Below are positions 1 through 64,000 of a stretch of 64,000 nucleotides of DNA, piece after piece. Both the position numbers and the translations under genes were made by a program. The notes beneath the pieces are model-generated. The model saw only the letters and a program-made list of their open reading frames with translations. It did not search any database and had not been told where the DNA came from. Source of the DNA: Marinobacter sp. LV10R510-11A (GTDB lineage Bacteria > Pseudomonadota > Gammaproteobacteria > Pseudomonadales > Oleiphilaceae); NCBI RefSeq assembly GCF_900215155.1, contig NZ_LT907980.1, forward strand, positions 3,906,001-3,970,000, read 5' to 3'. Position 1 is the first letter of the stretch; each line of letters opens with the position of its first letter.

Positions 1-1914
1 CACCTCACTGACAGCTTCCATGTTTCCTGCCAGCTCCCGAGTTACCGCAACCTGTTGCTCAGATGCGGCGGCGATCTGGGTTGCCATGTCAGAGATGCTG
101 TTAACGTCTCCGAGGATGGCGGCAAAGGTCTGCTCCAACTCTGAGGACTGTTCGCTGGCTTCATTAGCCAGTTCGTGGCTGGCAACGATCGAGCGGCTGG
201 CATTTTCAGTGATCACCTGAAAGCCATTGATAATGTCTTCAATCTGAGTGGTGGAGTCATGCGTCTGGCGAGCCAGAGTGCGAACTTCGTCAGCAACGAC
301 GGCAAACCCCCTGCCATGTTCACCGGCACGGGCGGCTTCAATGGCTGCGTTCAAGGCCAGTAGATTGGTCTGGTCTGCAACCTTGCGAATTACATCCATG
401 ACTTCCACGATACTACCGCTGCGCTTCTCCAGCTCTTCAATAACGTCGTTTACATCTTTCACAGAGCTGGCCAGAGAGTGTATGCGGCGCACGCTGCCTT
501 GCAGAACTTCCTCACCCGCACGGCTTCTCACCATGACGGTATTGGCGGCATCCGCCACTTGCTGGGTATTCCGCGAAATCTGTTCTGACGTGGCTGACAT
601 TTCCTCGGTAGCAGCAGCGACCTGTTCTATTTGTTCCTGTTGGCTCTTGGTTTGAGTGGCATTCTGGCAGGCGGTTGAACTGGTCTCCTCGGTGGCTGTT
701 GCAAGCTGAACACTGGCCCTGTCGATGTGCTGAAGGGCGCTGCCAAACCGGCCGAACAGTTCGTTGATTGCACGTCCGATGGTGCCGACTTCGTCTTTAC
801 TGGATATGTGAATCTGTTGCGTAAGGTCTTTGTTGTCCATGGCGAAACGTACGCCGTCGAGCAGGCTGTTGATCTGTTGGTTGATGGCGCTGACCATGAG
901 CAGCATCAGCGCAAAAACAGCGATGATGGCGGCTGTGGCAATGCCTGAAACCACAAAAAGATCATGGCGAGCCTTCGCGACGCCCTGAGTTGCAGCCGTT
1001 GAAGTGCTTTCGAGCAGTGTTTTGCGTAAGTCGTTCAGGTTGCCCAGCCGCTCAGTAGTGATATCAAACCACTCCACCGCGTCCAGCGCGTACATGCCTG
1101 AGGGGCTACTGAATAAGGTGTTCCGCTTTTCCTGAAGGTCGCGGCTTTCGTTAGTGACCGGAAGATTTTTGAGTACCGCAAGCAGCGTGGAGTCCGAAGT
1201 CAGCATGGCGCCGGCCTCCCGAATGAAAGCTTCCTGGTGGCCTTCGAATGTAGCGATTTTTTGGATGGCGGGTAGGTCGAAATTTCCACCGCTGATTAGG
1301 GCAGCTCCCGCAGCGCGTTCTTTACCGGCCGCTTCAGCTGCTTCCGCCAGAGCATAGTAGGCATTGATATTGCGGGTCAGCTCCGGATCGGTAGACCGTG
1401 AAATGACCAACGGGATCCGGCTGAGTAACCCGGTAATCAGTTGCGTATAACGAATCCCGGCTTCACTGCCATTGATAGAACCTTTGTCGACGCTGCTGCG
1501 AAGTCGGTCGAGAATGGCCAAACCCTGTTCCACGGACTGAATGCTATTGGTAACAGCTGGGCCGAAAGTAGTTTCCTGTGTGAGGTTGGTAATGCGCGCG
1601 TGATATTCCGGGAGCTGGGTGTCGGTTTGACGACGCTGCATGGTTAACGCTTGCTCCGCTTGGCGGGCCGCATCGCGGTCCGAACCGCTCGAAAGTACCA
1701 CGGCAGATCGCCCCCGTTCCTTTTGCAACGTCTTGATCAGCGGATCGCCGATATCAGCCAACTGAACTAGAGAACGCAGCTCGCGCATATCGCCAAGTTC
1801 GCCTGTATTCAATGCAACGCTTTCAGCCGCAAAGTAGACGATAATCAGCAAGGTCGGCACCACAAGCGTGATGAGTTTTCCGCGCATGGAAAGGTTGTTG
1901 ATGATGTTCTTCAT
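1..1914 (-). CDS. Methyl-accepting chemotaxis protein with NIT-type ligand domain (C-terminus cut by window edge)
   Basis: Membrane chemoreceptor that would signal through CheW/CheA. The frame is open from an ATG at 1914 to base 1, giving 638 codons; only the last few tens of residues should be missing. Seen in order: N-terminal membrane segment (about residues 10-30), a long helical periplasmic domain containing [12 protein letters not shown], second membrane segment (about 320-345), HAMP-like linker, and a cytoplasmic coiled coil with the hairpin tip [20 protein letters not shown] (about 520-540). The periplasmic part resembles the NIT (nitrate/nitrite-sensing) family, whose members keep an ERGxS motif near the start. 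The location beside nitrate-respiration genes fits a taxis receptor for nitrate or nitrite, but the ligand is inferred. It is divergent from ubiU. The MCP call is certain; the NIT call is likely. Confidence 0.9.
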
Positions 1915-2137
1915 CGGGAGCCCTTGTATTCGTGAGTGACGACCATTGTGGGCAAGCTTAGTATCCGTTGCTATTCACAGTACGAGGTACCTGTGGTGGT
2001 ATAGGGTTTCTCGTAACGCATTGTTAGTTATTGTTAATTCCTCATTTTATAACGAAAAGTTGTGGCTATACGTAATGGTGCGTGGAGTACTCATTAATGG
2101 GTAGTCGGAGGAGGCATGCCGGGTATCAAGGGTTCTG

Positions 2138-2151
2138 CTGACAAAGGTCAA
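2138..2151 (+). promoter_or_regulatory. Candidate ANR/DNR (FNR-type) box for ubiUV
   Basis: CTGAC-AAAG-GTCAA matches the TTGAT-N4-RTCAA pattern of FNR/ANR/DNR sites at 8 of 10 positions. Its centre (2144.5) is 41.5 bp upstream of a start point near 2186 that would be set by a -10-like TATGGT at 2174-2179. That is class II activator spacing, and there is no good -35, as expected. FNR control of ubiUVT is known in E. coli; here it is inferred. Confidence 0.5.
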
Positions 2152-2207
2152 TGTCCGGGGCAAGTGCCCGGCGTATGGTCTGTGGAACTTTTACGTGGAG
2201 AAAGCCC

Positions 2208-3203
2208 ATGGAACTTGTTTGCCCGGCCGGTAGCTTACCGGCACTGAAAACGGCAGTGGATAACGGTGCCGATGCCGTGTACTTGGGGTTTAAGGACAGC
2301 ACGAATGCCCGCCAGTTCGCAGGGCTCAACTTTAATGAAAGGCGAGCAGGCGAGGGCGTCGACTACGCCCATAGCAAAGGTGCCAGGGTATTCTGTGCCA
2401 TTAATACCTACCCGCAACCAGACGGTTGGGAAACTTGGAAATCGGCCGTAGACAGAGCCGCCGCCCTAGGGGTGGATGCGATTATCTTGGCCGACATGGG
2501 GCTGCTGGAATACGCCGCAAACAAGCACCCGCAGGTTAACCGGCATCTTTCAGTTCAGGGTTCGGCCACCAGCTACGAAGCTCTGCGCTTCTACAAAGAC
2601 AACTTTGATATCCGCCGTGCGGTGTTGCCACGGGTGTTGTCCATAGATCAGGTGCGCGGTGTTGCAAAGCACAGCCCGGTAGAGCTGGAGGTGTTTGCGT
2701 TTGGAAGCCTGTGCATCATGGCAGAAGGGCGCTGTTATCTCTCCTCCTACCTGACAGACGAATCTCCGAATACCCGTGGCGCCTGCTCGCCAGCCAAGGC
2801 TGTACGCTGGCAGGAAACCCCGAATGGCCTGGAATCCCGCCTTAATAATGTGCTTATCGATCGATACGGCAAAGGCGAATCTGCCGGCTATCCCACGTTG
2901 TGCAAAGGTCGCTTTGAAGTGGAAGGCAGTGTTTACCACGCCATCGAAGAGCCCGTCAGCCTGAATACTCTGGATCTGTTGCCAGAACTGAAGGAGCTGG
3001 GCATTAGCGCTGTGAAGATTGAAGGCCGTCAGCGTAGCCCGGCTTACATTGCCGATGTTGCCCGCACCTGGCGCCAAGCGCTGGATAGGTTGGATGCGGG
3101 TGCCGAGGGGTTTCGTGTGGACCCGGTTTGGAATAGCACGTTGGCGGGCCTGTCTGAAGGTGGTCTAACCACCCTCGGCGCCTATCACCGCAAATGGAAA
3201 TGA
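2208..3203 (+). CDS. ubiU: UbiU, O2-independent ubiquinone hydroxylation protein (U32 family)
   Basis: U32-family protein of 331 residues, the length of E. coli UbiU. With UbiV it forms a [4Fe-4S] heterodimer that hydroxylates ubiquinone precursors without oxygen, using prephenate as oxygen donor; UbiT is the accessory lipid-binding partner. The start chosen is the ATG at 2208, preceded by GGAG at 2197-2200 and giving the family N-terminus MELVCPAGSLPALKTA; an upstream in-frame start at 2151 would add 19 unlikely residues. The cluster cysteines are visible in CIMAEGRC, in RGACSP and in TLCKGRF. ubiV follows after 13 bp, so the two form an operon. A quinone route that works without O2 suits the nitrate and N2O respiration genes nearby. 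Confidence 0.93.
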   Translation: MELVCPAGSLPALKTAVDNGADAVYLGFKDSTNARQFAGLNFNERRAGEGVDYAHSKGARVFCAINTYPQPDGWETWKSAVDRAAALGVDAIILADMGLLEYAANKHPQVNRHLSVQGSATSYEALRFYKDNFDIRRAVLPRVLSIDQVRGVAKHSPVELEVFAFGSLCIMAEGRCYLSSYLTDESPNTRGACSPAKAVRWQETPNGLESRLNNVLIDRYGKGESAGYPTLCKGRFEVEGSVYHAIEEPVSLNTLDLLPELKELGISAVKIEGRQRSPAYIADVARTWRQALDRLDAGAEGFRVDPVWNSTLAGLSEGGLTTLGAYHRKWK

Positions 3204-3216
3204 GGCTGAAAAATCC

Positions 3217-4110
3217 ATGATGAAGCTCTCTCTAGGCCCGATTCTCTGGTTCTGGTCCAAACAAACCGTTTTTGATTTTTACGCCAACGCCGCCGAGTGG
3301 CCGGTTGATACGGTATATTTGGGAGAAACCGTGTGTTCCCGCCGACGCGAGCTGAGGCTGGCGGATTGGTTGGAGATTGCCGCTGTGCTCAAGGATTGCG
3401 GCAAGCAGGTGGTGCTCTCAACACAAACGCTGATTGAATCCGAAGCGGATTTGCGGGCCCTGCGCAAAATCTGCAGCCAGCAGGAGTATCTAGTAGAGGC
3501 TAATGATCAGAGCGCTCTACAGCTGGCCACTCAGAACAATCTGCCGTTTGTGACTGGCCCTTCCATGAACATCTACAACAGCGCAACCCTGAAACTGTTA
3601 GCAAAGCAGGGGTTGAAGGGCTGGAACTTACCGGTAGAGCTGGGCCGTGAAACCCTGCGCCAATTGATTGGTGAGTTGGAAGCGGAAGGGCTGGATTTAG
3701 CTGCAGAGGTTTTTGCCTGGGGCTTTTTGCCGTTGGCATGGTCGTCCCGCTGCTTTACCGCCCGGCATTACAACCTGCCCAAAGACAACTGCGAGTTCCG
3801 CTGTTTGCAGCACCCAGATGGTATGGAGCTGCGCTCCCGCGAATCCCAAGAGCTGTTTCGCCTTAACGGCACTTCTACTTTGTCTGGTGCTCGTTACGAC
3901 TTGATGCGGGAAATGCCGGATATGGCGCAAATGGGAGTGTCCACTGTACGCCTAAGCCCAGAGCATCAGGGCATGGATGAAGTGGTCCGCCGCTTTGATC
4001 AGGCGCGCCGTGGCGAAGCCCCAGCAACCGACCCGCTGCAGCTTGTTGAGGCGCCGCCTTGCAATGGTTACTGGTATGGAAGGCCGGGGATGGATTTGGT
4101 GCCTTCCTGA
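3217..4110 (+). CDS. ubiV: UbiV, O2-independent ubiquinone hydroxylation protein (U32 family)
   Basis: Second U32-family subunit, 297 residues (E. coli UbiV is about 292). It pairs with UbiU for anaerobic ubiquinone synthesis. Four cysteines sit where the UbiV [4Fe-4S] ligands are expected: one in ETVCSRRRE near residue 41 and a group in SRCFTARHYNLPKDNCEFRC. The start is the ATG at 3217, with GAGG at 3202-3205 just upstream; an ATG at 3220 is an alternative. It lacks the longer C-terminal domains found in U32 proteins involved in RNA modification, which supports UbiV over RlhA or TrhP. Cotranscribed with ubiU. The third partner, ubiT, is about 4.3 kb away on the other strand. Confidence 0.92.
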   Translation: MMKLSLGPILWFWSKQTVFDFYANAAEWPVDTVYLGETVCSRRRELRLADWLEIAAVLKDCGKQVVLSTQTLIESEADLRALRKICSQQEYLVEANDQSALQLATQNNLPFVTGPSMNIYNSATLKLLAKQGLKGWNLPVELGRETLRQLIGELEAEGLDLAAEVFAWGFLPLAWSSRCFTARHYNLPKDNCEFRCLQHPDGMELRSRESQELFRLNGTSTLSGARYDLMREMPDMAQMGVSTVRLSPEHQGMDEVVRRFDQARRGEAPATDPLQLVEAPPCNGYWYGRPGMDLVPS

Positions 4111-4161
4111 CGAAAAGGCATAAGTAGTAAAATATATGTTTTTTTGTTGAAACTCCTTTGA

Positions 4162-4208
4162 ATCGCGTATATAGTGTTTTTGTCTTGGTTTGCCACTATA
4201 TGTTGTGT
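4162..4208 (+). promoter_or_regulatory. Tandem NrdR boxes upstream of nrdD
   Basis: Two matches to the 16-bp NrdR operator (ACACTATATATAGTGT) lie exactly 31 bp apart, the usual three-helical-turn spacing. Box 2, CCACTATATGTTGTGT at 4193-4208, matches 13 of 16. Box 1, ATCGCGTATATAGTGT at 4162-4177, matches 11 of 16 with a perfect right half. NrdR is the ATP/dATP-responsive repressor of bacterial ribonucleotide reductase genes. Box 1 overlaps a possible -10 (GTATAT, 4167-4172), and box 2 lies inside the region transcribed into the riboswitch. Confidence 0.65.
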
Positions 4209-4362
4209 TTAGTGGCCGGGAATCCGGTAAGAGTCCGGAACTGACGCGCAGCGGTATTGGGGAACAAGCGTGGTAATGATGACACTGGCGCAAGCCGGGA
4301 AGTCGCCACGTAAGGCAGAGCCGAAAGGTTCGTGCCCCTGAGTCCGAAGACCTGCCAAGGCA
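4181..4362 (+). promoter_or_regulatory. Cobalamin (AdoCbl-type) riboswitch upstream of nrdD
   Basis: The leader carries the family signatures in order: GGGAATCCGGTAAGAGTCCGG (split about 4218-4238), a central GGAAGTCGCCACG region near 4297-4309, and the B12-box end GAGTCCGAAGACCTGCC at 4340-4356. P1 closes between TGTCTTGG (4181-4188) and CCAAGGCA (4355-4362), 8 pairs with one G-U. Cobalamin riboswitches upstream of class I or III ribonucleotide reductases are known in organisms that also have the B12-dependent class II enzyme, so that B12 turns off the alternative enzyme. No class II gene lies in this window. Confidence 0.9.
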
Positions 4363-4373
4363 AAAATACTGCA

Positions 4374-4482
4374 CCTTCGCGACTTAGGGTGAGCAGCTGG
4401 CTGATGCATGGGGCGATTTCCCGTGGATGGCCTCCTGTGTCCGCGAAGGGAAAATACCTGACGCGATTCCAGGAGGAACACC
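4374..4482 (+). promoter_or_regulatory. Riboswitch expression platform with Shine-Dalgarno sequestration
   Basis: Two mutually exclusive pairings can be drawn after the aptamer. CCTCCTG (4431-4437) is the exact complement of CAGGAGG (4470-4476), which contains the nrdD ribosome site. CCTTCGCG (4374-4381) is the exact complement of CGCGAAGG (4442-4449) and would enclose the anti-SD strand. Switching between them gives translational control. No T-run follows either hairpin, so a transcription terminator is less likely. The pairings are seen; the mechanism is inferred. Together with the riboswitch this accounts for the whole 4111-4482 gap. Confidence 0.55.
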
Positions 4483-6080
4483 ATGTCAGCCACTCCCGCA
4501 GCCTTCGAGCCAGTGAAACCATTTTTACTGGATATCTCTGCAACCGTCAGCGAGTACCTTCAACGTAGCGATTGGCGAGTAAATGCCAATGCCAATCAGG
4601 GTTACTCTCTGGGCGGCTTGATTCTGAATACCGCTGGCAAAGTTATCGCGAACTACTGGCTGAACGATGTTTACACCCAAGACATCGGCCAGGCGCACCG
4701 CGACGCAGACCTCCACATACACGATCTGGACATGCTCAGTGGCTACTGTGCCGGCTGGTCTTTGCGCACGTTGTTGCATGAAGGCCTGAACGGTGTGCCC
4801 GGAAAGGTAGAATCGGCGCCACCCAAGCATTTGTCGAGCGCCATCGGCCAGATGGTGAACTTTCTGGGCACCTTGCAAAACGAATGGGCGGGAGCTCAAG
4901 CCTTCAGCTCTTTCGATACCTATCTAGCGCCTTTCATCCGCAGGGATAACCTGAGTTACGAATCGGTACTTCAGTGTATTCAGGAGTTCGTCTACAACCT
5001 CAATGTGCCCTCGCGATGGGGCACCCAAACACCCTTTACTAACATTACGTTTGACTGGGTGTGCCCGGAAGATCTGCGGGAACAGATACCTGTCATCGCC
5101 GGAGAAGAAATGCCCGGCGCCTGTTTGAAATGACGGCCCGGTATGGCTTGCCGTACTTTCAAAATTTCCTGAACTCGGATCTTGAACCCAGCATGGTCCG
5201 CTCTATGTGTTGTCGGTTGCAGCTGGATTTGCGCGAGCTGCTCAAGCGTGGCAACGGCCTGTTTGGTTCAGCAGAACAAACCGGCTCTCTTGGCGTGGTA
5301 ACGGTTAATTGTGCTCGCCTGGGCTATCTCTACAAAGGGCGTAAGCAGGCGCTGTATGCGCGCCTGGATAAACTAATGGGGTTAGCCCGGGATAGCCTGG
5401 AAACGAAACGCCAAGTCATTGGCCAGCATATGGCGGAAGGCCTGCTGCCATATAGCCAGCGCTATCTGGGCACCCTGCGAAACCACTTTTCTACCATTGG
5501 CGTGAACGGTCTGAATGAAATGATCCGGAATTACTCGGACGATCAGCAGACCATTGCCACCGAATGGGGCAGGGCGTTTGCGCTGGAATTGCTGGATCAC
5601 GTTCGGGAGCGAATGAAGGAATACCAAGAGGCGACCGGCAATCTCTACAACCTGGAAGCAACCCCAGCAGAAGGCACCACCTACCGCTTTGCTAAGGAAG
5701 ATCAGAAGCGCTACCCGGATATTCTGCAGGCGGGCACGCACGATGCGCCCTATTACACTAATTCTAGTCAGCTACCCGTTGGCTTTACCGACGACCCCTT
5801 TGAAGCCCTAGATTTGCAGGACGAACTGCAAACCCGCTACACCGGCGGCACGGTACTGCATCTGTATATGCGAGAACGCATCAGCGATGCCACTACCTGT
5901 GCCCGGTTTGTTCGGCGGGTACTGGAGAACTACCGGCTGCCCTATATCACCGTAACGCCGACCTTCTCCATCTGCCCGGTGCATGGCTATCTCAACGGCG
6001 AGCATGAGTTCTGTCCGAAGTGTGATGAGTTACTAATGGCTGGCCAACCACTGCAAACAGCGGCTGCGGCTATTGCCTGA
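4483..6080 (+). pseudogene. nrdD: nrdD, class III anaerobic ribonucleotide reductase, broken by internal deletion and frameshift
   Basis: Large subunit of the anaerobic ribonucleoside-triphosphate reductase, which makes dNTPs without O2. The ATG at 4483 has a strong AGGAGG at 4471-4476. The first frame runs to a stop at 5133 after GEEMPGACLK. The second frame picks up at about 5118 with RRLFEMTARYGLPYFQNFL and ends at 6080. In the Pseudomonas-type enzymes as I recall them, about 50 residues separate the GEEMP and ERLFEM segments; here they are adjacent and out of frame, so about 150-170 bp are missing near 5113-5118. The active-site segment RSMCCRLQLDLRELLKRGNG and the C-terminal CPVH...CPKCD zinc-type motif remain. 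The glycyl-radical motif is absent from this frame and lies in the next ORF. As read, the gene cannot make a normal enzyme; an assembly error is possible. Confidence 0.85.
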
Positions 6081-6173
6081 ATTTCGGAGCATGGCTCCGA
6101 TATAGCCGGCAGGTGGCTGCTGACCAAGCCACCGGCCGGATTTTCCCGAGAAGAGAACGTTAAGGAGAACACC

Positions 6174-6320
6174 ATGGAAAACCAGAAGCTTCCCAATGAG
6201 CATCAACGCCAGCGCTGTGAGGTATGGACACGAGTGATGGGCTATCACCGACCCGTCTCTGCCTTCAACAAAGGTAAGCAGTCCGAACACCGCGAACGCA
6301 CCCACTTTAGGGAGCGTTGA
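6174..6320 (+). CDS. Separate glycyl-radical segment of class III ribonucleotide reductase (48 aa)
   Basis: A 48-residue ORF between nrdD and nrdG. It contains CEVWTRVMGYHRPVS, which matches the C-terminal glycyl-radical loop of NrdD (R-V-x-G-Y), with the candidate radical glycine at residue 23, followed by a conserved-looking FNKGKQSEHRER tail. It has its own ribosome site (AAGGAG, 6161-6166) and ATG at 6174. It starts 93 bp after the nrdD stop and ends one base before the nrdG ATG at 6322, so it is probably translated with nrdG. This means the radical domain is a free polypeptide, comparable in idea to the GrcA spare part for pyruvate formate-lyase. It may be a known split in relatives, or a product of nrdD decay. 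Confidence 0.75.
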   Translation: MENQKLPNEHQRQRCEVWTRVMGYHRPVSAFNKGKQSEHRERTHFRER

Positions 6321-6321
6321 T

Positions 6322-7026
6322 ATGCTTGCGGATAACCTGGTGATAGGTGGCATGGTAGCCTTTTCCACCGTTGATTATCCGCAACACTTGGCGACAACCC
6401 TGTTTCTGCAGGGTTGTCCTTGGCGTTGCCATTATTGCCATAACCCTCACCTGATACCCCAGCATTCAGATCACGACAACGTCACTTGGCAAAAGGTGTG
6501 TCAGCATCTTGAAGGGCGCCGAAACCTGTTGGATGCAGTGGTGTTCAGTGGCGGCGAACCCACCACTCAGAAAGCTCTTTTGCCTGCCCTTCAACAAACC
6601 CGAGAGATGGGCTTCAAAAATGCGTTGCATACCGGTGCACCTAAGCTGAGTTTGTTGAAACCCTTGCTACCCTGGCTTGATTGGGTGGGGTTGGACATTA
6701 AAGCTATGCCGACAGGCTATGAGGCCGTAACCACCACCCGCCGCTCCGGGCTCGAAAGCTGGGCCGCTATTGCGGAGCTGCAGCAGGCAGGAGTAGATTT
6801 CGAATGCAGGATGACCTGGCACCGGGCGCTGCATTCGTGGGAGCAAGTGGTGTCCATTGGCGAATTGCTGTCCTTGAGAGGGGTCTCGAAATTTGCGGTT
6901 CAGGTCGCTCGGGGGGAACAGATGCTCAACCAAGCTATTGGTGATGGTCGGGTTTGCGCGGAGGATAAGCGATTGGTGTGCGAGGCGTTGGAATCGAGTT
7001 TTGACGTTTTTGAGATGCGATCATGA
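6322..7026 (+). CDS. nrdG: Anaerobic ribonucleoside-triphosphate reductase activating protein NrdG
   Basis: Radical-SAM activase of 234 residues that generates the glycyl radical on NrdD. The cluster motif CPWRCHYCHN (CxxxCxxC) is at about residues 30-39, and the SAM-binding FSGGEPT at about 74-80. The length fits the NrdG family of Pseudomonas-type nrdDG operons, which is longer than the E. coli enzyme (154 aa). The ATG at 6322 follows the stop of the glycyl-radical ORF by one base. It is last in the nrd operon and converges on the MOSC gene, whose stop lies 12 bp beyond. An intact activase downstream of a broken nrdD suggests either a recent lesion or an assembly error in nrdD. Confidence 0.9.
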   Translation: MLADNLVIGGMVAFSTVDYPQHLATTLFLQGCPWRCHYCHNPHLIPQHSDHDNVTWQKVCQHLEGRRNLLDAVVFSGGEPTTQKALLPALQQTREMGFKNALHTGAPKLSLLKPLLPWLDWVGLDIKAMPTGYEAVTTTRRSGLESWAAIAELQQAGVDFECRMTWHRALHSWEQVVSIGELLSLRGVSKFAVQVARGEQMLNQAIGDGRVCAEDKRLVCEALESSFDVFEMRS

Positions 7027-7038
7027 TCGTGTGGCCTT

Positions 7039-7752
7039 TCAGGCATCTGGGATTGATATTTGGGCCGAACCAAATAACCGTCCCTCCCAGTTTTCGACAT
7101 GCTGTGTTTCAAGGCGTTGTTTCGCGAGCTGGCGAAGGTTGGGGGAGAGCTCTTTCATCTCCGCCATGCTTGTAAGGGCTTGCTGATCCATGGTGTTTTC
7201 ATAAAGCACAGACAACACTCGGCTTAGGGGCCAGTCTTCATGGGGTCGCTCCTTGAGTATCAGCGTGTCTTCCTTGCGAACCATGCCTGGCTGCAGAACC
7301 CTGTAGTACCACCCTGTTCTAAGGCTATTTTGTAGGCGACGGGCCATGTCCGGTATACCGAAGCGCAGATTCAGCCGCCAGCAGGGTTGGCGCGGCTGGG
7401 ATACCTGAATGATGGCCTCCCCAAGCGCAAAAACATCTCCGGCGCAAACATCGGATTCGGTAAACCCGTCAGTCACCAGGTTTTCACCAAACGCACCAGG
7501 CTGACAATGCTCTGATGCTGGCGTGGGAAGCTCGCGTCGTAACCGGGCGTAGTGGTCTGAGGCAAAATGATGCAACGCTTTTTCCGAGCCGCCATGGTGG
7601 CGTTTGTCGCCTTGCTGGTCATCACTTAGGCCATTTGCGCTGAGATAGGCGGAATCAATCTCCCGCTTGTGAATACCCGTTAGCGTTTCGGTACCCGCGA
7701 GCTTTTCCAAGCTGCCAATTCTGAGCTGCTTGATCACAATGCCATTTGCCAT
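7039..7752 (-). CDS. yiiM: MOSC-domain protein, YiiM family
   Basis: Cytosolic protein of 237 residues. The MOSC domain (about residues 40-165) includes QQGDKRHHGGSEKALH, PGAFGENL and the cysteine-bearing VSQPRQPCWRLN, followed by the C-terminal 3-alpha domain typical of YiiM. In E. coli YiiM acts with molybdenum cofactor to detoxify N-hydroxylated bases such as 6-hydroxylaminopurine; the conserved cysteine in QPRQPCWRL is the presumed Moco ligand. The ATG at 7752 has GGAG eight bases upstream. It lies 45 bp after the frameshifted membrane gene on the same strand. It uses molybdenum cofactor, as does NarG, but no shared regulation can be seen. Confidence 0.85.
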   Translation of the reverse strand: MANGIVIKQLRIGSLEKLAGTETLTGIHKREIDSAYLSANGLSDDQQGDKRHHGGSEKALHHFASDHYARLRRELPTPASEHCQPGAFGENLVTDGFTESDVCAGDVFALGEAIIQVSQPRQPCWRLNLRFGIPDMARRLQNSLRTGWYYRVLQPGMVRKEDTLILKERPHEDWPLSRVLSVLYENTMDQQALTSMAEMKELSPNLRQLAKQRLETQHVENWEGRLFGSAQISIPDA

Positions 7753-7797
7753 GCAGAATCTCCTAAGCCTTTTATGCCTCCTAAAAAGAGGGAACTG

Positions 7798-8242
7798 TCA
7801 CCAGATTGACATCATGGCACCGGTCCCAAGAACCAGCGACCCGCCCACCTCAGCTAGAATCAGAGCAATCATAAAGCCGTGAATCATCCAAGACGGCAAT
7901 GTCATGGCCCCCTAAACGGTGCGGTTTGCGTAACTGGTTGCTGGTGTCGCGCAGTACGCCATGGATGATATACGTGCCAATAGCCAAAGCGAAAAACCCC
8001 AAAGCGCATAGTGCGCCCAGAGTATTCAGCCATTCCGGATACACGCTGTGGCTGGCAAACCAGCCTAGTAGCACGGCGGCAAAGCTGTACATGAGGGAGC
8101 TGCGGTGGGCAATGTCCACGTACCTAGGCGCTGCTGCTTTCGGGCTGTTGGCCATGCACCAGTATTTCCAGATTCCGGTTAACAGCCCGGTCATAAAGAA
8201 AATAAAGGCAGCGGTTAGGCAGAGTTTTTCGGCCAGTGTCAT
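7798..8242 (-). pseudogene. Four-TM membrane protein of unknown function, frameshifted at a C5 tract
   Basis: The upstream frame encodes three hydrophobic segments and GTYIIHGVLRDTSNQL, then ends in a polar tail (HDIAVLDDSRLYDC) at 7850. In the next frame the same DNA encodes WMIHGFMIALILAEVGGSLV and a short tail ending in a TGA at 7798-7800, a convincing fourth membrane helix. Removing one base from the C5 run at 7908-7912 joins the two at ...HRLGAMTLPSW. A start at 8242 (MTLAEKLC) or 8260 is possible. Histidines at membrane ends (AHRSSLMY, IHGVLRD, IHGF) could bind metal or heme; I do not recognise the family. Homopolymer sequencing error is as likely as a true lesion. Confidence 0.6.
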
Positions 8243-8376
8243 TATGTTAGATCCATCCATTCTGCGCGCTCATTACAATAGTCCGTATTGGCTTCTGTTT
8301 AGAGGTTTGAGGTGTTCATTTTCAAACCATCTCACAAGGCAGTAGGGCTTTGATATGACTCCAGAAGCATAAGGCT

Positions 8377-8871
8377 TTAAAAGAAAAGCAATTGACGGAT
8401 ATTAAAATCCCATTCCAGGCTGTCCAGAAGGTTTTTCAAGGCAAGCCCCAGCTCTGTATCCCCTTCAATCATCAGGCGCCGTTGGAAAAAGAGTTGATCT
8501 GGATCCTGCTGGCGAGCAGAGAGAGTTTTGAACGCAGAGAGAGAGCCGCGAATAGTGGCTTCACCGGGGCCATCTAGCACCCGGAGCCGGCCTGCCCAAA
8601 AACCGAACGTGATGCCGGGGTGGCCCCCGTTTACTTCCAGCCGAATGCGACGGTCCTCAAAATCGTCAAACTCACCCTCGGCGATGGCTTCGGCAAAGAT
8701 TCGGTTGAGGGGCGCTTCTGCAACCAGTTGTTTTATCGGCATCGGAATAGAGCGGTCGATGGCCTCAAACAAAGGCGTTGGCGAGGGCAGGTATTCGCAA
8801 AGCAAGGCAAGAGCATCACTGACCAGGGGTTTGGCTTGCAGTGGAAGGGCAGCAGGCAGCGGGAAGGCCAT
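8377..8871 (-). CDS. ubiT: UbiT, SCP2-domain accessory factor for anaerobic ubiquinone synthesis
   Basis: Protein of 164 residues with an SCP2-like lipid-binding fold: short N-terminal helices (LCEYLPSPTPLFEAIDRSIP), then NRIFAEAIAEGEFDDFEDRRIRLEV (two pieces, about residues 55-80) and the hydrophobic-cavity strand region ending LMIEGDTELGLALKNLLDSL. UbiT binds polyprenylated ubiquinone intermediates and is needed with UbiU-UbiV for O2-independent synthesis. The start is the ATG at 8871, with GGAG seven bases upstream. It lies 70 bp downstream of narL on the same strand, so it may be read with narXL. E. coli ubiT is divergent from ubiUV; here it is separated by the nrd locus. Confidence 0.88.
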   Translation of the reverse strand: MAFPLPAALPLQAKPLVSDALALLCEYLPSPTPLFEAIDRSIPMPIKQLVAEAPLNRIFAEAIAEGEFDDFEDRRIRLEVNGGHPGITFGFWAGRLRVLDGPGEATIRGSLSAFKTLSARQQDPDQLFFQRRLMIEGDTELGLALKNLLDSLEWDFNIRQLLFF

Positions 8872-8941
8872 AATCAACTCCGGGCAGTGTATTCAGGCTG
8901 CCCAGAGTAACCAAAGTTGGCGCTGTTTGATTTGATATAGC

Positions 8942-9625
8942 TCAGGCCTTGTGCAGGCCTCCTTCCACCGCCCATACGGCGACCTCGACCCGCGAGCGCA
9001 GGTTGAGTTTTTTCAGCAGGTGTTTTACGTGCACTTTTACTGTGCCGTCGCTGATGTCCAGCTTGCGACCGATCATCTTATTAGAAAGGCCTTCAGCAAT
9101 CAGCCGCAGAATATCTTTTTCCCGCGGGGTCAGGCTGTCGAAATCCGGGCGCGAAGCTTGTTGCGGCTTGTTGGAGCGCAAAGCCTCGGCCAGAAGGATG
9201 GTCAGCCGATCACTGATAACCATTTTGCCCACAGCAGCCTGGCGCAGCTGGGCAATCATGTCCTCCGGCTCCATGTCCTTCAGAAGGTAACCGTCGGCGC
9301 CGGCGCGTAGAGCAGCGACCACGTCGTCTTCTTGATCCGACACGGTGAACATAATGATGCGGGAGCTTATGTTCAGTTCGCGCAGTTTTTTCAACGCATC
9401 AATGCCGCTGACTTCCGGCATATTGAGATCCATCAAGATGAGGTCGGGCTCAAGCTCGGTCGCCAGACGAATCCCGTCAGTGGCGTTGCTGGCCTCACCA
9501 GCCACAGCCATGTCACTCTCCATCTCAATGAGTTGTTTGATACCTTGACGCAACAGCGGGTGGTCGTCGATCAGCAATATGCTTGCGGGTGCATCGGACG
9601 GTATATCGGACGGTGTATCGGACAT
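8942..9625 (-). CDS. narL: Nitrate/nitrite response regulator NarL
   Basis: Response regulator of 227 residues. The receiver domain (about residues 15-130) shows the acidic pocket DD in LLIDDHP, phosphoacceptor Asp in [10 protein letters not shown], and Lys in [11 protein letters not shown] LuxR/NarL-type helix-turn-helix follows ([19 protein letters not shown], with [18 protein letters not shown] as recognition region). Phosphorylated by NarX, encoded 63 bp upstream on the same strand, it should bind 7-2-7 heptamer pairs; a near-consensus pair lies upstream of narG. The N-terminus has an unusual near-repeat [13 protein letters not shown], reflected in the DNA as repeated TATCGGACGGTG units. 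Confidence 0.93.
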
Positions 9626-9688
9626 AGCCCTTGGGTTCCTCTCTTTTGATTGCGTAGCGGCATAGTAGAGTTGCCGCTTTTTTGATAT

Positions 9689-11548
9689 TCAGGTGCTCGA
9701 CGTCTCTGCCGGAATCAAGTGCCGGCTTTTCGGCACGAACGTCAAACTAACTTCAACGCCGCCCTCATCACGGTTATGCACGGTAACCTGACCGCCCAAC
9801 GTGCGTGCGCGATCCTGCATGATGATCAGGCCGTAATGGTTGATGGGTTGTCCAACCGCCGGCAGCCCTTTGCCGTTATCCCGTATTATTGCCTTTACTT
9901 GGGGCGACTCAAACACCACTTCTACCAAAATATCGGTTGCATCGGCGTGTTTAACAGCGTTGGCCAAGCCCTCACGCACAATCTGCAGCGTGTGAATTTC
10001 CTCGTTGGGGGATAATGCCTGTGGTGGCAGGTTGTAAACCAGCCTTACGGCTTTACCCAGCCGTCCTGAAAACTCCTCGATGGTTTTGCGCAGCGCGGTA
10101 GCTAGGTCCGGCGTATCTAGCTTCAGCCTGAACGTGGCCAACAACTCCCGGAGCTGACGGTAGGCGCTGCTCAGCCCCGTGCTCAGTTCGTCCAATATCG
10201 CCTCGTGGGCGTTTTTCTGGTCACCCTCAATATTCAGCCGACGCAGGCGGGCGACCTGCATTTTCAAGTAAGACAGTGATTGGGCCAGGGAATCGTGCAG
10301 TTCCCGGGCGATCACCGTGCGCTCTTCAGCCAGCGTAAGCTGTTGCTCTTCGGTAATCTGCCGCTCGAGGAAAATAGCGGTCGCCAGCTGGTCGCTGAGT
10401 GTCTCCAGTAGGCGACGAGCCGTGTCCGAAAGACCTTTATCAGCAGGGTACCACACCTCCAGAGTGCCAAGGAGTGAGCTTGAAGTCCGGATAGGCAGTA
10501 GTAGTCTGCGGCCGTCGTGTTCTTCTATGGGCAGCTCGTCATAGATTTCGGGCGTTACCAGGCAGGCGTTGCAGTGGTGGTCACGACAGTAGAAGGGGCG
10601 TTCTATCGAGGCAGTTGTCACCGCCTGAACGGGTTCCGTCGACTCTTTATCGTGTAGGTAAAGCAAGATGGGGCCTATGCCCAGAAGCTGCTCGAATTCT
10701 TGCAGCATTGGAACCGCGCCACTGCACAGATCGTGATTGGCAAACAGGCTACGGCTGGCGGCATGGAGCAGCTGAAGGCCGGCGTGGCTTTCTTCCAGCT
10801 CTTCGGTTTTGCTGCGGGCGCGCTCTTCAAGTTCGTAGTAGGTGAGTGCCAGTTCGCTGCTCATCTGGTCAAACGCGCTGCCAAGTTGTGCCAGTTCGTC
10901 GCTTCCTTGCAGGTTCGCCTTGCGGGAAAAGTCCTGTTCGCCAACGGCTTTTGCAATGCCGACCAGTTTGCGCAGCGGCTTGAGTACCCGGCTTCTGAGA
11001 TCAACGAACAATGCAATGATAATCAATATGGAGAAGGCTAGGCTGATCATCTGAATAAGGTGTAGCAGGCCTATTCTTGCCTCGGTTCGCCGCTCAAGCA
11101 TGCTTACAAGTTGATTTACCGAATCTACGTAGCTTTCTGTGGCAGCAAACATGTGTGCGTTGGCGGGCGACCCTTGCGGATAATTTTCCAAATCTGGGCG
11201 CAGGGTCTGCTCCCAGTATGCCCTGATGGCTCGGTACTGTTTTGCTAACGGGTGATCGGCGGCGCTGGGAATTGCCCGTGCAATCGACGGGTCTGTCAGG
11301 CTGGCTTCATAGCTGGACACAAGGCTTTTGATATCACCACCTGGGGAATGGTTACCGCCCGGGCCCACAGCATGGGCCAGCAGCTGGAACGCGCCCATAC
11401 GCAATGCGCCCGCCAGATTGATAGCCGTTGCATTCCCTTCAATACTTTTTGAAACCGCAAGCGTTGTAGCCATGCTGACAAGTGATGTCAGGACAACGGC
11501 ACTCACAACGAGGGCAATCCGATTAACAAGAGGGCTTCTGGATTTCAT
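9689..11548 (-). CDS. narX: Nitrate/nitrite sensor histidine kinase NarX
   Basis: Inner-membrane sensor kinase of 619 residues, partner of NarL. Seen in order: TM1 (about residues 10-30); a periplasmic P-box-like segment NATAINLAGALRMGAFQLL that in NarX/NarQ binds nitrate and nitrite, with the conserved Arg; TM2 (about 160-182); HAMP; a coiled signalling helix; a central module with the cysteine cluster CRDHHCNACL typical of NarX; the HisKA_3 dimerisation motif ERTVIARELHDSLAQSL with the phospho-accepting His; and HATPase_c (REGLANAVKHA, DNGKGLP). It is divergent from narK across a 154-bp region that holds a candidate FNR/DNR box. narL follows on the same strand. Confidence 0.94.
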   Translation of the reverse strand: MKSRSPLVNRIALVVSAVVLTSLVSMATTLAVSKSIEGNATAINLAGALRMGAFQLLAHAVGPGGNHSPGGDIKSLVSSYEASLTDPSIARAIPSAADHPLAKQYRAIRAYWEQTLRPDLENYPQGSPANAHMFAATESYVDSVNQLVSMLERRTEARIGLLHLIQMISLAFSILIIIALFVDLRSRVLKPLRKLVGIAKAVGEQDFSRKANLQGSDELAQLGSAFDQMSSELALTYYELEERARSKTEELEESHAGLQLLHAASRSLFANHDLCSGAVPMLQEFEQLLGIGPILLYLHDKESTEPVQAVTTASIERPFYCRDHHCNACLVTPEIYDELPIEEHDGRRLLLPIRTSSSLLGTLEVWYPADKGLSDTARRLLETLSDQLATAIFLERQITEEQQLTLAEERTVIARELHDSLAQSLSYLKMQVARLRRLNIEGDQKNAHEAILDELSTGLSSAYRQLRELLATFRLKLDTPDLATALRKTIEEFSGRLGKAVRLVYNLPPQALSPNEEIHTLQIVREGLANAVKHADATDILVEVVFESPQVKAIIRDNGKGLPAVGQPINHYGLIIMQDRARTLGGQVTVHNRDEGGVEVSLTFVPKSRHLIPAETSST

Positions 11549-11586
11549 TGAGTCTCGTTTTGCAGTCGCCGGGCTTGTGTACCTCT

Positions 11587-11600
11587 TTGAGGATAGTCAA
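11587..11600 (+). promoter_or_regulatory. Candidate FNR/DNR box and promoter between narX and narK
   Basis: TTGAG-GATA-GTCAA differs from the TTGAT-N4-GTCAA form at one position. Its centre is 42-43 bp upstream of a start point near 11636 set by a -10-like CATAGT (11625-11630), the class II position for narK. It could instead or also act on narX. Confidence 0.6.
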
Positions 11601-11702
11601 TTACCCCAATGGTCAGTATCCCATCATAGTCTTTGACCCGTGCTAGGGCAAAAGCTGAAGCTAAAAGGCAGCTTTTAGTAATGTTCATAAGGGTATTAAC
11701 GG

Positions 11703-12971
11703 ATGAAGTCAGAGGCGGATCAGGAGGATGAGCGGCTGGCATCGCTTGCCGTTATTCTGCCGCTTGCGGTGATGGGCTTTGTCATTGCAGCCGGTTGCTG
11801 GACGCTGTTTGCGGTTGCGGGAATACATGTTAGGGGTGAATTAAACCTCAGCAACCTGCAGTTCGGGTTGCTGCTTGCTATGCCCATGGCTGTTAGCGCG
11901 CTGCTAGCTGTTCCGGCCGGGCTAGCGGCCCGGAAATTTGGTGCCCGCCGTATTATGCTCATTTGCCTTGCCGGGCTTGCCGTCTGCATGGTGATTTTGC
12001 TGACTACGGATACGTTTCTCGGATACCTGTTAGCGGCTGGCGGGCTCGGGCTCGCCGGTGGATTCTACAGCGCCGGGCTACAGTTTGTGACCAGCAACTG
12101 CCAGCGCGATCGGCTTGGCCTTGTGCTTGGTGTGTTTGGCGCGGGTGTTACCGGTGCCGGGTTCACCTACTACCTTGTTCCTCTGTTTCATGAAGCCTTC
12201 TCTTGGCACGGCGTTCCGCTGGCCTATCTGATTGTTCTTTTACTTGTGCTTGCGCTTCTTTTGCTGCTTACAGATTCAGAGGATGCGAGCGCCGATCCGG
12301 AAATTGAAACCTCTCTCAGGATATTGTTCGGGCGCCTCAGGCAGCAGGGCATTTGGCAGCTAGGCGCCTATTTCGGGGTGATTGCGGGAAGCTTTTTTGC
12401 TCTGGCGCTGTGGCTTCCAGACTATCTTTCCGCGCAGTTTGATCTGCAGGTGCAGTCTGGCGCCAGGCTTGCACAGTGGTTCATTATTCCCGGTGCGTTG
12501 GCTCAGATTCTTGGCGGGGGGCTGTCTGATCACTTTGGTAGCCCGAAGGTCGTTGGGCGATCACTGCTCATGGCCCTAGTGGCCCTGCTGGTGTTGTCTT
12601 ATCCGCCCATGACGCTATTCATACGAGGTGTGGAGGCAACCATTGAGGTTGAATACGCCTTGTCTATGAGTGTTGAAAGTATCTTTGTAGTAGTGCTCGG
12701 CATGGCGCTTGGATGTGCCATGGGTGGCCTGCAGAGAATGGTGATTATTGAAAGTCGTCAAAATGCGGCGTTTGTTGCCGGGCTGCTGCTGGTCAGCGCC
12801 TGCTCTGTGGCGTTCCTGCTGCCAGTTATTTTTGGTGCGGTGAATCACTGGCTGGGTGTGCGCAGTGCTGTGTTTATGATTCTGTTCCTGCTGCTTTGTA
12901 TCTGCCAGATTATGTTTGGTCGTTTCAGTCGTCGCCACGAACGTCAGGCCCTTCTCCAGCCGGGGATATAA
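11703..12971 (+). CDS. narK: NarK-type nitrate/nitrite transporter (MFS)
   Basis: Major facilitator of 422 residues with 12 predicted membrane helices. It should bring in nitrate, by proton symport or nitrite antiport, for the cytoplasm-facing NarG site. The first half has the MFS loop AARKFGARRIML and the glycine-rich helix GLGLAGGFYSAGLQF followed by DRLGLVLGVFGAG, corresponding to the NarK nitrate signature; the second half has GGGLSDHFGSPK. A roughly 40-residue loop near residues 310-330 (RGVEATIEVEYALSMSVES) between helices is longer than usual for NarK. It lies downstream of the FNR-like box and 119 bp before narG, the common narK-narGHJI arrangement. The subtype (NarK1 or NarK2) cannot be decided by eye. 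Confidence 0.88.
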   Translation: MKSEADQEDERLASLAVILPLAVMGFVIAAGCWTLFAVAGIHVRGELNLSNLQFGLLLAMPMAVSALLAVPAGLAARKFGARRIMLICLAGLAVCMVILLTTDTFLGYLLAAGGLGLAGGFYSAGLQFVTSNCQRDRLGLVLGVFGAGVTGAGFTYYLVPLFHEAFSWHGVPLAYLIVLLLVLALLLLLTDSEDASADPEIETSLRILFGRLRQQGIWQLGAYFGVIAGSFFALALWLPDYLSAQFDLQVQSGARLAQWFIIPGALAQILGGGLSDHFGSPKVVGRSLLMALVALLVLSYPPMTLFIRGVEATIEVEYALSMSVESIFVVVLGMALGCAMGGLQRMVIIESRQNAAFVAGLLLVSACSVAFLLPVIFGAVNHWLGVRSAVFMILFLLLCICQIMFGRFSRRHERQALLQPGI

Positions 12972-12977
12972 GCTGCT

Positions 12978-12993
12978 TACCCCTTCAGTGGTA
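12978..12993 (+). promoter_or_regulatory. NarL 7-2-7 binding site upstream of narG
   Basis: TACCCCT-TC-AGTGGTA matches the inverted heptamer consensus TACYYMT-NN-AKKRGTA at every position. It begins 6 bp after the narK stop and is about 105 bp upstream of the narG ATG. This suggests a nitrate-controlled promoter inside the narK-narG interval in addition to read-through from narK. No convincing -10/-35 pair was seen in 12,994-13,090. Confidence 0.75.
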
Positions 12994-13090
12994 GGCGCGG
13001 GTTATGAGGTAGTAACCACGCAGATTTCAGGGTTGTTCTGCCACACAATGGTCTCAAATCGGAAAACGATCCGGCATACGGAGAGAGACC

Positions 13091-16000
13091 ATGAGTCATT
13101 TGATCGACAAGCTGAGCTACTTCAGCAAAAAGCGTGAATCGTTCGCGAACGGCCACGGCGAAACCCACGATGTAAATCGTGACTGGGAAGACAGCTACCG
13201 CCAGCGCTGGCAGCACGACAAAATTGTACGCTCCACCCACGGCGTAAACTGCACCGGTTCCTGCAGCTGGAAAATCTACGTTAAGAATGGCCTGGTCACC
13301 TGGGAAACCCAGCAAACCGACTACCCCCGCACCCGCCCGGATCTGCCAAACCACGAACCCCGTGGCTGCCCTCGTGGCGCCAGCTATTCCTGGTACATGT
13401 ACAGCGCCAACCGCCTGAAGTACCCACTGATGCGCAAGCATTTGATGAAGCTGTGGCGCGCCGCCCGCATTCAGTTCAACGATCCGGTAGACGCTTGGGC
13501 CTCCATTGTGGAAGACCCGAAGAAAACTGCCGAGTACAAACCCCGCCGCGGTATGGGCGGTTTTGTGCGCGCGGACTGGAATGAAGTTAACGAGCTGATT
13601 GGTGCGGCTAACGTTTACACCGCTAAAAAGCATGGCCCCGATCGCATTATCGGCTTCTCGCCCATACCCGCAATGTCGATGATTTCATACGCGGCCGGTA
13701 GCCGTTACCTGTCGTTGATTGGTGGCGTGAACCTGAGCTTCTATGATTGGTACTGCGACTTGCCGCCGGCCTCCCCGCAAACTTGGGGTGAGCAGACCGA
13801 CGTTCCTGAATCGGCAGACTGGTACAACTCCAGCTACATTATTGCCTGGGGCTCCAACGTGCCTCAGACTCGTACTCCGGACGCGCACTTTTTTACCGAA
13901 GTACGCTACAAAGGCACCAAGACTGTTGCCATTACCCCGGATTATGCCGAGGTCTCCAAGCTATCAGACGAGTGGCTGAACCCCAAGCAGGGCACGGATG
14001 CGGCTCTGGGCATGGCCATGGGTCATGTCATCTTGAAAGAATTCCACATCGACAATCCCAGCGAATACTTCACGGACTACGTGCGTCGTTACACCGACAT
14101 GCCGTACCTGGTGAAGCTGGATAAGTTGGAAGACGGCCGTTATGTACCTGGCCGGTTCCTGCGCGCCAGCGATCTGGTGGGTGGCCTGGGTGAAGAGAAC
14201 AACCCGGAATGGAAAACCATTGCCATTGACGAAACCACCAACCAGTTGACGGCGCCCAACGGCTCCATCGGCTATCGCTGGGGTGAAAAGGGCAAGTGGA
14301 ACCTGAAGCAGACTGCCAAAACCGAAGACGTGAACCTGCAGCTGTCGATGGTTGAAAAACACGATGAAGTGGTCGATGTTGCCTTCCCGTACTTCGGTGG
14401 CATCAAGCACGATCATTTCAAATCGGTTGAAATCAGCGACACCCTGACCCACAAGTTGGGCAGTCGCAAAGTAGAGTTGGCTGACGGCGGCGAGACTCTT
14501 GTAGTCACCGTGTACGACTTAATGATCGCAAACTACGGCATTAGCCGTGGTTTGGGTGACGATGACGGCGCAACTTCCTATGATCAAGTTAAGCCATACA
14601 CGCCAGCCTGGCAGGAAAAAATTACCGGAGTACCCGCGCACAAAGTAGCGCGTATTGCCCGTGAGTTTGCTGAGACCGCCCACAAAACCAAGGGTCGTTC
14701 CATGATTATCGTGGGTGCCGGTATGAACCACTGGTACCACATGGACATGAACTACCGCGCCCTGATCAACATGTTGGTCATGTGCGGCTGTGTCGGCCAG
14801 AGCGGTGGTGGCTGGGCCCACTATGTAGGCCAGGAAAAACTGCGCCCGCAAACCGGTTGGCAGCCGTTGGCGTTTGGCCTGGACTGGCAGCGCCCGTCGC
14901 GCCAGATGAACGGTACGTCGTTCTTCTACGCTCACTCCGGACAGTGGCGTTACGAGAAGCTGGATGTGAGCGAGATCCTGTCACCACTGGCCGACAAGTC
15001 CAAGTTTGGTGGCAGCCTGATCGACTACAACGTGCGTGCCGAGCGCATGGGCTGGTTGCCATCTGCACCGCAGTTTAACCGCAACCCGTTGGGCATAGCA
15101 GCCGAGGCTGAGAAAGCCGGCATGGAAGTGCCAGAGTATGTTACTCAGTCGCTGAAAGACGGCTCGCTGGCATTTGCGTCGGAAGACCCAGAAGCACCGG
15201 AAAACCACCCGCGTAACATGTTTATCTGGCGTTCTAACCTGCTGGGCTCCTCGGGTAAGGGTCACGAGTACCTGCTCAAGTACCTGCTAGGAACCACCAG
15301 CGGTCTGCAAGGCAAAGATCTGGGTCACAACGGAGGTGTTAAACCGCAGGAAGTGAAATGGCACGAAGAGGCGCCGGAAGGCAAGCTCGACTTGCTGGTC
15401 ACTCTGGACTTCCGCATGTCCACCACCTGCCTGTATTCAGACATAGTTCTGCCGACAGCGACGTGGTACGAGAAGAACGACCTGAATACGTCAGACATGC
15501 ACCCGTTCATTCACCCGCTGACAGCGGCCACCGATCCGGCGTGGGAGTCCCGCAGCGACTGGGAAATTTACAAAGGCATTGCCAAGTCCTTCTCGAAAGC
15601 ATCCGAAGGCCACCTGGGTGTCCAGAAAGACGTGGTCACCGTGCCGCTGATGCACGATGCACCGGCCGAGCTGGGCCAGCCGTTTGACGTGAAAGATTGG
15701 AAGAAAGGCGAGTGCGAGCTAATTCCAGGAAAAACGGCCCCGAACTTCGTGACTGTAGAGCGGGATTTCCCGAACACCTACGCTCGATTCACCTCCCTTG
15801 GCCCGCTGTTGGACACGCTGGGTAACGGCGGCAAGGGTATTAATTGGAATACCGAGAAGGAAGTCAGCTTCCTGAAAGAACTGAACTATACCCACCTTGA
15901 GGGTGCTAACGCGGGCCGGCCGAAGATTGAAAGTGCCATTGATGCAGCAGAAGTGATTCTGACTCTGGCGCCGGAAACCAATGGCCACGTGGCGGTGAAA

Positions 16001-16834
16001 GCCTGGGCTGCGCTCTCGGAGTTCACCGGACTGGATCACAGCCACCTGGCGGCGGGTAAGGCGCACGAAGCAATTCGTTTCCGCGACATCGTGGCGCAGC
16101 CGCGCAAGATCATCTCCAGCCCCACCTGGTCTGGCCTGGAAGACGATCACGTGTCTTACAGCGCCGGCTACACCAACGTGCATGAGCTGATTCCCTGGCG
16201 CACGCTGACGGGTCGCCAACAGTTCTATATGGATCACGAGTGGATGCGTGCCTTCGGTGAAAGCCTGCTGGTGTATCGCCCGCCGATCAACACCAAGGCT
16301 GCGGCACCGCTGTTAAACGCCAAGCCCAATGGCAACCCCGAGAAGGCGCTGAACTTCCTCACGCCGCACCAGAAGTGGGGTATCCACAGCACCTACAGCG
16401 ACAACCTGCTGATGCTGACCTTGTCTCGCGGCGGCCCTGTCGTGTGGTTGAGTGAAGACGATGCCCGGGATATAGGTGTGGAAGACAACGATTGGGTAGA
16501 AGTGTTCAACGCCAACGGCGCCTTGTCGGCGCGGGCGGTGGTCAGCCAGCGGGTAATGCCGGGCATGATGATGATGTACCACGCTCAGGAACGGATCGTG
16601 AACATTCCCGGCTCGGAAATTACTGGTAGCCGCGGTGGTATCCACAACTCGGTTACCCGGGTATGCCCAAAACCCACTCATATGATTGGTGGTTACGCGC
16701 AGTTCTCATACGGCTTCAACTATTACGGCACCGTAGGTTCCAACCGCGACGAGTTCGTTGTGGTGCGCAAAATGAAGAACGTTGACTGGCTTGATGGCGA
16801 GGGCAACGACACTGTTCAGGAGGCTGTAAAATGA
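13091..16834 (+). CDS. narG: Respiratory nitrate reductase alpha subunit NarG
   Basis: Catalytic molybdopterin subunit (1247 residues, the usual NarG length) of the membrane-bound quinol:nitrate oxidoreductase, facing the cytoplasm. The FS0 [4Fe-4S] ligands are seen as His50, Cys54, Cys58 (STHGVNCTGSCSW) and Cys93 (RGCPRG). The substrate-channel region NLSFYDWYCDLPPASP contains the Asp that coordinates Mo in NarG enzymes. The N-terminus (MSHLIDKLSYFSKKRESF) is the vestigial Tat-like leader that binds NarJ rather than being cleaved. The gene overlaps narH by 4 bp (ATGA). The ribosome site is GGAGAGAG just before the ATG. Confidence 0.97.
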   Translation: MSHLIDKLSYFSKKRESFANGHGETHDVNRDWEDSYRQRWQHDKIVRSTHGVNCTGSCSWKIYVKNGLVTWETQQTDYPRTRPDLPNHEPRGCPRGASYSWYMYSANRLKYPLMRKHLMKLWRAARIQFNDPVDAWASIVEDPKKTAEYKPRRGMGGFVRADWNEVNELIGAANVYTAKKHGPDRIIGFSPIPAMSMISYAAGSRYLSLIGGVNLSFYDWYCDLPPASPQTWGEQTDVPESADWYNSSYIIAWGSNVPQTRTPDAHFFTEVRYKGTKTVAITPDYAEVSKLSDEWLNPKQGTDAALGMAMGHVILKEFHIDNPSEYFTDYVRRYTDMPYLVKLDKLEDGRYVPGRFLRASDLVGGLGEENNPEWKTIAIDETTNQLTAPNGSIGYRWGEKGKWNLKQTAKTEDVNLQLSMVEKHDEVVDVAFPYFGGIKHDHFKSVEISDTLTHKLGSRKVELADGGETLVVTVYDLMIANYGISRGLGDDDGATSYDQVKPYTPAWQEKITGVPAHKVARIAREFAETAHKTKGRSMIIVGAGMNHWYHMDMNYRALINMLVMCGCVGQSGGGWAHYVGQEKLRPQTGWQPLAFGLDWQRPSRQMNGTSFFYAHSGQWRYEKLDVSEILSPLADKSKFGGSLIDYNVRAERMGWLPSAPQFNRNPLGIAAEAEKAGMEVPEYVTQSLKDGSLAFASEDPEAPENHPRNMFIWRSNLLGSSGKGHEYLLKYLLGTTSGLQGKDLGHNGGVKPQEVKWHEEAPEGKLDLLVTLDFRMSTTCLYSDIVLPTATWYEKNDLNTSDMHPFIHPLTAATDPAWESRSDWEIYKGIAKSFSKASEGHLGVQKDVVTVPLMHDAPAELGQPFDVKDWKKGECELIPGKTAPNFVTVERDFPNTYARFTSLGPLLDTLGNGGKGINWNTEKEVSFLKELNYTHLEGANAGRPKIESAIDAAEVILTLAPETNGHVAVKAWAALSEFTGLDHSHLAAGKAHEAIRFRDIVAQPRKIISSPTWSGLEDDHVSYSAGYTNVHELIPWRTLTGRQQFYMDHEWMRAFGESLLVYRPPINTKAAAPLLNAKPNGNPEKALNFLTPHQKWGIHSTYSDNLLMLTLSRGGPVVWLSEDDARDIGVEDNDWVEVFNANGALSARAVVSQRVMPGMMMMYHAQERIVNIPGSEITGSRGGIHNSVTRVCPKPTHMIGGYAQFSYGFNYYGTVGSNRDEFVVVRKMKNVDWLDGEGNDTVQEAVK

Positions 16835-18402
16835 AGATCCGTTCCCAAGTAGGCATGGTGCTGAACCTGGACAAGTGTATTGGTTGCCATACCTGTTCAG
16901 TGACCTGCAAAAACGTGTGGACCAGCCGTGAAGGCATGGAGTACGCCTGGTTCAATAACGTCGAAACCAAGCCCGGCATTGGCTACCCGAAAGAGTGGGA
17001 AAACCAAGATAAGTGGAAAGGCGGCTGGATGCGTGAGGCCAGTGGCAAAATCCGCCCTCGCATCGGTGGTCGCTTCCGGGTGTTGGCGAACATTTTCGCT
17101 AACCCGGATTTGCCAGAAATTGACGATTACTACGAGCCATTCGATTTCGACTATCAACACCTGCACACGGCCGGCGACAGCAAGCACCAGCCGGTTGCAC
17201 GGCCGCGCTCGCTGATCACAGGCAAGCGCATGCAGAAAATCGAATGGGGCCCGAACTGGGAAGAGATTCTCGGTACCGAGTTCGCCAAGCGTCGCAAAGA
17301 CAAGAATTTCGATAAAATTCAGGCTGATATTTACGGCGAGTTTGAAAACACCTTCATGATGTATCTGCCGCGCCTATGTGAGCACTGTCTGAACCCGACG
17401 TGTGTAGCTGCGTGCCCCAGTGGCGCTATCTACAAGCGTGAAGAAGACGGCATCGTACTGATCGACCAGGACAAGTGTCGTGGCTGGCGGATGTGTGTGT
17501 CTGGTTGCCCGTACAAGAAAATCTACTTCAACTGGAAAACCGGTAAGTCTGAAAAGTGTATTTTCTGCTACCCGCGCATTGAAGCCGGTATGCCGACCGT
17601 ATGCTCCGAGACCTGCGTAGGCCGTATCCGTTACCTGGGCGTGCTGCTTTACGACGCCGACCGCATCGAAGAAGTGGCCAGTGCCCCGGGCGAGCACGAG
17701 CTGTACGAGAAGCAGCTGGAGATCTTCCTCGACCCGAACGATCCGAAAGTGATCGAGCAGGCGACGAAGGATGGCGTACCCATGAACGTTATCCAGGCTG
17801 CCCAGCGCAGCCCGGTGTACAAAATGGCGGTTGAGTGGAAACTCGCTCTGCCTCTGCACCCGGAATACCGCACTCTACCCATGGTCTGGTACGTGCCACC
17901 TCTGAGCCCAATCCAGTCCGCAGCGGAAGCTGGAGAGGTTGAGTTCGACGGCGTGTTGCCGAAAATCGAAAGTTTGCGCATTCCGGTGAAGTACTTAGCC
18001 AACTTGCTGACCGCAGGTGACGAAAAACCGATTGTGCGGGCGCTCAAACGCATTATGGCCATGCGCCTGTACAAGCGTGCGGAAACCGTAGACGGCATTG
18101 AAGACTTACGGGCATTGCAAGAAGTCGGCCTCACCAAAGCCCAGGCCGATGAGATGTATCGCTATTTGGCTATCGCCGACTATGAAGATCGCTTCGTGAT
18201 ACCCACGGGCCATCGCGAGCTGGCCAAACAAGCCTTCCCTGACGCACATGGTGAACGCGGTGGTTGTGGCTTCAGCTTCGGCGACGGCTGCAGCGGCAGC
18301 GACAGTGAATTCAATATGTTCGGCGGCCGCAAGCAGACCACCACCATGGTGCAGAAATTGACCACGGTGAAGCAAGTCGACCCGAAACAGCTGCAGAAAT
18401 AA
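16831..18402 (+). CDS. narH: Respiratory nitrate reductase beta subunit NarH
   Basis: Electron-transfer subunit of 523 residues with four Fe-S clusters, linking NarI hemes to NarG. Cysteine groups seen: CIGCHTCSVTC (about residues 16-26), CEHCLNPTCVAACP, DKCRGWRMCVSGCP and CIFCYPRIEAGMPTVC. The Trp in CRGWRMC replaces a cysteine and marks the [3Fe-4S] cluster typical of NarH. The C-terminal segment is rich in Gly and Ser (GGCGFSFGDGCSGSDSE). The start overlaps the narG stop; narJ follows after 10 bp with a strong AAGGAGG. Confidence 0.97.
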   Translation: MKIRSQVGMVLNLDKCIGCHTCSVTCKNVWTSREGMEYAWFNNVETKPGIGYPKEWENQDKWKGGWMREASGKIRPRIGGRFRVLANIFANPDLPEIDDYYEPFDFDYQHLHTAGDSKHQPVARPRSLITGKRMQKIEWGPNWEEILGTEFAKRRKDKNFDKIQADIYGEFENTFMMYLPRLCEHCLNPTCVAACPSGAIYKREEDGIVLIDQDKCRGWRMCVSGCPYKKIYFNWKTGKSEKCIFCYPRIEAGMPTVCSETCVGRIRYLGVLLYDADRIEEVASAPGEHELYEKQLEIFLDPNDPKVIEQATKDGVPMNVIQAAQRSPVYKMAVEWKLALPLHPEYRTLPMVWYVPPLSPIQSAAEAGEVEFDGVLPKIESLRIPVKYLANLLTAGDEKPIVRALKRIMAMRLYKRAETVDGIEDLRALQEVGLTKAQADEMYRYLAIADYEDRFVIPTGHRELAKQAFPDAHGERGGCGFSFGDGCSGSDSEFNMFGGRKQTTTMVQKLTTVKQVDPKQLQK

Positions 18403-18412
18403 GGAGGCCTCT

Positions 18413-19165
18413 ATGAGACTTTTAAAAGTACTATCACGCGTTCTGGAGTACCCCTCCGCTGAGCTTCAGGCCTCCAAAGATGCCATGGTTGCGGTTGTTC
18501 TTGAGGACACTCAATTGCCCCGAAAAAACAAGGAGCAACTGCTACAGGCTATCGATCGCCTTTGTGACGGCAATCTTCTAGACCTTGAGGAGTCCTACAC
18601 AGGCACCTTCGACAAAGGCCGCGCCACTTCACTGCTGCTGTTTGAGCACGTGCACGGGGAATCTCGTGATCGCGGCCAGGCGATGGTCGATCTGATGGAA
18701 CAGTATCGTGCCAACGGGCTGGAAATAGACGCAAAAGAGCTGCCGGATTATCTGCCGCTGTTCTTGGAGTACCTGTCGACCCGTCCTTGGGATGAGATCA
18801 AAAACTGGCTGGAAGATATCCACCATATTCTTGGCCTTCTAGGCGAGCGGCTTTATCAACGTGAGAGTTTATATCACGTTGCTATGGACTCTTTGCTGGA
18901 GCTGTCTGGCCGTACCACAGACCGTCAGGAGTTGGCGCAAATTGTTGCCTCGGAAGAGCGCGACGATACGCCAGAAGCTCTGGACAAGGTCTGGGAAGAA
19001 GAAATGGTGAAGTTTGTGGACGATCAGGGCAGCTCTTGCAGCACCGGCGACGTTGTTGGCCAGCGCCGCCGCGAGATGGAGCAGACTCAGACTATTCACC
19101 TCAGTGACCATCTGATGACGGATGTAACGCCCGCTCAGGCTCGTGCCGCGGTTAGAGACGCCTGA
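18413..19165 (+). CDS. narJ: Nitrate reductase assembly chaperone NarJ
   Basis: All-helical TorD/NarJ-family chaperone, 250 residues. It binds the NarG N-terminus and is needed for Mo-cofactor and FS0 insertion before membrane attachment through NarI. Family segments seen include MRLLKVLSRVLEYPSAELQ at the start, and LPDYLPLFLEYLSTRPW with the following acidic helix near residues 102-122. A strong ribosome site (AAGGAGGCCTCT) precedes the ATG. It lies between narH and narI as is standard. Confidence 0.95.
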   Translation: MRLLKVLSRVLEYPSAELQASKDAMVAVVLEDTQLPRKNKEQLLQAIDRLCDGNLLDLEESYTGTFDKGRATSLLLFEHVHGESRDRGQAMVDLMEQYRANGLEIDAKELPDYLPLFLEYLSTRPWDEIKNWLEDIHHILGLLGERLYQRESLYHVAMDSLLELSGRTTDRQELAQIVASEERDDTPEALDKVWEEEMVKFVDDQGSSCSTGDVVGQRRREMEQTQTIHLSDHLMTDVTPAQARAAVRDA

Positions 19166-19185
19166 CGGCGCAGGAGGAGACCAAG

Positions 19186-19866
19186 ATGATGTCTTATCTA
19201 AACACACTGATTTTCGGGATCTACCCGTACATCGCTCTGGTGGTGTTATTTGTTGGCACCTGGGCAAGATACGACCATGGGCAGTTCACCTGGAGAGCCC
19301 AGTCCAGCCAAATGCTACGCAAGAAAAACATGGTGCTGGCCAGCGTGCTTTTCCATGTGGGTATCTTGGTGATCTTCTTCGGCCACCTGGTTGGTCTGCT
19401 GACGCCGCACTTTATGTACGAACCCTTCATGAGCGCCGGCACCAAGCAGGTGATGGCGATTGTGGTGGGTGGTATTGCCGGGGTGATGTGCTTGGTGGGT
19501 GGAGTCATGTTGGCCCATCGACGGCTGACGGATCCCAGGATCAAGGCCAGTAGCGCCTTTGCCGATAACATGATTATTGTGGTTTTGGTGGTGCAGGTAG
19601 TACTGGGGCTGGCAACCATTTTTCCAACCTTGGGCCACCTTGACGGTGGCACCATGATGCGGCTTGCCAGCTGGGCACAGAGCATCTTTACGTTCCAGGG
19701 TGGAGCCGCCGAGTACATGGTGGGCATACACTGGATCTATAAGCTGCACATGTTCCTAGGCCTGACGATCTTTGTACTCTTCCCGTTCACGCGGTTGGTG
19801 CACATGCTGAGCGTGCCGCTGGAGTATTTCGGGCGGAAGTACCAGGTGGTGCGCAAGCGGGCTTAA
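19186..19866 (+). CDS. narI: Respiratory nitrate reductase gamma subunit NarI (cytochrome b)
   Basis: Membrane diheme cytochrome b of 226 residues that oxidises quinol at the periplasmic side and passes electrons to NarH. Five hydrophobic helices are visible. Histidines in the helix LFHVGILVIFFGH, and later in IHWIYKLHMFLG and FTRLVHMLS, fit the four heme ligands. The N-terminus MSYLNTLIFGIYPYI is typical. ATG at 19186 or 19189 after AGGAGGAGACC. Last gene of narGHJI; followed by a GC-rich repeat island before the foldase gene. Confidence 0.95.
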   Translation: MMSYLNTLIFGIYPYIALVVLFVGTWARYDHGQFTWRAQSSQMLRKKNMVLASVLFHVGILVIFFGHLVGLLTPHFMYEPFMSAGTKQVMAIVVGGIAGVMCLVGGVMLAHRRLTDPRIKASSAFADNMIIVVLVVQVVLGLATIFPTLGHLDGGTMMRLASWAQSIFTFQGGAAEYMVGIHWIYKLHMFLGLTIFVLFPFTRLVHMLSVPLEYFGRKYQVVRKRA

Positions 19867-19879
19867 GAGATAAAACGCG

Positions 19880-20045
19880 CCCCCTCTCCCCCGACCCCTC
19901 CCCCGACCCCTCCCCCGCGAGGGGGGAGGGGAGCTAAACAACTAGCGCCTTAAAGTTCCCTGTTCCTCTATGGAAGAGGGAGAGCTACACAATCAAAGCC
20001 TTAAACTCCCTCTCCCCTCGCGGGAGAGGGCTGGGGAGAGGGGGC
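19880..20045. repeat. GC-rich REP-like palindromic repeat island
   Basis: Between narI and the foldase gene. Outer arms CGCCCCCTCTCCC (19879-19891) and GGGAGAGGGGGCG (20034-20046) are complementary. Inside are tandem CCCCGACCCCTC units, a CCTCCCCCGCGAGGGGGGAGG hairpin (about 19911-19931), a weaker CCTCTATGGAAGAGG, and CTCTCCCCTCGCGGGAGAG (about 20011-20029). The same family recurs at 61,499-61,658. It could attenuate transcription or protect the 3' end of the nar message. No transposase is nearby. Confidence 0.8.
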
Positions 20046-20073
20046 GCATTGACCACATTTACGGAGACTTACC

Positions 20074-20880
20074 ATGCAACTCATCCCCACCGGTGAAGCC
20101 GAAAAGCCCAGAAACCAGTTTCCGCCCGTTTATGTGGGTGACACCCTGATTCCCGAGGAAGATATCGCCCGGGAAATGCAGCACCACCCAGCGGAAGAGG
20201 TTTCTGAGGCTTGGCACAGCGCCGCTAAAAGCTTGGTTATTCGTGAGCTTCTACTGCAACAAGCAAAAGCCCTGCAGCTGCCAGAAGAACTAGATGAAGA
20301 AGATGCCATTGCGCGCCTGCTGGAGCAGGAACTGGATGTGCCAGAACCCAGCGATGCGGATTGCGAGCGTTTTCATGCTTCCAACCCTAGCCGGTTCCGC
20401 AGCCCAACGCTGATGGCCGTGAGCCATATTCTGCTGGCCGCTGCGCCGGATGATGTGCCAGAACGCATGCGTCAAGAAGATGTAGGGCAGCAGTTGCTGT
20501 CCTCCTTGCTCGAAGGCCGTGCCCAGTTTACGCCACTGGCCAAACAATACTCTGCCTGTGAGTCCCGCCATCAAGGCGGCAGCCTTGGCCAGATTAGCAA
20601 GGGGCAAACCGTTGAAGAATTTGAGCGGCCAGTGCTTACGCTCAAAGAAGGCCTTAACCCGGAACTGATTGAAAGCCGCTATGGCTGGCACATTGTGCGA
20701 GTGGATCAGCGTATTGATGGCGAGCAGTTGCCATACGAGCACGTGAAGCCAAAGATTCGCCAATACCTGAGTGAGAGCGTTACCCGCCGGGCATTCCGCC
20801 AGTATCTGCAGGTGTGCGCAGCTGAAACAGGCGTTCAAGGTGTGGATCTTGAAATACCCGATTCGCCGCTGATGCAGTAG
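20074..20880 (+). CDS. PpiC/parvulin-type peptidyl-prolyl isomerase linked to narGHJI
   Basis: Protein of 268 residues with a helical N-terminal part (about 1-125) and a parvulin domain (about 125-230: LMAVSHILL, FTPLAKQYSACESRHQGGSLGQ, GWHIVRVDQ). No signal peptide is visible, so it should be cytoplasmic, unlike SurA or PpiD. Foldases of this type, often called NifM-like, commonly follow narGHJI in denitrifying gammaproteobacteria as I recall; a role in nitrate-reductase maturation is inferred from position. ATG at 20074 after CGGAGA. It is separated from narI by the repeat island, so expression may be partly uncoupled. Confidence 0.85.
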   Translation: MQLIPTGEAEKPRNQFPPVYVGDTLIPEEDIAREMQHHPAEEVSEAWHSAAKSLVIRELLLQQAKALQLPEELDEEDAIARLLEQELDVPEPSDADCERFHASNPSRFRSPTLMAVSHILLAAAPDDVPERMRQEDVGQQLLSSLLEGRAQFTPLAKQYSACESRHQGGSLGQISKGQTVEEFERPVLTLKEGLNPELIESRYGWHIVRVDQRIDGEQLPYEHVKPKIRQYLSESVTRRAFRQYLQVCAAETGVQGVDLEIPDSPLMQ

Positions 20881-20935
20881 CTGTTCTCGCGTTGGTAGGT
20901 GAACGGCAACGGAATATAGATAGCAATGTGAATTA

Positions 20936-21017
20936 TTGTGTTAAGTCAATTTTCCCAAAGTAACAGCGATTCTACCTCCATGGAGGGAGCGATTTTTGGG
21001 GTCTATCCTTCTATTAT
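20936..21017 (+). promoter_or_regulatory. Regulatory region of the DNR-type regulator gene
   Basis: Three elements are seen. TTGTG-TTAA-GTCAA (20936-20949) matches an FNR/DNR site at 8 of 10. CCTCCATGGAGG (20975-20986) is a perfect 12-bp palindrome. TATTAT (21012-21017) is a good -10. The palindrome centre is about 43 bp upstream of the implied start point (about 21024), an activator-like position, but its sequence is not FNR-like. The binding protein is unknown. Confidence 0.4.
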
Positions 21018-21061
21018 GTAAAACATGATTTTGAATGCATGATATGAAAGGGGAAACAACA

Positions 21062-21811
21062 ATGGTGGTGATGCAATCTGCAGAAACCCGCTACGCCAAG
21101 CCCGTTCTGGTGGCTAATAACACACTGACCGACGATGAAAACGGGCTGCAGCCATTGCGCAGGCATGCCCTTTTCAATTCGCTCAACGAAGCAGATTTAC
21201 AGAGCCTCATTCTGCAATCTCGCCGCCTTCGTCTTGGGCATCATCAGCTGCTTTACCGGCAGGATATGCCCGCCCATCACTTCTTCTTTGTTATATCCGG
21301 CCGCTTGCGATTATACAGGCTGGACTCGTCCGGTATTGATCGGACGCTCGACAGCATCGCCCCAGGCGACTGCTTTGCGGAAGTCATGATCTATGCCGAT
21401 CCAGCCCGCTATGCCTGCTACGCGGAAGCACTGAAATCCAGCGAAGTTCTGATGCTCCCTGTCAAAGCCTATCAGGAGCTGCTCGAAAGACACCCGGAAT
21501 ACGCGCATGCAGCGCTCCGGCACTACGCCATGCGCGCTGTGTCCAGGTTCCATGACCTTGAAATCATGACTGTTCAGAACGCCCGTGACCGCCTGATCCG
21601 TTACCTGATTGATCTGCTGCCTAACGGGGCTACAGAAGGCGGAGAGGTCGAACTGCCTTTGCCAAAGTGCTTGGTTGCGTCCAGGCTTGCGATGCAGCCA
21701 GAAACCTTCTCCCGAATTCTGGCAGACCTCAAGTCAAACGGGCTGGTGCGGGTCAATCGAAGTAAGCTATTCATCTCCGATCCCAAGCGATTGATCGAAA
21801 TCAGTCAGTAG
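21062..21811 (+). CDS. dnr: Crp/Fnr-family transcriptional regulator, DNR-like
   Basis: Regulator of 249 residues: cyclic-nucleotide-binding-like sensor domain (about 30-150, with GRLRLYRLDSSGIDRTL and GDCFAEV), dimerisation helix, and winged helix (about 185-245). The recognition helix contains ETFSR, matching the ExxSR pattern of FNR/DNR proteins that read TTGAT-N4-ATCAA. No N-terminal cysteine cluster is present, so it is not an O2-sensing FNR/ANR; the DNR subgroup senses NO through heme and drives nir, nor and nos genes. ATG at 21062 after AAAGGGGA; an in-frame ATG at 21035 is the alternative. It sits just upstream of nosR, fitting that role. Confidence 0.82.
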   Translation: MVVMQSAETRYAKPVLVANNTLTDDENGLQPLRRHALFNSLNEADLQSLILQSRRLRLGHHQLLYRQDMPAHHFFFVISGRLRLYRLDSSGIDRTLDSIAPGDCFAEVMIYADPARYACYAEALKSSEVLMLPVKAYQELLERHPEYAHAALRHYAMRAVSRFHDLEIMTVQNARDRLIRYLIDLLPNGATEGGEVELPLPKCLVASRLAMQPETFSRILADLKSNGLVRVNRSKLFISDPKRLIEISQ

Positions 21812-21834
21812 TAAATAGAAAGGATATTGCCTCC

Positions 21835-22236
21835 ATGATTAGCAGTTACAGTGATCTGATCAAAGCAACGAAGGACGAGCATGAGCCCCAGCGTTTGCTG
21901 TTCGTTTTCTGCCGCGCAGAATTACCAGATGATGCGTCCGCAGACGAAAAGGCCGCATTTGAGCGAGGTGAGGGTGGGGCGCTTACCCCCGTTATCTGTG
22001 TCGACAAGGCCCCACAAGAAGTCTCAGAGTTTTCTGCCCTAGTTGATGAATCTAGCAGTACCGGCCAGTCTTGGGATGTTGTGTTTGTTGCTGCCATGTC
22101 TGGCCGGGGCGGTACCCCTCCGTCTTCAGACGAAGCTCAGCAGCCGATGACTATGATGGTGGAGTCAATTCGCCTAGGGCACGTTAGCAATTACCTGCCT
22201 CTGGATAAGAGTGGGGAGGCCGTAAGTCTCGGCTGA
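21835..22236 (+). CDS. Small acidic protein of unknown function between dnr and nosR
   Basis: Cytoplasmic-looking protein of 133 residues with no signal peptide, membrane segment or cofactor motif. Seen: PQRLLFVFCRAELPDD, GGALTPVICVDKAPQEV, and SWDVVFVAAMSGRGG, an alternation of hydrophobic strands and acidic loops. I recall similar short proteins in other denitrifying pseudomonads, sometimes labelled ribonucleotide reductase subunit alpha; nothing in the sequence supports that label. The start follows the regulator stop by 23 bp with AAAGGATATTG upstream, so it is probably cotranscribed with dnr. A link to denitrification is inferred from position only. Confidence 0.8.
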   Translation: MISSYSDLIKATKDEHEPQRLLFVFCRAELPDDASADEKAAFERGEGGALTPVICVDKAPQEVSEFSALVDESSSTGQSWDVVFVAAMSGRGGTPPSSDEAQQPMTMMVESIRLGHVSNYLPLDKSGEAVSLG

Positions 22237-22362
22237 TCCGGGGCTGCCCTTTGGTTGTTCACGGGAAGATATAGCCATACAGAGGTATGTGATTTATTTC
22301 TCAAACGCCTAGGCTACTTAGGTCAGGTTTAGGTGATTTGCTGTTTCTGTCGGGGGCTTGTT

Positions 22363-24513
22363 TTGAACGCTATTTTCCGTACCGTGCTTTGTTTTTTTAC
22401 CCTGCTGCTGGTCATTGTGCCCCAGGCACAGGCCGAACCGGTCAGTAAATATGAGCCTGTGGCCGGACGCCAGGTTATCCAGAAGGCCTTCCCGGAAGTT
22501 ACCCGGCTTGAGCCCCGGGAAAATAACCGGGCCATTCAGGAGCTATACGCCGGTGACGAGCTGAAAGGTTACGCTTACCAATCCCTCGATTTCGTTCAGA
22601 CTCCCGCCTATTCCGGCAAGCCATTGAATATCATGGTAGTTCTGAATACCGAAGGTACCATCCGCTTTGCCAAAGTGATTCACCATGATGAGCCCATACT
22701 TCTGGTGGGCATCCCCGAAAGCAAGCTCCACGCCTTTACCGACCAGTACACCGGCCTGAAAGCAGACCAGCGAGTAACGGTGGGAGGAACCTCCAGCGAG
22801 CGTAAGGTTGCCGTTGACGGGCTCTCAGGCGCCACCGTGACAGTGATGGTGGCTAACCAAGTCATCATGCGAACGGCGCACCGGATTGGCGTTGAATTGG
22901 GGCTGGTGGAAGGCAGTGGCATCAAACGTCAGCCGGTAGCTGAAGTTAACAAAGGTGACTTTCAGTCACGCAGCTGGGAGGAGCTTACCGGCGATGGCTC
23001 AATTCGCCGCATGCTGCTCACCAAAGGGCAGGTAGATGATTCGTTTAAAGGCACTGAAGCTGAGGGCGTTGAAACAGCGGCTCCAGATGAGCGGGATGAG
23101 CCGCTGATTGATCTATACGCAGCTTATCTTGATGTTCCGACTATCGGCCGCAATCTGCTCGGTGAAAGTCAGTTCGAATGGCTGACCTCTAAGTTGGAAG
23201 AAGGGGAGCAGGCCATCGCCGTTATGGCCAGCGGTGAGTATTCCTTTAAAGGCTCGGGCTACGTGCGCGGCGGTATTTTTGATCGCGTTCAGATCCGCCA
23301 GTACGGAGATACTTTCAACTTCCGCGATCTCGATTATTACCGGCTCAGTGATGTGTACGCCGAGGGCATGCCTGAGTTCAAGGAAATGGCCATCTTCATC
23401 GTCCGGCAGCAGCACAAATTCGATCCGGGTACGCCCTGGACTCTGGAGCTGACCGTAAAACGCCAAACCGGCCCTCTGGATAGTGAATTCCAAGTGTTCC
23501 CGTTGGAGTACCAGTTGCTGGGTCAGTATTACACCCGCGCCGAAGTAGTGCTTACGGACGAGGAGTGGCTCGAAGAGCAGCCACTGTGGGTGCAGGTTTG
23601 GTATCAGCGCCAGTTCCAGGTCATTGTTCTGGGTATCGGCATTTTTGTGCTGCTGTTGATTCTGTTCTTCCAAGACTGGCTGGTGAAGAAGCCTAATCTT
23701 ACGCGCTGGATTCGCCACGGGTTTCTTACCTACACACTGTTCTTTATCGGTTGGTATGCGCTCGGTCAGCTGTCCATTGTGAACGTTCTGGCTTTTGTGC
23801 ACAGCTTGGTCAGTGGCTTTACGTGGGAAACCTTCCTGATTGATCCGGTAGTCTTTGTGCTCTGGGCTGTAGTGGCCGGCATCGTGTTGCTTTGGGGTAG
23901 GGCAGTTTATTGCGGATGGCTGTGCCCATTCGGTGCACTGCAGGAGCTGATTAACGAGATTGCACGCAAGCTTAAAGTGCCCCAGTACACCGTGCCTTGG
24001 CCCATCCATGAACGTTTGTGGGCCCTGAAGTACATCATTTTATTGGTGCTGTTCGGGGTCTCCTTAGACTCCCTGGCGACTGCAGAAAAAATGGCGGAAA
24101 TTGAGCCCTTCAAAACCGCGATTACCCTGCACTTTGACCGCAGTTGGCCATTTGTAACTTACGCAGCACTGCTGCTTTTTGTGAACCTTTTCACCCGCAA
24201 AGTGTTCTGCCGCTACATGTGCCCACTCGGTGCTGCGCTGGCCATACCTACGAAGCTGCGAGTATTCGACTGGCTTAAGCGTCGCAAGGAGTGCGGCACC
24301 CCTTGCCAGCTGTGCGCCAATGAATGTGAAGTTCAGGCTATTCACCCTGACGGCACCATTAATTACCAGGAATGCCATTACTGCCTGGATTGCCAGGTGA
24401 CCTATTTCGATGACAATAAATGCCCGCCGCTGATCGTCAAGCGCAGGGGCAGGCGTCGTGGTCATAACGCACCGGGCCGCCCGGAGGAGATCCCAGTGGT
24501 TCAGGTGACCTAG
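22363..24513 (+). CDS. nosR: NosR, flavin/Fe-S membrane protein required for N2O reductase
   Basis: Polytopic protein of 716 residues that supplies electrons to and supports assembly of NosZ. Seen: signal peptide (NAIFRTVLCFFTLLLVIVP, cleavage after AQA), periplasmic FMN-binding domain with the flavinylation motif DGLSGATVT (about 150-160), several membrane helices from about 430, two CxxxCP motifs (YCGWLCPFGA, CRYMCPLGA), and a C-terminal cysteine-rich part (CGTPCQLCANEC, CHYCLDC) for [4Fe-4S] clusters. The start chosen is TTG at 22363, with GGGGG at 22352-22356, because it gives a clean signal peptide; a GTG at 22333 is the alternative. No convincing FNR/DNR box was found in the 96 bp upstream. 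Marks a clade I nos cluster. Confidence 0.94.
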   Translation: MNAIFRTVLCFFTLLLVIVPQAQAEPVSKYEPVAGRQVIQKAFPEVTRLEPRENNRAIQELYAGDELKGYAYQSLDFVQTPAYSGKPLNIMVVLNTEGTIRFAKVIHHDEPILLVGIPESKLHAFTDQYTGLKADQRVTVGGTSSERKVAVDGLSGATVTVMVANQVIMRTAHRIGVELGLVEGSGIKRQPVAEVNKGDFQSRSWEELTGDGSIRRMLLTKGQVDDSFKGTEAEGVETAAPDERDEPLIDLYAAYLDVPTIGRNLLGESQFEWLTSKLEEGEQAIAVMASGEYSFKGSGYVRGGIFDRVQIRQYGDTFNFRDLDYYRLSDVYAEGMPEFKEMAIFIVRQQHKFDPGTPWTLELTVKRQTGPLDSEFQVFPLEYQLLGQYYTRAEVVLTDEEWLEEQPLWVQVWYQRQFQVIVLGIGIFVLLLILFFQDWLVKKPNLTRWIRHGFLTYTLFFIGWYALGQLSIVNVLAFVHSLVSGFTWETFLIDPVVFVLWAVVAGIVLLWGRAVYCGWLCPFGALQELINEIARKLKVPQYTVPWPIHERLWALKYIILLVLFGVSLDSLATAEKMAEIEPFKTAITLHFDRSWPFVTYAALLLFVNLFTRKVFCRYMCPLGAALAIPTKLRVFDWLKRRKECGTPCQLCANECEVQAIHPDGTINYQECHYCLDCQVTYFDDNKCPPLIVKRRGRRRGHNAPGRPEEIPVVQVT

Positions 24514-24574
24514 CAATACAAAATCAAAAAAATGAGAAATAAGACCGCCATTACCAATAACGGAGTTGGATGTT

Positions 24575-26470
24575 ATGAAAAAAAAAGATGAACTGAGTAC
24601 GGAGACCTCTGAAGCTGAGCAAAGTGGTTTCAGCCGTCGCCGATTCATGGGCGCTGCCGCTCTGGCGGGTGTCGCTGGCGCAACTGGGCTTGGATCTGCG
24701 GTGATGTCACGCGAATCGTTTGCCGCTGCTGCGAAAGACGCGCAAAACAAGATTCAGGTTGAGCCTGGCGAGCTGGACGAATACTACGGCTTTTGGAGCG
24801 GTGGTCAGTCTGGTGAGGTTCGTGTAATGGGCATACCGTCCATGCGAGAGCTGATGCGAATTCCGGTTTTTAACCTGGACGGCGCCACCGGCTGGGGCAT
24901 GACCAACGAGAGTAAAGACATTCTCGGACACGATAAAGAGTTTGTGAGCGGCGATTGTCACCACCCGCACATCTCAATGACCGACGGTCGTTACGATGGC
25001 AAATACCTGTTCATAAACGATAAAGCCAACACCCGTGTGGCACGTATCCGTTTGGACATCATGAAGTGTGACAAGATTACCCACATTCCGAACGTGCAAG
25101 CCATTCACGGTTTGCGCCTGCAGAAAGTACCGTATACCAAGTACGTGTTCTGTAACGCCGAGTACGTTATTCCTCATCCGAACGATGGTAGCGACTTCTC
25201 GATGGAGAACAGCTACACCATGTTCAACGCTTTGGATGCGGAAACCATGGAAGTCGCCTGGCAGGTGATTGTAGACGGCAATCTGGATAATACCGACGCG
25301 GATTACACAGGCAAGTATGCGGCCTCTACCTGCTACAATTCCGAGAAAGCCTTGGATCTGGCCGGCACCATGCGCAACGACCGCGACTGGGCGGTGGTGT
25401 TTAACGTTGAGCGCATTGAAGAAGCTGTGAAAAATGGTGACTTCAAAACTCTGGGCGATTCCAAAGTACCGGTCGTTGATGGCCGCGGAAAATCTAGGCT
25501 CACCCGTTATATTCCTGTGCCGAAGAACCCGCATGGGCTGAATACGTCTCCAGATGGTAAATACTTCATTGCCGCCGGTAAGCTATCGCCCACCTGCACG
25601 GTTATTGCGATTGATAAACTGGACGATTTGTTCGATGACAAAATCGAGCTTCGCGATGCAGTTGTCGCTGAGCCGGAGCTAGGCCTTGGGCCTCTGCACA
25701 CCACGTTTGATGGCCGTGGCAATGCCTACACCACGTTGTTTATCGATAGCCAGATAGCCAAGTGGAATATCGCCGATGCCGTCAAGCACTACAACGGCGA
25801 AGATGTAAATTACCTGCGCCAGAAACTGGATGTGCATTACCAGCCTGGCCACAACCATGCGTCACTGACAGAAACCAGCGATGCTGATGGTAAGTGGCTT
25901 GTGGTACTGTCGAAGTTTTCCAAAGACCGCTTCCTGCCGGTTGGTCCGCTGCACCCAGAAAACGATCAGTTGATCGATATTTCTGGTGATGAAATGAAGC
26001 TGGTGCACGATGGTCCGGCCTTTGCAGAACCTCACGATTGTATTCTTGTACGTCGCGATCAGATCAAAACCAAGAAGGTCTATACCCGGGACGATCCGTA
26101 TTTCGCCAGTGCCCGCGAGCAAGCGAAGAAGGACGGCATCACGCTTGAAGCAGACAACAAGGTTATCCGCGATGGCAAAAAGGTGCGGGTGTATATTACG
26201 TCTGTGGCGCCTATGTTCAATACGACCGAGTTCAAGGTTAAGCAAGGCGATGAGGTGACGGTGTATGTTACGAACCTAGATACGATTGAGGACGTGACTC
26301 ATGGTTTCTGCATGGTCAACCATGGTGTTCAGATGGAAATTAGCCCACAGCAGACGTCTTCGGTGACGTTTGTTGCGGATAAGCCGGGCGTTCATTGGTA
26401 CTATTGCAACTGGTTCTGTCACGCTCTGCACATGGAGATGACTGGCCGGATGTTGGTAGAGAAGGCCTGA
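24575..26470 (+). CDS. nosZ: Nitrous-oxide reductase NosZ
   Basis: Periplasmic copper enzyme of 631 residues that reduces N2O to N2. Seen: Tat signal with SRRRFMG (about residues 23-29), a seven-bladed propeller with the CuZ histidines in DCHHPHIS and later GHNHASL and AEPHD, and a C-terminal cupredoxin with the CuA ligands in [18 protein letters not shown]. The Tat leader and adjacent nosR make this the typical (clade I) enzyme. ATG at 24575 follows GGAG by 9 bp; a TTG at 24566 is less likely. Followed by a strong terminator, so nosZ probably has its own abundant message. Confidence 0.97.
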
Positions 26471-26480
26471 TTTAGACGTT

Positions 26481-26515
26481 AAAACCGGAGCTCCTTAGTG
26501 GGCTCCGGTTTTTTA
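26481..26515 (+). terminator. Rho-independent terminator after nosZ
   Basis: AAAACCGGAGC (26481-26491) pairs with GCTCCGGTTTT (26502-26512) around a 10-base loop and ends in a six-T run. The stem is GC-rich and 10 bp after the nosZ stop. It should separate nosZ from nosDFYL or reduce read-through. Confidence 0.9.
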
Positions 26516-26531
26516 GTTATGTTTCGGAGAA

Positions 26532-26649
26532 GCAAATCAAGGGAAGAGGGTCTTTCAAAACACGCTCCTTGCGGCACATCCATATGGCGCTTGGGCTCCG
26601 CCATCCATGGCTCCGCACAGTTTTGAAAGACCCTCTTCCCTTGCTTTGC
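26532..26649. repeat. 118-bp long inverted repeat between nosZ and nosD
   Basis: The arms CAAGGGAAGAGGGTCTTTC+AAAAC (26538-26561) and its exact complement (26620-26643) are 24 bp and perfect; beyond one T/C mismatch they extend 5 more pairs to 26532 and 26649. The 58-bp spacer holds smaller GC-rich stems (for instance TGGCG...CGCCA). No T-run follows and no ORF lies within, so it is not a plain terminator. It could be a MITE- or REP-type element or an RNA-stabilising hairpin. The perfect arms argue for recent insertion or selection. Confidence 0.85.
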
Positions 26650-26690
26650 CAGAATTTGCAGCAAGCCTTGAACCTATTGAGTGATCGTTG

Positions 26691-27956
26691 ATGCACCAAA
26701 TTTTGCGTTTAGGGGCGGCCCTGACAGTCGCCTTACTATCGCTGACCGCACAGGCTGATATTCAGCAGCAGCTGGATGAACTTGAGCCGGGCGCTAATTT
26801 TGAGATTCCTTCCAAAACTGTTTCGCCGTTCACTCTCAGGGTGCCAGGGGTGACTGTGGCCTGCCGCCCCGAAACGCTAATCGATGGCGGTGGTAAGGGC
26901 AATGCGGTTGAGATTCAGGCAGAGCGTGTGACGCTGTCGGGTTGCCGTATTCGTAATTGGGGTGCGGATCTGAATGAGTTGGATGCAGGGGTTTTTATTA
27001 ACCGGGAGGCGGTGAACGCGACGGTGGAGAACAACGATCTGCAAGGTTCTGCGTTTGGTATCTGGCTAGATGCGACGCCGGATGTGACGGTTAGGAATAA
27101 CACCATTCGTGGCGATGATACCGTGCGCCCGAACGATCGGGGCAATGGTATTCATTTGTTTAACACGACTGGGGCGTTAATTGAGGGCAATGATATAAGT
27201 AAGACGCGGGATGCGATTTATATCGAGACCTCTAATGGCAATGAGATCATCAACAATACGATGACAGATCTGCGGTACGGCATTCATTATATGTACTCCA
27301 TGGATAACCTCTTGGAAGGCAATGTCACTCGGGGCACCCGTACCGGTTATGCGCTGATGCAGAGCAAACGGCTTACGGTGATTAACAACCGGTCTGAGAA
27401 TGATGAGAACTATGGCATTTTGATGAACTTCATTACTCAGTCGGTGCTACGGGGCAATGTGGTTTCGGGGGTGTCCCAAGGGCAGACTGGCGGCGTGTCT
27501 ATTTCGGGCGCGGAAGGCAAGGCCGTGTTTATCTACAACTCTTTGTACAACACCTTTGAAAACAATGTGTTCCGAGATAGCGGTGTGGGTGTTCACCTGA
27601 CTGCAGGCTCGGAAGACAATGAGGTTTTTAACAATGCGTTTATCAATAATCAGCGCCAGGTAAAGTACGTGGCACGGCGCACTCAGGAGTGGTCGAAGGA
27701 GGGCGTGGGTAATTTCTGGAGTGATTACTTGGGTTGGGATCGTAATCAAGATGGCATCGGTGATGTGCCATACGAGCCCAACGATAATATCGATCGCCTG
27801 TTATGGACCTATCCTGAAGCCAAAATTCTGATGTTCAGCCCGGCGGTGGATACTTTGCGCTGGGTTCAGGAAGCCTTTCCTGTGGTTAAGGCTGCGGGTG
27901 TCAGTGATTCACACCCGTTGATGAGTCCGCCAAAAATATTACAACCGGAGTCCTGA
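26691..27956 (+). CDS. nosD: NosD, periplasmic copper-site maturation protein
   Basis: Right-handed beta-helix protein of 421 residues with a signal peptide (LGAALTVALLSLTAQA). Repeated beta-helix rungs rich in Asn and Gly are visible from about residue 90 (VENNDLQGSAFGIWL, VRNNTIRGDD, IEGNDISKTRDAIYI), the CASH/NosD pattern. It delivers or inserts copper or sulfide at the CuZ site of NosZ, working with the NosFY transporter. Start ATG at 26691. The stop overlaps the nosF start by one base (TGATG), so nosDFY are translationally coupled. The promoter must lie near or within the inverted-repeat region. Confidence 0.93.
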   Translation: MHQILRLGAALTVALLSLTAQADIQQQLDELEPGANFEIPSKTVSPFTLRVPGVTVACRPETLIDGGGKGNAVEIQAERVTLSGCRIRNWGADLNELDAGVFINREAVNATVENNDLQGSAFGIWLDATPDVTVRNNTIRGDDTVRPNDRGNGIHLFNTTGALIEGNDISKTRDAIYIETSNGNEIINNTMTDLRYGIHYMYSMDNLLEGNVTRGTRTGYALMQSKRLTVINNRSENDENYGILMNFITQSVLRGNVVSGVSQGQTGGVSISGAEGKAVFIYNSLYNTFENNVFRDSGVGVHLTAGSEDNEVFNNAFINNQRQVKYVARRTQEWSKEGVGNFWSDYLGWDRNQDGIGDVPYEPNDNIDRLLWTYPEAKILMFSPAVDTLRWVQEAFPVVKAAGVSDSHPLMSPPKILQPES

Positions 27957-28888
27957 TGAGCTGTTTTCGTCTTGAGAATGTGAGCTACCGGTACGATAAG
28001 GCACTGGTGTTGAATGGCGTTGATCTACGCCTAGAACCGGGGGAAATTCTTGGGTTGTTCGGCCACAACGGTGCCGGCAAAACCACCAGTATCAAACTGA
28101 TTCTGGGGTTGATGACCCCATCCCACGGCAAGGTGTCGGTGCTGGATGGCGAGGCGGGCGATCCTAAAGTCAGCCAGCACATCGGTTACCTACCTGAAAA
28201 CGTGATGTTTTATCCGCAGCTTACCGGCCGCGAGATTCTTGCGCACTTTGCCCGGTTGAAAGGCGCGAACCTGCGCCAAGTTCCTGAATTACTGGGCCAG
28301 GTTGGGCTGAAAGATGCCATGGATACGCGGGTTAAAACCTACTCCAAGGGAATGCGTCAGCGCTTAGGGCTTGCTCAAGCTTTGCTGGGTAAACCCCGCT
28401 TGCTGATACTGGACGAGCCTACGGTGGGGCTGGATCCGGTAGCCACGGCAGACCTTTACCGGTTGTTGCGCAAGCTACGCGATGAAGGTACGGGCGTTGT
28501 TCTGTGCTCACATGTGCTACCGGGCGTTGAGCCTTACATAGACCGAGCAGCGATACTGACCGACGGCAGCCTGAAAGCGGCGGGGGATCTTGCCTCACTA
28601 CGCCGGCAGGCAAACATGCCTATCACTCTTTCTCTTGAACCAGAAAGCACCGTGGCTGCGCTGGAAAGTGTGGTTAATAATGCCAAAGCCTCTGCTGGTT
28701 TGATGATGCGGCACGACAACGGGCGGCTGCATGTGGATGTCCGGCCGGCAGAAAAAATGGCGCTGGTTAAGGCCTTGGTGGCCTCCGGCGAAGTACGTGA
28801 TCTGGGTATCTACCAGCCAACACTTGAGGATGTTTACGTGCACTTTATCGGTTCTGGCGGCCTCGCTCATCGTGGAGGTGCGCAATGA
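27956..28888 (+). CDS. nosF: NosF, ABC transporter ATPase for NosZ maturation
   Basis: ATPase of 310 residues. Walker A GHNGAGKTT (about residues 37-45), signature YSKGMRQRLGLAQAL in place of a strict LSGGQ, Walker B LLILDEPTVGLDP, and the switch His in CSHVLPG are all visible. The C-terminal part beyond about residue 215 is the usual NosF extension. It powers NosY, probably to export a sulfur compound for CuZ assembly. It overlaps nosY by 4 bp (ATGA). Confidence 0.94.
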   Translation: MSCFRLENVSYRYDKALVLNGVDLRLEPGEILGLFGHNGAGKTTSIKLILGLMTPSHGKVSVLDGEAGDPKVSQHIGYLPENVMFYPQLTGREILAHFARLKGANLRQVPELLGQVGLKDAMDTRVKTYSKGMRQRLGLAQALLGKPRLLILDEPTVGLDPVATADLYRLLRKLRDEGTGVVLCSHVLPGVEPYIDRAAILTDGSLKAAGDLASLRRQANMPITLSLEPESTVAALESVVNNAKASAGLMMRHDNGRLHVDVRPAEKMALVKALVASGEVRDLGIYQPTLEDVYVHFIGSGGLAHRGGAQ

Positions 28889-29715
28889 ATAGCATCTGGA
28901 CCATCGCCCGCAAAGAACTGAACGACAGCCTGCGAAATCGCTGGCTGATTGCCATCGCCTTGGTGTTCGCGACGCTTGCCGTGGGCATCGCCTGGTTTGG
29001 TGCCGCAGCATCCGGCCAGGTGGGTTATGCATCCACCCCAGCGACAATTGCCAGCCTCGCCAGTCTCGGTATTTTCCTGATCCCGCTGATTGCTCTGTTA
29101 CTGGCGTATGACGCCATTGTAGGAGAGGAAGAGGGCGGCACGCTGCTGTTATTAATGACCTACCCTCTAAGCCGTGGGCAGCTGCTGTTCGGCAAGTTTC
29201 TTGGGCACGGGCTAACCCTTGCATTGGCCACGCTGATTGGCTTTGGCGTTGCCGGTGTGGCCATTGCACTGCTAGTAGAAGACGTTGGCGTTGGTGCGCT
29301 TGCGGTTGCCATGCTGCGTTTTATTATTTCGACCACGTTGCTCGGCTGGGGCTTCATTGCTCTGGCTTACGTGGTGAGTGTTCGGGTAAGTGAGAAGCCC
29401 GTCGCCGCGGGTTTGGCTTTGGCCATTTGGTTCTTCTTTGTGCTGGTTTTCGATTTGATGCTGCTGGGCACGCTGGTTGCCAGCCAAGGTGAATTTAATC
29501 CCGATTTGTTGCCTTGGCTCCTGTTGCTCAACCCCACGGACATATACCGTTTGCTCAACATCGTCGCCTTCAGTGATGGCGCACAACTCAGTGGTGTTCT
29601 CAGCTTGGGTGCTGACTTGCCCATTGGCCCAGCCGGGCTCTGGCTGGCGCTGGTGCTTTGGTTTGTTATTCCCTTAACCGGCGCTTGGGCTCTGTTCCGT
29701 CGCCGTCGTATCTGA
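28885..29715 (+). CDS. nosY: NosY, ABC transporter permease for NosZ maturation
   Basis: ABC-2-type permease of 276 residues with six predicted membrane helices. The N-terminal amphipathic segment IWTIARKELNDSLRNRW and the motif EEEGGTLLLLMTYPLSRGQLL are family features. It pairs with NosF in the cytoplasmic membrane. The stop overlaps ATGs at the beginning of nosL. Confidence 0.93.
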   Translation: MNSIWTIARKELNDSLRNRWLIAIALVFATLAVGIAWFGAAASGQVGYASTPATIASLASLGIFLIPLIALLLAYDAIVGEEEGGTLLLLMTYPLSRGQLLFGKFLGHGLTLALATLIGFGVAGVAIALLVEDVGVGALAVAMLRFIISTTLLGWGFIALAYVVSVRVSEKPVAAGLALAIWFFFVLVFDLMLLGTLVASQGEFNPDLLPWLLLLNPTDIYRLLNIVAFSDGAQLSGVLSLGADLPIGPAGLWLALVLWFVIPLTGAWALFRRRRI

Positions 29716-29726
29716 TGGAGAGCTCG

Positions 29727-30269
29727 ATGAAATCTTTTAGTTTCACATTCCTGCCTGCATTACTGATGTTCGCAGTATTCTTTTCTGGCTGCTCCGGCGA
29801 AGCCGAAAAAGTCACCGAAAAACCGACCCCCGTGCACATTGAATCCGACGATGAGTGCCACGTATGCGGCATGGCCGTAACCCGGTTCCCCGGGCCGAAA
29901 GGCGAAGTGATTACCGAGAAAGAACAAGCCGTTCACAAGTTTTGCTCTACCCGTGACATGTTCGCCTGGGTGCTGCAGCCAGAGAACGTCATGCGCAAGC
30001 ACACGCTGTACGTTCACGACATGAGCCAAACCGAATGGGCCAGCCCAGACGACGCAGCCCTGATCGACGCGCGCGAGGCTTTCTACGTGGTTGGTTCCGA
30101 ACGCAAAGGTGCCATGGGCCAGACACTGGCATCGTTCTCCACCGAATCGGCGGCCCAGGACTTCATGATGGAGTATGGCGGTGAGGTTATACAGTACGAC
30201 GCAATCACCCTAGAGCACCTGAATACAGAGATGCCCATGGGTGACATGCATGGGGATATGGAACGCTAA
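29727..30269 (+). CDS. nosL: NosL, copper-binding lipoprotein
   Basis: Lipoprotein of 180 residues. The signal peptide ends in a lipobox FSGC (acylated Cys about residue 19). The copper(I) site CHVCGMAVTRFPGPKGE follows at about residues 46-62, with the CGM motif of NosL. It is a copper chaperone for NosZ (CuZ/CuA) acting in the periplasm. The start chosen is the ATG at 29727, preceded by GGAGAG; ATG 29715, overlapping the nosY stop, would add four residues. The 3' end meets the convergent ThDP gene with 4 bp overlap, so the nos operon ends here. No nosX/apbE follows. Confidence 0.93.
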   Translation: MKSFSFTFLPALLMFAVFFSGCSGEAEKVTEKPTPVHIESDDECHVCGMAVTRFPGPKGEVITEKEQAVHKFCSTRDMFAWVLQPENVMRKHTLYVHDMSQTEWASPDDAALIDAREAFYVVGSERKGAMGQTLASFSTESAAQDFMMEYGGEVIQYDAITLEHLNTEMPMGDMHGDMER

Positions 30270-31996
30270 GGACGGACTTTTCTCCAAAGAGCCCGCCCAA
30301 CAATCCGCACCTTATCCCGGGGCGTCATCCTGCTAAGGTTCGTTTTCACGACGCCCTTGGTAAACCGTGTCGATTTCGAGTAATCAACGCGCACATCCAC
30401 CAGAACCGGCCGCCCGGCGGCCGATTTCTGCAGTGCGATCTCTATGCTTTCAGAGATGTCCTGGTTGCCCGCAAGCGAAACGAACTCAAGGCCACAGGCC
30501 TTGGCAAACGCCTCGTAGTCTACTGTGCCCAGTACCGTGCAGGTCTTCTGGTTGTAAGGGATCTGCTGGGCTTGGGCAATCTGCGACAGCTCGCCATCGT
30601 TGAATACAAAAATCATCACACCAACTTGCAGGCGTGCCGCTGTTACCAGTTCCATGCCCGTCATCAGCAACGCACCGTCGCCCACAATGCCCACTACTTG
30701 GCGCTTGGGGTTAGCCAGCTTGGCACCGATAGCGCCGGGAACACAATAACCCATGGCGTTGAAATCGCTGGGTGACATGTAATTCCGGGCGCCCAGTATG
30801 GGCATTAATTCTGCCACCAAAAACGTATGGTTGCCGTCGTCAGCGACAACAATCGCGTCGTCATTTAGGCGCTCACGAAGGTGGCTGAAAAACAGCTCCG
30901 GGTTTACCCGGTCGCCGCTGTCGTGATCACGCCACTCTTTCTTGTATGCGGCTTTGTCCTTGGCGATCTGTTCCCGAATGCCGGTATTGGCCGCAGTGGG
31001 CTTCAGGGTTTTTACGGCTTTCAGGAGCGCCGGCACGGTCACTCTGGCGTCTCCCTCGATTGTATGGCTGGCAGGGTAGTTGGCGCTGAAAACCTCAGGG
31101 TTGATGTCTAAGTGAATCAGGCTCTTAGGCGGGTTGATGCCGTAGCTGCCGGTCGGGATTTCCGCGAACCGCGTGCCAATCGCTAACAGGCAATCTATTT
31201 TGGCAAAGGCGTTGGTTGCTGCCGGCACCGCATAGTTACCCATGCCCATGCCTGTGTGCAGAGGGTGGTTGCCCGGGAAGGCACTGAGCCCCTGAAGCGT
31301 GGTTGAAACTGGCGCATCCAGCAGTTCTGCCAGCTCAATCAAGTCTGCCTGCGCATCTACCGAGCCCCAGCCGGCGAATATGCCCGGCTGCGTTGCCAGC
31401 ACAAGTGCTTGGGCCGCGGCATCCACAAGTGCCTGTTCCGGCTGCTTTGGTGCGGGCGGTGCCTGGTAGAGAGGCATGTCGTCGACGTCGCCCAAAAAAT
31501 TACTGATGTTGACCGGGATCTCGATAAAGACTGGCCCCGGCTCACCGCCCATTGCAAGGTCATACGCCTCATACAGCGTGGGGATGATTTCTCGGTGGCT
31601 GCTAATACGCCAAGTTTTCTTGGTAATCGGCCTGAGCAGGGCGTGTTGATCCATCTCGTGGAGTTGGTAGCGGTGCCCGGATTCCGAATGAATCCCGCCG
31701 GAAATAATCAGCATCGGGATGCCATCAATGCCGGCCTCGCCAATGCCACTCGCGGCGTGGGTGACGCCTGCCGCTGGTACGATCAGCATGGTGCCCAGCT
31801 CGGCACCGGTGCGGCTCACCGCATCAGCCATGAACGCACCACCACCCTCATGGGTGACAAGCGTCGGCTCGATGCTTTCAGATCGGTTCAGCTCGTCGTA
31901 GATTTCGGTGGTGTGCACGCCCGGAATGCCAAACGTTCGGCGTATGCCGAGTTGTTCCAGTGCGTGGCGAACGAGTGTAGCGCCGGTTTTCTTCAT
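30266..31996 (-). CDS. Thiamine-diphosphate-dependent enzyme, acetolactate-synthase-like
   Basis: Protein of 576 residues with the three-domain ThDP fold. The N-terminal PYR domain has FGIPGVHTTEIYDEL and the catalytic Glu in VTHEGGGAFMADA; the central domain (about 195-330) has FAGWG and GDARVTVPALL; the C-terminal PP domain has the ThDP motif GDGALLMTGMEL ending FVFNDGELS. The family covers acetolactate synthases, benzoylformate and 2-oxo-acid decarboxylases, and glyoxylate carboligase. No small regulatory subunit is adjacent, so a classical IlvB role is doubtful, and the substrate cannot be told. It is on the same strand as, and 86 bp downstream of, the COG3573-like flavoprotein. Confidence 0.85.
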   Translation of the reverse strand: MKKTGATLVRHALEQLGIRRTFGIPGVHTTEIYDELNRSESIEPTLVTHEGGGAFMADAVSRTGAELGTMLIVPAAGVTHAASGIGEAGIDGIPMLIISGGIHSESGHRYQLHEMDQHALLRPITKKTWRISSHREIIPTLYEAYDLAMGGEPGPVFIEIPVNISNFLGDVDDMPLYQAPPAPKQPEQALVDAAAQALVLATQPGIFAGWGSVDAQADLIELAELLDAPVSTTLQGLSAFPGNHPLHTGMGMGNYAVPAATNAFAKIDCLLAIGTRFAEIPTGSYGINPPKSLIHLDINPEVFSANYPASHTIEGDARVTVPALLKAVKTLKPTAANTGIREQIAKDKAAYKKEWRDHDSGDRVNPELFFSHLRERLNDDAIVVADDGNHTFLVAELMPILGARNYMSPSDFNAMGYCVPGAIGAKLANPKRQVVGIVGDGALLMTGMELVTAARLQVGVMIFVFNDGELSQIAQAQQIPYNQKTCTVLGTVDYEAFAKACGLEFVSLAGNQDISESIEIALQKSAAGRPVLVDVRVDYSKSTRFTKGVVKTNLSRMTPRDKVRIVGRALWRKVRP

Positions 31997-32053
31997 GAAG
32001 TTGCCCTGATAGTTATTATTGTGAATAGATAGTGCGAATAAATAATGATGGGC

Positions 32054-32078
32054 GCAGCGTGGCTATTCATTACGCTGC
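32054..32078 (-). terminator. Possible hairpin after the FAD-dependent dehydrogenase gene
   Basis: GCAGCGT (32054-32060) and ACGCTGC (32072-32078) form a 7-bp stem with an 11-base loop just after the flavoprotein stop on the minus strand. Only an AT-rich stretch, not a T-run, follows, so it may be a weak terminator or message-end stem. Confidence 0.4.
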
Positions 32079-32082
32079 AGCC

Positions 32083-33693
32083 TTACAAACGGCCAGCGAT
32101 ACTTTGAGCGGCGCGCCGGCCGTTGAGAATACAGTTGGACAGGAACGTGCCCTCCAAGGATCTTATACCGGAGATTCCGCCACCGCCAAACCCAGTGGCT
32201 TCGCCCGCGGCATAAAGCCCTGGAATAGCCTCGCCTGCCTGATCGAGAACGCGGGAGTGGGTGTCTGTTTGCATGCCTCCCATGCTTTTCCGGCTGATCA
32301 GTTGTTCGCGAATAGCGATCAGCGGGCCTGCGCCTGAGTCGAGTATGGGTTGCAGGTTACAGGTGCGAAAACGATCTGGCAGCCAGTTCCGGAGCTGCAG
32401 GAGCCGGCGTATCTGGTCGTCATTATGCAGCCGTTTACCCCGGGCTATGTTGCTGTCATAGGCCTGGATATCGCGAATCATGTCTTCGGTGTGGACATCG
32501 TTGTTGCCCGCAGCTTGGTTCATTTTCGCAGCTAGCTCTTCGGGTGTGTTGGCGCTGACAACATCTGGGCATTGTTCTATCAGCCAGTCCATAAGCGCCG
32601 GGTCGCCGCCGCGCAGGGTATTCCAGACCACGCGAAGCAGTTTGCCGTCACGGAAGTCGGGGTTGGTGTCGGTGCCCGACACGGCCAGCTCGCGCACGGC
32701 AATTCGGTAATTCATAACCTGCCAGGAAATCTGCCCGGGTAGGTGGCCTACCTGCTTGCATAGATCGTGGGTGTCGAAACCGGTGATCAGCGGCATGGGG
32801 CCAATTCGGCGGCCATGGCGATCCATCCAAAGCGCCGAGCGCGGGGGTATTAAGCTCAGACCGTGGTGAGGGAAGGCGGGTTCCGGGTGGCGTATGCCTG
32901 CAGCGTAATTCCACATCTGGTTGAGATTGACGACCTTACCACCCGCTCTGGCAACTTCGCCGTGCATGGCGCCATCTGCATCCGGGCTGGACCCACTGAG
33001 CAGGTTGTCCGGTGCCGGGCCGTAACAGGGATCCCAGTGCTGGCGTACTTTTTCCAAGTTGCCATTAATGCCGCCGGTACAGACGACTGTGTGGGTGGCG
33101 GAAACAGAAAAAGCTCTATCTTTATTGACGATGCCTTGGCAGCCGGTGATTTTTCCATCACGCAGGCTCAAGGTGTTAACCCTGTGGTCACTGAGAAAAG
33201 TAAGCTGGCTGCGGTTCTGGTGAGTGTCCAGTTGCTGCAACAGCGTTTGTACCACGCCGCGGCCACAGCCCCAGGCAATGTGATAGCGGGGAACACTATT
33301 GCCGTTTCCGTAAAGCCCCCGCTCAACCCACTGCACGGATGGGAAAAAGCGGATACCCCGTTGTTTCAACCAGTCGTAAATCATTGGTCGGTTCTGTTCG
33401 GCATAGAGTTCGGCCCAGAGCTTCGGCCAGTGATCGTCGTCGCCGAAGCAGGCCGCGTTGTGCCAGTCTGATAGCAGTAATTCCGGGGAGTCTTTGATCT
33501 TGTTGCGGGCTTGTTCTGGCGTGTTGCTTAGCAGCATTCCGCCGAAGGCTTCATTGGCTTGGCCCCCGGGTTTGCCGTCGGGCGCGCCATCCAGCAGTAA
33601 TGTCGGCACGTTGAGATCTAGCAGTTCTAATGCCGCAGCTATTCCGGCAAGGCCCGCGCCAATCACAACAACTTCAGTCTTATAAGTATGCAT
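32083..33693 (-). CDS. FAD-binding dehydrogenase (COG3573-type, flavocytochrome c/KstD superfamily)
   Basis: Flavoprotein of 536 residues. The N-terminal dinucleotide motif VIGAGLAGIAAALELLD (residues 9-25) and GGQANEAFGGMLL (near 43-55) bind FAD; the C-terminal GLYAAGEATGFGGGG closes the FAD site. Segments such as RFFPSVQWVERG and GNGNSVPRYHIAWG resemble the COG3573 predicted oxidoreductases. The superfamily includes fumarate reductases and 3-ketosteroid dehydrogenases, but the substrate is unknown. No heme-binding or signal sequence is seen, so it is cytoplasmic. Confidence 0.85.
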   Translation of the reverse strand: MHTYKTEVVVIGAGLAGIAAALELLDLNVPTLLLDGAPDGKPGGQANEAFGGMLLSNTPEQARNKIKDSPELLLSDWHNAACFGDDDHWPKLWAELYAEQNRPMIYDWLKQRGIRFFPSVQWVERGLYGNGNSVPRYHIAWGCGRGVVQTLLQQLDTHQNRSQLTFLSDHRVNTLSLRDGKITGCQGIVNKDRAFSVSATHTVVCTGGINGNLEKVRQHWDPCYGPAPDNLLSGSSPDADGAMHGEVARAGGKVVNLNQMWNYAAGIRHPEPAFPHHGLSLIPPRSALWMDRHGRRIGPMPLITGFDTHDLCKQVGHLPGQISWQVMNYRIAVRELAVSGTDTNPDFRDGKLLRVVWNTLRGGDPALMDWLIEQCPDVVSANTPEELAAKMNQAAGNNDVHTEDMIRDIQAYDSNIARGKRLHNDDQIRRLLQLRNWLPDRFRTCNLQPILDSGAGPLIAIREQLISRKSMGGMQTDTHSRVLDQAGEAIPGLYAAGEATGFGGGGISGIRSLEGTFLSNCILNGRRAAQSIAGRL

Positions 33694-33769
33694 GGCTCAT
33701 TATCGGCTCATTCTTATTGTTTGTTGATATAAGAGCTTAATGCTTAGCGATTAATCAAACCAGTGCAAC

Positions 33770-34762
33770 TCAGCCCCCGGTCATATTCATAAAGCGCAGA
33801 ATTTCGACATCACCATTTGTTGAAAAGTGATGGCGCTCCGGCTTTAAATCCATGGAATCGATAATGGTTTGCCGGAGTTTGTCGTTGGTTACTGGGTGGC
33901 CGCGCAGAACCCGGCGCAGATCGACTGAGTGATCGTTGCCCAAGCAAAGCAACAATCTGCCTTCAACGGTTACCCGCACTCGATTGCAGGTGGAGCAGAA
34001 GTTATGGGAGTGGGGGGAAATAAATCCCACTTTAATATCGCTGTCCGACATCCGATAGTAACGAGCAGGGCCACCTGAGTCTTCCGGCGTGGGGATTAGT
34101 TCATGATGCGGGCTGATAATGTCGCGCACTTCATCGCTGGTGCACAGTACTTGCCCGCGATCGTGCTCGGAGATCTCACCCAAGGGCATTTCTTCAATGA
34201 AGGTAATGTCGACGTTTTTTCTACGGGCAAATTCGACCAGATCCGGAACCTCCTGATCATTTCCACCTTTCATCACCACGGTGTTCAATTTTATGCCCTT
34301 GAACCCGGCTTCCCGGGCGGCGTCTATACCTTCGAGTACCCGTGACAGCTTGCCGGTACGGGTAATGCTCGCGAACTTTACCGGGTCCAGTGAGTCCAGG
34401 CTGATGTTCAACCGCTTCAAGCCTGCTTTGCGCAGTGGCTCCGCCATTGCGGATAACTGGCTGCCATTTGTGGTCATGGCAAAATCCCGCAAGCCGTATG
34501 TGCCTATCTCGCGAACCAGCTCAATGATGTCTTTGCGAACCAGCGGCTCTCCGCCTGTTAGGCGGATTTTTTCCGTGCCCAAGGAAATAAACGTTCTGGC
34601 CACGCGGGCAATTTCCTCAAGCGTCAGAACCTGTTGCCGGGGTAGAAAGGTCATCTCCTCTGCCATGCAATAAACGCAACGGAAATCACAGCGGTCGGTA
34701 ACGGACAGGCGTACGTAGTTGACGGTTCTGCCAAAACGGTCTGTCAGCTTGCTCTGGGACAT
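33770..34762 (-). CDS. moaA: GTP 3',8-cyclase MoaA (molybdenum cofactor synthesis)
   Basis: Radical-SAM enzyme of 330 residues that catalyses the first step of molybdopterin synthesis with MoaC. The N-terminal cluster CDFRCVYC (CxxxCxxC, about residues 24-31) and the C-terminal cluster [18 protein letters not shown] are present, as are TGGEPLV and the terminal GG dipeptide (residues 329-330) that inserts in the active site. It supplies cofactor for NarG. ATG at 34762 after AGGAAAGAG. A NarL-like 7-2-7 palindrome lies about 85-100 bp upstream, suggesting nitrate control of this copy. Confidence 0.95.
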
Positions 34763-34845
34763 CGGTCTCTTTCCTGTAACGGCTGAATGCGAGTTTACCC
34801 GTTGGATGATAGGCCAAGTATCGCAGAGTTAGTGTGCGAATCCGA

Positions 34846-34861
34846 TACCCCTCGCGGGGTA
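34846..34861. promoter_or_regulatory. Candidate NarL 7-2-7 site upstream of moaA
   Basis: TACCCCT-CG-CGGGGTA matches the NarL inverted heptamer consensus at all but one informative base. It is also a plain 6-4-6 palindrome (TACCCC/GGGGTA), so another regulator or a hairpin is possible. It lies in the divergent interval between moaA and the small membrane protein gene. Confidence 0.5.
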
Positions 34862-34926
34862 AGCCCTGTCTCTTTGTTTGGCAACATCCACTTTACCAAA
34901 GCGCAACAAGATTTATTAGAAAGTGA

Positions 34927-34955
34927 TTGATCTTTAGCATAAACATGGCTATAAA
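34927..34955 (+). promoter_or_regulatory. Sigma-70-type promoter for the small membrane protein gene
   Basis: TTGATC (34927-34932) and TATAAA (34950-34955) are separated by 17 bp, close to consensus. The implied start near 34962 is about 49 bp upstream of the ATG at 35011. The -35 hexamer also begins a weak FNR-like half site. Confidence 0.6.
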
Positions 34956-35010
34956 ATACATCTTATTGGGGAGGTGCTTAAACCCAAAGACGCGTTTGCT
35001 GGAGAATAAG

Positions 35011-35226
35011 ATGGAGAAGTTTTTGTTTCGTGCCAATAGCGCCATTGTTTGGTCCGTGCTCGGTTTGGTGGTCACGATTTTGATGGCTTACCCTCTCGCC
35101 GGGCGTTTTCCCATGATGATTCAGGTGCTTGCCCATATTGGCACCCTGCTATTTGCAGTCGGTATCAAGGTTTCGTATGTAGCGCGGCTGGTTTTTTTAA
35201 GCCGTCTTGGGAGACCTGTTCACTGA
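35011..35226 (+). CDS. Small membrane protein of unknown function (71 aa)
   Basis: 71 residues with two hydrophobic helices (SAIVWSVLGLVVTILMAYPL and VLAHIGTLLFAVGIKVSYVA). The ATG at 35011 has GGAG six bases upstream and is preferred over an in-frame start at 34927 that lies inside the promoter. I do not recognise the family. It is followed by the DUF454 gene and nsrR on the same strand, so it may be cotranscribed with them. Confidence 0.65.
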   Translation: MEKFLFRANSAIVWSVLGLVVTILMAYPLAGRFPMMIQVLAHIGTLLFAVGIKVSYVARLVFLSRLGRPVH

Positions 35227-35273
35227 TTAGCGGTAGAATGGACGAAAGAATGTACAGTGCTGAGGTGCCCCTT

Positions 35274-35642
35274 ATGGCTGCGCAATCCAGTAAAATCGGC
35301 TTCAGGGTTCTTGCGTACATATCCATAGGACTCGCTGCAATTGGTGTGGTATTGCCTTTACTGCCTACCACGCCTTTTATTCTGTTAGCCGCATTTTTTG
35401 CCAGCAAGGGTTCTCCTGCGTTTGCCAGTTGGCTTGAAGGGCATCCCTCGTTCGGGCCTGCCATCAGAGACTGGCGCCGAAACCGGGTTATCCCTTTAAA
35501 GGCAAAGTTGCTGGCATGCTGCATGATGCTGCTGAGTTGGGGTCTTCTGTTTGTTATGGGAGCCGCGGGGATGGTGCTGGCCATATCGGGTATCTTTTTG
35601 GCGAGCGTGGCAAGCTACTTGCTCACCCGGCCTTCGTATTGA
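35274..35642 (+). CDS. DUF454 (YbaN-type) inner-membrane protein
   Basis: Protein of 122 residues, the size of E. coli YbaN. It has an N-terminal hydrophobic hairpin with the family motif IGVVLPLLPTTPFILLAAFF, then the hydrophilic SWLEGHPSFGPAIRDWRRNRVIP, then two more membrane segments. Function unknown. The start at 35274 has GAGG upstream; in-frame ATGs at 35238 and 35250 would lengthen it. YbaN-type genes are often found next to Rrf2 or heme-related genes, but no role can be inferred. Confidence 0.8.
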   Translation: MAAQSSKIGFRVLAYISIGLAAIGVVLPLLPTTPFILLAAFFASKGSPAFASWLEGHPSFGPAIRDWRRNRVIPLKAKLLACCMMLLSWGLLFVMGAAGMVLAISGIFLASVASYLLTRPSY

Positions 35643-35671
35643 CCGCTTTTACTGAACAACCGGAGTGTTGA

Positions 35672-36109
35672 ATGCACATTACTCGCTACACTGATTACTC
35701 GCTGCGCGTGCTGATGTATCTAGCGGTACAAAGTGATCGCCTGGCGACGATTCAAGAAATTGCCGACAGTTACGATATCTCCAAAAACCACCTGATGAAG
35801 GTGGTGCACCAGCTCAACAAGAAAGGTTATATCGAAACCGTGCGTGGAAAAAAAGGCGGCATGAGACTGCACATGACTCCGGAAGAGATAAATGTCGGTA
35901 TCCTGGTGCGCGAAACCGAGCATGATCTCAGTATTGTGGAATGCCATTCGTCCCAAACCGCGTGCAAAATCAGCCCGGTATGTGGTCTCCAGCCCGTCTT
36001 CAAGGAAGCATTGCAAGCATTTCTCTCGGTGCTCGACCAATACACCCTGAAAGACGTTATGAAAGATCAGTACAAGCCGCAATTATTAAGGCTGCTTCAA
36101 ATCGCCTGA
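35672..36109 (+). CDS. nsrR: NsrR, nitric-oxide-sensitive Rrf2-family repressor
   Basis: Rrf2-family regulator of 145 residues. The winged helix (about 5-70) includes RLATIQEIADSYDISKNHL and GYIETVRGKKGGM. Three cysteines in VECHSSQTACKISPVCGL (about 91-102) have the C-x4-C-x5-C spacing of NsrR, which binds an NO-sensitive Fe-S cluster. NsrR usually represses NO-detoxifying genes (hmp, norVW, ytfE, nor); those targets are not in this window. The ATG is preceded by GGAG. Confidence 0.9.
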   Translation: MHITRYTDYSLRVLMYLAVQSDRLATIQEIADSYDISKNHLMKVVHQLNKKGYIETVRGKKGGMRLHMTPEEINVGILVRETEHDLSIVECHSSQTACKISPVCGLQPVFKEALQAFLSVLDQYTLKDVMKDQYKPQLLRLLQIA

Positions 36110-36123
36110 CACTCCGTCTTCCT

Positions 36124-36145
36124 TACCGGCCTAATCAGGCCGGTA
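36124..36145. terminator. Hairpin between convergent nsrR and desaturase genes
   Basis: TACCGGCC (36124-36131) and GGCCGGTA (36138-36145) form an 8-bp GC-rich stem with a 6-base loop. It lies 15 bp after nsrR and spans the desaturase stop codon. There is no T-run on either side, so any terminator action would be weak or Rho-assisted. Confidence 0.4.
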
Positions 36146-37214
36146 GACTCGTAAGTCTCATGCGCAGACGATCCGGCAGTGAATAACTCAGGATTCTTTT
36201 CACAACGGTTCCGTACTGGTGCGCGAAACTGCCTGTGTTGTAGTGTATGCCGTGTTTGTGGCACACCGCCTGAACCTTCTCGGAAATCTCCGGGTAACGG
36301 TGCGCTGGCAGGTTGGGGAAAACATGATGTTCAACCTGATAGCTCAAATGCCCGCTCAGCAGATGCATCCATTTTGGGCCGGTGAAGTTAGATGAACCCG
36401 TAAGTTGGCGCAAGTACCAGTGGCCCTTACTTTCATTCACACAATCCTTTTCGTTGAATGTTTCCGCATCCTGAGTGAAGTGTCCGCAGAAAATAACGGT
36501 GGATGACCACAGGTTGCGTATCAGGTTGGCGCCTACGTTTCCGCCGAGCACGATGGGTGCTACGGGGAAAGTAATGAGCGGGAAGAACACATAATCCTTA
36601 AAAGCCTGGCGGCCACCTTTACGCGCTAAGTCCCGCAGGAATGGAAGCTTGTCCCGCAGGCGAATCTCACCGCTGCGTATCCGCTCAAATTCCAGTTCAT
36701 GCAGCGCCACGCCCCATTGGAAGAAAGCGCTGAGTGCAATGTAGTTTAAAAATTGCAGGCTGTGTGCTGGCCGCCATTTCTCATCATCACTCAGGCGCAG
36801 CAGGGCATAGCCGTAGTCGCGATCCTTGCCGATGATATTGGTGTATGTGTGGTGCTCATAGTTATGGGTGCGGCGCCAAGAATCTGATTCGCACGCCGTA
36901 TCCCACTCATAGGTTTGTGAGTGCAGGGACGGGTCGTTCATCCAGTCATATTGGCCGTGCATCACATTATGGCCAATTTCCATATTCTCGATGATTTTTG
37001 ATAGGCCCAGCGACAGGGTTGCTGCCGCAAAAACCGGTGGGATGAACCCGAACGGCATCATCACTCGGCCCCCCACTTCAAGAGCGCGGTGAAGCCGAAC
37101 GACGCGGCGTATGTAGTTGGCGTCACGCTCCCCCAAATCCGCGGCTATCTCATCGCGAATGGCGTTTAGCTCTTGCTCCAGTTCCTGGAGCTGATTTTCT
37201 GTCATCGTCTTCAT
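36135..37214 (-). CDS. Membrane fatty-acid desaturase
   Basis: Di-iron acyl desaturase of 359 residues. The three histidine boxes are HNVMHG (HxxxH), HNYEHH (HxxHH) and QVEHHVFP (QxxHH), with hydrophobic helices between. It inserts a double bond in membrane phospholipid acyl chains and needs electrons from the ferredoxin reductase encoded immediately upstream. The start is the ATG at 37214, after AAGGAG; the upstream in-frame start at 37268 lies inside the intergenic region. The layout (desaturase, reductase, divergent TetR) matches the DesB-DesC-DesT arrangement of pseudomonads, though the regioselectivity is not visible. Confidence 0.9.
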   Translation of the reverse strand: MKTMTENQLQELEQELNAIRDEIAADLGERDANYIRRVVRLHRALEVGGRVMMPFGFIPPVFAAATLSLGLSKIIENMEIGHNVMHGQYDWMNDPSLHSQTYEWDTACESDSWRRTHNYEHHTYTNIIGKDRDYGYALLRLSDDEKWRPAHSLQFLNYIALSAFFQWGVALHELEFERIRSGEIRLRDKLPFLRDLARKGGRQAFKDYVFFPLITFPVAPIVLGGNVGANLIRNLWSSTVIFCGHFTQDAETFNEKDCVNESKGHWYLRQLTGSSNFTGPKWMHLLSGHLSYQVEHHVFPNLPAHRYPEISEKVQAVCHKHGIHYNTGSFAHQYGTVVKRILSYSLPDRLRMRLTSLPA

Positions 37215-37225
37215 AATATTGCTCC

Positions 37226-38340
37226 TTAAACGTCGATGGCTACAGGGCCGTGGGGAATGGATATACAAAGCTGAATGCTTTCATCCCCAGGCCCAGAGGT
37301 GTTGCCAGTAAGTCGGTTCATCACGGTTCCGCTGGTTTTGCGGCAGCTGCATTGGTGGCAAATGCCCATACGGCAACCGTGGCGGGGCGTAAGGCCTGAG
37401 GCTTCAGCTATTTCCAGCAAGCTGGCATCGCCTTCGGAGCTGGCTTCCAAGCCGCTTTTTTCAAATTGCACTTTGCCGCCAAGGGTCTGGTTCGCCAGAT
37501 CTGCGTTCAATGCCGGAGCCGCCGCAGAAAAAAAGGTACTGTGGATGTCCTTCTCGCGAACGCCGTGCTGGTGTAGTGCTCGTTAGCCAAATCCATCAGC
37601 CCCATTGGGCCGCACAGGAATATCTGCCGTGCTTTCAGGCCGGGCACGTTTTCCAGATCCTGGTTGCATAAATAGCGCGGGGTGGTGTCTTCATGGGTAG
37701 CGATGATATTCAGCGTAAGAGCGCTGTAGCTGTTCGCAAGCGCTTTGAGGCGTTCTGCAGCAATAATGTCCTGCTGTGTGCGCACGTAATAAAGCAAGCT
37801 GACCGGTGCCCGAAAATCCTGGGCGGCCATGGTTTCTAGCAGGCTTAATACAGGAGTAACGCCGCTGCCGCCTGCGATAAAGAGCACCGGCTGCGGAGGT
37901 TGTGGCAACAAGAAGTCGCCAAAGGCCTCGCCCAAGCCGATCACATCGCCGTAACTCAGGTTGTCATGCAGCCAGTTGGTCACCAGCCCGCCGGGCAGCC
38001 GTTTGATGGTCAGTGTCACCAGCCCCTGATTAGCCCAGAGTTCGGGCGAGCTGGAAAGGCTGAACGTGCGGGTGCGCCGAATACCACCAACGTCAACACA
38101 GATATTGACGTGCTGGCCAGCCTGAAAACCCAGCCATCGTGCAGCGGGCTTCAGTATAAAGGTGCGCGTATCACGGGTTTCCTGAATGACCTGCTCGACC
38201 CGTGCCGGGGTATGGGCCTTCACTAACATGGGGTCAAGCTTTTCCAGCAGTGGATCGAAGAAGGCAGCCGGATCATTCCGGTTGAAAAGCTGCCTTCCAA
38301 GCCAGTGCAGGGCTTTTGTCTGAGTATTCTTTGCCAGCAT
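37226..38340 (-). pseudogene. Ferredoxin reductase with C-terminal 2Fe-2S domain, split by a one-base frameshift
   Basis: Electron donor for the desaturase. The first frame (38340 to 37507, 277 aa) has the FAD motif RTRTFSLSSSP and the NAD motifs GGSGVTPVLSLL and LCGPMGLMDL, then a nonsense tail (TSTAFARRTSTVPFFLRR). The next frame reads HQHGVREKDIHSTFFSAAAP and continues to the 2Fe-2S domain (CRMGICHQCSC...C) ending at 37226. Restoring one base near 37573 (TACACC to TACCACC on the coding strand) gives a single protein of about 370 residues, the normal size for this family. The T7 run nearby is a less likely site because it would keep the nonsense segment. Both pieces keep all cofactor motifs, so recent lesion or base-call error is likely. 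Confidence 0.8.
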
Positions 38341-38370
38341 GACATCTTCTCCTTATGCTGCCTACTTAAT

Positions 38371-38409
38371 GTGTACACTTGTGCACAAGTTGTGTACGAC
38401 TGTACACAA
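38371..38409. promoter_or_regulatory. Clustered palindromic operators for the TetR-family regulator
   Basis: GTGTACAC (38371-38378), ACTTGTGCACAAGT (38377-38390, perfect 14-bp palindrome) and TTGTGTACGACTGTACACAA (38390-38409, 8-4-8) overlap in the divergent promoter region, upstream of the reductase/desaturase operon. All share a GTGTACA-type half site. Binding by the adjacent TetR protein is inferred. Confidence 0.7.
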
Positions 38410-38485
38410 CACCTATTGCACGCGCAATGGGGAACGTTTCGTTGGCGTTAAATGACAAGTATCCAGTACTTTAAATCTCGCGGAT

Positions 38486-38493
38486 GTGTACAC
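38486..38493. promoter_or_regulatory. Additional GTGTACAC operator near the TetR gene start
   Basis: GTGTACAC followed by TTGTTG repeats the half-site pattern of the cluster at 38371-38409 and lies 42 bp before the TetR ATG. It would allow autorepression. Confidence 0.5.
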
Positions 38494-38534
38494 TTGTTGT
38501 TTGGATTTAACGATAACCGCAGTATGGGCAGGCA

Positions 38535-39164
38535 ATGTCGGAACGAAAAAAACGGAAACCCGGTGAAACCCGTGAAAAGCTGATGAGTGCGGCGTTGACA
38601 CTGGTTGGGAAGGGCCGACATTTTACCAGCCTTGGCATCCGCGAAGTGACCCGCCAGGCAGGTATAGTGCCTACTTCTTTTTACCGACACTTCCGCAATA
38701 TGGATGACCTGGGGCTCGAATTAGTCGACGAGCTTGGGCTGGTTCTGCGAAGAATGATGCGGGAGGCGCGCGCAAACGTTCTACAAGCTGACAAGCTTAT
38801 GGAAGAGTCGGTGGGTATTTTTATCAGTCACGCCCAGGCCAACCGCAGTTTTTTTCAGTTTATGGCGCAGGGTCTGGCGGGCGAGAGCCGTGCCATACAG
38901 GAAGGTATCCGCAGTGAGATGCGGTATTTTGCCACTGAGCTGGCGAATGACTTGCGACGGCTAAAGCTGGTTGATCACCTTTCCGACGGGGACCTGGAAA
39001 TGACCTGTGATCTGGTCGTGCGCAGCGTTGCGTTCAGCCTTACAGATTTGCTGGGTATTTCAGCGGAAGATGAGTACCAAGTAGAGCAAATCCGGAAGCG
39101 GACAACCCGCTTCCTTCAGCTCATTTTTGTGGGTGCGGCAAACTGGGAAAAAAGCCGCCCCTGA
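38535..39164 (+). CDS. TetR-family regulator, DesT/FabR-like
   Basis: 209 residues. The N-terminal helix-turn-helix (about 10-60) has GETREKLMSAAL and GIREVTRQAGIVPTSFYRHF; the C-terminal ligand domain is helical. In pseudomonads DesT senses the saturated/unsaturated acyl-CoA ratio and represses the desaturase operon; FabR is similar in E. coli. The divergent position next to a desaturase and its reductase and the palindromes in between support the same role here. ATG at 38535. Confidence 0.85.
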   Translation: MSERKKRKPGETREKLMSAALTLVGKGRHFTSLGIREVTRQAGIVPTSFYRHFRNMDDLGLELVDELGLVLRRMMREARANVLQADKLMEESVGIFISHAQANRSFFQFMAQGLAGESRAIQEGIRSEMRYFATELANDLRRLKLVDHLSDGDLEMTCDLVVRSVAFSLTDLLGISAEDEYQVEQIRKRTTRFLQLIFVGAANWEKSRP

Positions 39165-39181
39165 AAAGACCGGTGTCTGTC

Positions 39182-40624
39182 TTAGGCCTTCCCGTTTTTG
39201 CTTGCCTGCGTTTTCTTAGGCTTGGCTTTGGGCGGAAGAATCAGCGCTTCCAGCTCATCCAGAGCTTCTCCGGTATACACCGCCAATTTCTGCATGCTGG
39301 GCAAAGTGTCGCGGCAGCCAGTAAACCCGAAATTTAGTGATCCCGCATAACTCAGGCATGTAATGTTCAGGGCGCCGCCGTGTGCAATCAGCGAAACCGG
39401 ATACATGGCTTCCAGTTTAGCTCCCTCGTAATACAGTGTTGCCTGAGGGCCCGGAACGTTTGATATGGTTACGTTGAATACGGGTCGCATGCGCCCCCCA
39501 AGCCCCGACATCAGCTGCAGGATATAAGGTGACATCAGCAACATAGTGTACTGGTTGAGGGCGCTCTTCGGCAGTTTCTGCAGGTGCTCTTTTGCTCGGC
39601 GAGTAGAAGACTTTATGCTCTGAAGTCGGCTAAGTGGATCGGCTTCGTTTGTGGCCAGGGAGGCGATCATGAAGCTGATCCGCGTGCCTGTGCCCTGATC
39701 ATCTGCCGCGCGGATGTTGACCGGAATACCTGCCGTTAGGGACGAATCCGGAAGATCATCCTGCTCCAGCAAGAAGCGTCGCAGCGCCGTGCCGCACAGA
39801 TAAAGCACTATGTCATTCAGGGAAGCGCCGGATACCCGGGTCAGCTCTTTCAGGCGATCGAGCTGATAATGTTGCGTGGCAAATCGCCGCTGGCCGGTTA
39901 CCCGATGATTGATCTTGGAAATCGGCCCTGTGAACGGAGCCGTCAGGCCATCTTCAGGGTGGCGCACCGAGTGCACGAGTCGGTTACCTGCGCGCCAGAG
40001 CGTGGGCGCCATATCAGCCTGCCATTTAAGTGCGTCCAAGGCTTGGGAGACTGCCGCAGGAATGCTCGCTTCCGAATCGCCTTTGGCACCCCGTCGGCGC
40101 ACGGGTCGGACGGCCCAGGGCGGCAACATGCCCCGTTCGTTTGGGTCTGTACTCAGAACCCGCTGCAGCAGGCGTACGCCGCTGATGCCATCAATCATTG
40201 AATGATGCATCTTGGTGTAGAGGGCAAAGCGGTTGTTTTCAAGCCCTTCAATCACGTGGCATTCCCAGAGTGGCCGGGCAAAGTCCAGAGGGTTGGAGTG
40301 CAAGCGCGAAACCAGAATGCCAAGCTCACGTTCACCGCCCGGATTGGGCAGGGCAGAGTGGCGCACGTGGTAGTCCAAGTCGAGATTCTTGTCGACTTTC
40401 CAAGACGGTGCCAACAGGCGGCCCAGCACGCCGGGCCATGCCAGTTTGGAACACCAGGGCTGGGCGACGTCTCCGGTTTCCTTCATGCTGATAACCATGT
40501 CGCGAAGGAAAGTATCGGGAGCGCCTTCCGGCAATGAAAAAATCTGCATGTTGCCAACATGCATCGGCGTATCTTCCGACTCTACGGCTAGCCATGATGC
40601 ATCCAGTGTTCCCAGACGTTTCAT
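39182..40624 (-). CDS. Wax ester synthase/diacylglycerol acyltransferase (WS/DGAT)
   Basis: Bifunctional acyltransferase of 480 residues that esterifies fatty alcohols (wax esters) or diacylglycerol with acyl-CoA, forming storage lipid. The catalytic HHxxxDG motif is seen as HHSMIDG (about residues 140-146). Other family segments are PLWECHVIEGL, SLNDIVLYLCGTALRRFL and NVTISNVPGP. The N-terminus MKRLGTLDASWLAVESEDTP resembles the Marinobacter WS2 enzymes as I recall them, which is the best taxonomic clue in the window. The C-terminus ends in a Lys-rich tail. It converges on the TetR gene with a 17-bp gap. Confidence 0.94.
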   Translation of the reverse strand: MKRLGTLDASWLAVESEDTPMHVGNMQIFSLPEGAPDTFLRDMVISMKETGDVAQPWCSKLAWPGVLGRLLAPSWKVDKNLDLDYHVRHSALPNPGGERELGILVSRLHSNPLDFARPLWECHVIEGLENNRFALYTKMHHSMIDGISGVRLLQRVLSTDPNERGMLPPWAVRPVRRRGAKGDSEASIPAAVSQALDALKWQADMAPTLWRAGNRLVHSVRHPEDGLTAPFTGPISKINHRVTGQRRFATQHYQLDRLKELTRVSGASLNDIVLYLCGTALRRFLLEQDDLPDSSLTAGIPVNIRAADDQGTGTRISFMIASLATNEADPLSRLQSIKSSTRRAKEHLQKLPKSALNQYTMLLMSPYILQLMSGLGGRMRPVFNVTISNVPGPQATLYYEGAKLEAMYPVSLIAHGGALNITCLSYAGSLNFGFTGCRDTLPSMQKLAVYTGEALDELEALILPPKAKPKKTQASKNGKA

Positions 40625-40796
40625 TCCTTGTTCACCTCTGCCCGGATCGGGTGTAAATGTGGGTCTTTTAATTATTGATTGTAAGTATACGGGTTACTGT
40701 CTTTGCAGACGATCGCCGAAGCGAAAAAGTTTTAAAAAAAGCGGGTGTCAGCTATTTTTTCACGTTGTTTTTTTTAGACTCCCGAAGGCAAGCCGG

Positions 40797-40825
40797 TTGT
40801 GGTACTTTCATAGCATTAAATTAAT
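40797..40825 (+). promoter_or_regulatory. Possible sigma-70 promoter for the BASS transporter
   Basis: TTGTGG (40797-40802) and ATTAAT (40820-40825) are separated by 17 bp; each matches consensus at 4 of 6. It lies about 25 bp before the GTG start. The rest of the 226-bp interval 40,625-40,850 is AT-rich and shows nothing else I can support. Confidence 0.35.
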
Positions 40826-40850
40826 AAAAACAAAGACGTTCGGAGGCACT

Positions 40851-41735
40851 GTGGAATCTAGCCCGCTTATCTCGGCAGGACTGCCAATCGCACTGTTTAT
40901 TATCATGATTGGAATAGGCATGACCCTAAATATTCGTGATTTCCGCCAGGTGGCTGTTTATCCCAAAGGCATAATTGTCGGCACCGTCGCCCAGATTGTG
41001 CTGATGCCCTTGGTGGCTTTTGCCCTAGCGTCTTTGCTGGCGGTGCCGCCGGCTATTGCTGTTGGCTTGGTAATCATTGCCGCGTGCCCCGGGGGCACCA
41101 CGTCCAACCTGTTTGTACTGCTTGCCCGGGGTAATATTGCGTTGTCTATTGTGCTGACAGTCAGCGCCAGCTTGATCACCATTCTCACGTTGCCGCTGAT
41201 TGCCAATGTCGCTCTACAGTTCTATATGGGCACTGAACAGAACATCGTGCTGCCGGTATGGAAAACCATCGGAATGCTGACTGGCATTGTGCTGTTGCCA
41301 GTGGCGATAGGCATGCTTGTGCGTGCTCGAAAACCTGACGTGGCGCGTAAAGCTGAGAGTATTGTTAGCGTGTTTGGTGGTGTTGTACTGGCCTTGTTAA
41401 TCGTTGCGCTTGTTTACGGTGTGCGGGATCAAATCTGGGAGCTGCTTAAGCAGGCGGGGCCGGCAACCATTTTGCTGAACGCAGCGGGCATCATTATCGG
41501 TTTGCTTGCCGGCCGCGCCGCCGGGCTGACCCAGAGAGAATCCCTGGCCGTGGCGGTAGAGCTGGGAGTAAAGAATGGCACAATCGCCCTGATGGTGACG
41601 CTTACACTGTTGGAATCCAGCGCCATGTCCATACCGGCGGCCGTTTACGGCGTTCTTATGTTCCCTATCGGGTTTATGCTTGCTATGTACGGCCGGCGTA
41701 TCATCGCCAAAACTACCCCAGGCATTGTCAAATAG
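40851..41735 (+). CDS. BASS-family (bile acid:Na+ symporter-like) transporter
   Basis: Integral membrane protein of 294 residues with nine or ten hydrophobic helices. The BASS motifs IIAACPGGTTSNLFVLLARGN (in two parts, about residues 78-98) and AVAVELGVKNGTIALM are present; these helix crossings carry the sodium and substrate sites. Members carry organic anions such as pantothenate, pyruvate or bile acids; the substrate is unknown here. The start is GTG at 40851, preceded by GGAGG. It converges on the SpoVR gene with an 8-bp overlap. Confidence 0.85.
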   Translation: MESSPLISAGLPIALFIIMIGIGMTLNIRDFRQVAVYPKGIIVGTVAQIVLMPLVAFALASLLAVPPAIAVGLVIIAACPGGTTSNLFVLLARGNIALSIVLTVSASLITILTLPLIANVALQFYMGTEQNIVLPVWKTIGMLTGIVLLPVAIGMLVRARKPDVARKAESIVSVFGGVVLALLIVALVYGVRDQIWELLKQAGPATILLNAAGIIIGLLAGRAAGLTQRESLAVAVELGVKNGTIALMVTLTLLESSAMSIPAAVYGVLMFPIGFMLAMYGRRIIAKTTPGIVK

Positions 41736-43287
41736 CGCCAGGTTCCTGGTGCGGGCAATGGAATTCCTCCACTACCGTGTCTTCTTCCACGCTTTCCAAG
41801 TGCACATCAAAGCCCCAAAGCCTATGGGCATGGCGTAGAACTTCTTCCGTATCTTTGCCTAGTGGCACCCGGTCTACCGGTACATGCCTAAGCATCAGCG
41901 AACGGTCACCGCGTACATCCACGTTCCACACCTGAATGTTCGGCTCCCGGTAGCTAAGGTTGTACTGGCGAGCCAGTTTCTCTCGTAGATCCCTGTAACC
42001 TGGCTCGTCGTGAATGGCGGATACTTTGTAGCTGTCTTCCTGATCATCATCTTCGATGGCAAATAGCTTCAAATCCCGCATCACCTTTGGCGATAGGAAC
42101 TGCTGGATAAAGCTCTCATCCTTGAAGTTGGCCATGGCAAAATGCAGAGATTTTACCCAGTCTGTGCCGGCAATGTCTGGGAACCACTCGTAATCCTCTT
42201 CGGTGGGCGCCTCACAAATTCGCCGCAGGTCGATGAACATGCAGAACCCTAAAGTGTAAGGATTGATGCCGGAATACCAAGGGCTGCTGAACGGGGGTTG
42301 ATACACCACTGCCGTGTGGCTTTGCAGGAACTCCAGCATGAAGCCGTCGGTCACCAAGCCTTTATCGTACATTCGGTGCAACAGGGTGTAATGCCAGAAG
42401 GTGGCCCAGCCTTCATTCATTACTTGGGTTTGGCGCTGCGGATAGAAGTACTGCGCCAGTTTACGCACAACCCGGATGATCTCCCGCTGCCAGGTGTCCA
42501 GCAGGGGCGCGTTTTTCTCAATAAAGTACAAAAGGTTTTCTTGGGGCTCTTCCGGGTAGCGTTTATTGCGTTTTACCGGGTCGTCATCCTCGTCCATTTT
42601 TGGAATGGTGCGCCACAAATCATTAACCCGGCGCTGCAGGTAGTCCTCTCGCTCCTCCTGTTGCAGGGCTTCTTTTGCCGCCGAAATGGGCGCCGGCCGT
42701 TTGTAGCGATCAACGCCGTAGTTCATCAGTGCGTGACAGGAGTCGAGTATTTCCTCAACCGCATCCACGCCGTAGCGCTCTTCGCACTCGGAAACATAGT
42801 TTCTGGCGAAGACCAAGTAATCGACAATCGCGCTGGCGTCGGTCCAGGTTTGGAACAGGTAATTGCCTTTGAAGAACGAGTTATGGCCGTAGCAAGCATG
42901 GGCGATGACCAGTGCCTGCATAGGAAGCGTGTTTTCTTCCATCAGATAGGCAATACAGGGGTCGGAGTTGATCACGATTTCGTAGGCCAGGCCCATCTGC
43001 CCGCGTTCATAGCCTTTGGATGTACTAAGAAACTGCTTGCCGAACGACCAGTGATTGTAGCCAACCGGCATGCCAACGGAGCTGTAAGCATCCATCATCT
43101 GCTCGGCGCTGATTACTTCAACCTGATTGGGGTAGGTATCCAGGCCAAACTCCGCCGCACACTTTGCGATTTCCTCATCGTATTTGCGGATAAGCTCGAA
43201 GGTCCACTCCGACCCGGTGGATACGGGTTCGCGAGTTGCGGGGCTCTCGCTAATCGGTAAATTGGGGCGGTCGAGGGCATCACTCAT
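41728..43287 (-). CDS. ycgB: SpoVR-family protein (YcgB)
   Basis: Cytoplasmic protein of 519 residues of the SpoVR/YcgB family. Conserved-looking segments are [52 protein letters not shown], and [19 protein letters not shown], with His and Glu residues arranged like a metal site. The exact biochemistry is unknown. It is last in a three-gene operon with a DUF444 protein (4-bp overlap) and the PrkA kinase; the set is linked to stationary phase and nitrogen stress in enterobacteria and to sporulation in Bacillus. Confidence 0.93.
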
Positions 43288-44579
43288 GCGGCCTTCCTCC
43301 CAAACAGTAGCCGGAATACCGGGTAAATTTCGCCGGGATCAGCAATCTGTTGCTGCGCAAAGCTCTCGGGAAATTGTTTCTGTACCCGTTCGTATTCGTG
43401 CCAAAGCATCTGATGATCTTGTGGCGTAATCTCTACATAGGCGAAGTACTGCACCAGAGGCAGAATGCTGTCGGTCAGCAACTTGCCGCACACAGGCGAG
43501 TCATCGTTCCAGTTGTCGCCATCGGATGCTTGGGCAGCATAGATATTCCACTCGGCAGGGGAATAACGGGAATCAATTATTTTGTGCATCAGCTTCAGGG
43601 CACTGGAAACAATGGTCCCACCGGTTTCCCGCGAATAGAAAAACTCTTCTTCATCCACCTCTTTGGCGCTGGTGTGGTGACGTATGAAAACTACATCGAT
43701 CTTTTTGTAGTTCTTTTTCAGGAACAGATACAGCAGGATAAAAAAGCGTTTGGCGGTGTCCTTGTGCATCTGTGTCATTGACCCAGACACATCCATCAGG
43801 CAAAACATCACCGCGCTGGTGGCTGGTTTGTGCTGCTTCAGGTGCTGGCGGTAGCGCAGATCAATCTCATCAATGAAGGGAATCCGTTTCACATTGGCTT
43901 TCAGTTGGGCAATTTCGGCCTCAAGTACTTTGATCTGATCCTCATGGCTAAACGCCGCATCCAGTTCGTTGGGTGCCATTTTCAGGTCGGCGAGTTGTGC
44001 CTCAAGCTCCCGAATTTTCTTTTTACGTGCACCGCCTAGGCCCAGCCGACGGGCATGGGCGCCGCGCAGTGAACGCACAACATCCAGCTTGGCAGGTACA
44101 CCCTGGGTGCTGAACCCCGAGCGCACGTAGTTAAAGCTTTCAGTATCCTTGAGTTTTTTCCGGACAAGATTTGGGAGTTCGAGATCATCGAACAGAAAAT
44201 TCAAAAATTCTTCCTGGGTGATCTGAAAGGCAAATTCATCCATGCCTTCGCCATCGGGGCTGGCCTTACCTTGTCCCTGGCCTTGGCCATCTCCGCCCTC
44301 GGGCTTGGGCAGCCTGTCGCCGGCTACATACTCACGGTTACCCGGGTGCACCATTTCACGGCGTCCGCCCTGGCCGTGATGGAAAACAGGCTCATCGATA
44401 TCCCGCGAGGGAATGCTCACCTTCTCTCCACGCTCTATGTCGGTTATCGAGCGCTGGTGCACCGCATCAGAAACGGCCTTCTTGATGTGGTGTCGGTAGC
44501 GGCGTAAAAACCGCTCTCGGTTCACCGCGCTCTTATTTTTGCCGTTCAACCGTCGGTCGACGATGTGGGTCATGCCCAT
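43284..44579 (-). CDS. yeaH: DUF444 protein (YeaH), VWA-like
   Basis: 431 residues. The N-terminus is basic and Gly-rich, with a charged stretch ([19 protein letters not shown]) near residues 95-115, followed by a coiled coil ([16 protein letters not shown]). The C-terminal half looks like a von Willebrand A domain with the MIDAS-type [11 protein letters not shown] (about 260-270) and a later [10 protein letters not shown]. It works with the YeaG/PrkA kinase in an unknown process. It lies between prkA (29 bp away) and ycgB. Confidence 0.92.
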
Positions 44580-44608
44580 AATTCATACTCCTGCGGATCC
44601 GGGTTCTG

Positions 44609-46531
44609 CTAGTGAGACTTGCGAACGCGCAGGTACCACTCTGCCAGCAGGCGCACCTGTTTCTCCGTGTAACCCCGATCGACCATCCGTTCGACGAACT
44701 GTTTGTGCTTGCTCTGATCTTCCTGGCTGGCTTTGGGGTTGAACGAAATAACCGGCAGCAGATCTTCTGTATTCGAGAACATCTTCTTCTCGATCACACT
44801 GCGCAGCTTTTCATAGCTGAGCCAGGATGGATTCTGGCCTTGGTTATTGGCTCTGGCGCGCAGCACAAAGTTGACTACCTCGTTGCGGAAATCCTTGGGA
44901 TTGCTTATACTGGCAGGCTTTTCGATTTTCTCCATCTCTTCGTTGATAGAGGGGCGATCGAGAATCTCACCGGTTTCCGGATCCCGGAATTCCTGATCCT
45001 GAATCCACAGGTCGGCATAGGTTACGTAACGGTCAAACAGGTTCTGGCCATACTCACTGTAGCTTTCCAGATAGGCGGTCTGGATCTCTTTACCGATAAA
45101 CTGAACATAGTGCGGAGCCAGAAACTCCTTGATAGAGCGCAGGTAACGCTCGTGAATTTCAGGCGCGAACTGCTCCTGCTCAATCTGCTTTTCAATCACA
45201 TACAGCAAGTGCACCGGGTTGGCGGCCACTTCAGTGGTGTCGAAGTTAAACACCTTGGAGAGAATTTTGAACGCAAACCGGGTAGACAGCCCATCCATGC
45301 CTTCGTTAACCCCCGCCGCATCTCGGTACTCCTGAATGGACTTGGCTTTCGGGTCAGTGTCCTTGATGTTCTGGCCATCGTAGACCCGCATCTTAGAGAA
45401 AATACTGGAGTTTTCCGGATCCTTAATCCGTGAAAGCACCGAAAACTGGGCCAGCATGTCCAGTGTATCTGGTGCGCAGGGAGAACCCGCCAGAGAGCTG
45501 TTTTGCAAAAGCTTTTTATAGATCTCGATTTCTTCTGTCACACGCACGCAATAAGGCACCTTGACGATATAAACCCGGTCTAGGAATGCCTCGTTGTGCT
45601 TGTTGTTGCGGAACGTTTGCCATTCAGATTCGTTAGAGTGGGCAAGGATAACGCCGTCAAAGGGCACAGAGCCCATGCCTTCGGTGGTGTTGTAATTGCC
45701 TTCCTGGGTAGCGGTCAGTAACGGGTGCAGCACCTTGATCGGCGCCTTGAACATCTCCACAAATTCCATAAGGCCTTGGTTGGCTTTGCACAGGCCGCCA
45801 CTGAAACTGTAGGCATCCGGATCATCCTGGGAGAAGTCCTCCAGCATGCGAATGTTCACCTTACCCACCAGCGCGGAAATATCCTGGTTGTTGTCGTCCC
45901 CCGGCTCGGTTTTGGATACAGCTATCTGATCGAGAACAGAGGGGTATTTCTTCACAACGCGGAACTTGCTGATGTCGCCGCCATACTCATGCAAGCGCTT
46001 TACCGCCCAAGGCGACATGATGGATTTGAGATAGCGCGAGGGAATACCGAACTCTTCTTCCAGAATGGCGGCATCTTCTGCGGGATCAAAAAGCCCGAGT
46101 GGCGATTCGTTAACCGGAGAGCCTTGGATCGCATAAAAGGGTACTTTCTGCATCAGGTACTTGAGCTTTTCTGCCAGCGAGGATTTACCGCCGCCAACCG
46201 GGCCCAGCAGGTAAAGGATCTGCTTCTTTTCTTCCAAGCCCTGGGCCGCGTGCCTGTAGAAAGACACGATATTCTCCACCGCTTCTTCCATACCATAGAA
46301 TTCGGCGAACTCTGGGTACCGTTTGATCATTTTATTGGAAAAAATGCGTGACAGGCGGATGTCACGGGAGGTATCGACAAATTCGGGTTCGCCGATGGCA
46401 ATCAGTAATCGTTCTGCTGCCGTGGAATAGGCCGTTGGATCTTTCTTGCAGATCTTTAGGTATTCCTCAAGGCTGTACTCTTCTTCTTGGGTGCTCTCAT
46501 ACCGGTTTTTGAATTGCTGCAGTATGTTCAT
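44609..46531 (-). CDS. yeaG: PrkA-family serine protein kinase (YeaG)
   Basis: 640 residues. The N-terminal AAA+ module has the P-loop LLGPVGGGKSSLAEKL (about residues 108-123); the C-terminal PrkA kinase-like domain follows. E. coli YeaG responds to nitrogen limitation and stationary phase; some PrkA members may act as AAA+ proteases rather than kinases. First gene of the yeaG-yeaH-ycgB operon. The 239-bp upstream interval (46,532-46,770) holds its promoter; a GTTAACCGTTAA-type repeat is seen near 46,719-46,731, but no operator can be assigned. Confidence 0.94.
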   Translation of the reverse strand: MNILQQFKNRYESTQEEEYSLEEYLKICKKDPTAYSTAAERLLIAIGEPEFVDTSRDIRLSRIFSNKMIKRYPEFAEFYGMEEAVENIVSFYRHAAQGLEEKKQILYLLGPVGGGKSSLAEKLKYLMQKVPFYAIQGSPVNESPLGLFDPAEDAAILEEEFGIPSRYLKSIMSPWAVKRLHEYGGDISKFRVVKKYPSVLDQIAVSKTEPGDDNNQDISALVGKVNIRMLEDFSQDDPDAYSFSGGLCKANQGLMEFVEMFKAPIKVLHPLLTATQEGNYNTTEGMGSVPFDGVILAHSNESEWQTFRNNKHNEAFLDRVYIVKVPYCVRVTEEIEIYKKLLQNSSLAGSPCAPDTLDMLAQFSVLSRIKDPENSSIFSKMRVYDGQNIKDTDPKAKSIQEYRDAAGVNEGMDGLSTRFAFKILSKVFNFDTTEVAANPVHLLYVIEKQIEQEQFAPEIHERYLRSIKEFLAPHYVQFIGKEIQTAYLESYSEYGQNLFDRYVTYADLWIQDQEFRDPETGEILDRPSINEEMEKIEKPASISNPKDFRNEVVNFVLRARANNQGQNPSWLSYEKLRSVIEKKMFSNTEDLLPVISFNPKASQEDQSKHKQFVERMVDRGYTEKQVRLLAEWYLRVRKSH

Positions 46532-46770
46532 GGGTAGCCCCTCGCTCGCGGTTCATAAGCTTTCAGTGCACTCAGTATCCCCGTTTTAATTACGGCCGCC
46601 ATGCCGGCGATTCGTTTTGGTTATGGGTGGATGGGATCAATAGTTTCGACCGGCCGCGATCTGTGTCGGGTTTCGGCTTGTTCATTTTGAGCTTAGTTCA
46701 CGGTCACGAGGTTGGACAGGCCGTTAACCGTTAAGGTTCATTAAATTATGTTACCGGTGCGGCTGTGGCA

Positions 46771-47424
46771 CTATCGTTTAGTGAGCCAGAATACACTCTC
46801 TGTTGCGCCGACTAAGCCTTTGCGTTTGGTGAACGGATGGTCGCTGGGCAGAGTGTTGGTAAGGATGTGCTCAATTTCATAATCGGCAGAATACAGTTCC
46901 CGAACCTCATCATCGCTTACGTTAAACGGCGGCGCGGAAATTTTGGTGTTGTAGTCCAGAGTAATGAGCAGAATTCGGGTATTTTCGGGAATAACGGCCG
47001 TGAGGTGTTCCACGTAGTTCTTGCGCATAGACGAAGGTAGGGCGATAAGAGCTGCGCGGTCGTACACTAAGCGGATGTGCTTCAAGTCATCCGGCACCAG
47101 TTGGAAAAAGTCGCCACACCAGAGTTGCAGATTATCATGCCGGAACCTTGTGAACGGCTCGCTTGGGTGTACCTGTGCTTTTTCGTCGGCCTCTTCAAAA
47201 AAATCTTTACAGGCGATTTCGCTCAGTTCCACGCCAATAACGGAGTGCCCGCGATCATGCAACCACCACATGTCATGGGCTTTGCCGCATAGTGGGACAA
47301 AAACGCCCTCAGTGCCGTCGCCTGAAAGATCAGACCAGTGGTCATAAAGGAACTTGTTAACGGAGCCTTCGTGGAAGCCGATTTGTTTTTTGCTCCAACG
47401 TTCGTGCCAGAATTCGTGTTCCAT
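46771..47424 (-). CDS. tpm: Thiopurine S-methyltransferase
   Basis: SAM-dependent methyltransferase of 217 residues. Seen: N-terminal EFWHERWSKKQIGFHEG, SAM-binding FVPLCGKAHDMWWL and VIGVELSEIACKDFF, and VYDRAALIALPSSMR. Bacterial TPMT methylates thiopurines and can detoxify selenite and tellurite to volatile methyl compounds. ATG at 47424 after CGGGAG. Divergent from the hydroxyacid dehydrogenase. Confidence 0.93.
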   Translation of the reverse strand: MEHEFWHERWSKKQIGFHEGSVNKFLYDHWSDLSGDGTEGVFVPLCGKAHDMWWLHDRGHSVIGVELSEIACKDFFEEADEKAQVHPSEPFTRFRHDNLQLWCGDFFQLVPDDLKHIRLVYDRAALIALPSSMRKNYVEHLTAVIPENTRILLITLDYNTKISAPPFNVSDDEVRELYSADYEIEHILTNTLPSDHPFTKRKGLVGATESVFWLTKR

Positions 47425-47510
47425 GATTCTCGCTCCCGTGCTTGTTTCCGTGATTGGATGTTTGATTCAGTCTACCCTAATCTCGGCACTTGTTGACGAA
47501 GGAGAAACCT

Positions 47511-48455
47511 ATGAAAGCCGTGTTTCTGGATGCCACGACCCTTGGCAATGATTTGGATTTCACTGCTCTTGAACAGGCCACAGGTGGCATGGTGAAACAT
47601 GACGCCACATCTCAGGATGAAGTGGCGGAACGGATTCGAGGCTTTGATACAGTGCTGGTCAACAAAGTTGTGCTTACGCGTGAGCATTTCGAAAACTGCC
47701 CGGAGCTGAAAACCATTGCCGTTGTAGCCACCGGGCTGAACAATATTGATCAGGATGCTGCCCGAGATCGCGGCATTCAGGTGCTGAACGTGACGAATTA
47801 CGGGCGCTCTACAGTCGCTCAGCACACCATGGCGTTAATGCTGGCATTGGCAACGCGCCTGTTAGATTACGACCGAGATGTGCGGGCAGGGCGCTGGGCG
47901 CAAAGCGACATGTTCTGTTTGATGAACCACCCGATTATGGAGTTGGAAGGCCGAACCCTAGGTATTGTGGGTTATGGCGATCTTGGGCAGGGCGTTGCCG
48001 AACGGGCCAAAGCCTTCGGTATGGAGATTCTGCTGGGCGCGCGGCCGGGGCAGGCGGCAGGGGAGGTAGATGGCTACCCCCGGCTTCCTCTGGACGAACT
48101 TTTGCCACAGGTGGATGTGCTCTCGCTGCACTGCCTTCTCACCGATGAAACCCGCAACCTGATTGGCGCACGGGAATTGCAGATGATGAAACCGGGCGCC
48201 TTACTGATTAACACCAGCCGCGGTGGTCTTGTGCATGAAGCGGCCTTGGCAGATGCTTTGCGAACCGGCGTTATTGGTGGCGCCGGGTTTGATGTGCTGA
48301 CCGAAGAGCCGCCACGCAATGGCAACCCGCTACTGGCAGGTGATATTCCAAACTTGATCATTACACCCCACTCAGCTTGGGCCAGCCAAGAAGCGCGACA
48401 GAGGATTGTAGATATCACAGCGCAGAATCTGAAGTCGACTGCCCGGCGTACTTAG
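47511..48455 (+). CDS. D-2-hydroxyacid dehydrogenase (glycerate/hydroxypyruvate type)
   Basis: NAD(P)-dependent oxidoreductase of 314 residues. The Rossmann motif is GIVGYGDLGQGVAERA (about 146-161); the catalytic Arg, Glu and His are in INTSRGGLV, in the LTEEPP region and in ITPHSAWAS. The closest guess is the HprA/GyaR group acting on glycerate or hydroxypyruvate, but the substrate is not fixed by motif. The start is ATG 47511 after GAAGGAGAAACCT; an in-frame ATG at 47490 is less likely. Confidence 0.88.
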   Translation: MKAVFLDATTLGNDLDFTALEQATGGMVKHDATSQDEVAERIRGFDTVLVNKVVLTREHFENCPELKTIAVVATGLNNIDQDAARDRGIQVLNVTNYGRSTVAQHTMALMLALATRLLDYDRDVRAGRWAQSDMFCLMNHPIMELEGRTLGIVGYGDLGQGVAERAKAFGMEILLGARPGQAAGEVDGYPRLPLDELLPQVDVLSLHCLLTDETRNLIGARELQMMKPGALLINTSRGGLVHEAALADALRTGVIGGAGFDVLTEEPPRNGNPLLAGDIPNLIITPHSAWASQEARQRIVDITAQNLKSTARRT

Positions 48456-48470
48456 AGGTAGACAGTTTTT

Positions 48471-48515
48471 GGGGTAACTATTTGAGGGGTAACTATTTGA
48501 CGGGTAACTGTTTGA
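48471..48515 (+). repeat. Three tandem 15-bp units containing in-frame ribosome sites and TTG codons
   Basis: GGGGTAACTATTTGA is repeated at 48471-48485 and 48486-48500, with a diverged third copy CGGGTAACTGTTTGA at 48501-48515. Each unit carries a GGGT(AA) Shine-Dalgarno-like run followed by TTG, and because the unit is 15 bp all three TTGs (48482, 48497, 48512) are in the frame of the next gene. Confidence 0.85.
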
Positions 48516-50023
48516 GAGCATTTTTGTATGCCGTTATGGCTATTGTCGCGGCGGCTTTTGTTTCTGGGTGCTCATCTTTCCAGCACCGCGATCAGTTAGC
48601 CTCGTTCAATGCCGCCTATGCCGCTGGGAACTATGATACTGCCCTGAAGGCCGTCAGCTTCGACGTGGATAAAGGCAAACCCGTTGATTCCGAAGCCCAC
48701 TTGCTTGAACTGTTACATCAGGGCGAAATGTACCGCCTGACCGGTCGTTATGATGAGTCTACAGAGGCATACGACCTGGCAGAAGAAGGTATGAAATACC
48801 TAGACACCGAAGGGTTTTTAAAGAAAGCCTCGGAAGGGTTTATGGCGGTAATGGTGAACGACTCGCAGCGTGATTATGAGGCGTTGATGTCTGAAGCCGT
48901 TTTGGTTAACACCTACAAGGGGCTGGCGTTCTTGGCTGCGGGCAACAGTGCCTATGCTCGCATTGAGTTTAATAGGGCCAATGAGCGTACCCGACGTGCT
49001 GTTGATTACTTCCAGAAAGAGATCGCAGAACAGCAGGCCGCGTTAAAGAAAGAAGCGCAAACTAAGGGAGGTAACGCTTCCATTGTGCGCAACAGCCTTA
49101 AAAGTGAGGGCTTTCAGGCGGCGGTTAACAATCACTATGGTGATACATCTCGCTGGTCGGTTTACCCTGACTTTATTGTTCCCTCAAGCACCTATCTGCA
49201 TGGTCTCTACTTTCTGGCAAACGCCACAGGTGGCGGCGACTATGAGCGGGCAGCTACGTCACTCAAGCGGGTGGCACAGATGAGGCCCGAAAGTGCAGTG
49301 CTGAAAGCCGATGCAAGTTTGGCAACAAGCCTCGCGTCCGGCGAGCAGAGCCTGGCCGAGTTGCCCCCGCAAGTTTGGGTGGTGTATGAGAATGGATTGG
49401 GGCCGGCGCTTCAAGAGTCCCGGTTTGCGGTTCCCTTGATACTTGCGCGGGAGGGAGGGCCGTCGTTCGTGTATTTTGGTATCGCACTGCCGAAATACAC
49501 TGAACGAGCCGCCGTGCCAGGCAATATCGGAATGATGAGTGATACCGGAGAGGTCATTCGTACTGAGCACATTTCTGATATGGGCACGGTGATTCGCACC
49601 GAAATGAAAGAGCGCTTTGCCGGTGTGCTTACCAGGGCCGTATCGTCAGCCGTTATTAAGGCCGTTTTGCAGAGAGAGGTTGCAGAGCAGTTTGGCGCGA
49701 TAGGGCAGTTGGGTGCCTTTGTGTTCACCGCGGCAACCACTCGCGCAGATTTACGGGGCTGGCAAGCAATGCCCAATCACTGGCAAGCGGCGCGTATGGA
49801 TCGCCCGGAGAGCGGAAAATTGACACTTCTAGATAATCGCGGCGGCGTCTTGGGCGATGTGGACATCCCACAACAACCCTTCACCCTTGTGTATGTTAAA
49901 CGGCCAACGATGCAGGCCCCAGCAACGGTGATCACGATGGATCTGCAAGGTGGCAGCAGAGCCACTTTTGTGCGCTTACCTCAGAGCCCTAAAGCGCAGG
50001 GCCAAGTTTCGAGTATTCAGTAA
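48512..50023 (+). CDS. COG3014-type outer-membrane lipoprotein upstream of lpoB
   Basis: Lipoprotein of 503 residues. The TTG at 48512 gives MRAFLYAVMAIVAAAFVSGC, a proper signal with Arg and lipobox (Cys about residue 20); the ATG at 48536 would lack the positive N-terminus. Helical repeats with TPR-like appearance (about 30-170: NAAYAAGNYDTALKAV, AYARIEFNRANERTRRAV) precede a C-terminal domain (about 270-500). The family sits with YcfL and LpoB in many gammaproteobacteria, suggesting a shared role in peptidoglycan-synthase control at the outer membrane; its own function is unknown. YcfL-like follows after 35 bp. Confidence 0.8.
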   Translation: MRAFLYAVMAIVAAAFVSGCSSFQHRDQLASFNAAYAAGNYDTALKAVSFDVDKGKPVDSEAHLLELLHQGEMYRLTGRYDESTEAYDLAEEGMKYLDTEGFLKKASEGFMAVMVNDSQRDYEALMSEAVLVNTYKGLAFLAAGNSAYARIEFNRANERTRRAVDYFQKEIAEQQAALKKEAQTKGGNASIVRNSLKSEGFQAAVNNHYGDTSRWSVYPDFIVPSSTYLHGLYFLANATGGGDYERAATSLKRVAQMRPESAVLKADASLATSLASGEQSLAELPPQVWVVYENGLGPALQESRFAVPLILAREGGPSFVYFGIALPKYTERAAVPGNIGMMSDTGEVIRTEHISDMGTVIRTEMKERFAGVLTRAVSSAVIKAVLQREVAEQFGAIGQLGAFVFTAATTRADLRGWQAMPNHWQAARMDRPESGKLTLLDNRGGVLGDVDIPQQPFTLVYVKRPTMQAPATVITMDLQGGSRATFVRLPQSPKAQGQVSSIQ

Positions 50024-50058
50024 TCAACGCAACACACCAAAACCACGGGACGTACATT

Positions 50059-50466
50059 ATGAAAACGCTATTGTTCGCCAGCCTGCTGGTACTTAGTTCG
50101 CTGGTACTTAGCTTGGCGGGCTGCGCCACGCCGCCCGAAACGAGCAGTTCTTTGATCGATAGACAAGAACTGAAGGTAGATCCGGACATTATCTATGCGT
50201 TGGATGTCACAGAACTCTTCCAAGAGCGTATGGAGCAGCCAGGTGACGGTAGTCTCCTGCAAGTACAGTTTGCGGTGGAGGCTAGGTCGGACGCCGATAT
50301 GGCATGGAAAGTGACCTGGTTTGATGCCAATGGCATGGTTGTTAAAGGTGTTGGTAAAGGTTACCGCAAAGCCACACTACTGACCGGCCAGACCCGCTAT
50401 TTTTCTGCCACGGCGCCCCATGAACGCGTTGAAAGTTTTCAGTTACATCTTCGTGAACCCAAATAA
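50059..50466 (+). CDS. YcfL-like (DUF1425) lipoprotein
   Basis: Lipoprotein of 135 residues; signal peptide with lipobox LAGC (Cys about 22), then a compact beta domain (LLQVQFAVEARSDADMAWK, VTWFDANGMVVKG, FSATAPHERVESFQLHL). E. coli ycfL is also directly upstream of lpoB. Function unknown. The signal region contains a short duplication in DNA (CTGGTACTTAG twice near 50088-50110). Confidence 0.8.
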   Translation: MKTLLFASLLVLSSLVLSLAGCATPPETSSSLIDRQELKVDPDIIYALDVTELFQERMEQPGDGSLLQVQFAVEARSDADMAWKVTWFDANGMVVKGVGKGYRKATLLTGQTRYFSATAPHERVESFQLHLREPK

Positions 50467-50478
50467 AAGGAAAGCCCT

Positions 50479-51084
50479 ATGTTGATTCGCGCTGTTACGA
50501 TTTCTGTAACCCTTGCCGTTCTTGCCGGCTGTGCCGCACCGCCTACCCGTTACATTGACCCAGCTGCAGACGATGGCCCGGTAGCCATGACCATGGATTA
50601 CAGGGATTTCGAAAAAGCCGCCACCGAAGCCGTTGAAGACATGCTCGCCAGCGGTGCCGTGAATAACCCGAATGGTGGTCGTTCCATTATGGTGGTCAGC
50701 CGTATTACCAACGACACCATGCAGCGTATTGATACCGACCAGCTCACCAAGAAAATCCGCGTTTCATTGCTGCGCTCAGGAAAGGTAGTGACCACAACAG
50801 CGGTAGGTCTCAACGGTGTGGAAGACGAAATGACGATGAAAGCCCGTGAATTGCGGGATTCCGAGGAGTTTGATCAGTCAGGTGTGCAGAAAAAAGGAAC
50901 GCTTCAGGCGCCAGACCTAAGCCTCTCCGGCAAAATTCTGCAGCGTAACCATAAAGTGGGCAAGGAACAGCAGGTAGAGTATTACGTTCAGCTGTCACTG
51001 ACCGAACTAGCCTCAGGGCTGGCCATTTGGGAAGGTGAAACCCCTATCATCAAGCGCGGCTCTAATAAGTCCGTTCCTTGGTAA
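50479..51084 (+). CDS. lpoB: Penicillin-binding protein activator LpoB
   Basis: Outer-membrane lipoprotein of 201 residues; lipobox LAGC (Cys about 18). The globular domain has MTMDYRDFEKAATEAVEDML, IMVVSRITNDTMQRIDTDQL and DLSLSGKILQRNHKVG, matching the LpoB (YcfM) family, which activates PBP1b through the periplasm. The disordered linker after the lipobox is short compared with E. coli LpoB. ATG at 50479 after AAAGGAAAG. Last of the three-lipoprotein cluster. Confidence 0.88.
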   Translation: MLIRAVTISVTLAVLAGCAAPPTRYIDPAADDGPVAMTMDYRDFEKAATEAVEDMLASGAVNNPNGGRSIMVVSRITNDTMQRIDTDQLTKKIRVSLLRSGKVVTTTAVGLNGVEDEMTMKARELRDSEEFDQSGVQKKGTLQAPDLSLSGKILQRNHKVGKEQQVEYYVQLSLTELASGLAIWEGETPIIKRGSNKSVPW

Positions 51085-51169
51085 GCACGGTACGGAATTT
51101 AAGCCATACTGAAAGCAATCGAACCTGAGTTATGGACAACGCCGTAGCTCCCGCACAACAGGATGTTAA

Positions 51170-52492
51170 GTGGCTTCTTTTCAAGTTAAAGAACGGCTCC
51201 AAGCGGTTGAAACCTGGATACTGGCAAACCCTAGCCCGCCCAGTCGCTGGCCCTGGACTTGGCTATACAAGGTAGCGCGCTCGCTTTATGCGCTGATACG
51301 CGATGTCATCAGTGGGCAGCTTACCCTGCATGCCATGAGCCTGGTGTACACCACGCTGCTTAGTATTGTGCCATTGTTGGCCCTAAGCTTTTCGGTGCTC
51401 AAAGCACTGGGTGTGCATGAGCGCATGGAGCCCTTTTTGTTCCAGTTTTTCCAGCCTATGGGGCCCCAAGGCGTTGAAATGGCTGAGCGTATACTCGGCT
51501 TTGTGGACAACATAAAAGTGGGGGTTCTTGGGTCTGTTGGGCTGGCGTTGCTGGTTTATACCGTGGTGTCGTTGGTGCAAAAAATAGAGCGCTCGTTCAA
51601 CATGATCTGGCGGGTGCCAGAAATGCGCTCTATAGCCCAGAGATTCAGTAATTATCTGAGCGTTATCATGGTGGGGCCACTGCTGATGGTATCCGCGATT
51701 GGTGTCAGCGCAGCCATCTTTTCGTCATCGGTTGTGCAAACAATGATTTCTATCGAGCCGTTTGGCTCGGTGATACTGCTGGTCAGTCGCTTGATGCCGT
51801 TCTTCCTTGTGGTGGGCGCCTTCACGTTTGTATACGTGTTCATGCCCAATACACGGGTAAAACTGCGTTACGGGTTTATTGCTGGCCTGGTTGCAGGGGT
51901 TACTTGGCAGGCTGCAGGAATACTGTTTGCCTCCTTTGTGGCAGGCTCAGCCAGATACGCGGCTATTTACTCCAGTTTTGCGATTGGCATTATCATGCTG
52001 ATTTGGATGTACCTGAACTGGATGATTCTGCTGTTGGGAGCAAGTTTGGCGTTCTACCTGCAAAACCCGGGCTCTGTAGCCAAGCGTACTCACGTGCAGC
52101 TTGCGCCGGAACTGCAGGAGAAAATCGCGCTGGCCATGATGTGGCTGGTGGCTCGCCCGTTCAGTGAGGGTGGTAAAGCACCACAACAGGAGGCCTTAGA
52201 GCGGCAACTGCGGGTGCCGGGAGAAGTGACGCGAGGTGTCAGCGACAAGCTGATTCGTGCGGGCGTACTTTCGCTGGCCGGCCCGCAGGGCGATCAATTG
52301 GTGCCCGGGCGGGCACTGGATTTGATTACCGTGGGGGATGTGCTGAAAATTGTGCGCCACGATGACGATCGTGTGGTAGATCGGCTGCCGTCTGTGTTTC
52401 CGCCCGAGCTGCTCAAGGGCGAGCATGAGTATGAATCTACGACCTTTGCGGCCCTGCTTAAAAAGGAGCCAGGCTCCGAGATCAGCCCTTAG
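51170..52492 (+). CDS. YihY/UPF0761 family inner-membrane protein
   Basis: 440 residues. Six membrane helices lie between about residues 45 and 300 (SLVYTTLLSIVPLLALSFSV, GLALLVYTVVSLVQKIERSF, ASFVAGSARYAAIYSSFA), with the family motifs YTTLLSIVPLLAL and AAIYSSFAIGIIMLIW; a winged-helix-like cytoplasmic tail follows. Old annotations as RNase BN are wrong for this family. Function unknown. The start is a GTG at 51170 with AGGA upstream. It converges on the HDOD gene with an 11-bp overlap. Confidence 0.87.
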   Translation: MASFQVKERLQAVETWILANPSPPSRWPWTWLYKVARSLYALIRDVISGQLTLHAMSLVYTTLLSIVPLLALSFSVLKALGVHERMEPFLFQFFQPMGPQGVEMAERILGFVDNIKVGVLGSVGLALLVYTVVSLVQKIERSFNMIWRVPEMRSIAQRFSNYLSVIMVGPLLMVSAIGVSAAIFSSSVVQTMISIEPFGSVILLVSRLMPFFLVVGAFTFVYVFMPNTRVKLRYGFIAGLVAGVTWQAAGILFASFVAGSARYAAIYSSFAIGIIMLIWMYLNWMILLLGASLAFYLQNPGSVAKRTHVQLAPELQEKIALAMMWLVARPFSEGGKAPQQEALERQLRVPGEVTRGVSDKLIRAGVLSLAGPQGDQLVPGRALDLITVGDVLKIVRHDDDRVVDRLPSVFPPELLKGEHEYESTTFAALLKKEPGSEISP

Positions 52493-53522
52493 CGCCTTCG
52501 CTGAGAACGGCTTTCAGGGCGGCTCGCACGCGGCCTACCTGTTCCTTGGTAAGGCGTACGATTTTCTCCAGATCTTCCTCTGGCAGGTTTCGCTGGTGGG
52601 CGTGTCGCAATACTTCGCGACTGCCTATCACCATGCCGTCGATCAGCCCTGTCTGTTCCTGATCCGGCACTGGCCGCTCCGCAGCCATAAGATACGCGTG
52701 ATATTTGGGCGGCAGGCTCCACTCCTTGGCAATCAGTTGGCAGGCTACCCACTGGTAGCGCGCCAGTGCGTTGCGAATCAACACAACATCAGGCTCGCCA
52801 CCACCACGCTGTGCCCGGCATATCTGCTGAAGCTCCCGGCGAATGGTGATATAAGCAAGTGCCGGTAGCAGCCCAACGGTGAAGTGCGCGCTGGCATCTT
52901 CATTTTGAAGTTTGGCAATAAACTCTGCGGCGCGGGCGCAGGTCAGTCCCCAGCGCCAAGCTCTCTGGGCAAACAGGGCTTCCCGGCTGTTGCGGGCCGC
53001 CATCATCGGGCGCATAACCGCCGCCGCAATAACATTCCGAATGCCATCCATACCAAGAATGAAAACGGCCTGATCCACCGACTCTATGGTGTGATCTCCG
53101 GTACGGAAATAGGGGCTGTTGGCAACCTGCAGGATTTGATCCGTTAAAGCGGGATCCCCCAGGATAATCTGGCTCAGTTTGTGACGATCGCCCGATTCAT
53201 CTGAGAGAGCTTTCATCAGCATGGGAATGGTCATGGGCTGCCTGGGCAGCTCTTCCATTTTGTTGTTCGTGAGGCGGTAATCGAGTTCCTGAAGCACACT
53301 ATCGGATGAGGATTGTTCAGCACGCAGGTTGGACGGGCCAGTGTCCAGAAGCCAGCAAAACAAATTTTCTTCAAGATGTAGGGTTAGGCCGTGCACGTCA
53401 TCTGCTGCTGCGCCAGGTTCCTTAGTCTTTGCAGAATTAAAGAGCCTCGCCTCAGACACCGGAGGAGGTGATGGTTTTTCTGTGGTAAAAAAGCCTGCAA
53501 TCCAGGAAAAGAAGCCTGGCAT
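52482..53522 (-). CDS. HDOD-domain protein
   Basis: 346 residues. After a variable N-terminus (FFSWIAGFFTTEKPSPPPV, possibly membrane-touching) comes an HDOD domain (about 90-310: LPRQPMTIPMLMKALSDES, IILGDPALTDQILQVANSPY, FILGMDGIRNVIAAAVM). HDOD proteins are thought to act in signalling output and lack the full HD catalytic residues. Alone here, without a receiver, GGDEF or kinase domain. The start is ATG 53522, with AGGAGG seven bases upstream; MTRRQR at 53540 is less likely. Confidence 0.87.
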   Translation of the reverse strand: MPGFFSWIAGFFTTEKPSPPPVSEARLFNSAKTKEPGAAADDVHGLTLHLEENLFCWLLDTGPSNLRAEQSSSDSVLQELDYRLTNNKMEELPRQPMTIPMLMKALSDESGDRHKLSQIILGDPALTDQILQVANSPYFRTGDHTIESVDQAVFILGMDGIRNVIAAAVMRPMMAARNSREALFAQRAWRWGLTCARAAEFIAKLQNEDASAHFTVGLLPALAYITIRRELQQICRAQRGGGEPDVVLIRNALARYQWVACQLIAKEWSLPPKYHAYLMAAERPVPDQEQTGLIDGMVIGSREVLRHAHQRNLPEEDLEKIVRLTKEQVGRVRAALKAVLSEGAKG

Positions 53523-53632
53523 CCGTTGCCTCCTGGTCAACCAGTCGCGAAAGAGTACGCACCTGCATTCTCGCAGTATAGAGATCCCCTACAGGCTTGC
53601 ACAGGCTAAATCCGTTGCGGTCAGCAAACTAT

Positions 53633-54862
53633 CTACACCAGCGTCCCGCCGAATACAAAGACCAGCTGGCAGATACCCGCTACCAGGCCGAGGGTTGCGC
53701 CAACTAAGATCAACTTAACTTCATCCTCTTGGAAACAGGGACGAAGCAACTCCTGAAACTCCTCCGAAGAAAGGGCAATCATCCGCTCCACCATAATGGA
53801 CTCAACGGCGCGAGCCCTGTCGGCCTCAAATACTGGGTTGGTGAAGGAAGTTTTGGATATCTCGATGGCCTTTTCGCCCACTTGGCTTTTAAGGGTGGCG
53901 AAGCCGGTTGGGCCGAACGCTACCTGAGTCAGAGCTTTGCCCATACCAGCGGTTTCATCCACCAACGGCTTAATATGCTTTTTCACCATGTTACGGGCGC
54001 GATCACTTTTGGGGCCTTCCATTATGGCGTTGATGATATTGCCGACCGTGAGTATTTCATGGGTCACTATATGGCAAAAGGATGCGGCCACCTCGGGCTG
54101 GCGTTTTAGAAACAGGCCCTGAAATGAAAATGGGCCGATTTTCTTCGGGTGCAGCGGGCGGAAAATAACGTTCAGTGCAATCCAATTGGTCGCCCAACCT
54201 ACTAACAGTCCGAAGAAAGGCAGTACCCACCAGCTTTGGTAGTTGTACCAAACAGCCATCTGAACCAGGCCGAACAGAAAGCCGAAATAGAGACCGGAGT
54301 TCACGATAAACTTGAACTCCGCATCGCCACATTCCAAAAAGATGCGGTTCAGTAGTTGTTTGTCAGCAGACAGTCTATCAATGACCATACCTTTGATATC
54401 GAGCAGGTCTTCTATGTTGTTAGAAATGTCGTCTACTAAATTGTCGACCAATTGCGGTGTGGATTTGCGAACCCTATCGTAAACCATCTTTCGGGCGGAA
54501 GAGGGAAGGTTCTCCCAGAATGTTGGGTACTCTCTGAGCATCATCTCGTCCACGTACTCTTCGATGCGGGGATCTACAGAGTGGATGATGTGGGCAGCGA
54601 GTACTTTGGGGTCAATCTGCTGAAAGATTTCCGGCACAGTACCGATTTTGGAGATGGTGGCGTCTACGCTGATAGCAGCCATTTTACGGGCTTTTGAGGG
54701 AATAATACCCTGCCAGCCTAGCAAAGGTGGCTTGCCAATGAACTCCAGCGGGAAGAAGGTCATCTTGATGGCTAGCCAGTTGGTGGTCCAGCCAATAAGT
54801 GCAGCAATAACGGGAATACTGAGGTATTGCCAGAACTCTGGGTTAGTAAGCAAACTTGTCAT
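53633..54862 (-). CDS. DUF445 membrane protein with internal duplication
   Basis: 409 residues with membrane helices near both ends and in the middle. Two copies of one motif are visible: IGWTTNWLAIKMTFFPLEF near residue 23 and VGWATNWIALNVIFRPLHP near residue 220, each followed by a similar amphipathic segment (LLGWQGIIPSK; SFQGLFLKRQ). The family is widespread and uncharacterised. It is on the same strand as rsmE, 105 bp downstream of nothing obvious; its own promoter probably lies in 54,863-54,967. Confidence 0.85.
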   Translation of the reverse strand: MTSLLTNPEFWQYLSIPVIAALIGWTTNWLAIKMTFFPLEFIGKPPLLGWQGIIPSKARKMAAISVDATISKIGTVPEIFQQIDPKVLAAHIIHSVDPRIEEYVDEMMLREYPTFWENLPSSARKMVYDRVRKSTPQLVDNLVDDISNNIEDLLDIKGMVIDRLSADKQLLNRIFLECGDAEFKFIVNSGLYFGFLFGLVQMAVWYNYQSWWVLPFFGLLVGWATNWIALNVIFRPLHPKKIGPFSFQGLFLKRQPEVAASFCHIVTHEILTVGNIINAIMEGPKSDRARNMVKKHIKPLVDETAGMGKALTQVAFGPTGFATLKSQVGEKAIEISKTSFTNPVFEADRARAVESIMVERMIALSSEEFQELLRPCFQEDEVKLILVGATLGLVAGICQLVFVFGGTLV

Positions 54863-54967
54863 CCGGGGCTCGCACTCGCTTTTTTGTTTATATCTGCGGA
54901 TTGGATAATGTTTGGATGGCCGGTGCCTGTCAATGACTCATAAGACCCTGCAAGGTGGCAATATGGT

Positions 54968-55702
54968 TTAGTGGCCGATATCTCCCCATAACCACTGGCA
55001 AAGTGCCATGGCCGAAACTGGAGCGGTTTCTGTTCTCAGAACCCGTGGGCCGAGGGCAACGGGTAGGAAGCCTTCCTTCTGTGCTTGTGCAATTTCTTCT
55101 GACGTTAGGCCGCCTTCTGGGCCGATCATCAGGGCTACATGGCCAGGCTTGGCCATGGATTCCAGTGACTGCTCGGTGCGGTGGTGTAGTACCAAACGCA
55201 GATCGCAATTGCGGCTGTGTTCCAGCCATTGTTCCACAGTCATAACCGGCATAATCTCGGGCACCCGGGCACGGCCACACTGCTCTGCAGCGCTCACAGC
55301 AACCGATTGCCAGTGGCGCAGACGTTTGTCTTCCCGGTCGCCTTTCAACTTTACTTCACAGCGTTCAGTGGTCAGGGGCACTATACAGGTTGCGCCCATT
55401 TCCACGGCCTTCTGAACGGCGTAGTCCATGCGGTCGCCCTTGGACAGGGCTTGGCCAAGAGTAATCTGCAACGGCGATTCGGTGTGGTTGATCTCAGGCA
55501 CTCCTACGAGCACCTCTACCCGCTTCTTTCCCGCTTCGGTAATCGTGGCCGGGTAGTCTTGTCCATCACCATTGAACAGTCTCAACTCCTGCCCTGGCTG
55601 CATGCGCAATACGCGGCCCACGTGCTGGGCCGCGTATTCATCCAGATCCGCGTGGTTTCCTTCACTTAATGGCGAATCGGTATAAATTCTGGGGATGCGC
55701 AT
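54968..55702 (-). CDS. rsmE: 16S rRNA m3U1498 methyltransferase RsmE
   Basis: SPOUT-class methyltransferase of 244 residues. N-terminal PUA-like domain (HVGRVLRMQPGQELRLFNGD) and C-terminal knot with LMIGPEGGLTSEEI and LGPRVLRTETA, the SAM-binding trefoil motifs. It methylates N3 of U1498 in 16S rRNA. It starts 15 bp after the bioA stop, so the two are probably cotranscribed. Confidence 0.94.
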   Translation of the reverse strand: MRIPRIYTDSPLSEGNHADLDEYAAQHVGRVLRMQPGQELRLFNGDGQDYPATITEAGKKRVEVLVGVPEINHTESPLQITLGQALSKGDRMDYAVQKAVEMGATCIVPLTTERCEVKLKGDREDKRLRHWQSVAVSAAEQCGRARVPEIMPVMTVEQWLEHSRNCDLRLVLHHRTEQSLESMAKPGHVALMIGPEGGLTSEEIAQAQKEGFLPVALGPRVLRTETAPVSAMALCQWLWGDIGH

Positions 55703-55717
55703 GCGTGTTTACCTTGA

Positions 55718-57067
55718 TCAGTCCCGAACGGCTATGTCGATGCCTTCGGTCGCAACCTGAGCCAGATGGTGAATCTGATCTTCGTTGATAACGTAGGGTG
55801 GCATGAAGTAAACCACATTACCCAGGGGTCGAAGCAAGGCCTGGCGGGTGAGAGAGTGCTGATAAACACGTAAACCCCGGCGTTCTTGCCAAGGGAAGGG
55901 GGTTTTTGAAGCTTTGTCCTTCACCATTTCCACCGCTAGGGTCATGCCATGCTGGCGCACGTCACCCACGTTCGGGTGGTCCGCCAGGTGAGCAACCGAA
56001 TCTGCCATGCACGCCGAGAGCCGGCGGTTGTTCTCAATAACATTGTCATCCCGGAAGATATCGAGGGTCGCCAGTGCAACCGCGCAGCCGATGGCGTTGC
56101 CCGTATAGCTGTGGCTGTGCAAGAAGGCCTTTAGGGTGTTGTAGTCGTCGTAAAAGGCGTTGTAAACGGTGTCTGTGGTCAGCACCACGGAGAGCGGAAG
56201 GTAACCGGCGGTAAGGCCCTTGGAAAGGCACATAAAATCTGGAGTGATCCCGGATTGTTCACAGGCGAACAGGGTTCCGGTGCGGCCAAAGCCCACGGCA
56301 ATTTCGTCGGCGATTAAATGCACGCCGTAACGGTCGCAGGCCTCACGCAGTAGAGTGTGGTAAATCGGGTGATGCATGCGCATGCCTCCCGCGCACTGAA
56401 TCATGGGTTCCACCACCACGGCACAGATTTCGTCATGCTTTTCGGCCAGCAGAGCATCCATGGCTACAAACTGGCGCCGCGCATAGTCTTCGTCGGTTTC
56501 GCCCGGCTCTTTGTTGTACGCGTCCGGCGACGGAGCAGTGAGTACTTCCATCAGCAGTGGCTGGTAGGTGTCTTTGTAGAGCGCAACGTCACCCAGCGCC
56601 AGAGCACCCAAAGTTTCACCGTGATAACTGTTGCTCAAATTCACAAAGTTTTTCTTGCTGGGTTTGCTCAGGTTTTTCCAGTAGTGATAACTCATCTTCA
56701 GCGCGGCTTCGATGGCGGAAGAGCCGTTGTCTGCGTAGAAGCATTTGTTCAGTCCCGGAGGGGTTACTTCGATTAAACGCTCCGACAGGTTGACCACCGG
56801 TTCGTGGGTGAAACCCGCCAGCATAGCGTGCTCCAGTGTGCCGATCTGTTCCTGAATCGCTGCGTTGATTCTAGGGTTGGCATGGCCGAACAGGTTCACC
56901 CACCAAGAGCTGACAGCATCTATGTAACGGTTCTTCTCAAAATCTTCGAGCCAGACGCCTTTGCCACTTTTTATCGGAATGAGCGGCAGAGTTTCGTGGT
57001 CCTTCATCTGGGTGCAAGGGTGCCACACAGACTTGAGATCGCGGGCGACAAGGTCGGCATTGCGCAT
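55718..57067 (-). CDS. bioA: Adenosylmethionine--8-amino-7-oxononanoate aminotransferase BioA
   Basis: PLP-dependent class III aminotransferase of 449 residues that makes 7,8-diaminononanoate in biotin synthesis. Seen: VWHPCTQMKDHE (substrate region), YIDAVSSWWVNLFGH, FYADNGSSAIEAALKM, the Asp of LIADEIAVGFGRTG, and the PLP-binding Lys in CLSKGLTAGYLPLS (about 272-286). ATG at 57067 after CGGAGAG. A BirA-like operator lies about 45-78 bp upstream. bioBFHCD are not in the window. Confidence 0.95.
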   Translation of the reverse strand: MRNADLVARDLKSVWHPCTQMKDHETLPLIPIKSGKGVWLEDFEKNRYIDAVSSWWVNLFGHANPRINAAIQEQIGTLEHAMLAGFTHEPVVNLSERLIEVTPPGLNKCFYADNGSSAIEAALKMSYHYWKNLSKPSKKNFVNLSNSYHGETLGALALGDVALYKDTYQPLLMEVLTAPSPDAYNKEPGETDEDYARRQFVAMDALLAEKHDEICAVVVEPMIQCAGGMRMHHPIYHTLLREACDRYGVHLIADEIAVGFGRTGTLFACEQSGITPDFMCLSKGLTAGYLPLSVVLTTDTVYNAFYDDYNTLKAFLHSHSYTGNAIGCAVALATLDIFRDDNVIENNRRLSACMADSVAHLADHPNVGDVRQHGMTLAVEMVKDKASKTPFPWQERRGLRVYQHSLTRQALLRPLGNVVYFMPPYVINEDQIHHLAQVATEGIDIAVRD

Positions 57068-57111
57068 ATTGGCTCTCCGATAAGATGATGGTTTGAAGTA
57101 ATTATTTGGCG

Positions 57112-57145
57112 GCTGTTAACCTTAGGATATAATACAGTTAACAGC
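57112..57145. promoter_or_regulatory. BirA-like biotin operator over the bioA promoter region
   Basis: GCTGTTAAC (57112-57120) and GTTAACAGC (57137-57145) are exact inverted copies separated by 16 bp. This resembles BirA boxes (TGTAAAC or TGTTAAC half sites with a 14-16 bp spacer). The spacer contains TATAAT on the plus strand (57128-57133) and TATTAT on the minus strand, so the site covers the -10 of promoters in both directions. Position next to bioA supports the call. Confidence 0.7.
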
Positions 57146-57245
57146 GGCGGCTGACTACGGTGCCACCGTGGACTGACCGGCTGGCCAATGCGCACGCCTT
57201 TCTCTGCCTCGACAATCGCAGCATCACTAAACAAAGGCTTTTTCT

Positions 57246-57734
57246 ATGGAACTTCAGCTGACACATCCTTACCAGGCTGGCATCGGGCGAGTGCTTGGAG
57301 CTTTCTTTGACAAGAATCACATCCTTGAGAAAAACGCCCTTCTAGGCGCCCGCAATGTGAATGTAGCCGAGCTAAAAAAGGACGAGGCCTCCGCAAAACT
57401 GGTCGTTGAGCGGCAAATGACCACTTCTGCAGAAGTGCCTGGCATGCTGGCCAGCTTCCACCGGGAATGGAATCAAGTAAGGCAAGAAGAACACTGGTTT
57501 CGCAAAAGTGACGGCGAGTGGCACTGTGAGTTTCGCGTACACATTGAAGGCGTACCGGCGAAGATCAAAGGCATGATGAGGTTAGAGGGCTCAGAAGAGT
57601 CTTGCATCAATCACGTGACTTTGAACGTGCGTTGCGATGTGCCGCTGATGGGCAAAAAGATTGCGGCGTTTTTAGCAGATGATTCCCGCGCTAAAATTGA
57701 CCGTGAGTACGAAACCATACAGCAGATGTTATGA
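57246..57734 (+). CDS. DUF2505-like protein (SRPBCC-type) of unknown function
   Basis: 162 residues, no signal or membrane segment. The pattern of a long beta sheet with a C-terminal helix (YQAGIGRVLGAFFDKNHI, HWFRKSDGEWHCEFRVHIEG, GKKIAAFLADDSRAKIDREYE) resembles the START/SRPBCC-like DUF2505 family. The ligand is unknown. It is divergent from bioA and could share the BirA-like operator, but a link to biotin is only positional. The ribosome site before the ATG is weak. Confidence 0.65.
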   Translation: MELQLTHPYQAGIGRVLGAFFDKNHILEKNALLGARNVNVAELKKDEASAKLVVERQMTTSAEVPGMLASFHREWNQVRQEEHWFRKSDGEWHCEFRVHIEGVPAKIKGMMRLEGSEESCINHVTLNVRCDVPLMGKKIAAFLADDSRAKIDREYETIQQML

Positions 57735-57772
57735 TGCGGTAACAAGGATGAAAACGACGCAAAGGATGCGAC

Positions 57773-58063
57773 ATGAGTAAAGCGATTGTGCTTCTCGGAG
57801 ACCTAGGCTCCGATCACGAAGGTTACCCGCCCACACCGGTATTGGCCGGCTCCCCCGATGTTTTGGTTGATGGCAAGCCCGTAGCCCGGCTGGGCGACCC
57901 GCTGGCGATTCACTCCAAGCCCCTGCATCCCCCGCATCCTCGTGCAATTGCTGGCGGTTCTGGCACTGTATTGATTAACGGACAGCCTGCGGCGATAACC
58001 GGCAGTGCGATTACCTGTGGGGGAGTGACGATGGGTTCTGGTTCGGTGATTATTGGCAATTGA
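57773..58063 (+). CDS. PAAR-domain protein (orphan type VI secretion spike tip)
   Basis: 96 residues that are entirely PAAR-type repeats: LAGSPDVLVDGKPVARLGD, then AGGSGTVLINGQPAAITG and ITCGGVTMGSGSVIIGN, with His and Cys residues (IHSKPLHPPHP, C near 83) suited to the zinc at the cone tip. PAAR proteins cap the VgrG spike in type VI secretion systems. No VgrG, Hcp, effector or immunity gene is adjacent. AGGA precedes the ATG. Confidence 0.88.
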   Translation: MSKAIVLLGDLGSDHEGYPPTPVLAGSPDVLVDGKPVARLGDPLAIHSKPLHPPHPRAIAGGSGTVLINGQPAAITGSAITCGGVTMGSGSVIIGN

Positions 58064-58156
58064 TGTTTCGCTTATCCAAGCTGTCTGTAAGGTTTGGATA
58101 TTCCGCTATGACTGGTGGAGGAAGTAGAAGTCCATTTACAAAGCGGTTTGCTCGAA

Positions 58157-58187
58157 GGTTGTCATAAGACAACCAGGCGAGTATTAT
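58157..58187 (+). promoter_or_regulatory. Promoter with overlapping palindromic operator before the two-gene module
   Basis: TTGTCA (58159-58164) and TATTAT (58182-58187) have a 17-bp spacer and are close to sigma-70 consensus. GGTTGTC-ATAA-GACAACC (58157-58174), a perfect 7-4-7 palindrome, covers the -35. The implied start is near 58194, 16 bp before the ATG at 58210. This is the layout of an autorepressed toxin-antitoxin promoter. Confidence 0.65.
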
Positions 58188-58209
58188 TTGATCAGCGTAG
58201 CAGGATGCT

Positions 58210-58482
58210 ATGAGAAGGAAACGTCACACAGATAAGGATATCGAAGCCGCTATCGCCTACGCGGAAATAAAAGGCTGGCGAATTGAGATGCGAAACGGCC
58301 ATGCCTGGGGGCGAATGTATTGCCCTTTTAACGATTCGCAGTGCAGATGTGGCGATTTTTGTGTTGCCAGCATCTGGAGCACACCGAGGAGTGCTGGCAA
58401 TCATGCCCGGCAAATCTGTCGCATTGTGGATAACTGCTCCGGGGGTCGAGACGATGCAGGAGAGGATGGTCATGAATCCTGA
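58210..58482 (+). CDS. Small basic protein, HicA-like toxin candidate
   Basis: 90 residues. The N-terminal half, RHTDKDIEAAIAYAEIKGW followed by RIEMRNGHAWGRMYCP, has the helix-strand-strand order and a G-His pair in the place where HicA mRNA interferases keep their catalytic GSH. It differs from HicA in having a longer C-terminal half with CRCGDFCVASIWS and a second His (GNHARQICRIV). Overlaps the next gene by 11 bp, so the two are translationally coupled. I recall similar pairs in other proteobacteria, unnamed. The toxin role is inferred. Confidence 0.65.
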   Translation: MRRKRHTDKDIEAAIAYAEIKGWRIEMRNGHAWGRMYCPFNDSQCRCGDFCVASIWSTPRSAGNHARQICRIVDNCSGGRDDAGEDGHES

Positions 58483-58996
58483 TTTTTATTTCACACTGAC
58501 GTTTGCGATGCCAGAAACCATTGAAGTGGAGGAAATCGAAGGGCGGCTATTCGAGGCCGGCTGCGATGACGCCATCATTGGTCTTGGTCAAAAAGGCAGG
58601 CTGGCTTTGAACTTCACTCGCGAGGCGACATCGGCGGAAACGGCGATATTGAGTGCTCTGCGAGACGTTCAGCAGGCATTGCCGCAAACGCGGCTTGTGG
58701 AAGCCGGGCCTGACCTTGTTGGCATTTCCGACATGGCGAAACTCCTAGAATTTTCCCGCCAGAATATGCGCAAACTTATCCAGGCTCATCTGGTCAGCTT
58801 TCCTCTGCCATTGCACGAGGGAGCCTCTGCAATTTGGCATTTGGCGGATGTGCTCGAGTGGTTTTCTGATAAGCAGAATCGACCCATTTCGCCCGATCTT
58901 CTAGACGTGGCGCGGGTTAGCATGGGTGTAAATATTGCGCGGGAAACGGAACGAGTGGATCGTAGGCTGCAGGCGCAGCTAAAGGAAATCGCCTAG
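58472..58996 (+). CDS. Two-domain protein with C-terminal helix-turn-helix, antitoxin candidate
   Basis: 174 residues. The N-terminal part (about 1-75: FYFTLTFAMPETIEVEEIE, GCDDAIIGLGQKGRLALNF) looks like a small alpha/beta domain, with some likeness to HicB. The C-terminal part has a helix-turn-helix (VGISDMAKLLEFSRQNMRKL, about 88-108) and WHLADVLEWFSDK, a MerR/excisionase-type pattern. The start is ATG 58472 after AGGAGAGG. A toxin-neutralising and promoter-binding role fits the overlap with the first gene and the palindrome over the -35, but is inferred. Confidence 0.65.
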   Translation: MNPDFYFTLTFAMPETIEVEEIEGRLFEAGCDDAIIGLGQKGRLALNFTREATSAETAILSALRDVQQALPQTRLVEAGPDLVGISDMAKLLEFSRQNMRKLIQAHLVSFPLPLHEGASAIWHLADVLEWFSDKQNRPISPDLLDVARVSMGVNIARETERVDRRLQAQLKEIA

Positions 58997-59022
58997 CGTT
59001 TGATGCCAGCACAACGACAAAG

Positions 59023-59044
59023 CCCCCGCCCTTTAAGGGGGGGG
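59023..59044. terminator. GC-rich hairpin between convergent genes
   Basis: CCCCC(GCCCTTTAA)GGGGG can pair between the antitoxin-like gene and the convergent ABC ATPase gene. No T-run follows on either strand, so it is at best a weak bidirectional terminator. Confidence 0.35.
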
Positions 59045-59056
59045 TAATCAGGACGG

Positions 59057-59803
59057 TCAGTGCGCCAGCACCCTCGAGAGGAACGCCTGAGTGCGTTCGT
59101 TCTGAGGGTTGTCGAACACGTCTTCTGGTTTGCCTTCCTCCACAATCTGGCCTTCGTGGATGTAGATCACACGATCTGCCACTTCCCGGGCGAAGCTCAT
59201 TTCATGGGTGACCACCATCATGGTCATGCCTTCTTTGGCTAGTTCCCGCATTACGTCCAGCACTTCACCGATCATTTCCGGGTCCAGCGCCGAGGTGGGC
59301 TCATCGAACAGCATCAGGCGTGGTTCCATGGCCAGGGCGCGGGCGATGGCAACACGTTGCTGCTGGCCCCCGGAGAGATGGCTTGGGTACTTGTCGGCCT
59401 GGCTGCCAATGCCTACCCTTTCCAGCAGGCGGTCCGCAGTGGCGTTTGCGACGGTTTTCGGCGCGTTTCTGACTTTCTGGGGCGCCAGCATGATGTTCTT
59501 TTTCACCGTAAGGTGAGGGAACAGGTTGAACTGCTGGAACACCATGCCAACTTCTTTGCGGATTTCCGCGAGGACTTGCTGGTTGCCGCCTTTGGGGGCA
59601 AGGGTCTGGCCCTCTACCTCCAGGTGGCCGGATTCGTACTCTTCCAAGCCGTTTACGCAGCGAATGAGCGTGGATTTACCGGAGCCACTGGCGCCAATAA
59701 TCACCACCACTTCGCCTTGTTCTACGGATAAATCGATATCTTTAAGGACATGCAGTTTGCCGAAGTACTTGTTCATGCCCTTCATTTTCACAATCTGAGT
59801 CAT
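59057..59803 (-). CDS. Polar amino-acid ABC transporter ATPase (GlnQ-like)
   Basis: 248 residues. Walker [10 protein letters not shown] (about 36-44), Q-loop [11 protein letters not shown], signature [16 protein letters not shown], Walker [14 protein letters not shown] and switch His VVTHEMSF are all intact. It is typical of GlnQ/HisP/ArtP importers. It lies 14 bp after the permease gene and is last in the operon. Confidence 0.93.
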
Positions 59804-59816
59804 GGGTCAGGTTCCT

Positions 59817-60488
59817 TCAGACAGAGGCCAGTCCGCGCCGTTCAACCAGGCGAAGAATCAGGGACAGGGAGAGGGTAATGGCCAGATACATAATAGCGAC
59901 CACGAAATACACCTCAAAAGCGGTGAAGGTGCTGGCAATGTAAACCTGGCCCTGACGAACGAGTTCGCCCACACCAATAACTGAGAACAGGGACGTGTCC
60001 TTGATGCTCACAATGGCCTGGTTGCCAAGTGGCGGAATCATGCGCCGGAAGGCCTGCGGCCAAGTGATGGACCAAAATGTCTGGGTGCGGGAAAGGCCCA
60101 GAGATAGACCGGCTTCACCTTGGCCCTTGTCGATGGACTGAACGCCACCACGTACCACTTCAGAAATGTAAGCGCCCGAGTTCAGCGCAATTGCGGCGAT
60201 ACCCGCAGTAAGAGGATCGATGGGGCCACCGATAAGATCCGGCAGGCCGTAAAAAATAAACAGAACCTGAACCAGAATGGGGGTACCACGAAAGATCTCG
60301 ATATAGGCCGTTGCAGGCCATTTCAGAAACCATTTTTTGTTGATGCTTAGCAGGCCAAAAAAGATGCCCAAGGCAAAGCCGATAATCAGGCCGCCAAATG
60401 AAATCATCAGGGTGTAGGGTATCCCCTTAAGAAGGAAGGGAATAGAGTCGATGGCTGCTTGCCAGTCAAATTGGAACTGGGATTCCAC
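59817..60488 (-). CDS. Polar amino-acid ABC transporter permease (GlnP-like)
   Basis: 223 residues with five membrane helices. The EAA loop is seen as EAGLSLGLSRTQTFWSITWPQ (in two pieces, about 138-158), and the family start FLLKGIPYTLMISFGGLIIG is clear. The start is GTG at 60488. Only one permease gene is present, so it probably works as a homodimer. Preceded by a strong hairpin that separates it from the binding-protein gene. Confidence 0.92.
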   Translation of the reverse strand: MESQFQFDWQAAIDSIPFLLKGIPYTLMISFGGLIIGFALGIFFGLLSINKKWFLKWPATAYIEIFRGTPILVQVLFIFYGLPDLIGGPIDPLTAGIAAIALNSGAYISEVVRGGVQSIDKGQGEAGLSLGLSRTQTFWSITWPQAFRRMIPPLGNQAIVSIKDTSLFSVIGVGELVRQGQVYIASTFTAFEVYFVVAIMYLAITLSLSLILRLVERRGLASV

Positions 60489-60523
60489 AGTGTGCGTCTC
60501 CGCAGGGGTTGGAGTCAGAAGTC

Positions 60524-60544
60524 GCCGGGGCTAATAGCCCCGGC
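60524..60544 (-). promoter_or_regulatory. Intercistronic hairpin between binding-protein and permease genes
   Basis: GCCGGGGCT and AGCCCCGGC form a perfect 9-bp stem with a 3-base loop, about 20 bp after the binding-protein stop. No T-run follows. Such stems usually stabilise the upstream message or partly terminate, giving more binding protein than membrane subunits. Confidence 0.65.
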
Positions 60545-60564
60545 ACTACAAAAGGAACGAGCCT

Positions 60565-61323
60565 TTACTTGTCTTCTGGCAGGGCGCCGAACCACTTTTC
60601 GTAGATGTTTTTGTAGGTTCCGTCTTCTTTCATTGAGGCAATGGCTTCATTAACTTCGTCAACCCATTCACTGCCGTTTTTCAGTGCGATGCCGTACTGC
60701 TGGCCTTCGTACATTTTACCAATGGTTTTGACTTTACCTTCACCCTTGGTACGGGCGAAGTAGCCGACGTTCGGGGCATCGTAGAACACGGCATCTACGG
60801 CGCCGGACATCAGTGCCATGTACATGTCTGCGCTGCCTGGATACGGGGTTACACCGTCGTTCTCATCCAAGTTTTTCTTCAGGAAGTCGTAGCTTGTGCT
60901 ACCGATTTTGGAGCCGATCTTTAGGCCTTCAAGGTCGGCTATTTCGGTTACGTCGTTGTTGTCCTGGCGAACCAGAATTCTCAGACCGGAATCATAGTAC
61001 GGGTCAGAGAAATCGACGATTTTTTCACGCTCTTCGGTAATGGTAATGCCTGCAATAGCGATATCCACGTTGCCTGTTTGCAGGGCCGGAATAATGCCGT
61101 TGAAGTCCATGGTATTGAGCTTGTAATCAAAGCCGGCGCGTTGAGCGACTTCGGCGATGATTTCCATATCGAAACCGATCATCTCACCGGTTTCCTGATC
61201 CAACATCTCGAACGGAACAAAGCTGGGGTCGGTAGCCACTCGCAGAGTTTCAGCGCTTACGGTTCCGGCAGCTACGGTGAGTGCCAGGCCAGTACCCAGT
61301 GTTTTCAGCCATTTTGTGCTCAT
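60565..61323 (-). CDS. Polar amino-acid ABC transporter periplasmic binding protein
   Basis: 252 residues with a signal peptide (LGTGLALTVAAGTVSA). The mature protein starts ETLRVATDPSFVPFEM and has GFDMEIIAEVAQ, ITITEERE and FSDPYYDSG, the family 3 solute-binding pattern of glutamine/lysine/histidine binding proteins. The conserved Arg and Asp for the amino-acid backbone are present. The substrate is not certain; GlnH-like. ATG at 61323 after GGAGAAAGC. Confidence 0.93.
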   Translation of the reverse strand: MSTKWLKTLGTGLALTVAAGTVSAETLRVATDPSFVPFEMLDQETGEMIGFDMEIIAEVAQRAGFDYKLNTMDFNGIIPALQTGNVDIAIAGITITEEREKIVDFSDPYYDSGLRILVRQDNNDVTEIADLEGLKIGSKIGSTSYDFLKKNLDENDGVTPYPGSADMYMALMSGAVDAVFYDAPNVGYFARTKGEGKVKTIGKMYEGQQYGIALKNGSEWVDEVNEAIASMKEDGTYKNIYEKWFGALPEDK

Positions 61324-61498
61324 GCTTTCTCCTTTATCTTTCTTATGAGGCTCCGTTTGCCCGATAAGGCAGGCCGGAAGATTCACTGTTGATGACTGTG
61401 ACCCGCCGGGGAGCATTAGTGGAACTGCATCACGTACACTTTAGACTATTACTCAGGTGGGCGCATGAAATCAACTGCTTGGAGTGGGGAGTAACCTT

Positions 61499-61658
61499 CC
61501 CCCTCTCCCCAGCCCTCTCCCGCAAGGGGAGAGGGGGTCTACTCCCCAATCTCAAGCTCTTGTGCCCCCTCTCCCGCAAGGGGAGAGGGGAGGTCTACTC
61601 CCCAATCTCAAGCTCTTGTGCTCCCTCTCCCCTTGCGGGAGAGGGCTGGGGAGAGGGG
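61499..61658. repeat. GC-rich REP-like palindromic repeat island with perfect 36-bp arms
   Basis: The first 36 bases from about 61500 and the last 36 to 61658 are exact inverted copies (each made of CCCTCTCC / CTTGCGGGAGAGG blocks). Between them a unit of about 55 bp (ACTCCCCAATCTCAAGCTC plus a CCTCTCCCGCAAGGGGAGAGG hairpin) occurs twice as a direct repeat. It is the same family as 19,880-20,045. It lies between metF and the binding-protein gene and may insulate them. Confidence 0.85.
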
Positions 61659-61670
61659 TTAGGCGTTAAC

Positions 61671-62540
61671 TCAGAAAGCGATCTTCTCTCGCTCCCCAAT
61701 TCCAAGGTTTTTCCAAATGCTGATGCTGGGCTCAGCTTGGTTCAACGTATAAAAGTGCAACCCCGGCGCCCCGGCTTTCAGAAGCTTTTCACACATATTG
61801 GTGACCACTTCCTCACCGAACTTGCGAATGCTCTCTTTGTCATCGCCATAGGCTTCAAGCTGCTTGCGAATCCAGCGTGGTATTTCCGCACCACACATGT
61901 CAGAGAACCGCACCAAGTTTGAAAAGTTCACAATGGGCATAATGCCCGGCACCACCGGAATGGTTACCCCGAGCTTTTCCAAACGGTCGATAAAATAGAA
62001 GTAGCTGTCTGCATTAAAGAAGTACTGGGTAATGGCGCTGTTGGCGCCAGCCTCCACCTTACGGGCGAAGTTTTTCAGGTCTTCTTCAGCATTGCGGGCC
62101 TGGGGATGGAACTCCGGGTAGGCCGCTACTTCCAGATTAAAGTGATCGCCGCTGTGCTCGCGAATGAATTCAACCAGCTCGTTGGCGTACCGCATTTCGC
62201 CGGACGCCCCCATGCCAGAAGGCGTGTCACCCCGAAGGGCGACAATTCGGTTGATGCCGTTCTCTTTATACACGTCCAACAGTTCCGATATCTCTTCCCG
62301 CGTACCACCGACGCAGGAGAGATGTGGCGCTGTAGAAATGCCCTGCTTGTGCAGGTTGAGCACGGTTTCAATGGTGCGGTCCCGTGTGGAACCGCCCGCA
62401 CCGAAGGTGACCGAGAAAAAATCCGGATTCACCCCGGCAAGCTGATCACGAACCACTTGGAGTTTTTCTTTGCCCTGGTCTGTCTTGGGCGGGAAAAACT
62501 CAAAGCTGAAGCGGCGTTTGAACTGTTTCTGGGATTGCAT
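61671..62540 (-). CDS. metF: 5,10-methylenetetrahydrofolate reductase MetF
   Basis: FAD-dependent TIM-barrel enzyme of 289 residues supplying 5-methyl-THF for methionine synthesis. Seen: N-terminal RFSFEFFPPKTDQGKEKL, SVTFGAGGSTRDRT, GDTPSGMG, and a C-terminal LKAGAPGLHFYTLNQ. The length is close to E. coli MetF. It lies 12 bp after ahcY, the common ahcY-metF operon of pseudomonads and relatives, joining methyl supply with homocysteine recycling. Confidence 0.95.
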   Translation of the reverse strand: MQSQKQFKRRFSFEFFPPKTDQGKEKLQVVRDQLAGVNPDFFSVTFGAGGSTRDRTIETVLNLHKQGISTAPHLSCVGGTREEISELLDVYKENGINRIVALRGDTPSGMGASGEMRYANELVEFIREHSGDHFNLEVAAYPEFHPQARNAEEDLKNFARKVEAGANSAITQYFFNADSYFYFIDRLEKLGVTIPVVPGIMPIVNFSNLVRFSDMCGAEIPRWIRKQLEAYGDDKESIRKFGEEVVTNMCEKLLKAGAPGLHFYTLNQAEPSISIWKNLGIGEREKIAF

Positions 62541-62552
62541 CTTATTATCCGA

Positions 62553-63926
62553 TCAGTACTTGTAGCTTTCCGGCTTGTACGGGCCTTCGACCGGTACACC
62601 GATGTATTGCGCCTGCTCTGGGGTCATTTTGGTGATTACGCCACCAAAACCTTCCACCATGGCGCGGGCCACTTCTTCGTCCAAGTGCTTGGGCAGAACC
62701 TGCACATAAACACCCTTAGCGCGGGCGTCTTCCGGCAGATCTGCGAACTTGCGCTCGAACAGGTACATCTGTGCCAAAACCTGGTTGGCGAAGGAGCCGT
62801 CCATAATCCGTGAAGGGTGACCAGTGGCGTTGCCCAGGTTCACCAGGCGACCTTCGGAGAGCAGGATTAGGTGGTCGTTAACGGCTTTGTCGCGGTAGAT
62901 CACGTGAACCTGCGGCTTAACCTCGTCCCATTCCCAGTTCTTACGCATGTAGGCGGTATCGATTTCATTATCGAAGTGCCCAATGTTGCACACAACAGCG
63001 CCGTTCTTCAGGGCTTTAAGCATGTTCGCATCGCACACGTTCATGTTGCCGGTGGTGGTCACTAGAATGTCCGTGTTCTGCAGCAAGGCACGGTCTACGC
63101 CTGCTTCAGTGCCGGTGTTTACGCCGTTGAGGTAAGGCGAAACCACTTCAAAGCCGTCCATGCAGGCCTGCATGGCACAGATCGGGTCCGCTTCAGTGAT
63201 TTTCACGATCATGCCTTCCTGGCGTAGGGATGCAGCGGAGCCTTTGCCCACATCACCGTAACCGATAACCAGTGCTTTTTTGCCGGCCATCAGGTGGTCG
63301 GTACCACGCTTGATGGCGTCATTAAGGCTGTGGCGACAACCGTATTTGTTGTCGTTCTTGGATTTGGTAACGGCATCGTTCACGTTGATGGCCGGTACTT
63401 TCAGGGTACCGTCGCGCAGCATTTCCTGCAGGCGGTGTACGCCGGTGGTGGTTTCTTCCGTCACACCGTGGCAGTTAGCCAGAATTTCTGGGTACTTTTC
63501 ATGGAGCAGGGCAGTCAAATCGCCGCCGTCGTCCAGGATCATGTTGGGTTCCCAGCCTTCGATGTCTGCACCGATGGTGCGCTCGAGGCACCAGTCGTAT
63601 TCCTCGTCGGTTTCGCCTTTCCAGGCAAACACAGGGATGTTCTGCGCAGCGATAGCGGCGGCCGCCTGATCCTGAGTAGAGAAGATGTTGCAGGATGACC
63701 AGCGTACACCCGCGCCAAGTTCGATCAGTGTTTCGATCAGCACGGCTGTCTGGATGGTCATGTGAATGCAGCCCATAACGTTGGCGCCTTTCAGCGGCTG
63801 CTCTGCTTTGTACCTATTACGCAATGCCATCAAGGCCGGCATTTCGCCTTCGGCGATGTTAATTTCCTTGCGGCCCCAGTCTGCTAGGGAAATATCACGG
63901 ACTTTGAAGTCTTCGAAGTTGCTCAT
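62553..63926 (-). CDS. ahcY: Adenosylhomocysteinase AhcY
   Basis: NAD-dependent S-adenosylhomocysteine hydrolase of 457 residues; it splits SAH to adenosine and homocysteine. Seen: [36 protein letters not shown]-binding [15 protein letters not shown] (about residues 218-232), [11 protein letters not shown], and the C-terminal [10 protein letters not shown] that reaches the neighbour's NAD site. ATG at 63926 after CCGGAGAA. The 74 bases left upstream show a ribosome site but no complete SAH riboswitch; one could lie beyond the edge. Confidence 0.96.
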
Positions 63927-64000
63927 TTAATGTTCTCCGGTTGGTTCTGTTTTGGCGCTTGGAATTATCAATACGCCTGAAAATTAGTTAGATACCAGCT

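Follow-up and report, generated by a model that had tools for sequence, protein, structure and literature searches.

A separately encoded glycyl-radical loop points to a naturally split class III ribonucleotide reductase in Marinobacter and many other proteobacteria

Does a short open reading frame (ORF) between nrdD and nrdG of Marinobacter sp. LV10R510-11A encode a working part of the anaerobic (class III) ribonucleotide reductase (RNR), or is it the remnant of a gene in decay? The ORF lies at positions 6174..6320 (+ strand) of the window, by which we mean the whole 64,000-nucleotide stretch of DNA analysed, and its 48-aa product, MENQKLPNEHQRQRCEVWTRVMGYHRPVSAFNKGKQSEHRERTHFRER, includes the motif RVMGYHRPVS. 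An earlier note had described this product as a free 48-residue glycyl-radical protein with its own ribosome site, at a distance of 93 bp from the nrdD stop and with coupling to nrdG, and all of these coordinates are correct. The nrdD stop ends at 6080 and the small ORF begins 93 bp downstream, a Shine-Dalgarno (SD) sequence, AAGGAG, is found at 6162..6167 (+), and the stop of the small ORF (ending at 6320) is separated by 1 bp from the ATG of nrdG at 6322. Very probably the locus represents a naturally split class III RNR, in which the small protein would act as a subunit in trans and which is probably inactive in this strain.

The small ORF matches positions 529-562 of the 562 positions of the Pfam family PF13597 (NRDD, E 1.8e-9), and its score of 37.3 bits against a cut-off of 26.2 identifies it as a radical loop of this family. 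At E <= 0.001, it matched no profile besides PF13597, the PFL-type glycine radical domain included. The preceding ORF (5061-6080) covers positions 223-528 of the same profile, and no position is absent between the two ORFs, since one ends at 528 and the other starts at 529. The putative radical glycine codon (Gly23, 6240..6242, +) is invariant in alignments of 6 and 23 rows. Purifying selection acts on the small ORF, with dN values of 0.027-0.045 and dS values of 0.85-2.66 between the window and four congeners.

With the small ORF as the query, seven of 58 genomes gave a match, comprising the window's own copy, five free short ORFs and one match within a 649-aa frame. In the genus NrdD is patchy, and of 36 relatives from the same genus only two had a small-ORF match. 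Species genomes, when scanned, yielded at least 577 relatives of the small ORF, and the best 80 of these in named loci comprised 78 split arrangements and two fused ones, from MAGs of Obscuribacterales and Maricaulis; because the named loci were fetched with split-form patterns, this ratio overstates the share of the split form, and fused members are also common. Split loci were found in Pseudomonas, Stutzerimonas, Halomonas, Billgrantia and Kangiella, as well as in Microbulbifer, Nitrincola, Ectothiorhodospira, Propionivibrio and Oxalobacter. Plasmid pHG1 of Cupriavidus necator H16 encodes an NrdD of 676 aa followed by a 66-aa "nrdD" product and NrdG.

A count free of bias toward the split form was obtained with the whole NRDD profile and sorted by hand, revealing NrdD in 57 of the 390 genomes of the order. 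NrdD ended before the loop in 32 of the 57, and every one of these 32 contained the small ORF; they include the broken NrdD of the window and G126, a MAG contig reading UGA as glycine. The other 25 encode an uninterrupted NrdD, and one of them (G238) has a separate small copy elsewhere. In the genomes of the same order without NrdD, the small ORF was found in none of 333, as cross-counted by hand. In a large protein set, searched for proteins of up to 84 residues, 1,758 clusters of short homologues were obtained (E <= 1e-3), far beyond chance, including one cluster (P0047) named Pseudomonas aeruginosa, a species known here from the small protein alone. Many of the small proteins are already labelled as anaerobic RNR by NCBI; it seems that the sequence has been annotated while the split arrangement has gone unremarked. 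Thus, the same small ORF, for which the earlier note had suggested a search in relatives, occurs across many genera, and both the named loci (78 of the best 80) and the genomes of the order (32 of 57 with NrdD) strongly support the natural split form that it had offered as one of two readings.

In the G126 contig (L135, 2987-5396 of G126:C163), nrdD and the small ORF are open only with UGA read as a residue. By alignment this residue is glycine (as in code 25), and the radical glycine codon itself is UGA. This contig is probably a contaminant from a UGA-recoding lineage, which has the split form too.

In the split loci in which the motif was found, NrdD stops 8-37 residues past CPKC and contains no loop. 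The fused Maricaulis protein was modelled with AlphaFold (pLDDT 79, pTM 0.83; nearest solved structures, class III RNRs), and in this model the break of the split homologues falls within or close to the coil that joins the post-CPKC helix (566-575) to the strand ahead of the Gly loop (591-596). In our reading, NrdD of the split form holds the catalytic barrel, a zinc ribbon at its C-terminus and, in some cases, an ATP-cone, whereas the last ~50 residues, the glycyl-radical loop, come from the separate gene translated beside the NrdG activase. The peptide would dock in the NrdD barrel like a tethered loop, and NrdG would take the hydrogen from the peptide's glycine, acting on the peptide while free or on its loop once swung out of the complex, after which the radical would move to the finger-loop cysteine. 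Since the join is not covalent, it is conceivable that a peptide cut at its glycine by O2 is replaced without remaking NrdD. These steps of assembly, activation and exchange are inferred. In known class III enzymes, the radical domain has been described as flipping out of the core for NrdG (PMC12662201) and as mobile in the P. copri enzyme (PMC11226230), and in the S. thermophilus enzyme it is ordered with both ATP and dATP, which argues against a regulatory role of mobility (PMC12662201). A loop that leaves and re-enters the barrel could well work untethered.

Functional support is indirect and comes from genetics in two species, one with the split locus and one in which the small protein occurs. 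The nrdDG genes of C. necator H16 were reported to be essential for complete denitrification (PMC2864759, citing Siedow et al. 1999), and deletion of nrdD in P. aeruginosa strongly lowered anaerobic growth, with nrdDG cloned for complementation (PMC4860495). A separate radical peptide is not mentioned in the excerpts of either paper available here (PMC2864759 and PMC4860495).

The free peptide might mainly be a repair part of the GrcA type, used after O2 damage, and not a standing subunit. In principle, this would resemble YfiD/GrcA and T4 Y06I, which restore O2-cut PFL (PMC8683613), and the stand-alone versions found in viral contigs without a visible NrdD catalytic part could be taken in its favour. 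However, the NrdD proteins of split loci have no glycine loop of their own, so the peptide would be needed for any activity and repair could be only an added benefit; a mainly repairing role is accordingly improbable. The small protein would, for the same reason, be no optional spare but an obligate subunit. The likeness to GrcA drawn in the earlier note is apt for a possible mode of action, but does not extend to the idea of a back-up for an enzyme that has its own loop.

That the whole locus is decaying, with the split itself a pseudogenisation step in which a recent stop or frameshift freed the C-terminus, is suggested by the state of the catalytic gene in the window, where the small gene is intact and its large partner is broken. 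The N-terminal piece of nrdD (4483..5133, +, PF13597 positions 2-173) ends in out-of-frame codons past a deletion, and the C-terminal piece (5061..6080, +) is in another frame and is homologous from about 5112. Compared to five congeners (G018, G020, G336, G406 and G179), 154 bp are missing near 5109, a size that was worked out by hand from alignment coordinates and is identical in all five comparisons; the junction (5109..5114, +) has about 6 bp common to both flanks. The frame is lost, and NrdD is spread over two frames as a result of this deletion. The C-terminal piece retains the SMCCR Cys finger loop and a zinc-site-like motif, CPVH...CPKC (5973..6023, +), which aligns with its T. maritima NrdD counterpart and stays with NrdD, so that a catalytic subunit is encoded next to the small ORF, though by a broken gene. 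The activase is there as well, with nrdG (6322..7026, +), a radical SAM protein gene, adjoining the small ORF and matching TIGR02495 (NrdG2) with 160 bits against a threshold of 131.15. Thus, the large ORF does have the CPVH...CPKC motif and no radical site, as had been noticed earlier, but it covers no more than the C-terminal portion of the catalytic gene.

Decay could also draw on the class I and class II RNRs (NrdA and NrdJ) encoded in the same genome, which offer a fallback. As the cause of the split, however, it is refuted. The five congeners have an uninterrupted NrdD of 575-614 codons plus a separate small ORF (in G018 the two ORFs overlap by a few bases), and the split is common to them and to many genera. 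In-frame fusion of the segment to NrdD in close relatives, named in the earlier note as the sign of a local mutation, was not seen among these five inspected congeners, and fused members of the subfamily occur in more distant taxa; a local frameshift behind the split is rejected, since congeners with uninterrupted NrdD are split too. The small ORF, purifying selection on which was noted above, shows none of the marks of a pseudogene fragment (relaxed selection, a missing start of its own, absence from relatives), and such ORFs have their own SD sequences. The deletion is a separate event and a recent one, because the broken pieces of nrdD still show dN/dS values of 0.023-0.045 against three congeners, ratios that are rough with dS near saturation. 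Decay of the whole locus is thus very unlikely, and holds for the catalytic ORF of the window strain only. Natural split and two-step decay, which the earlier note had set against each other, are not alternatives here: the split is natural and the catalytic gene was broken independently. With nrdD broken by the deletion and no second NrdD found in the strain's genome by a search with the NRDD profile, class III RNR has probably been lost or inactivated in this strain.

The split form is also distinguished by the way in which the small gene is arranged and started. A strong SD sequence precedes the ATG nearest to the motif in 68 of the 78 split loci, compared to 1.3% of 1,806 control ATGs from the body of NrdD. 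The frame offset of the small ORF relative to NrdD is 0, 1 and 2 in 21, 29 and 28 of these loci, respectively, with a median gap of 34 nt between the ORFs. A start of nrdG was found in 71 of the 78; it lies -30 to +20 nt from the small stop in 60 of the 71 and overlaps it by 4 nt in 40, although these counts lean toward tight coupling because the start codon closest to the small stop was chosen. In one genome (G753, contig C4), the small gene and nrdG are located at 33.9-32.9 kb and nrdD at 24.5-22.5 kb, 8.4 kb apart, and the interval contains seven longer ORFs, all on the opposite strand. Variable frame offsets, strong SD sequences and the separation in this one genome together demonstrate that the small ORF is a separate gene. 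Recoding (frameshift, read-through or bypassing) that joins the two ORFs into a single chain, with no free protein at all, would suit their adjacency in the 78 loci, but it is hardly credible given the spread of frame offsets over 0, 1 and 2 and the strong SD plus ATG in 68 of 78, and it cannot join the G753 pair across 8.4 kb past opposite-strand genes.

By eye, the intervening genes of G753 (L264, G753:C4:20500-34800) resemble ubiUVT and include a Crp-family regulator, and an unrelated, ArsR-like gene follows nrdD. In the window, nrdDG lies in an anaerobic-growth cluster (2151-9625) with ubiU (2151-3203, +) and ubiV (3217-4110, +) on one side and UbiT (8377-8877, -) and a NarL-like regulator (8942-9625, -) on the other. 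The ORF at 7039-7752 has a sole NCBIfam match, 6-hydroxyaminopurine reductase, at 164 bits, which is below the cut-off of 294. A cobalamin riboswitch (RF00174, 4169..4373, +, 90.6 bits with a gathering threshold of 31.5) is positioned upstream of nrdD, and the genome also encodes the B12-dependent NrdJ; B12 may switch class III off under conditions that let class II work.

Other NrdDs of the same subfamily, among them those of Maricaulis, Marinicauda, Halorhodospira and Actinomyces, have the loop fused. When the catalytic parts of 34 split and 26 fused proteins were placed in one tree, the forms were interleaved, and these 60 rows do not support a single origin of the split. Parsimony gives eight changes of state, and at least two are forced by well-supported branches, so the split/fused state has changed at least twice; the tree is a quick search with SH-aLRT support only, L135 and L220 form long branches, and sampling is uneven, with 23 of the 26 fused rows chosen among the top hits to a single fused C-terminus. 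In this tree, the NrdD of a Chloroflexota-labelled MAG locus (L084) sits among Rhodocyclaceae, which probably reflects mis-binning of the contig or a transfer. In a Chlamydiae MAG, the fused NrdD P0137 has a partly tandem-repeated radical-loop segment with two RVMGY motifs.

Relatives of the small peptide are also found in viruses. A scan of viral contigs identified 116, and NrdD was nearby in one of the best 80. When 50 of those 80 records, which may be fragments, were searched whole, 49 contained the small match only and one a split NrdD. Eight of ten neighbouring proteins matched PHROGs, including portal, terminase, head protease, endolysin and tape-measure proteins. The radical glycine is present in 78 of 78 alignable viral sequences (with G, A, S and T permitted at the site, which the search patterns did not cover) and in two further sequences cut at the contig end. 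The viral ORF L155 (AlphaFold pLDDT 57) and 32 database homologues have an N-terminal segment with four conserved cysteines, and several other viral ORFs resemble it; in some stand-alone phage copies this segment may replace the NrdD zinc ribbon. The family phrog_4132 was matched by all seven viral peptides tested and by the window peptide. Among 50,697 phage records, one to three matched, weakly, including the ANMV-1 virus, in which a 144-residue ORF is already named RNR. PADLOC returned nothing for three proteins.

These viral copies raise the possibility, which we regard as tentative, that the radical loop of class III RNR is an expendable and exchangeable cassette, a ~50-residue peptide swapped after an O2 cut and traded between cells and phages, with phage copies re-arming anaerobic dNTP synthesis of the host. 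If true, the cassette would be a spare part of the kind that has been speculated for other glycyl radical enzymes in the PFL field (PMC8683613). In G238, the one host found with such a copy, a stand-alone NrdD-type radical-loop ORF (L133, 5568-5798 of G238:C1) lies in a prophage-like region with a reverse transcriptase and a tape measure gene, and the segment rich in cysteines located ahead of the loop in phage relatives is here in another frame. A role of this copy as a spare for the host NrdD is not supported by this host: the host protein is fused and belongs to a distant subfamily (21.6% identity), which speaks against the viral copy serving it there. When 349 genomes of the phylum were searched for further prophage copies with the phage-type alignment, 13 matches came up, none of them shown to be prophage. 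Eight (G000, G051, G055, G070, G107, G202, G301 and G753) are small ORFs in genomes with split NrdD, three (G716, G630 and G659) have NrdD adjoining, and two (G494 and G572) are within long frames.

In the open-access literature, so far as its available text extends, the radical loop of class III enzymes is the C-terminal end of NrdD, buried in the barrel, and no class III RNR with this loop as a separate protein was found; an earlier description in subscription papers is conceivable. The split form concerns genera such as Pseudomonas, Stutzerimonas, Halomonas, Cupriavidus and Paracoccus, where the large NrdD is seen without a radical site, and in many proteobacteria the radical tip is a separate protein of ~50 residues and in principle replaceable. 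A free loop of this size would provide a minimal system for target recognition by NrdG and for asking whether activation takes place inside the barrel or outside it, and whether swapping a small part can repair O2 damage. It also suggests a candidate function for the unlabelled phage family phrog_4132.

Several known systems resemble the split enzyme in part. The fused class III NrdDs (PRK08270/NF006126), such as those of the Maricaulis MAG (L092) and an Actinomyces oris plasmid (L127), have the same catalytic domain, with 69-75% identity of the catalytic parts of L082, L092 and L127 to the split NrdD of L009, and share the zinc-site motif, the radical-loop sequence and the adjoining NrdG; they differ in carrying the radical loop within NrdD, via a linker after CPKC. 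phrog_4132 has 179 positions and no assigned function; the window peptide and the seven viral peptides match positions ~115-157, and the first ~115 are unmatched. The class II NrdJa/NrdJb of Pseudomonas aeruginosa is also an RNR of two assembling ORFs, but it is B12-dependent and has another break point (PMC4009431, PMC4860495). The other split RNR genes in print are phage genes, among which nrdD is the one most often affected, and in phages such as Aeromonas phage phiAS4 it has more than one coding piece; these breaks, found in single phages, have been attributed to introns, inteins, homing endonucleases or events of unknown kind, and the available text of this report does not mention a separate radical loop (PMC3653736). 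GrcA/YfiD of E. coli and Y06I of T4 are likewise small separate proteins that supply a glycyl radical loop to a large enzyme, with phage-borne versions of both kinds. However, GrcA acts on PFL, as a back-up for an enzyme with a loop of its own, whereas the partner here is an NrdD that lacks one.
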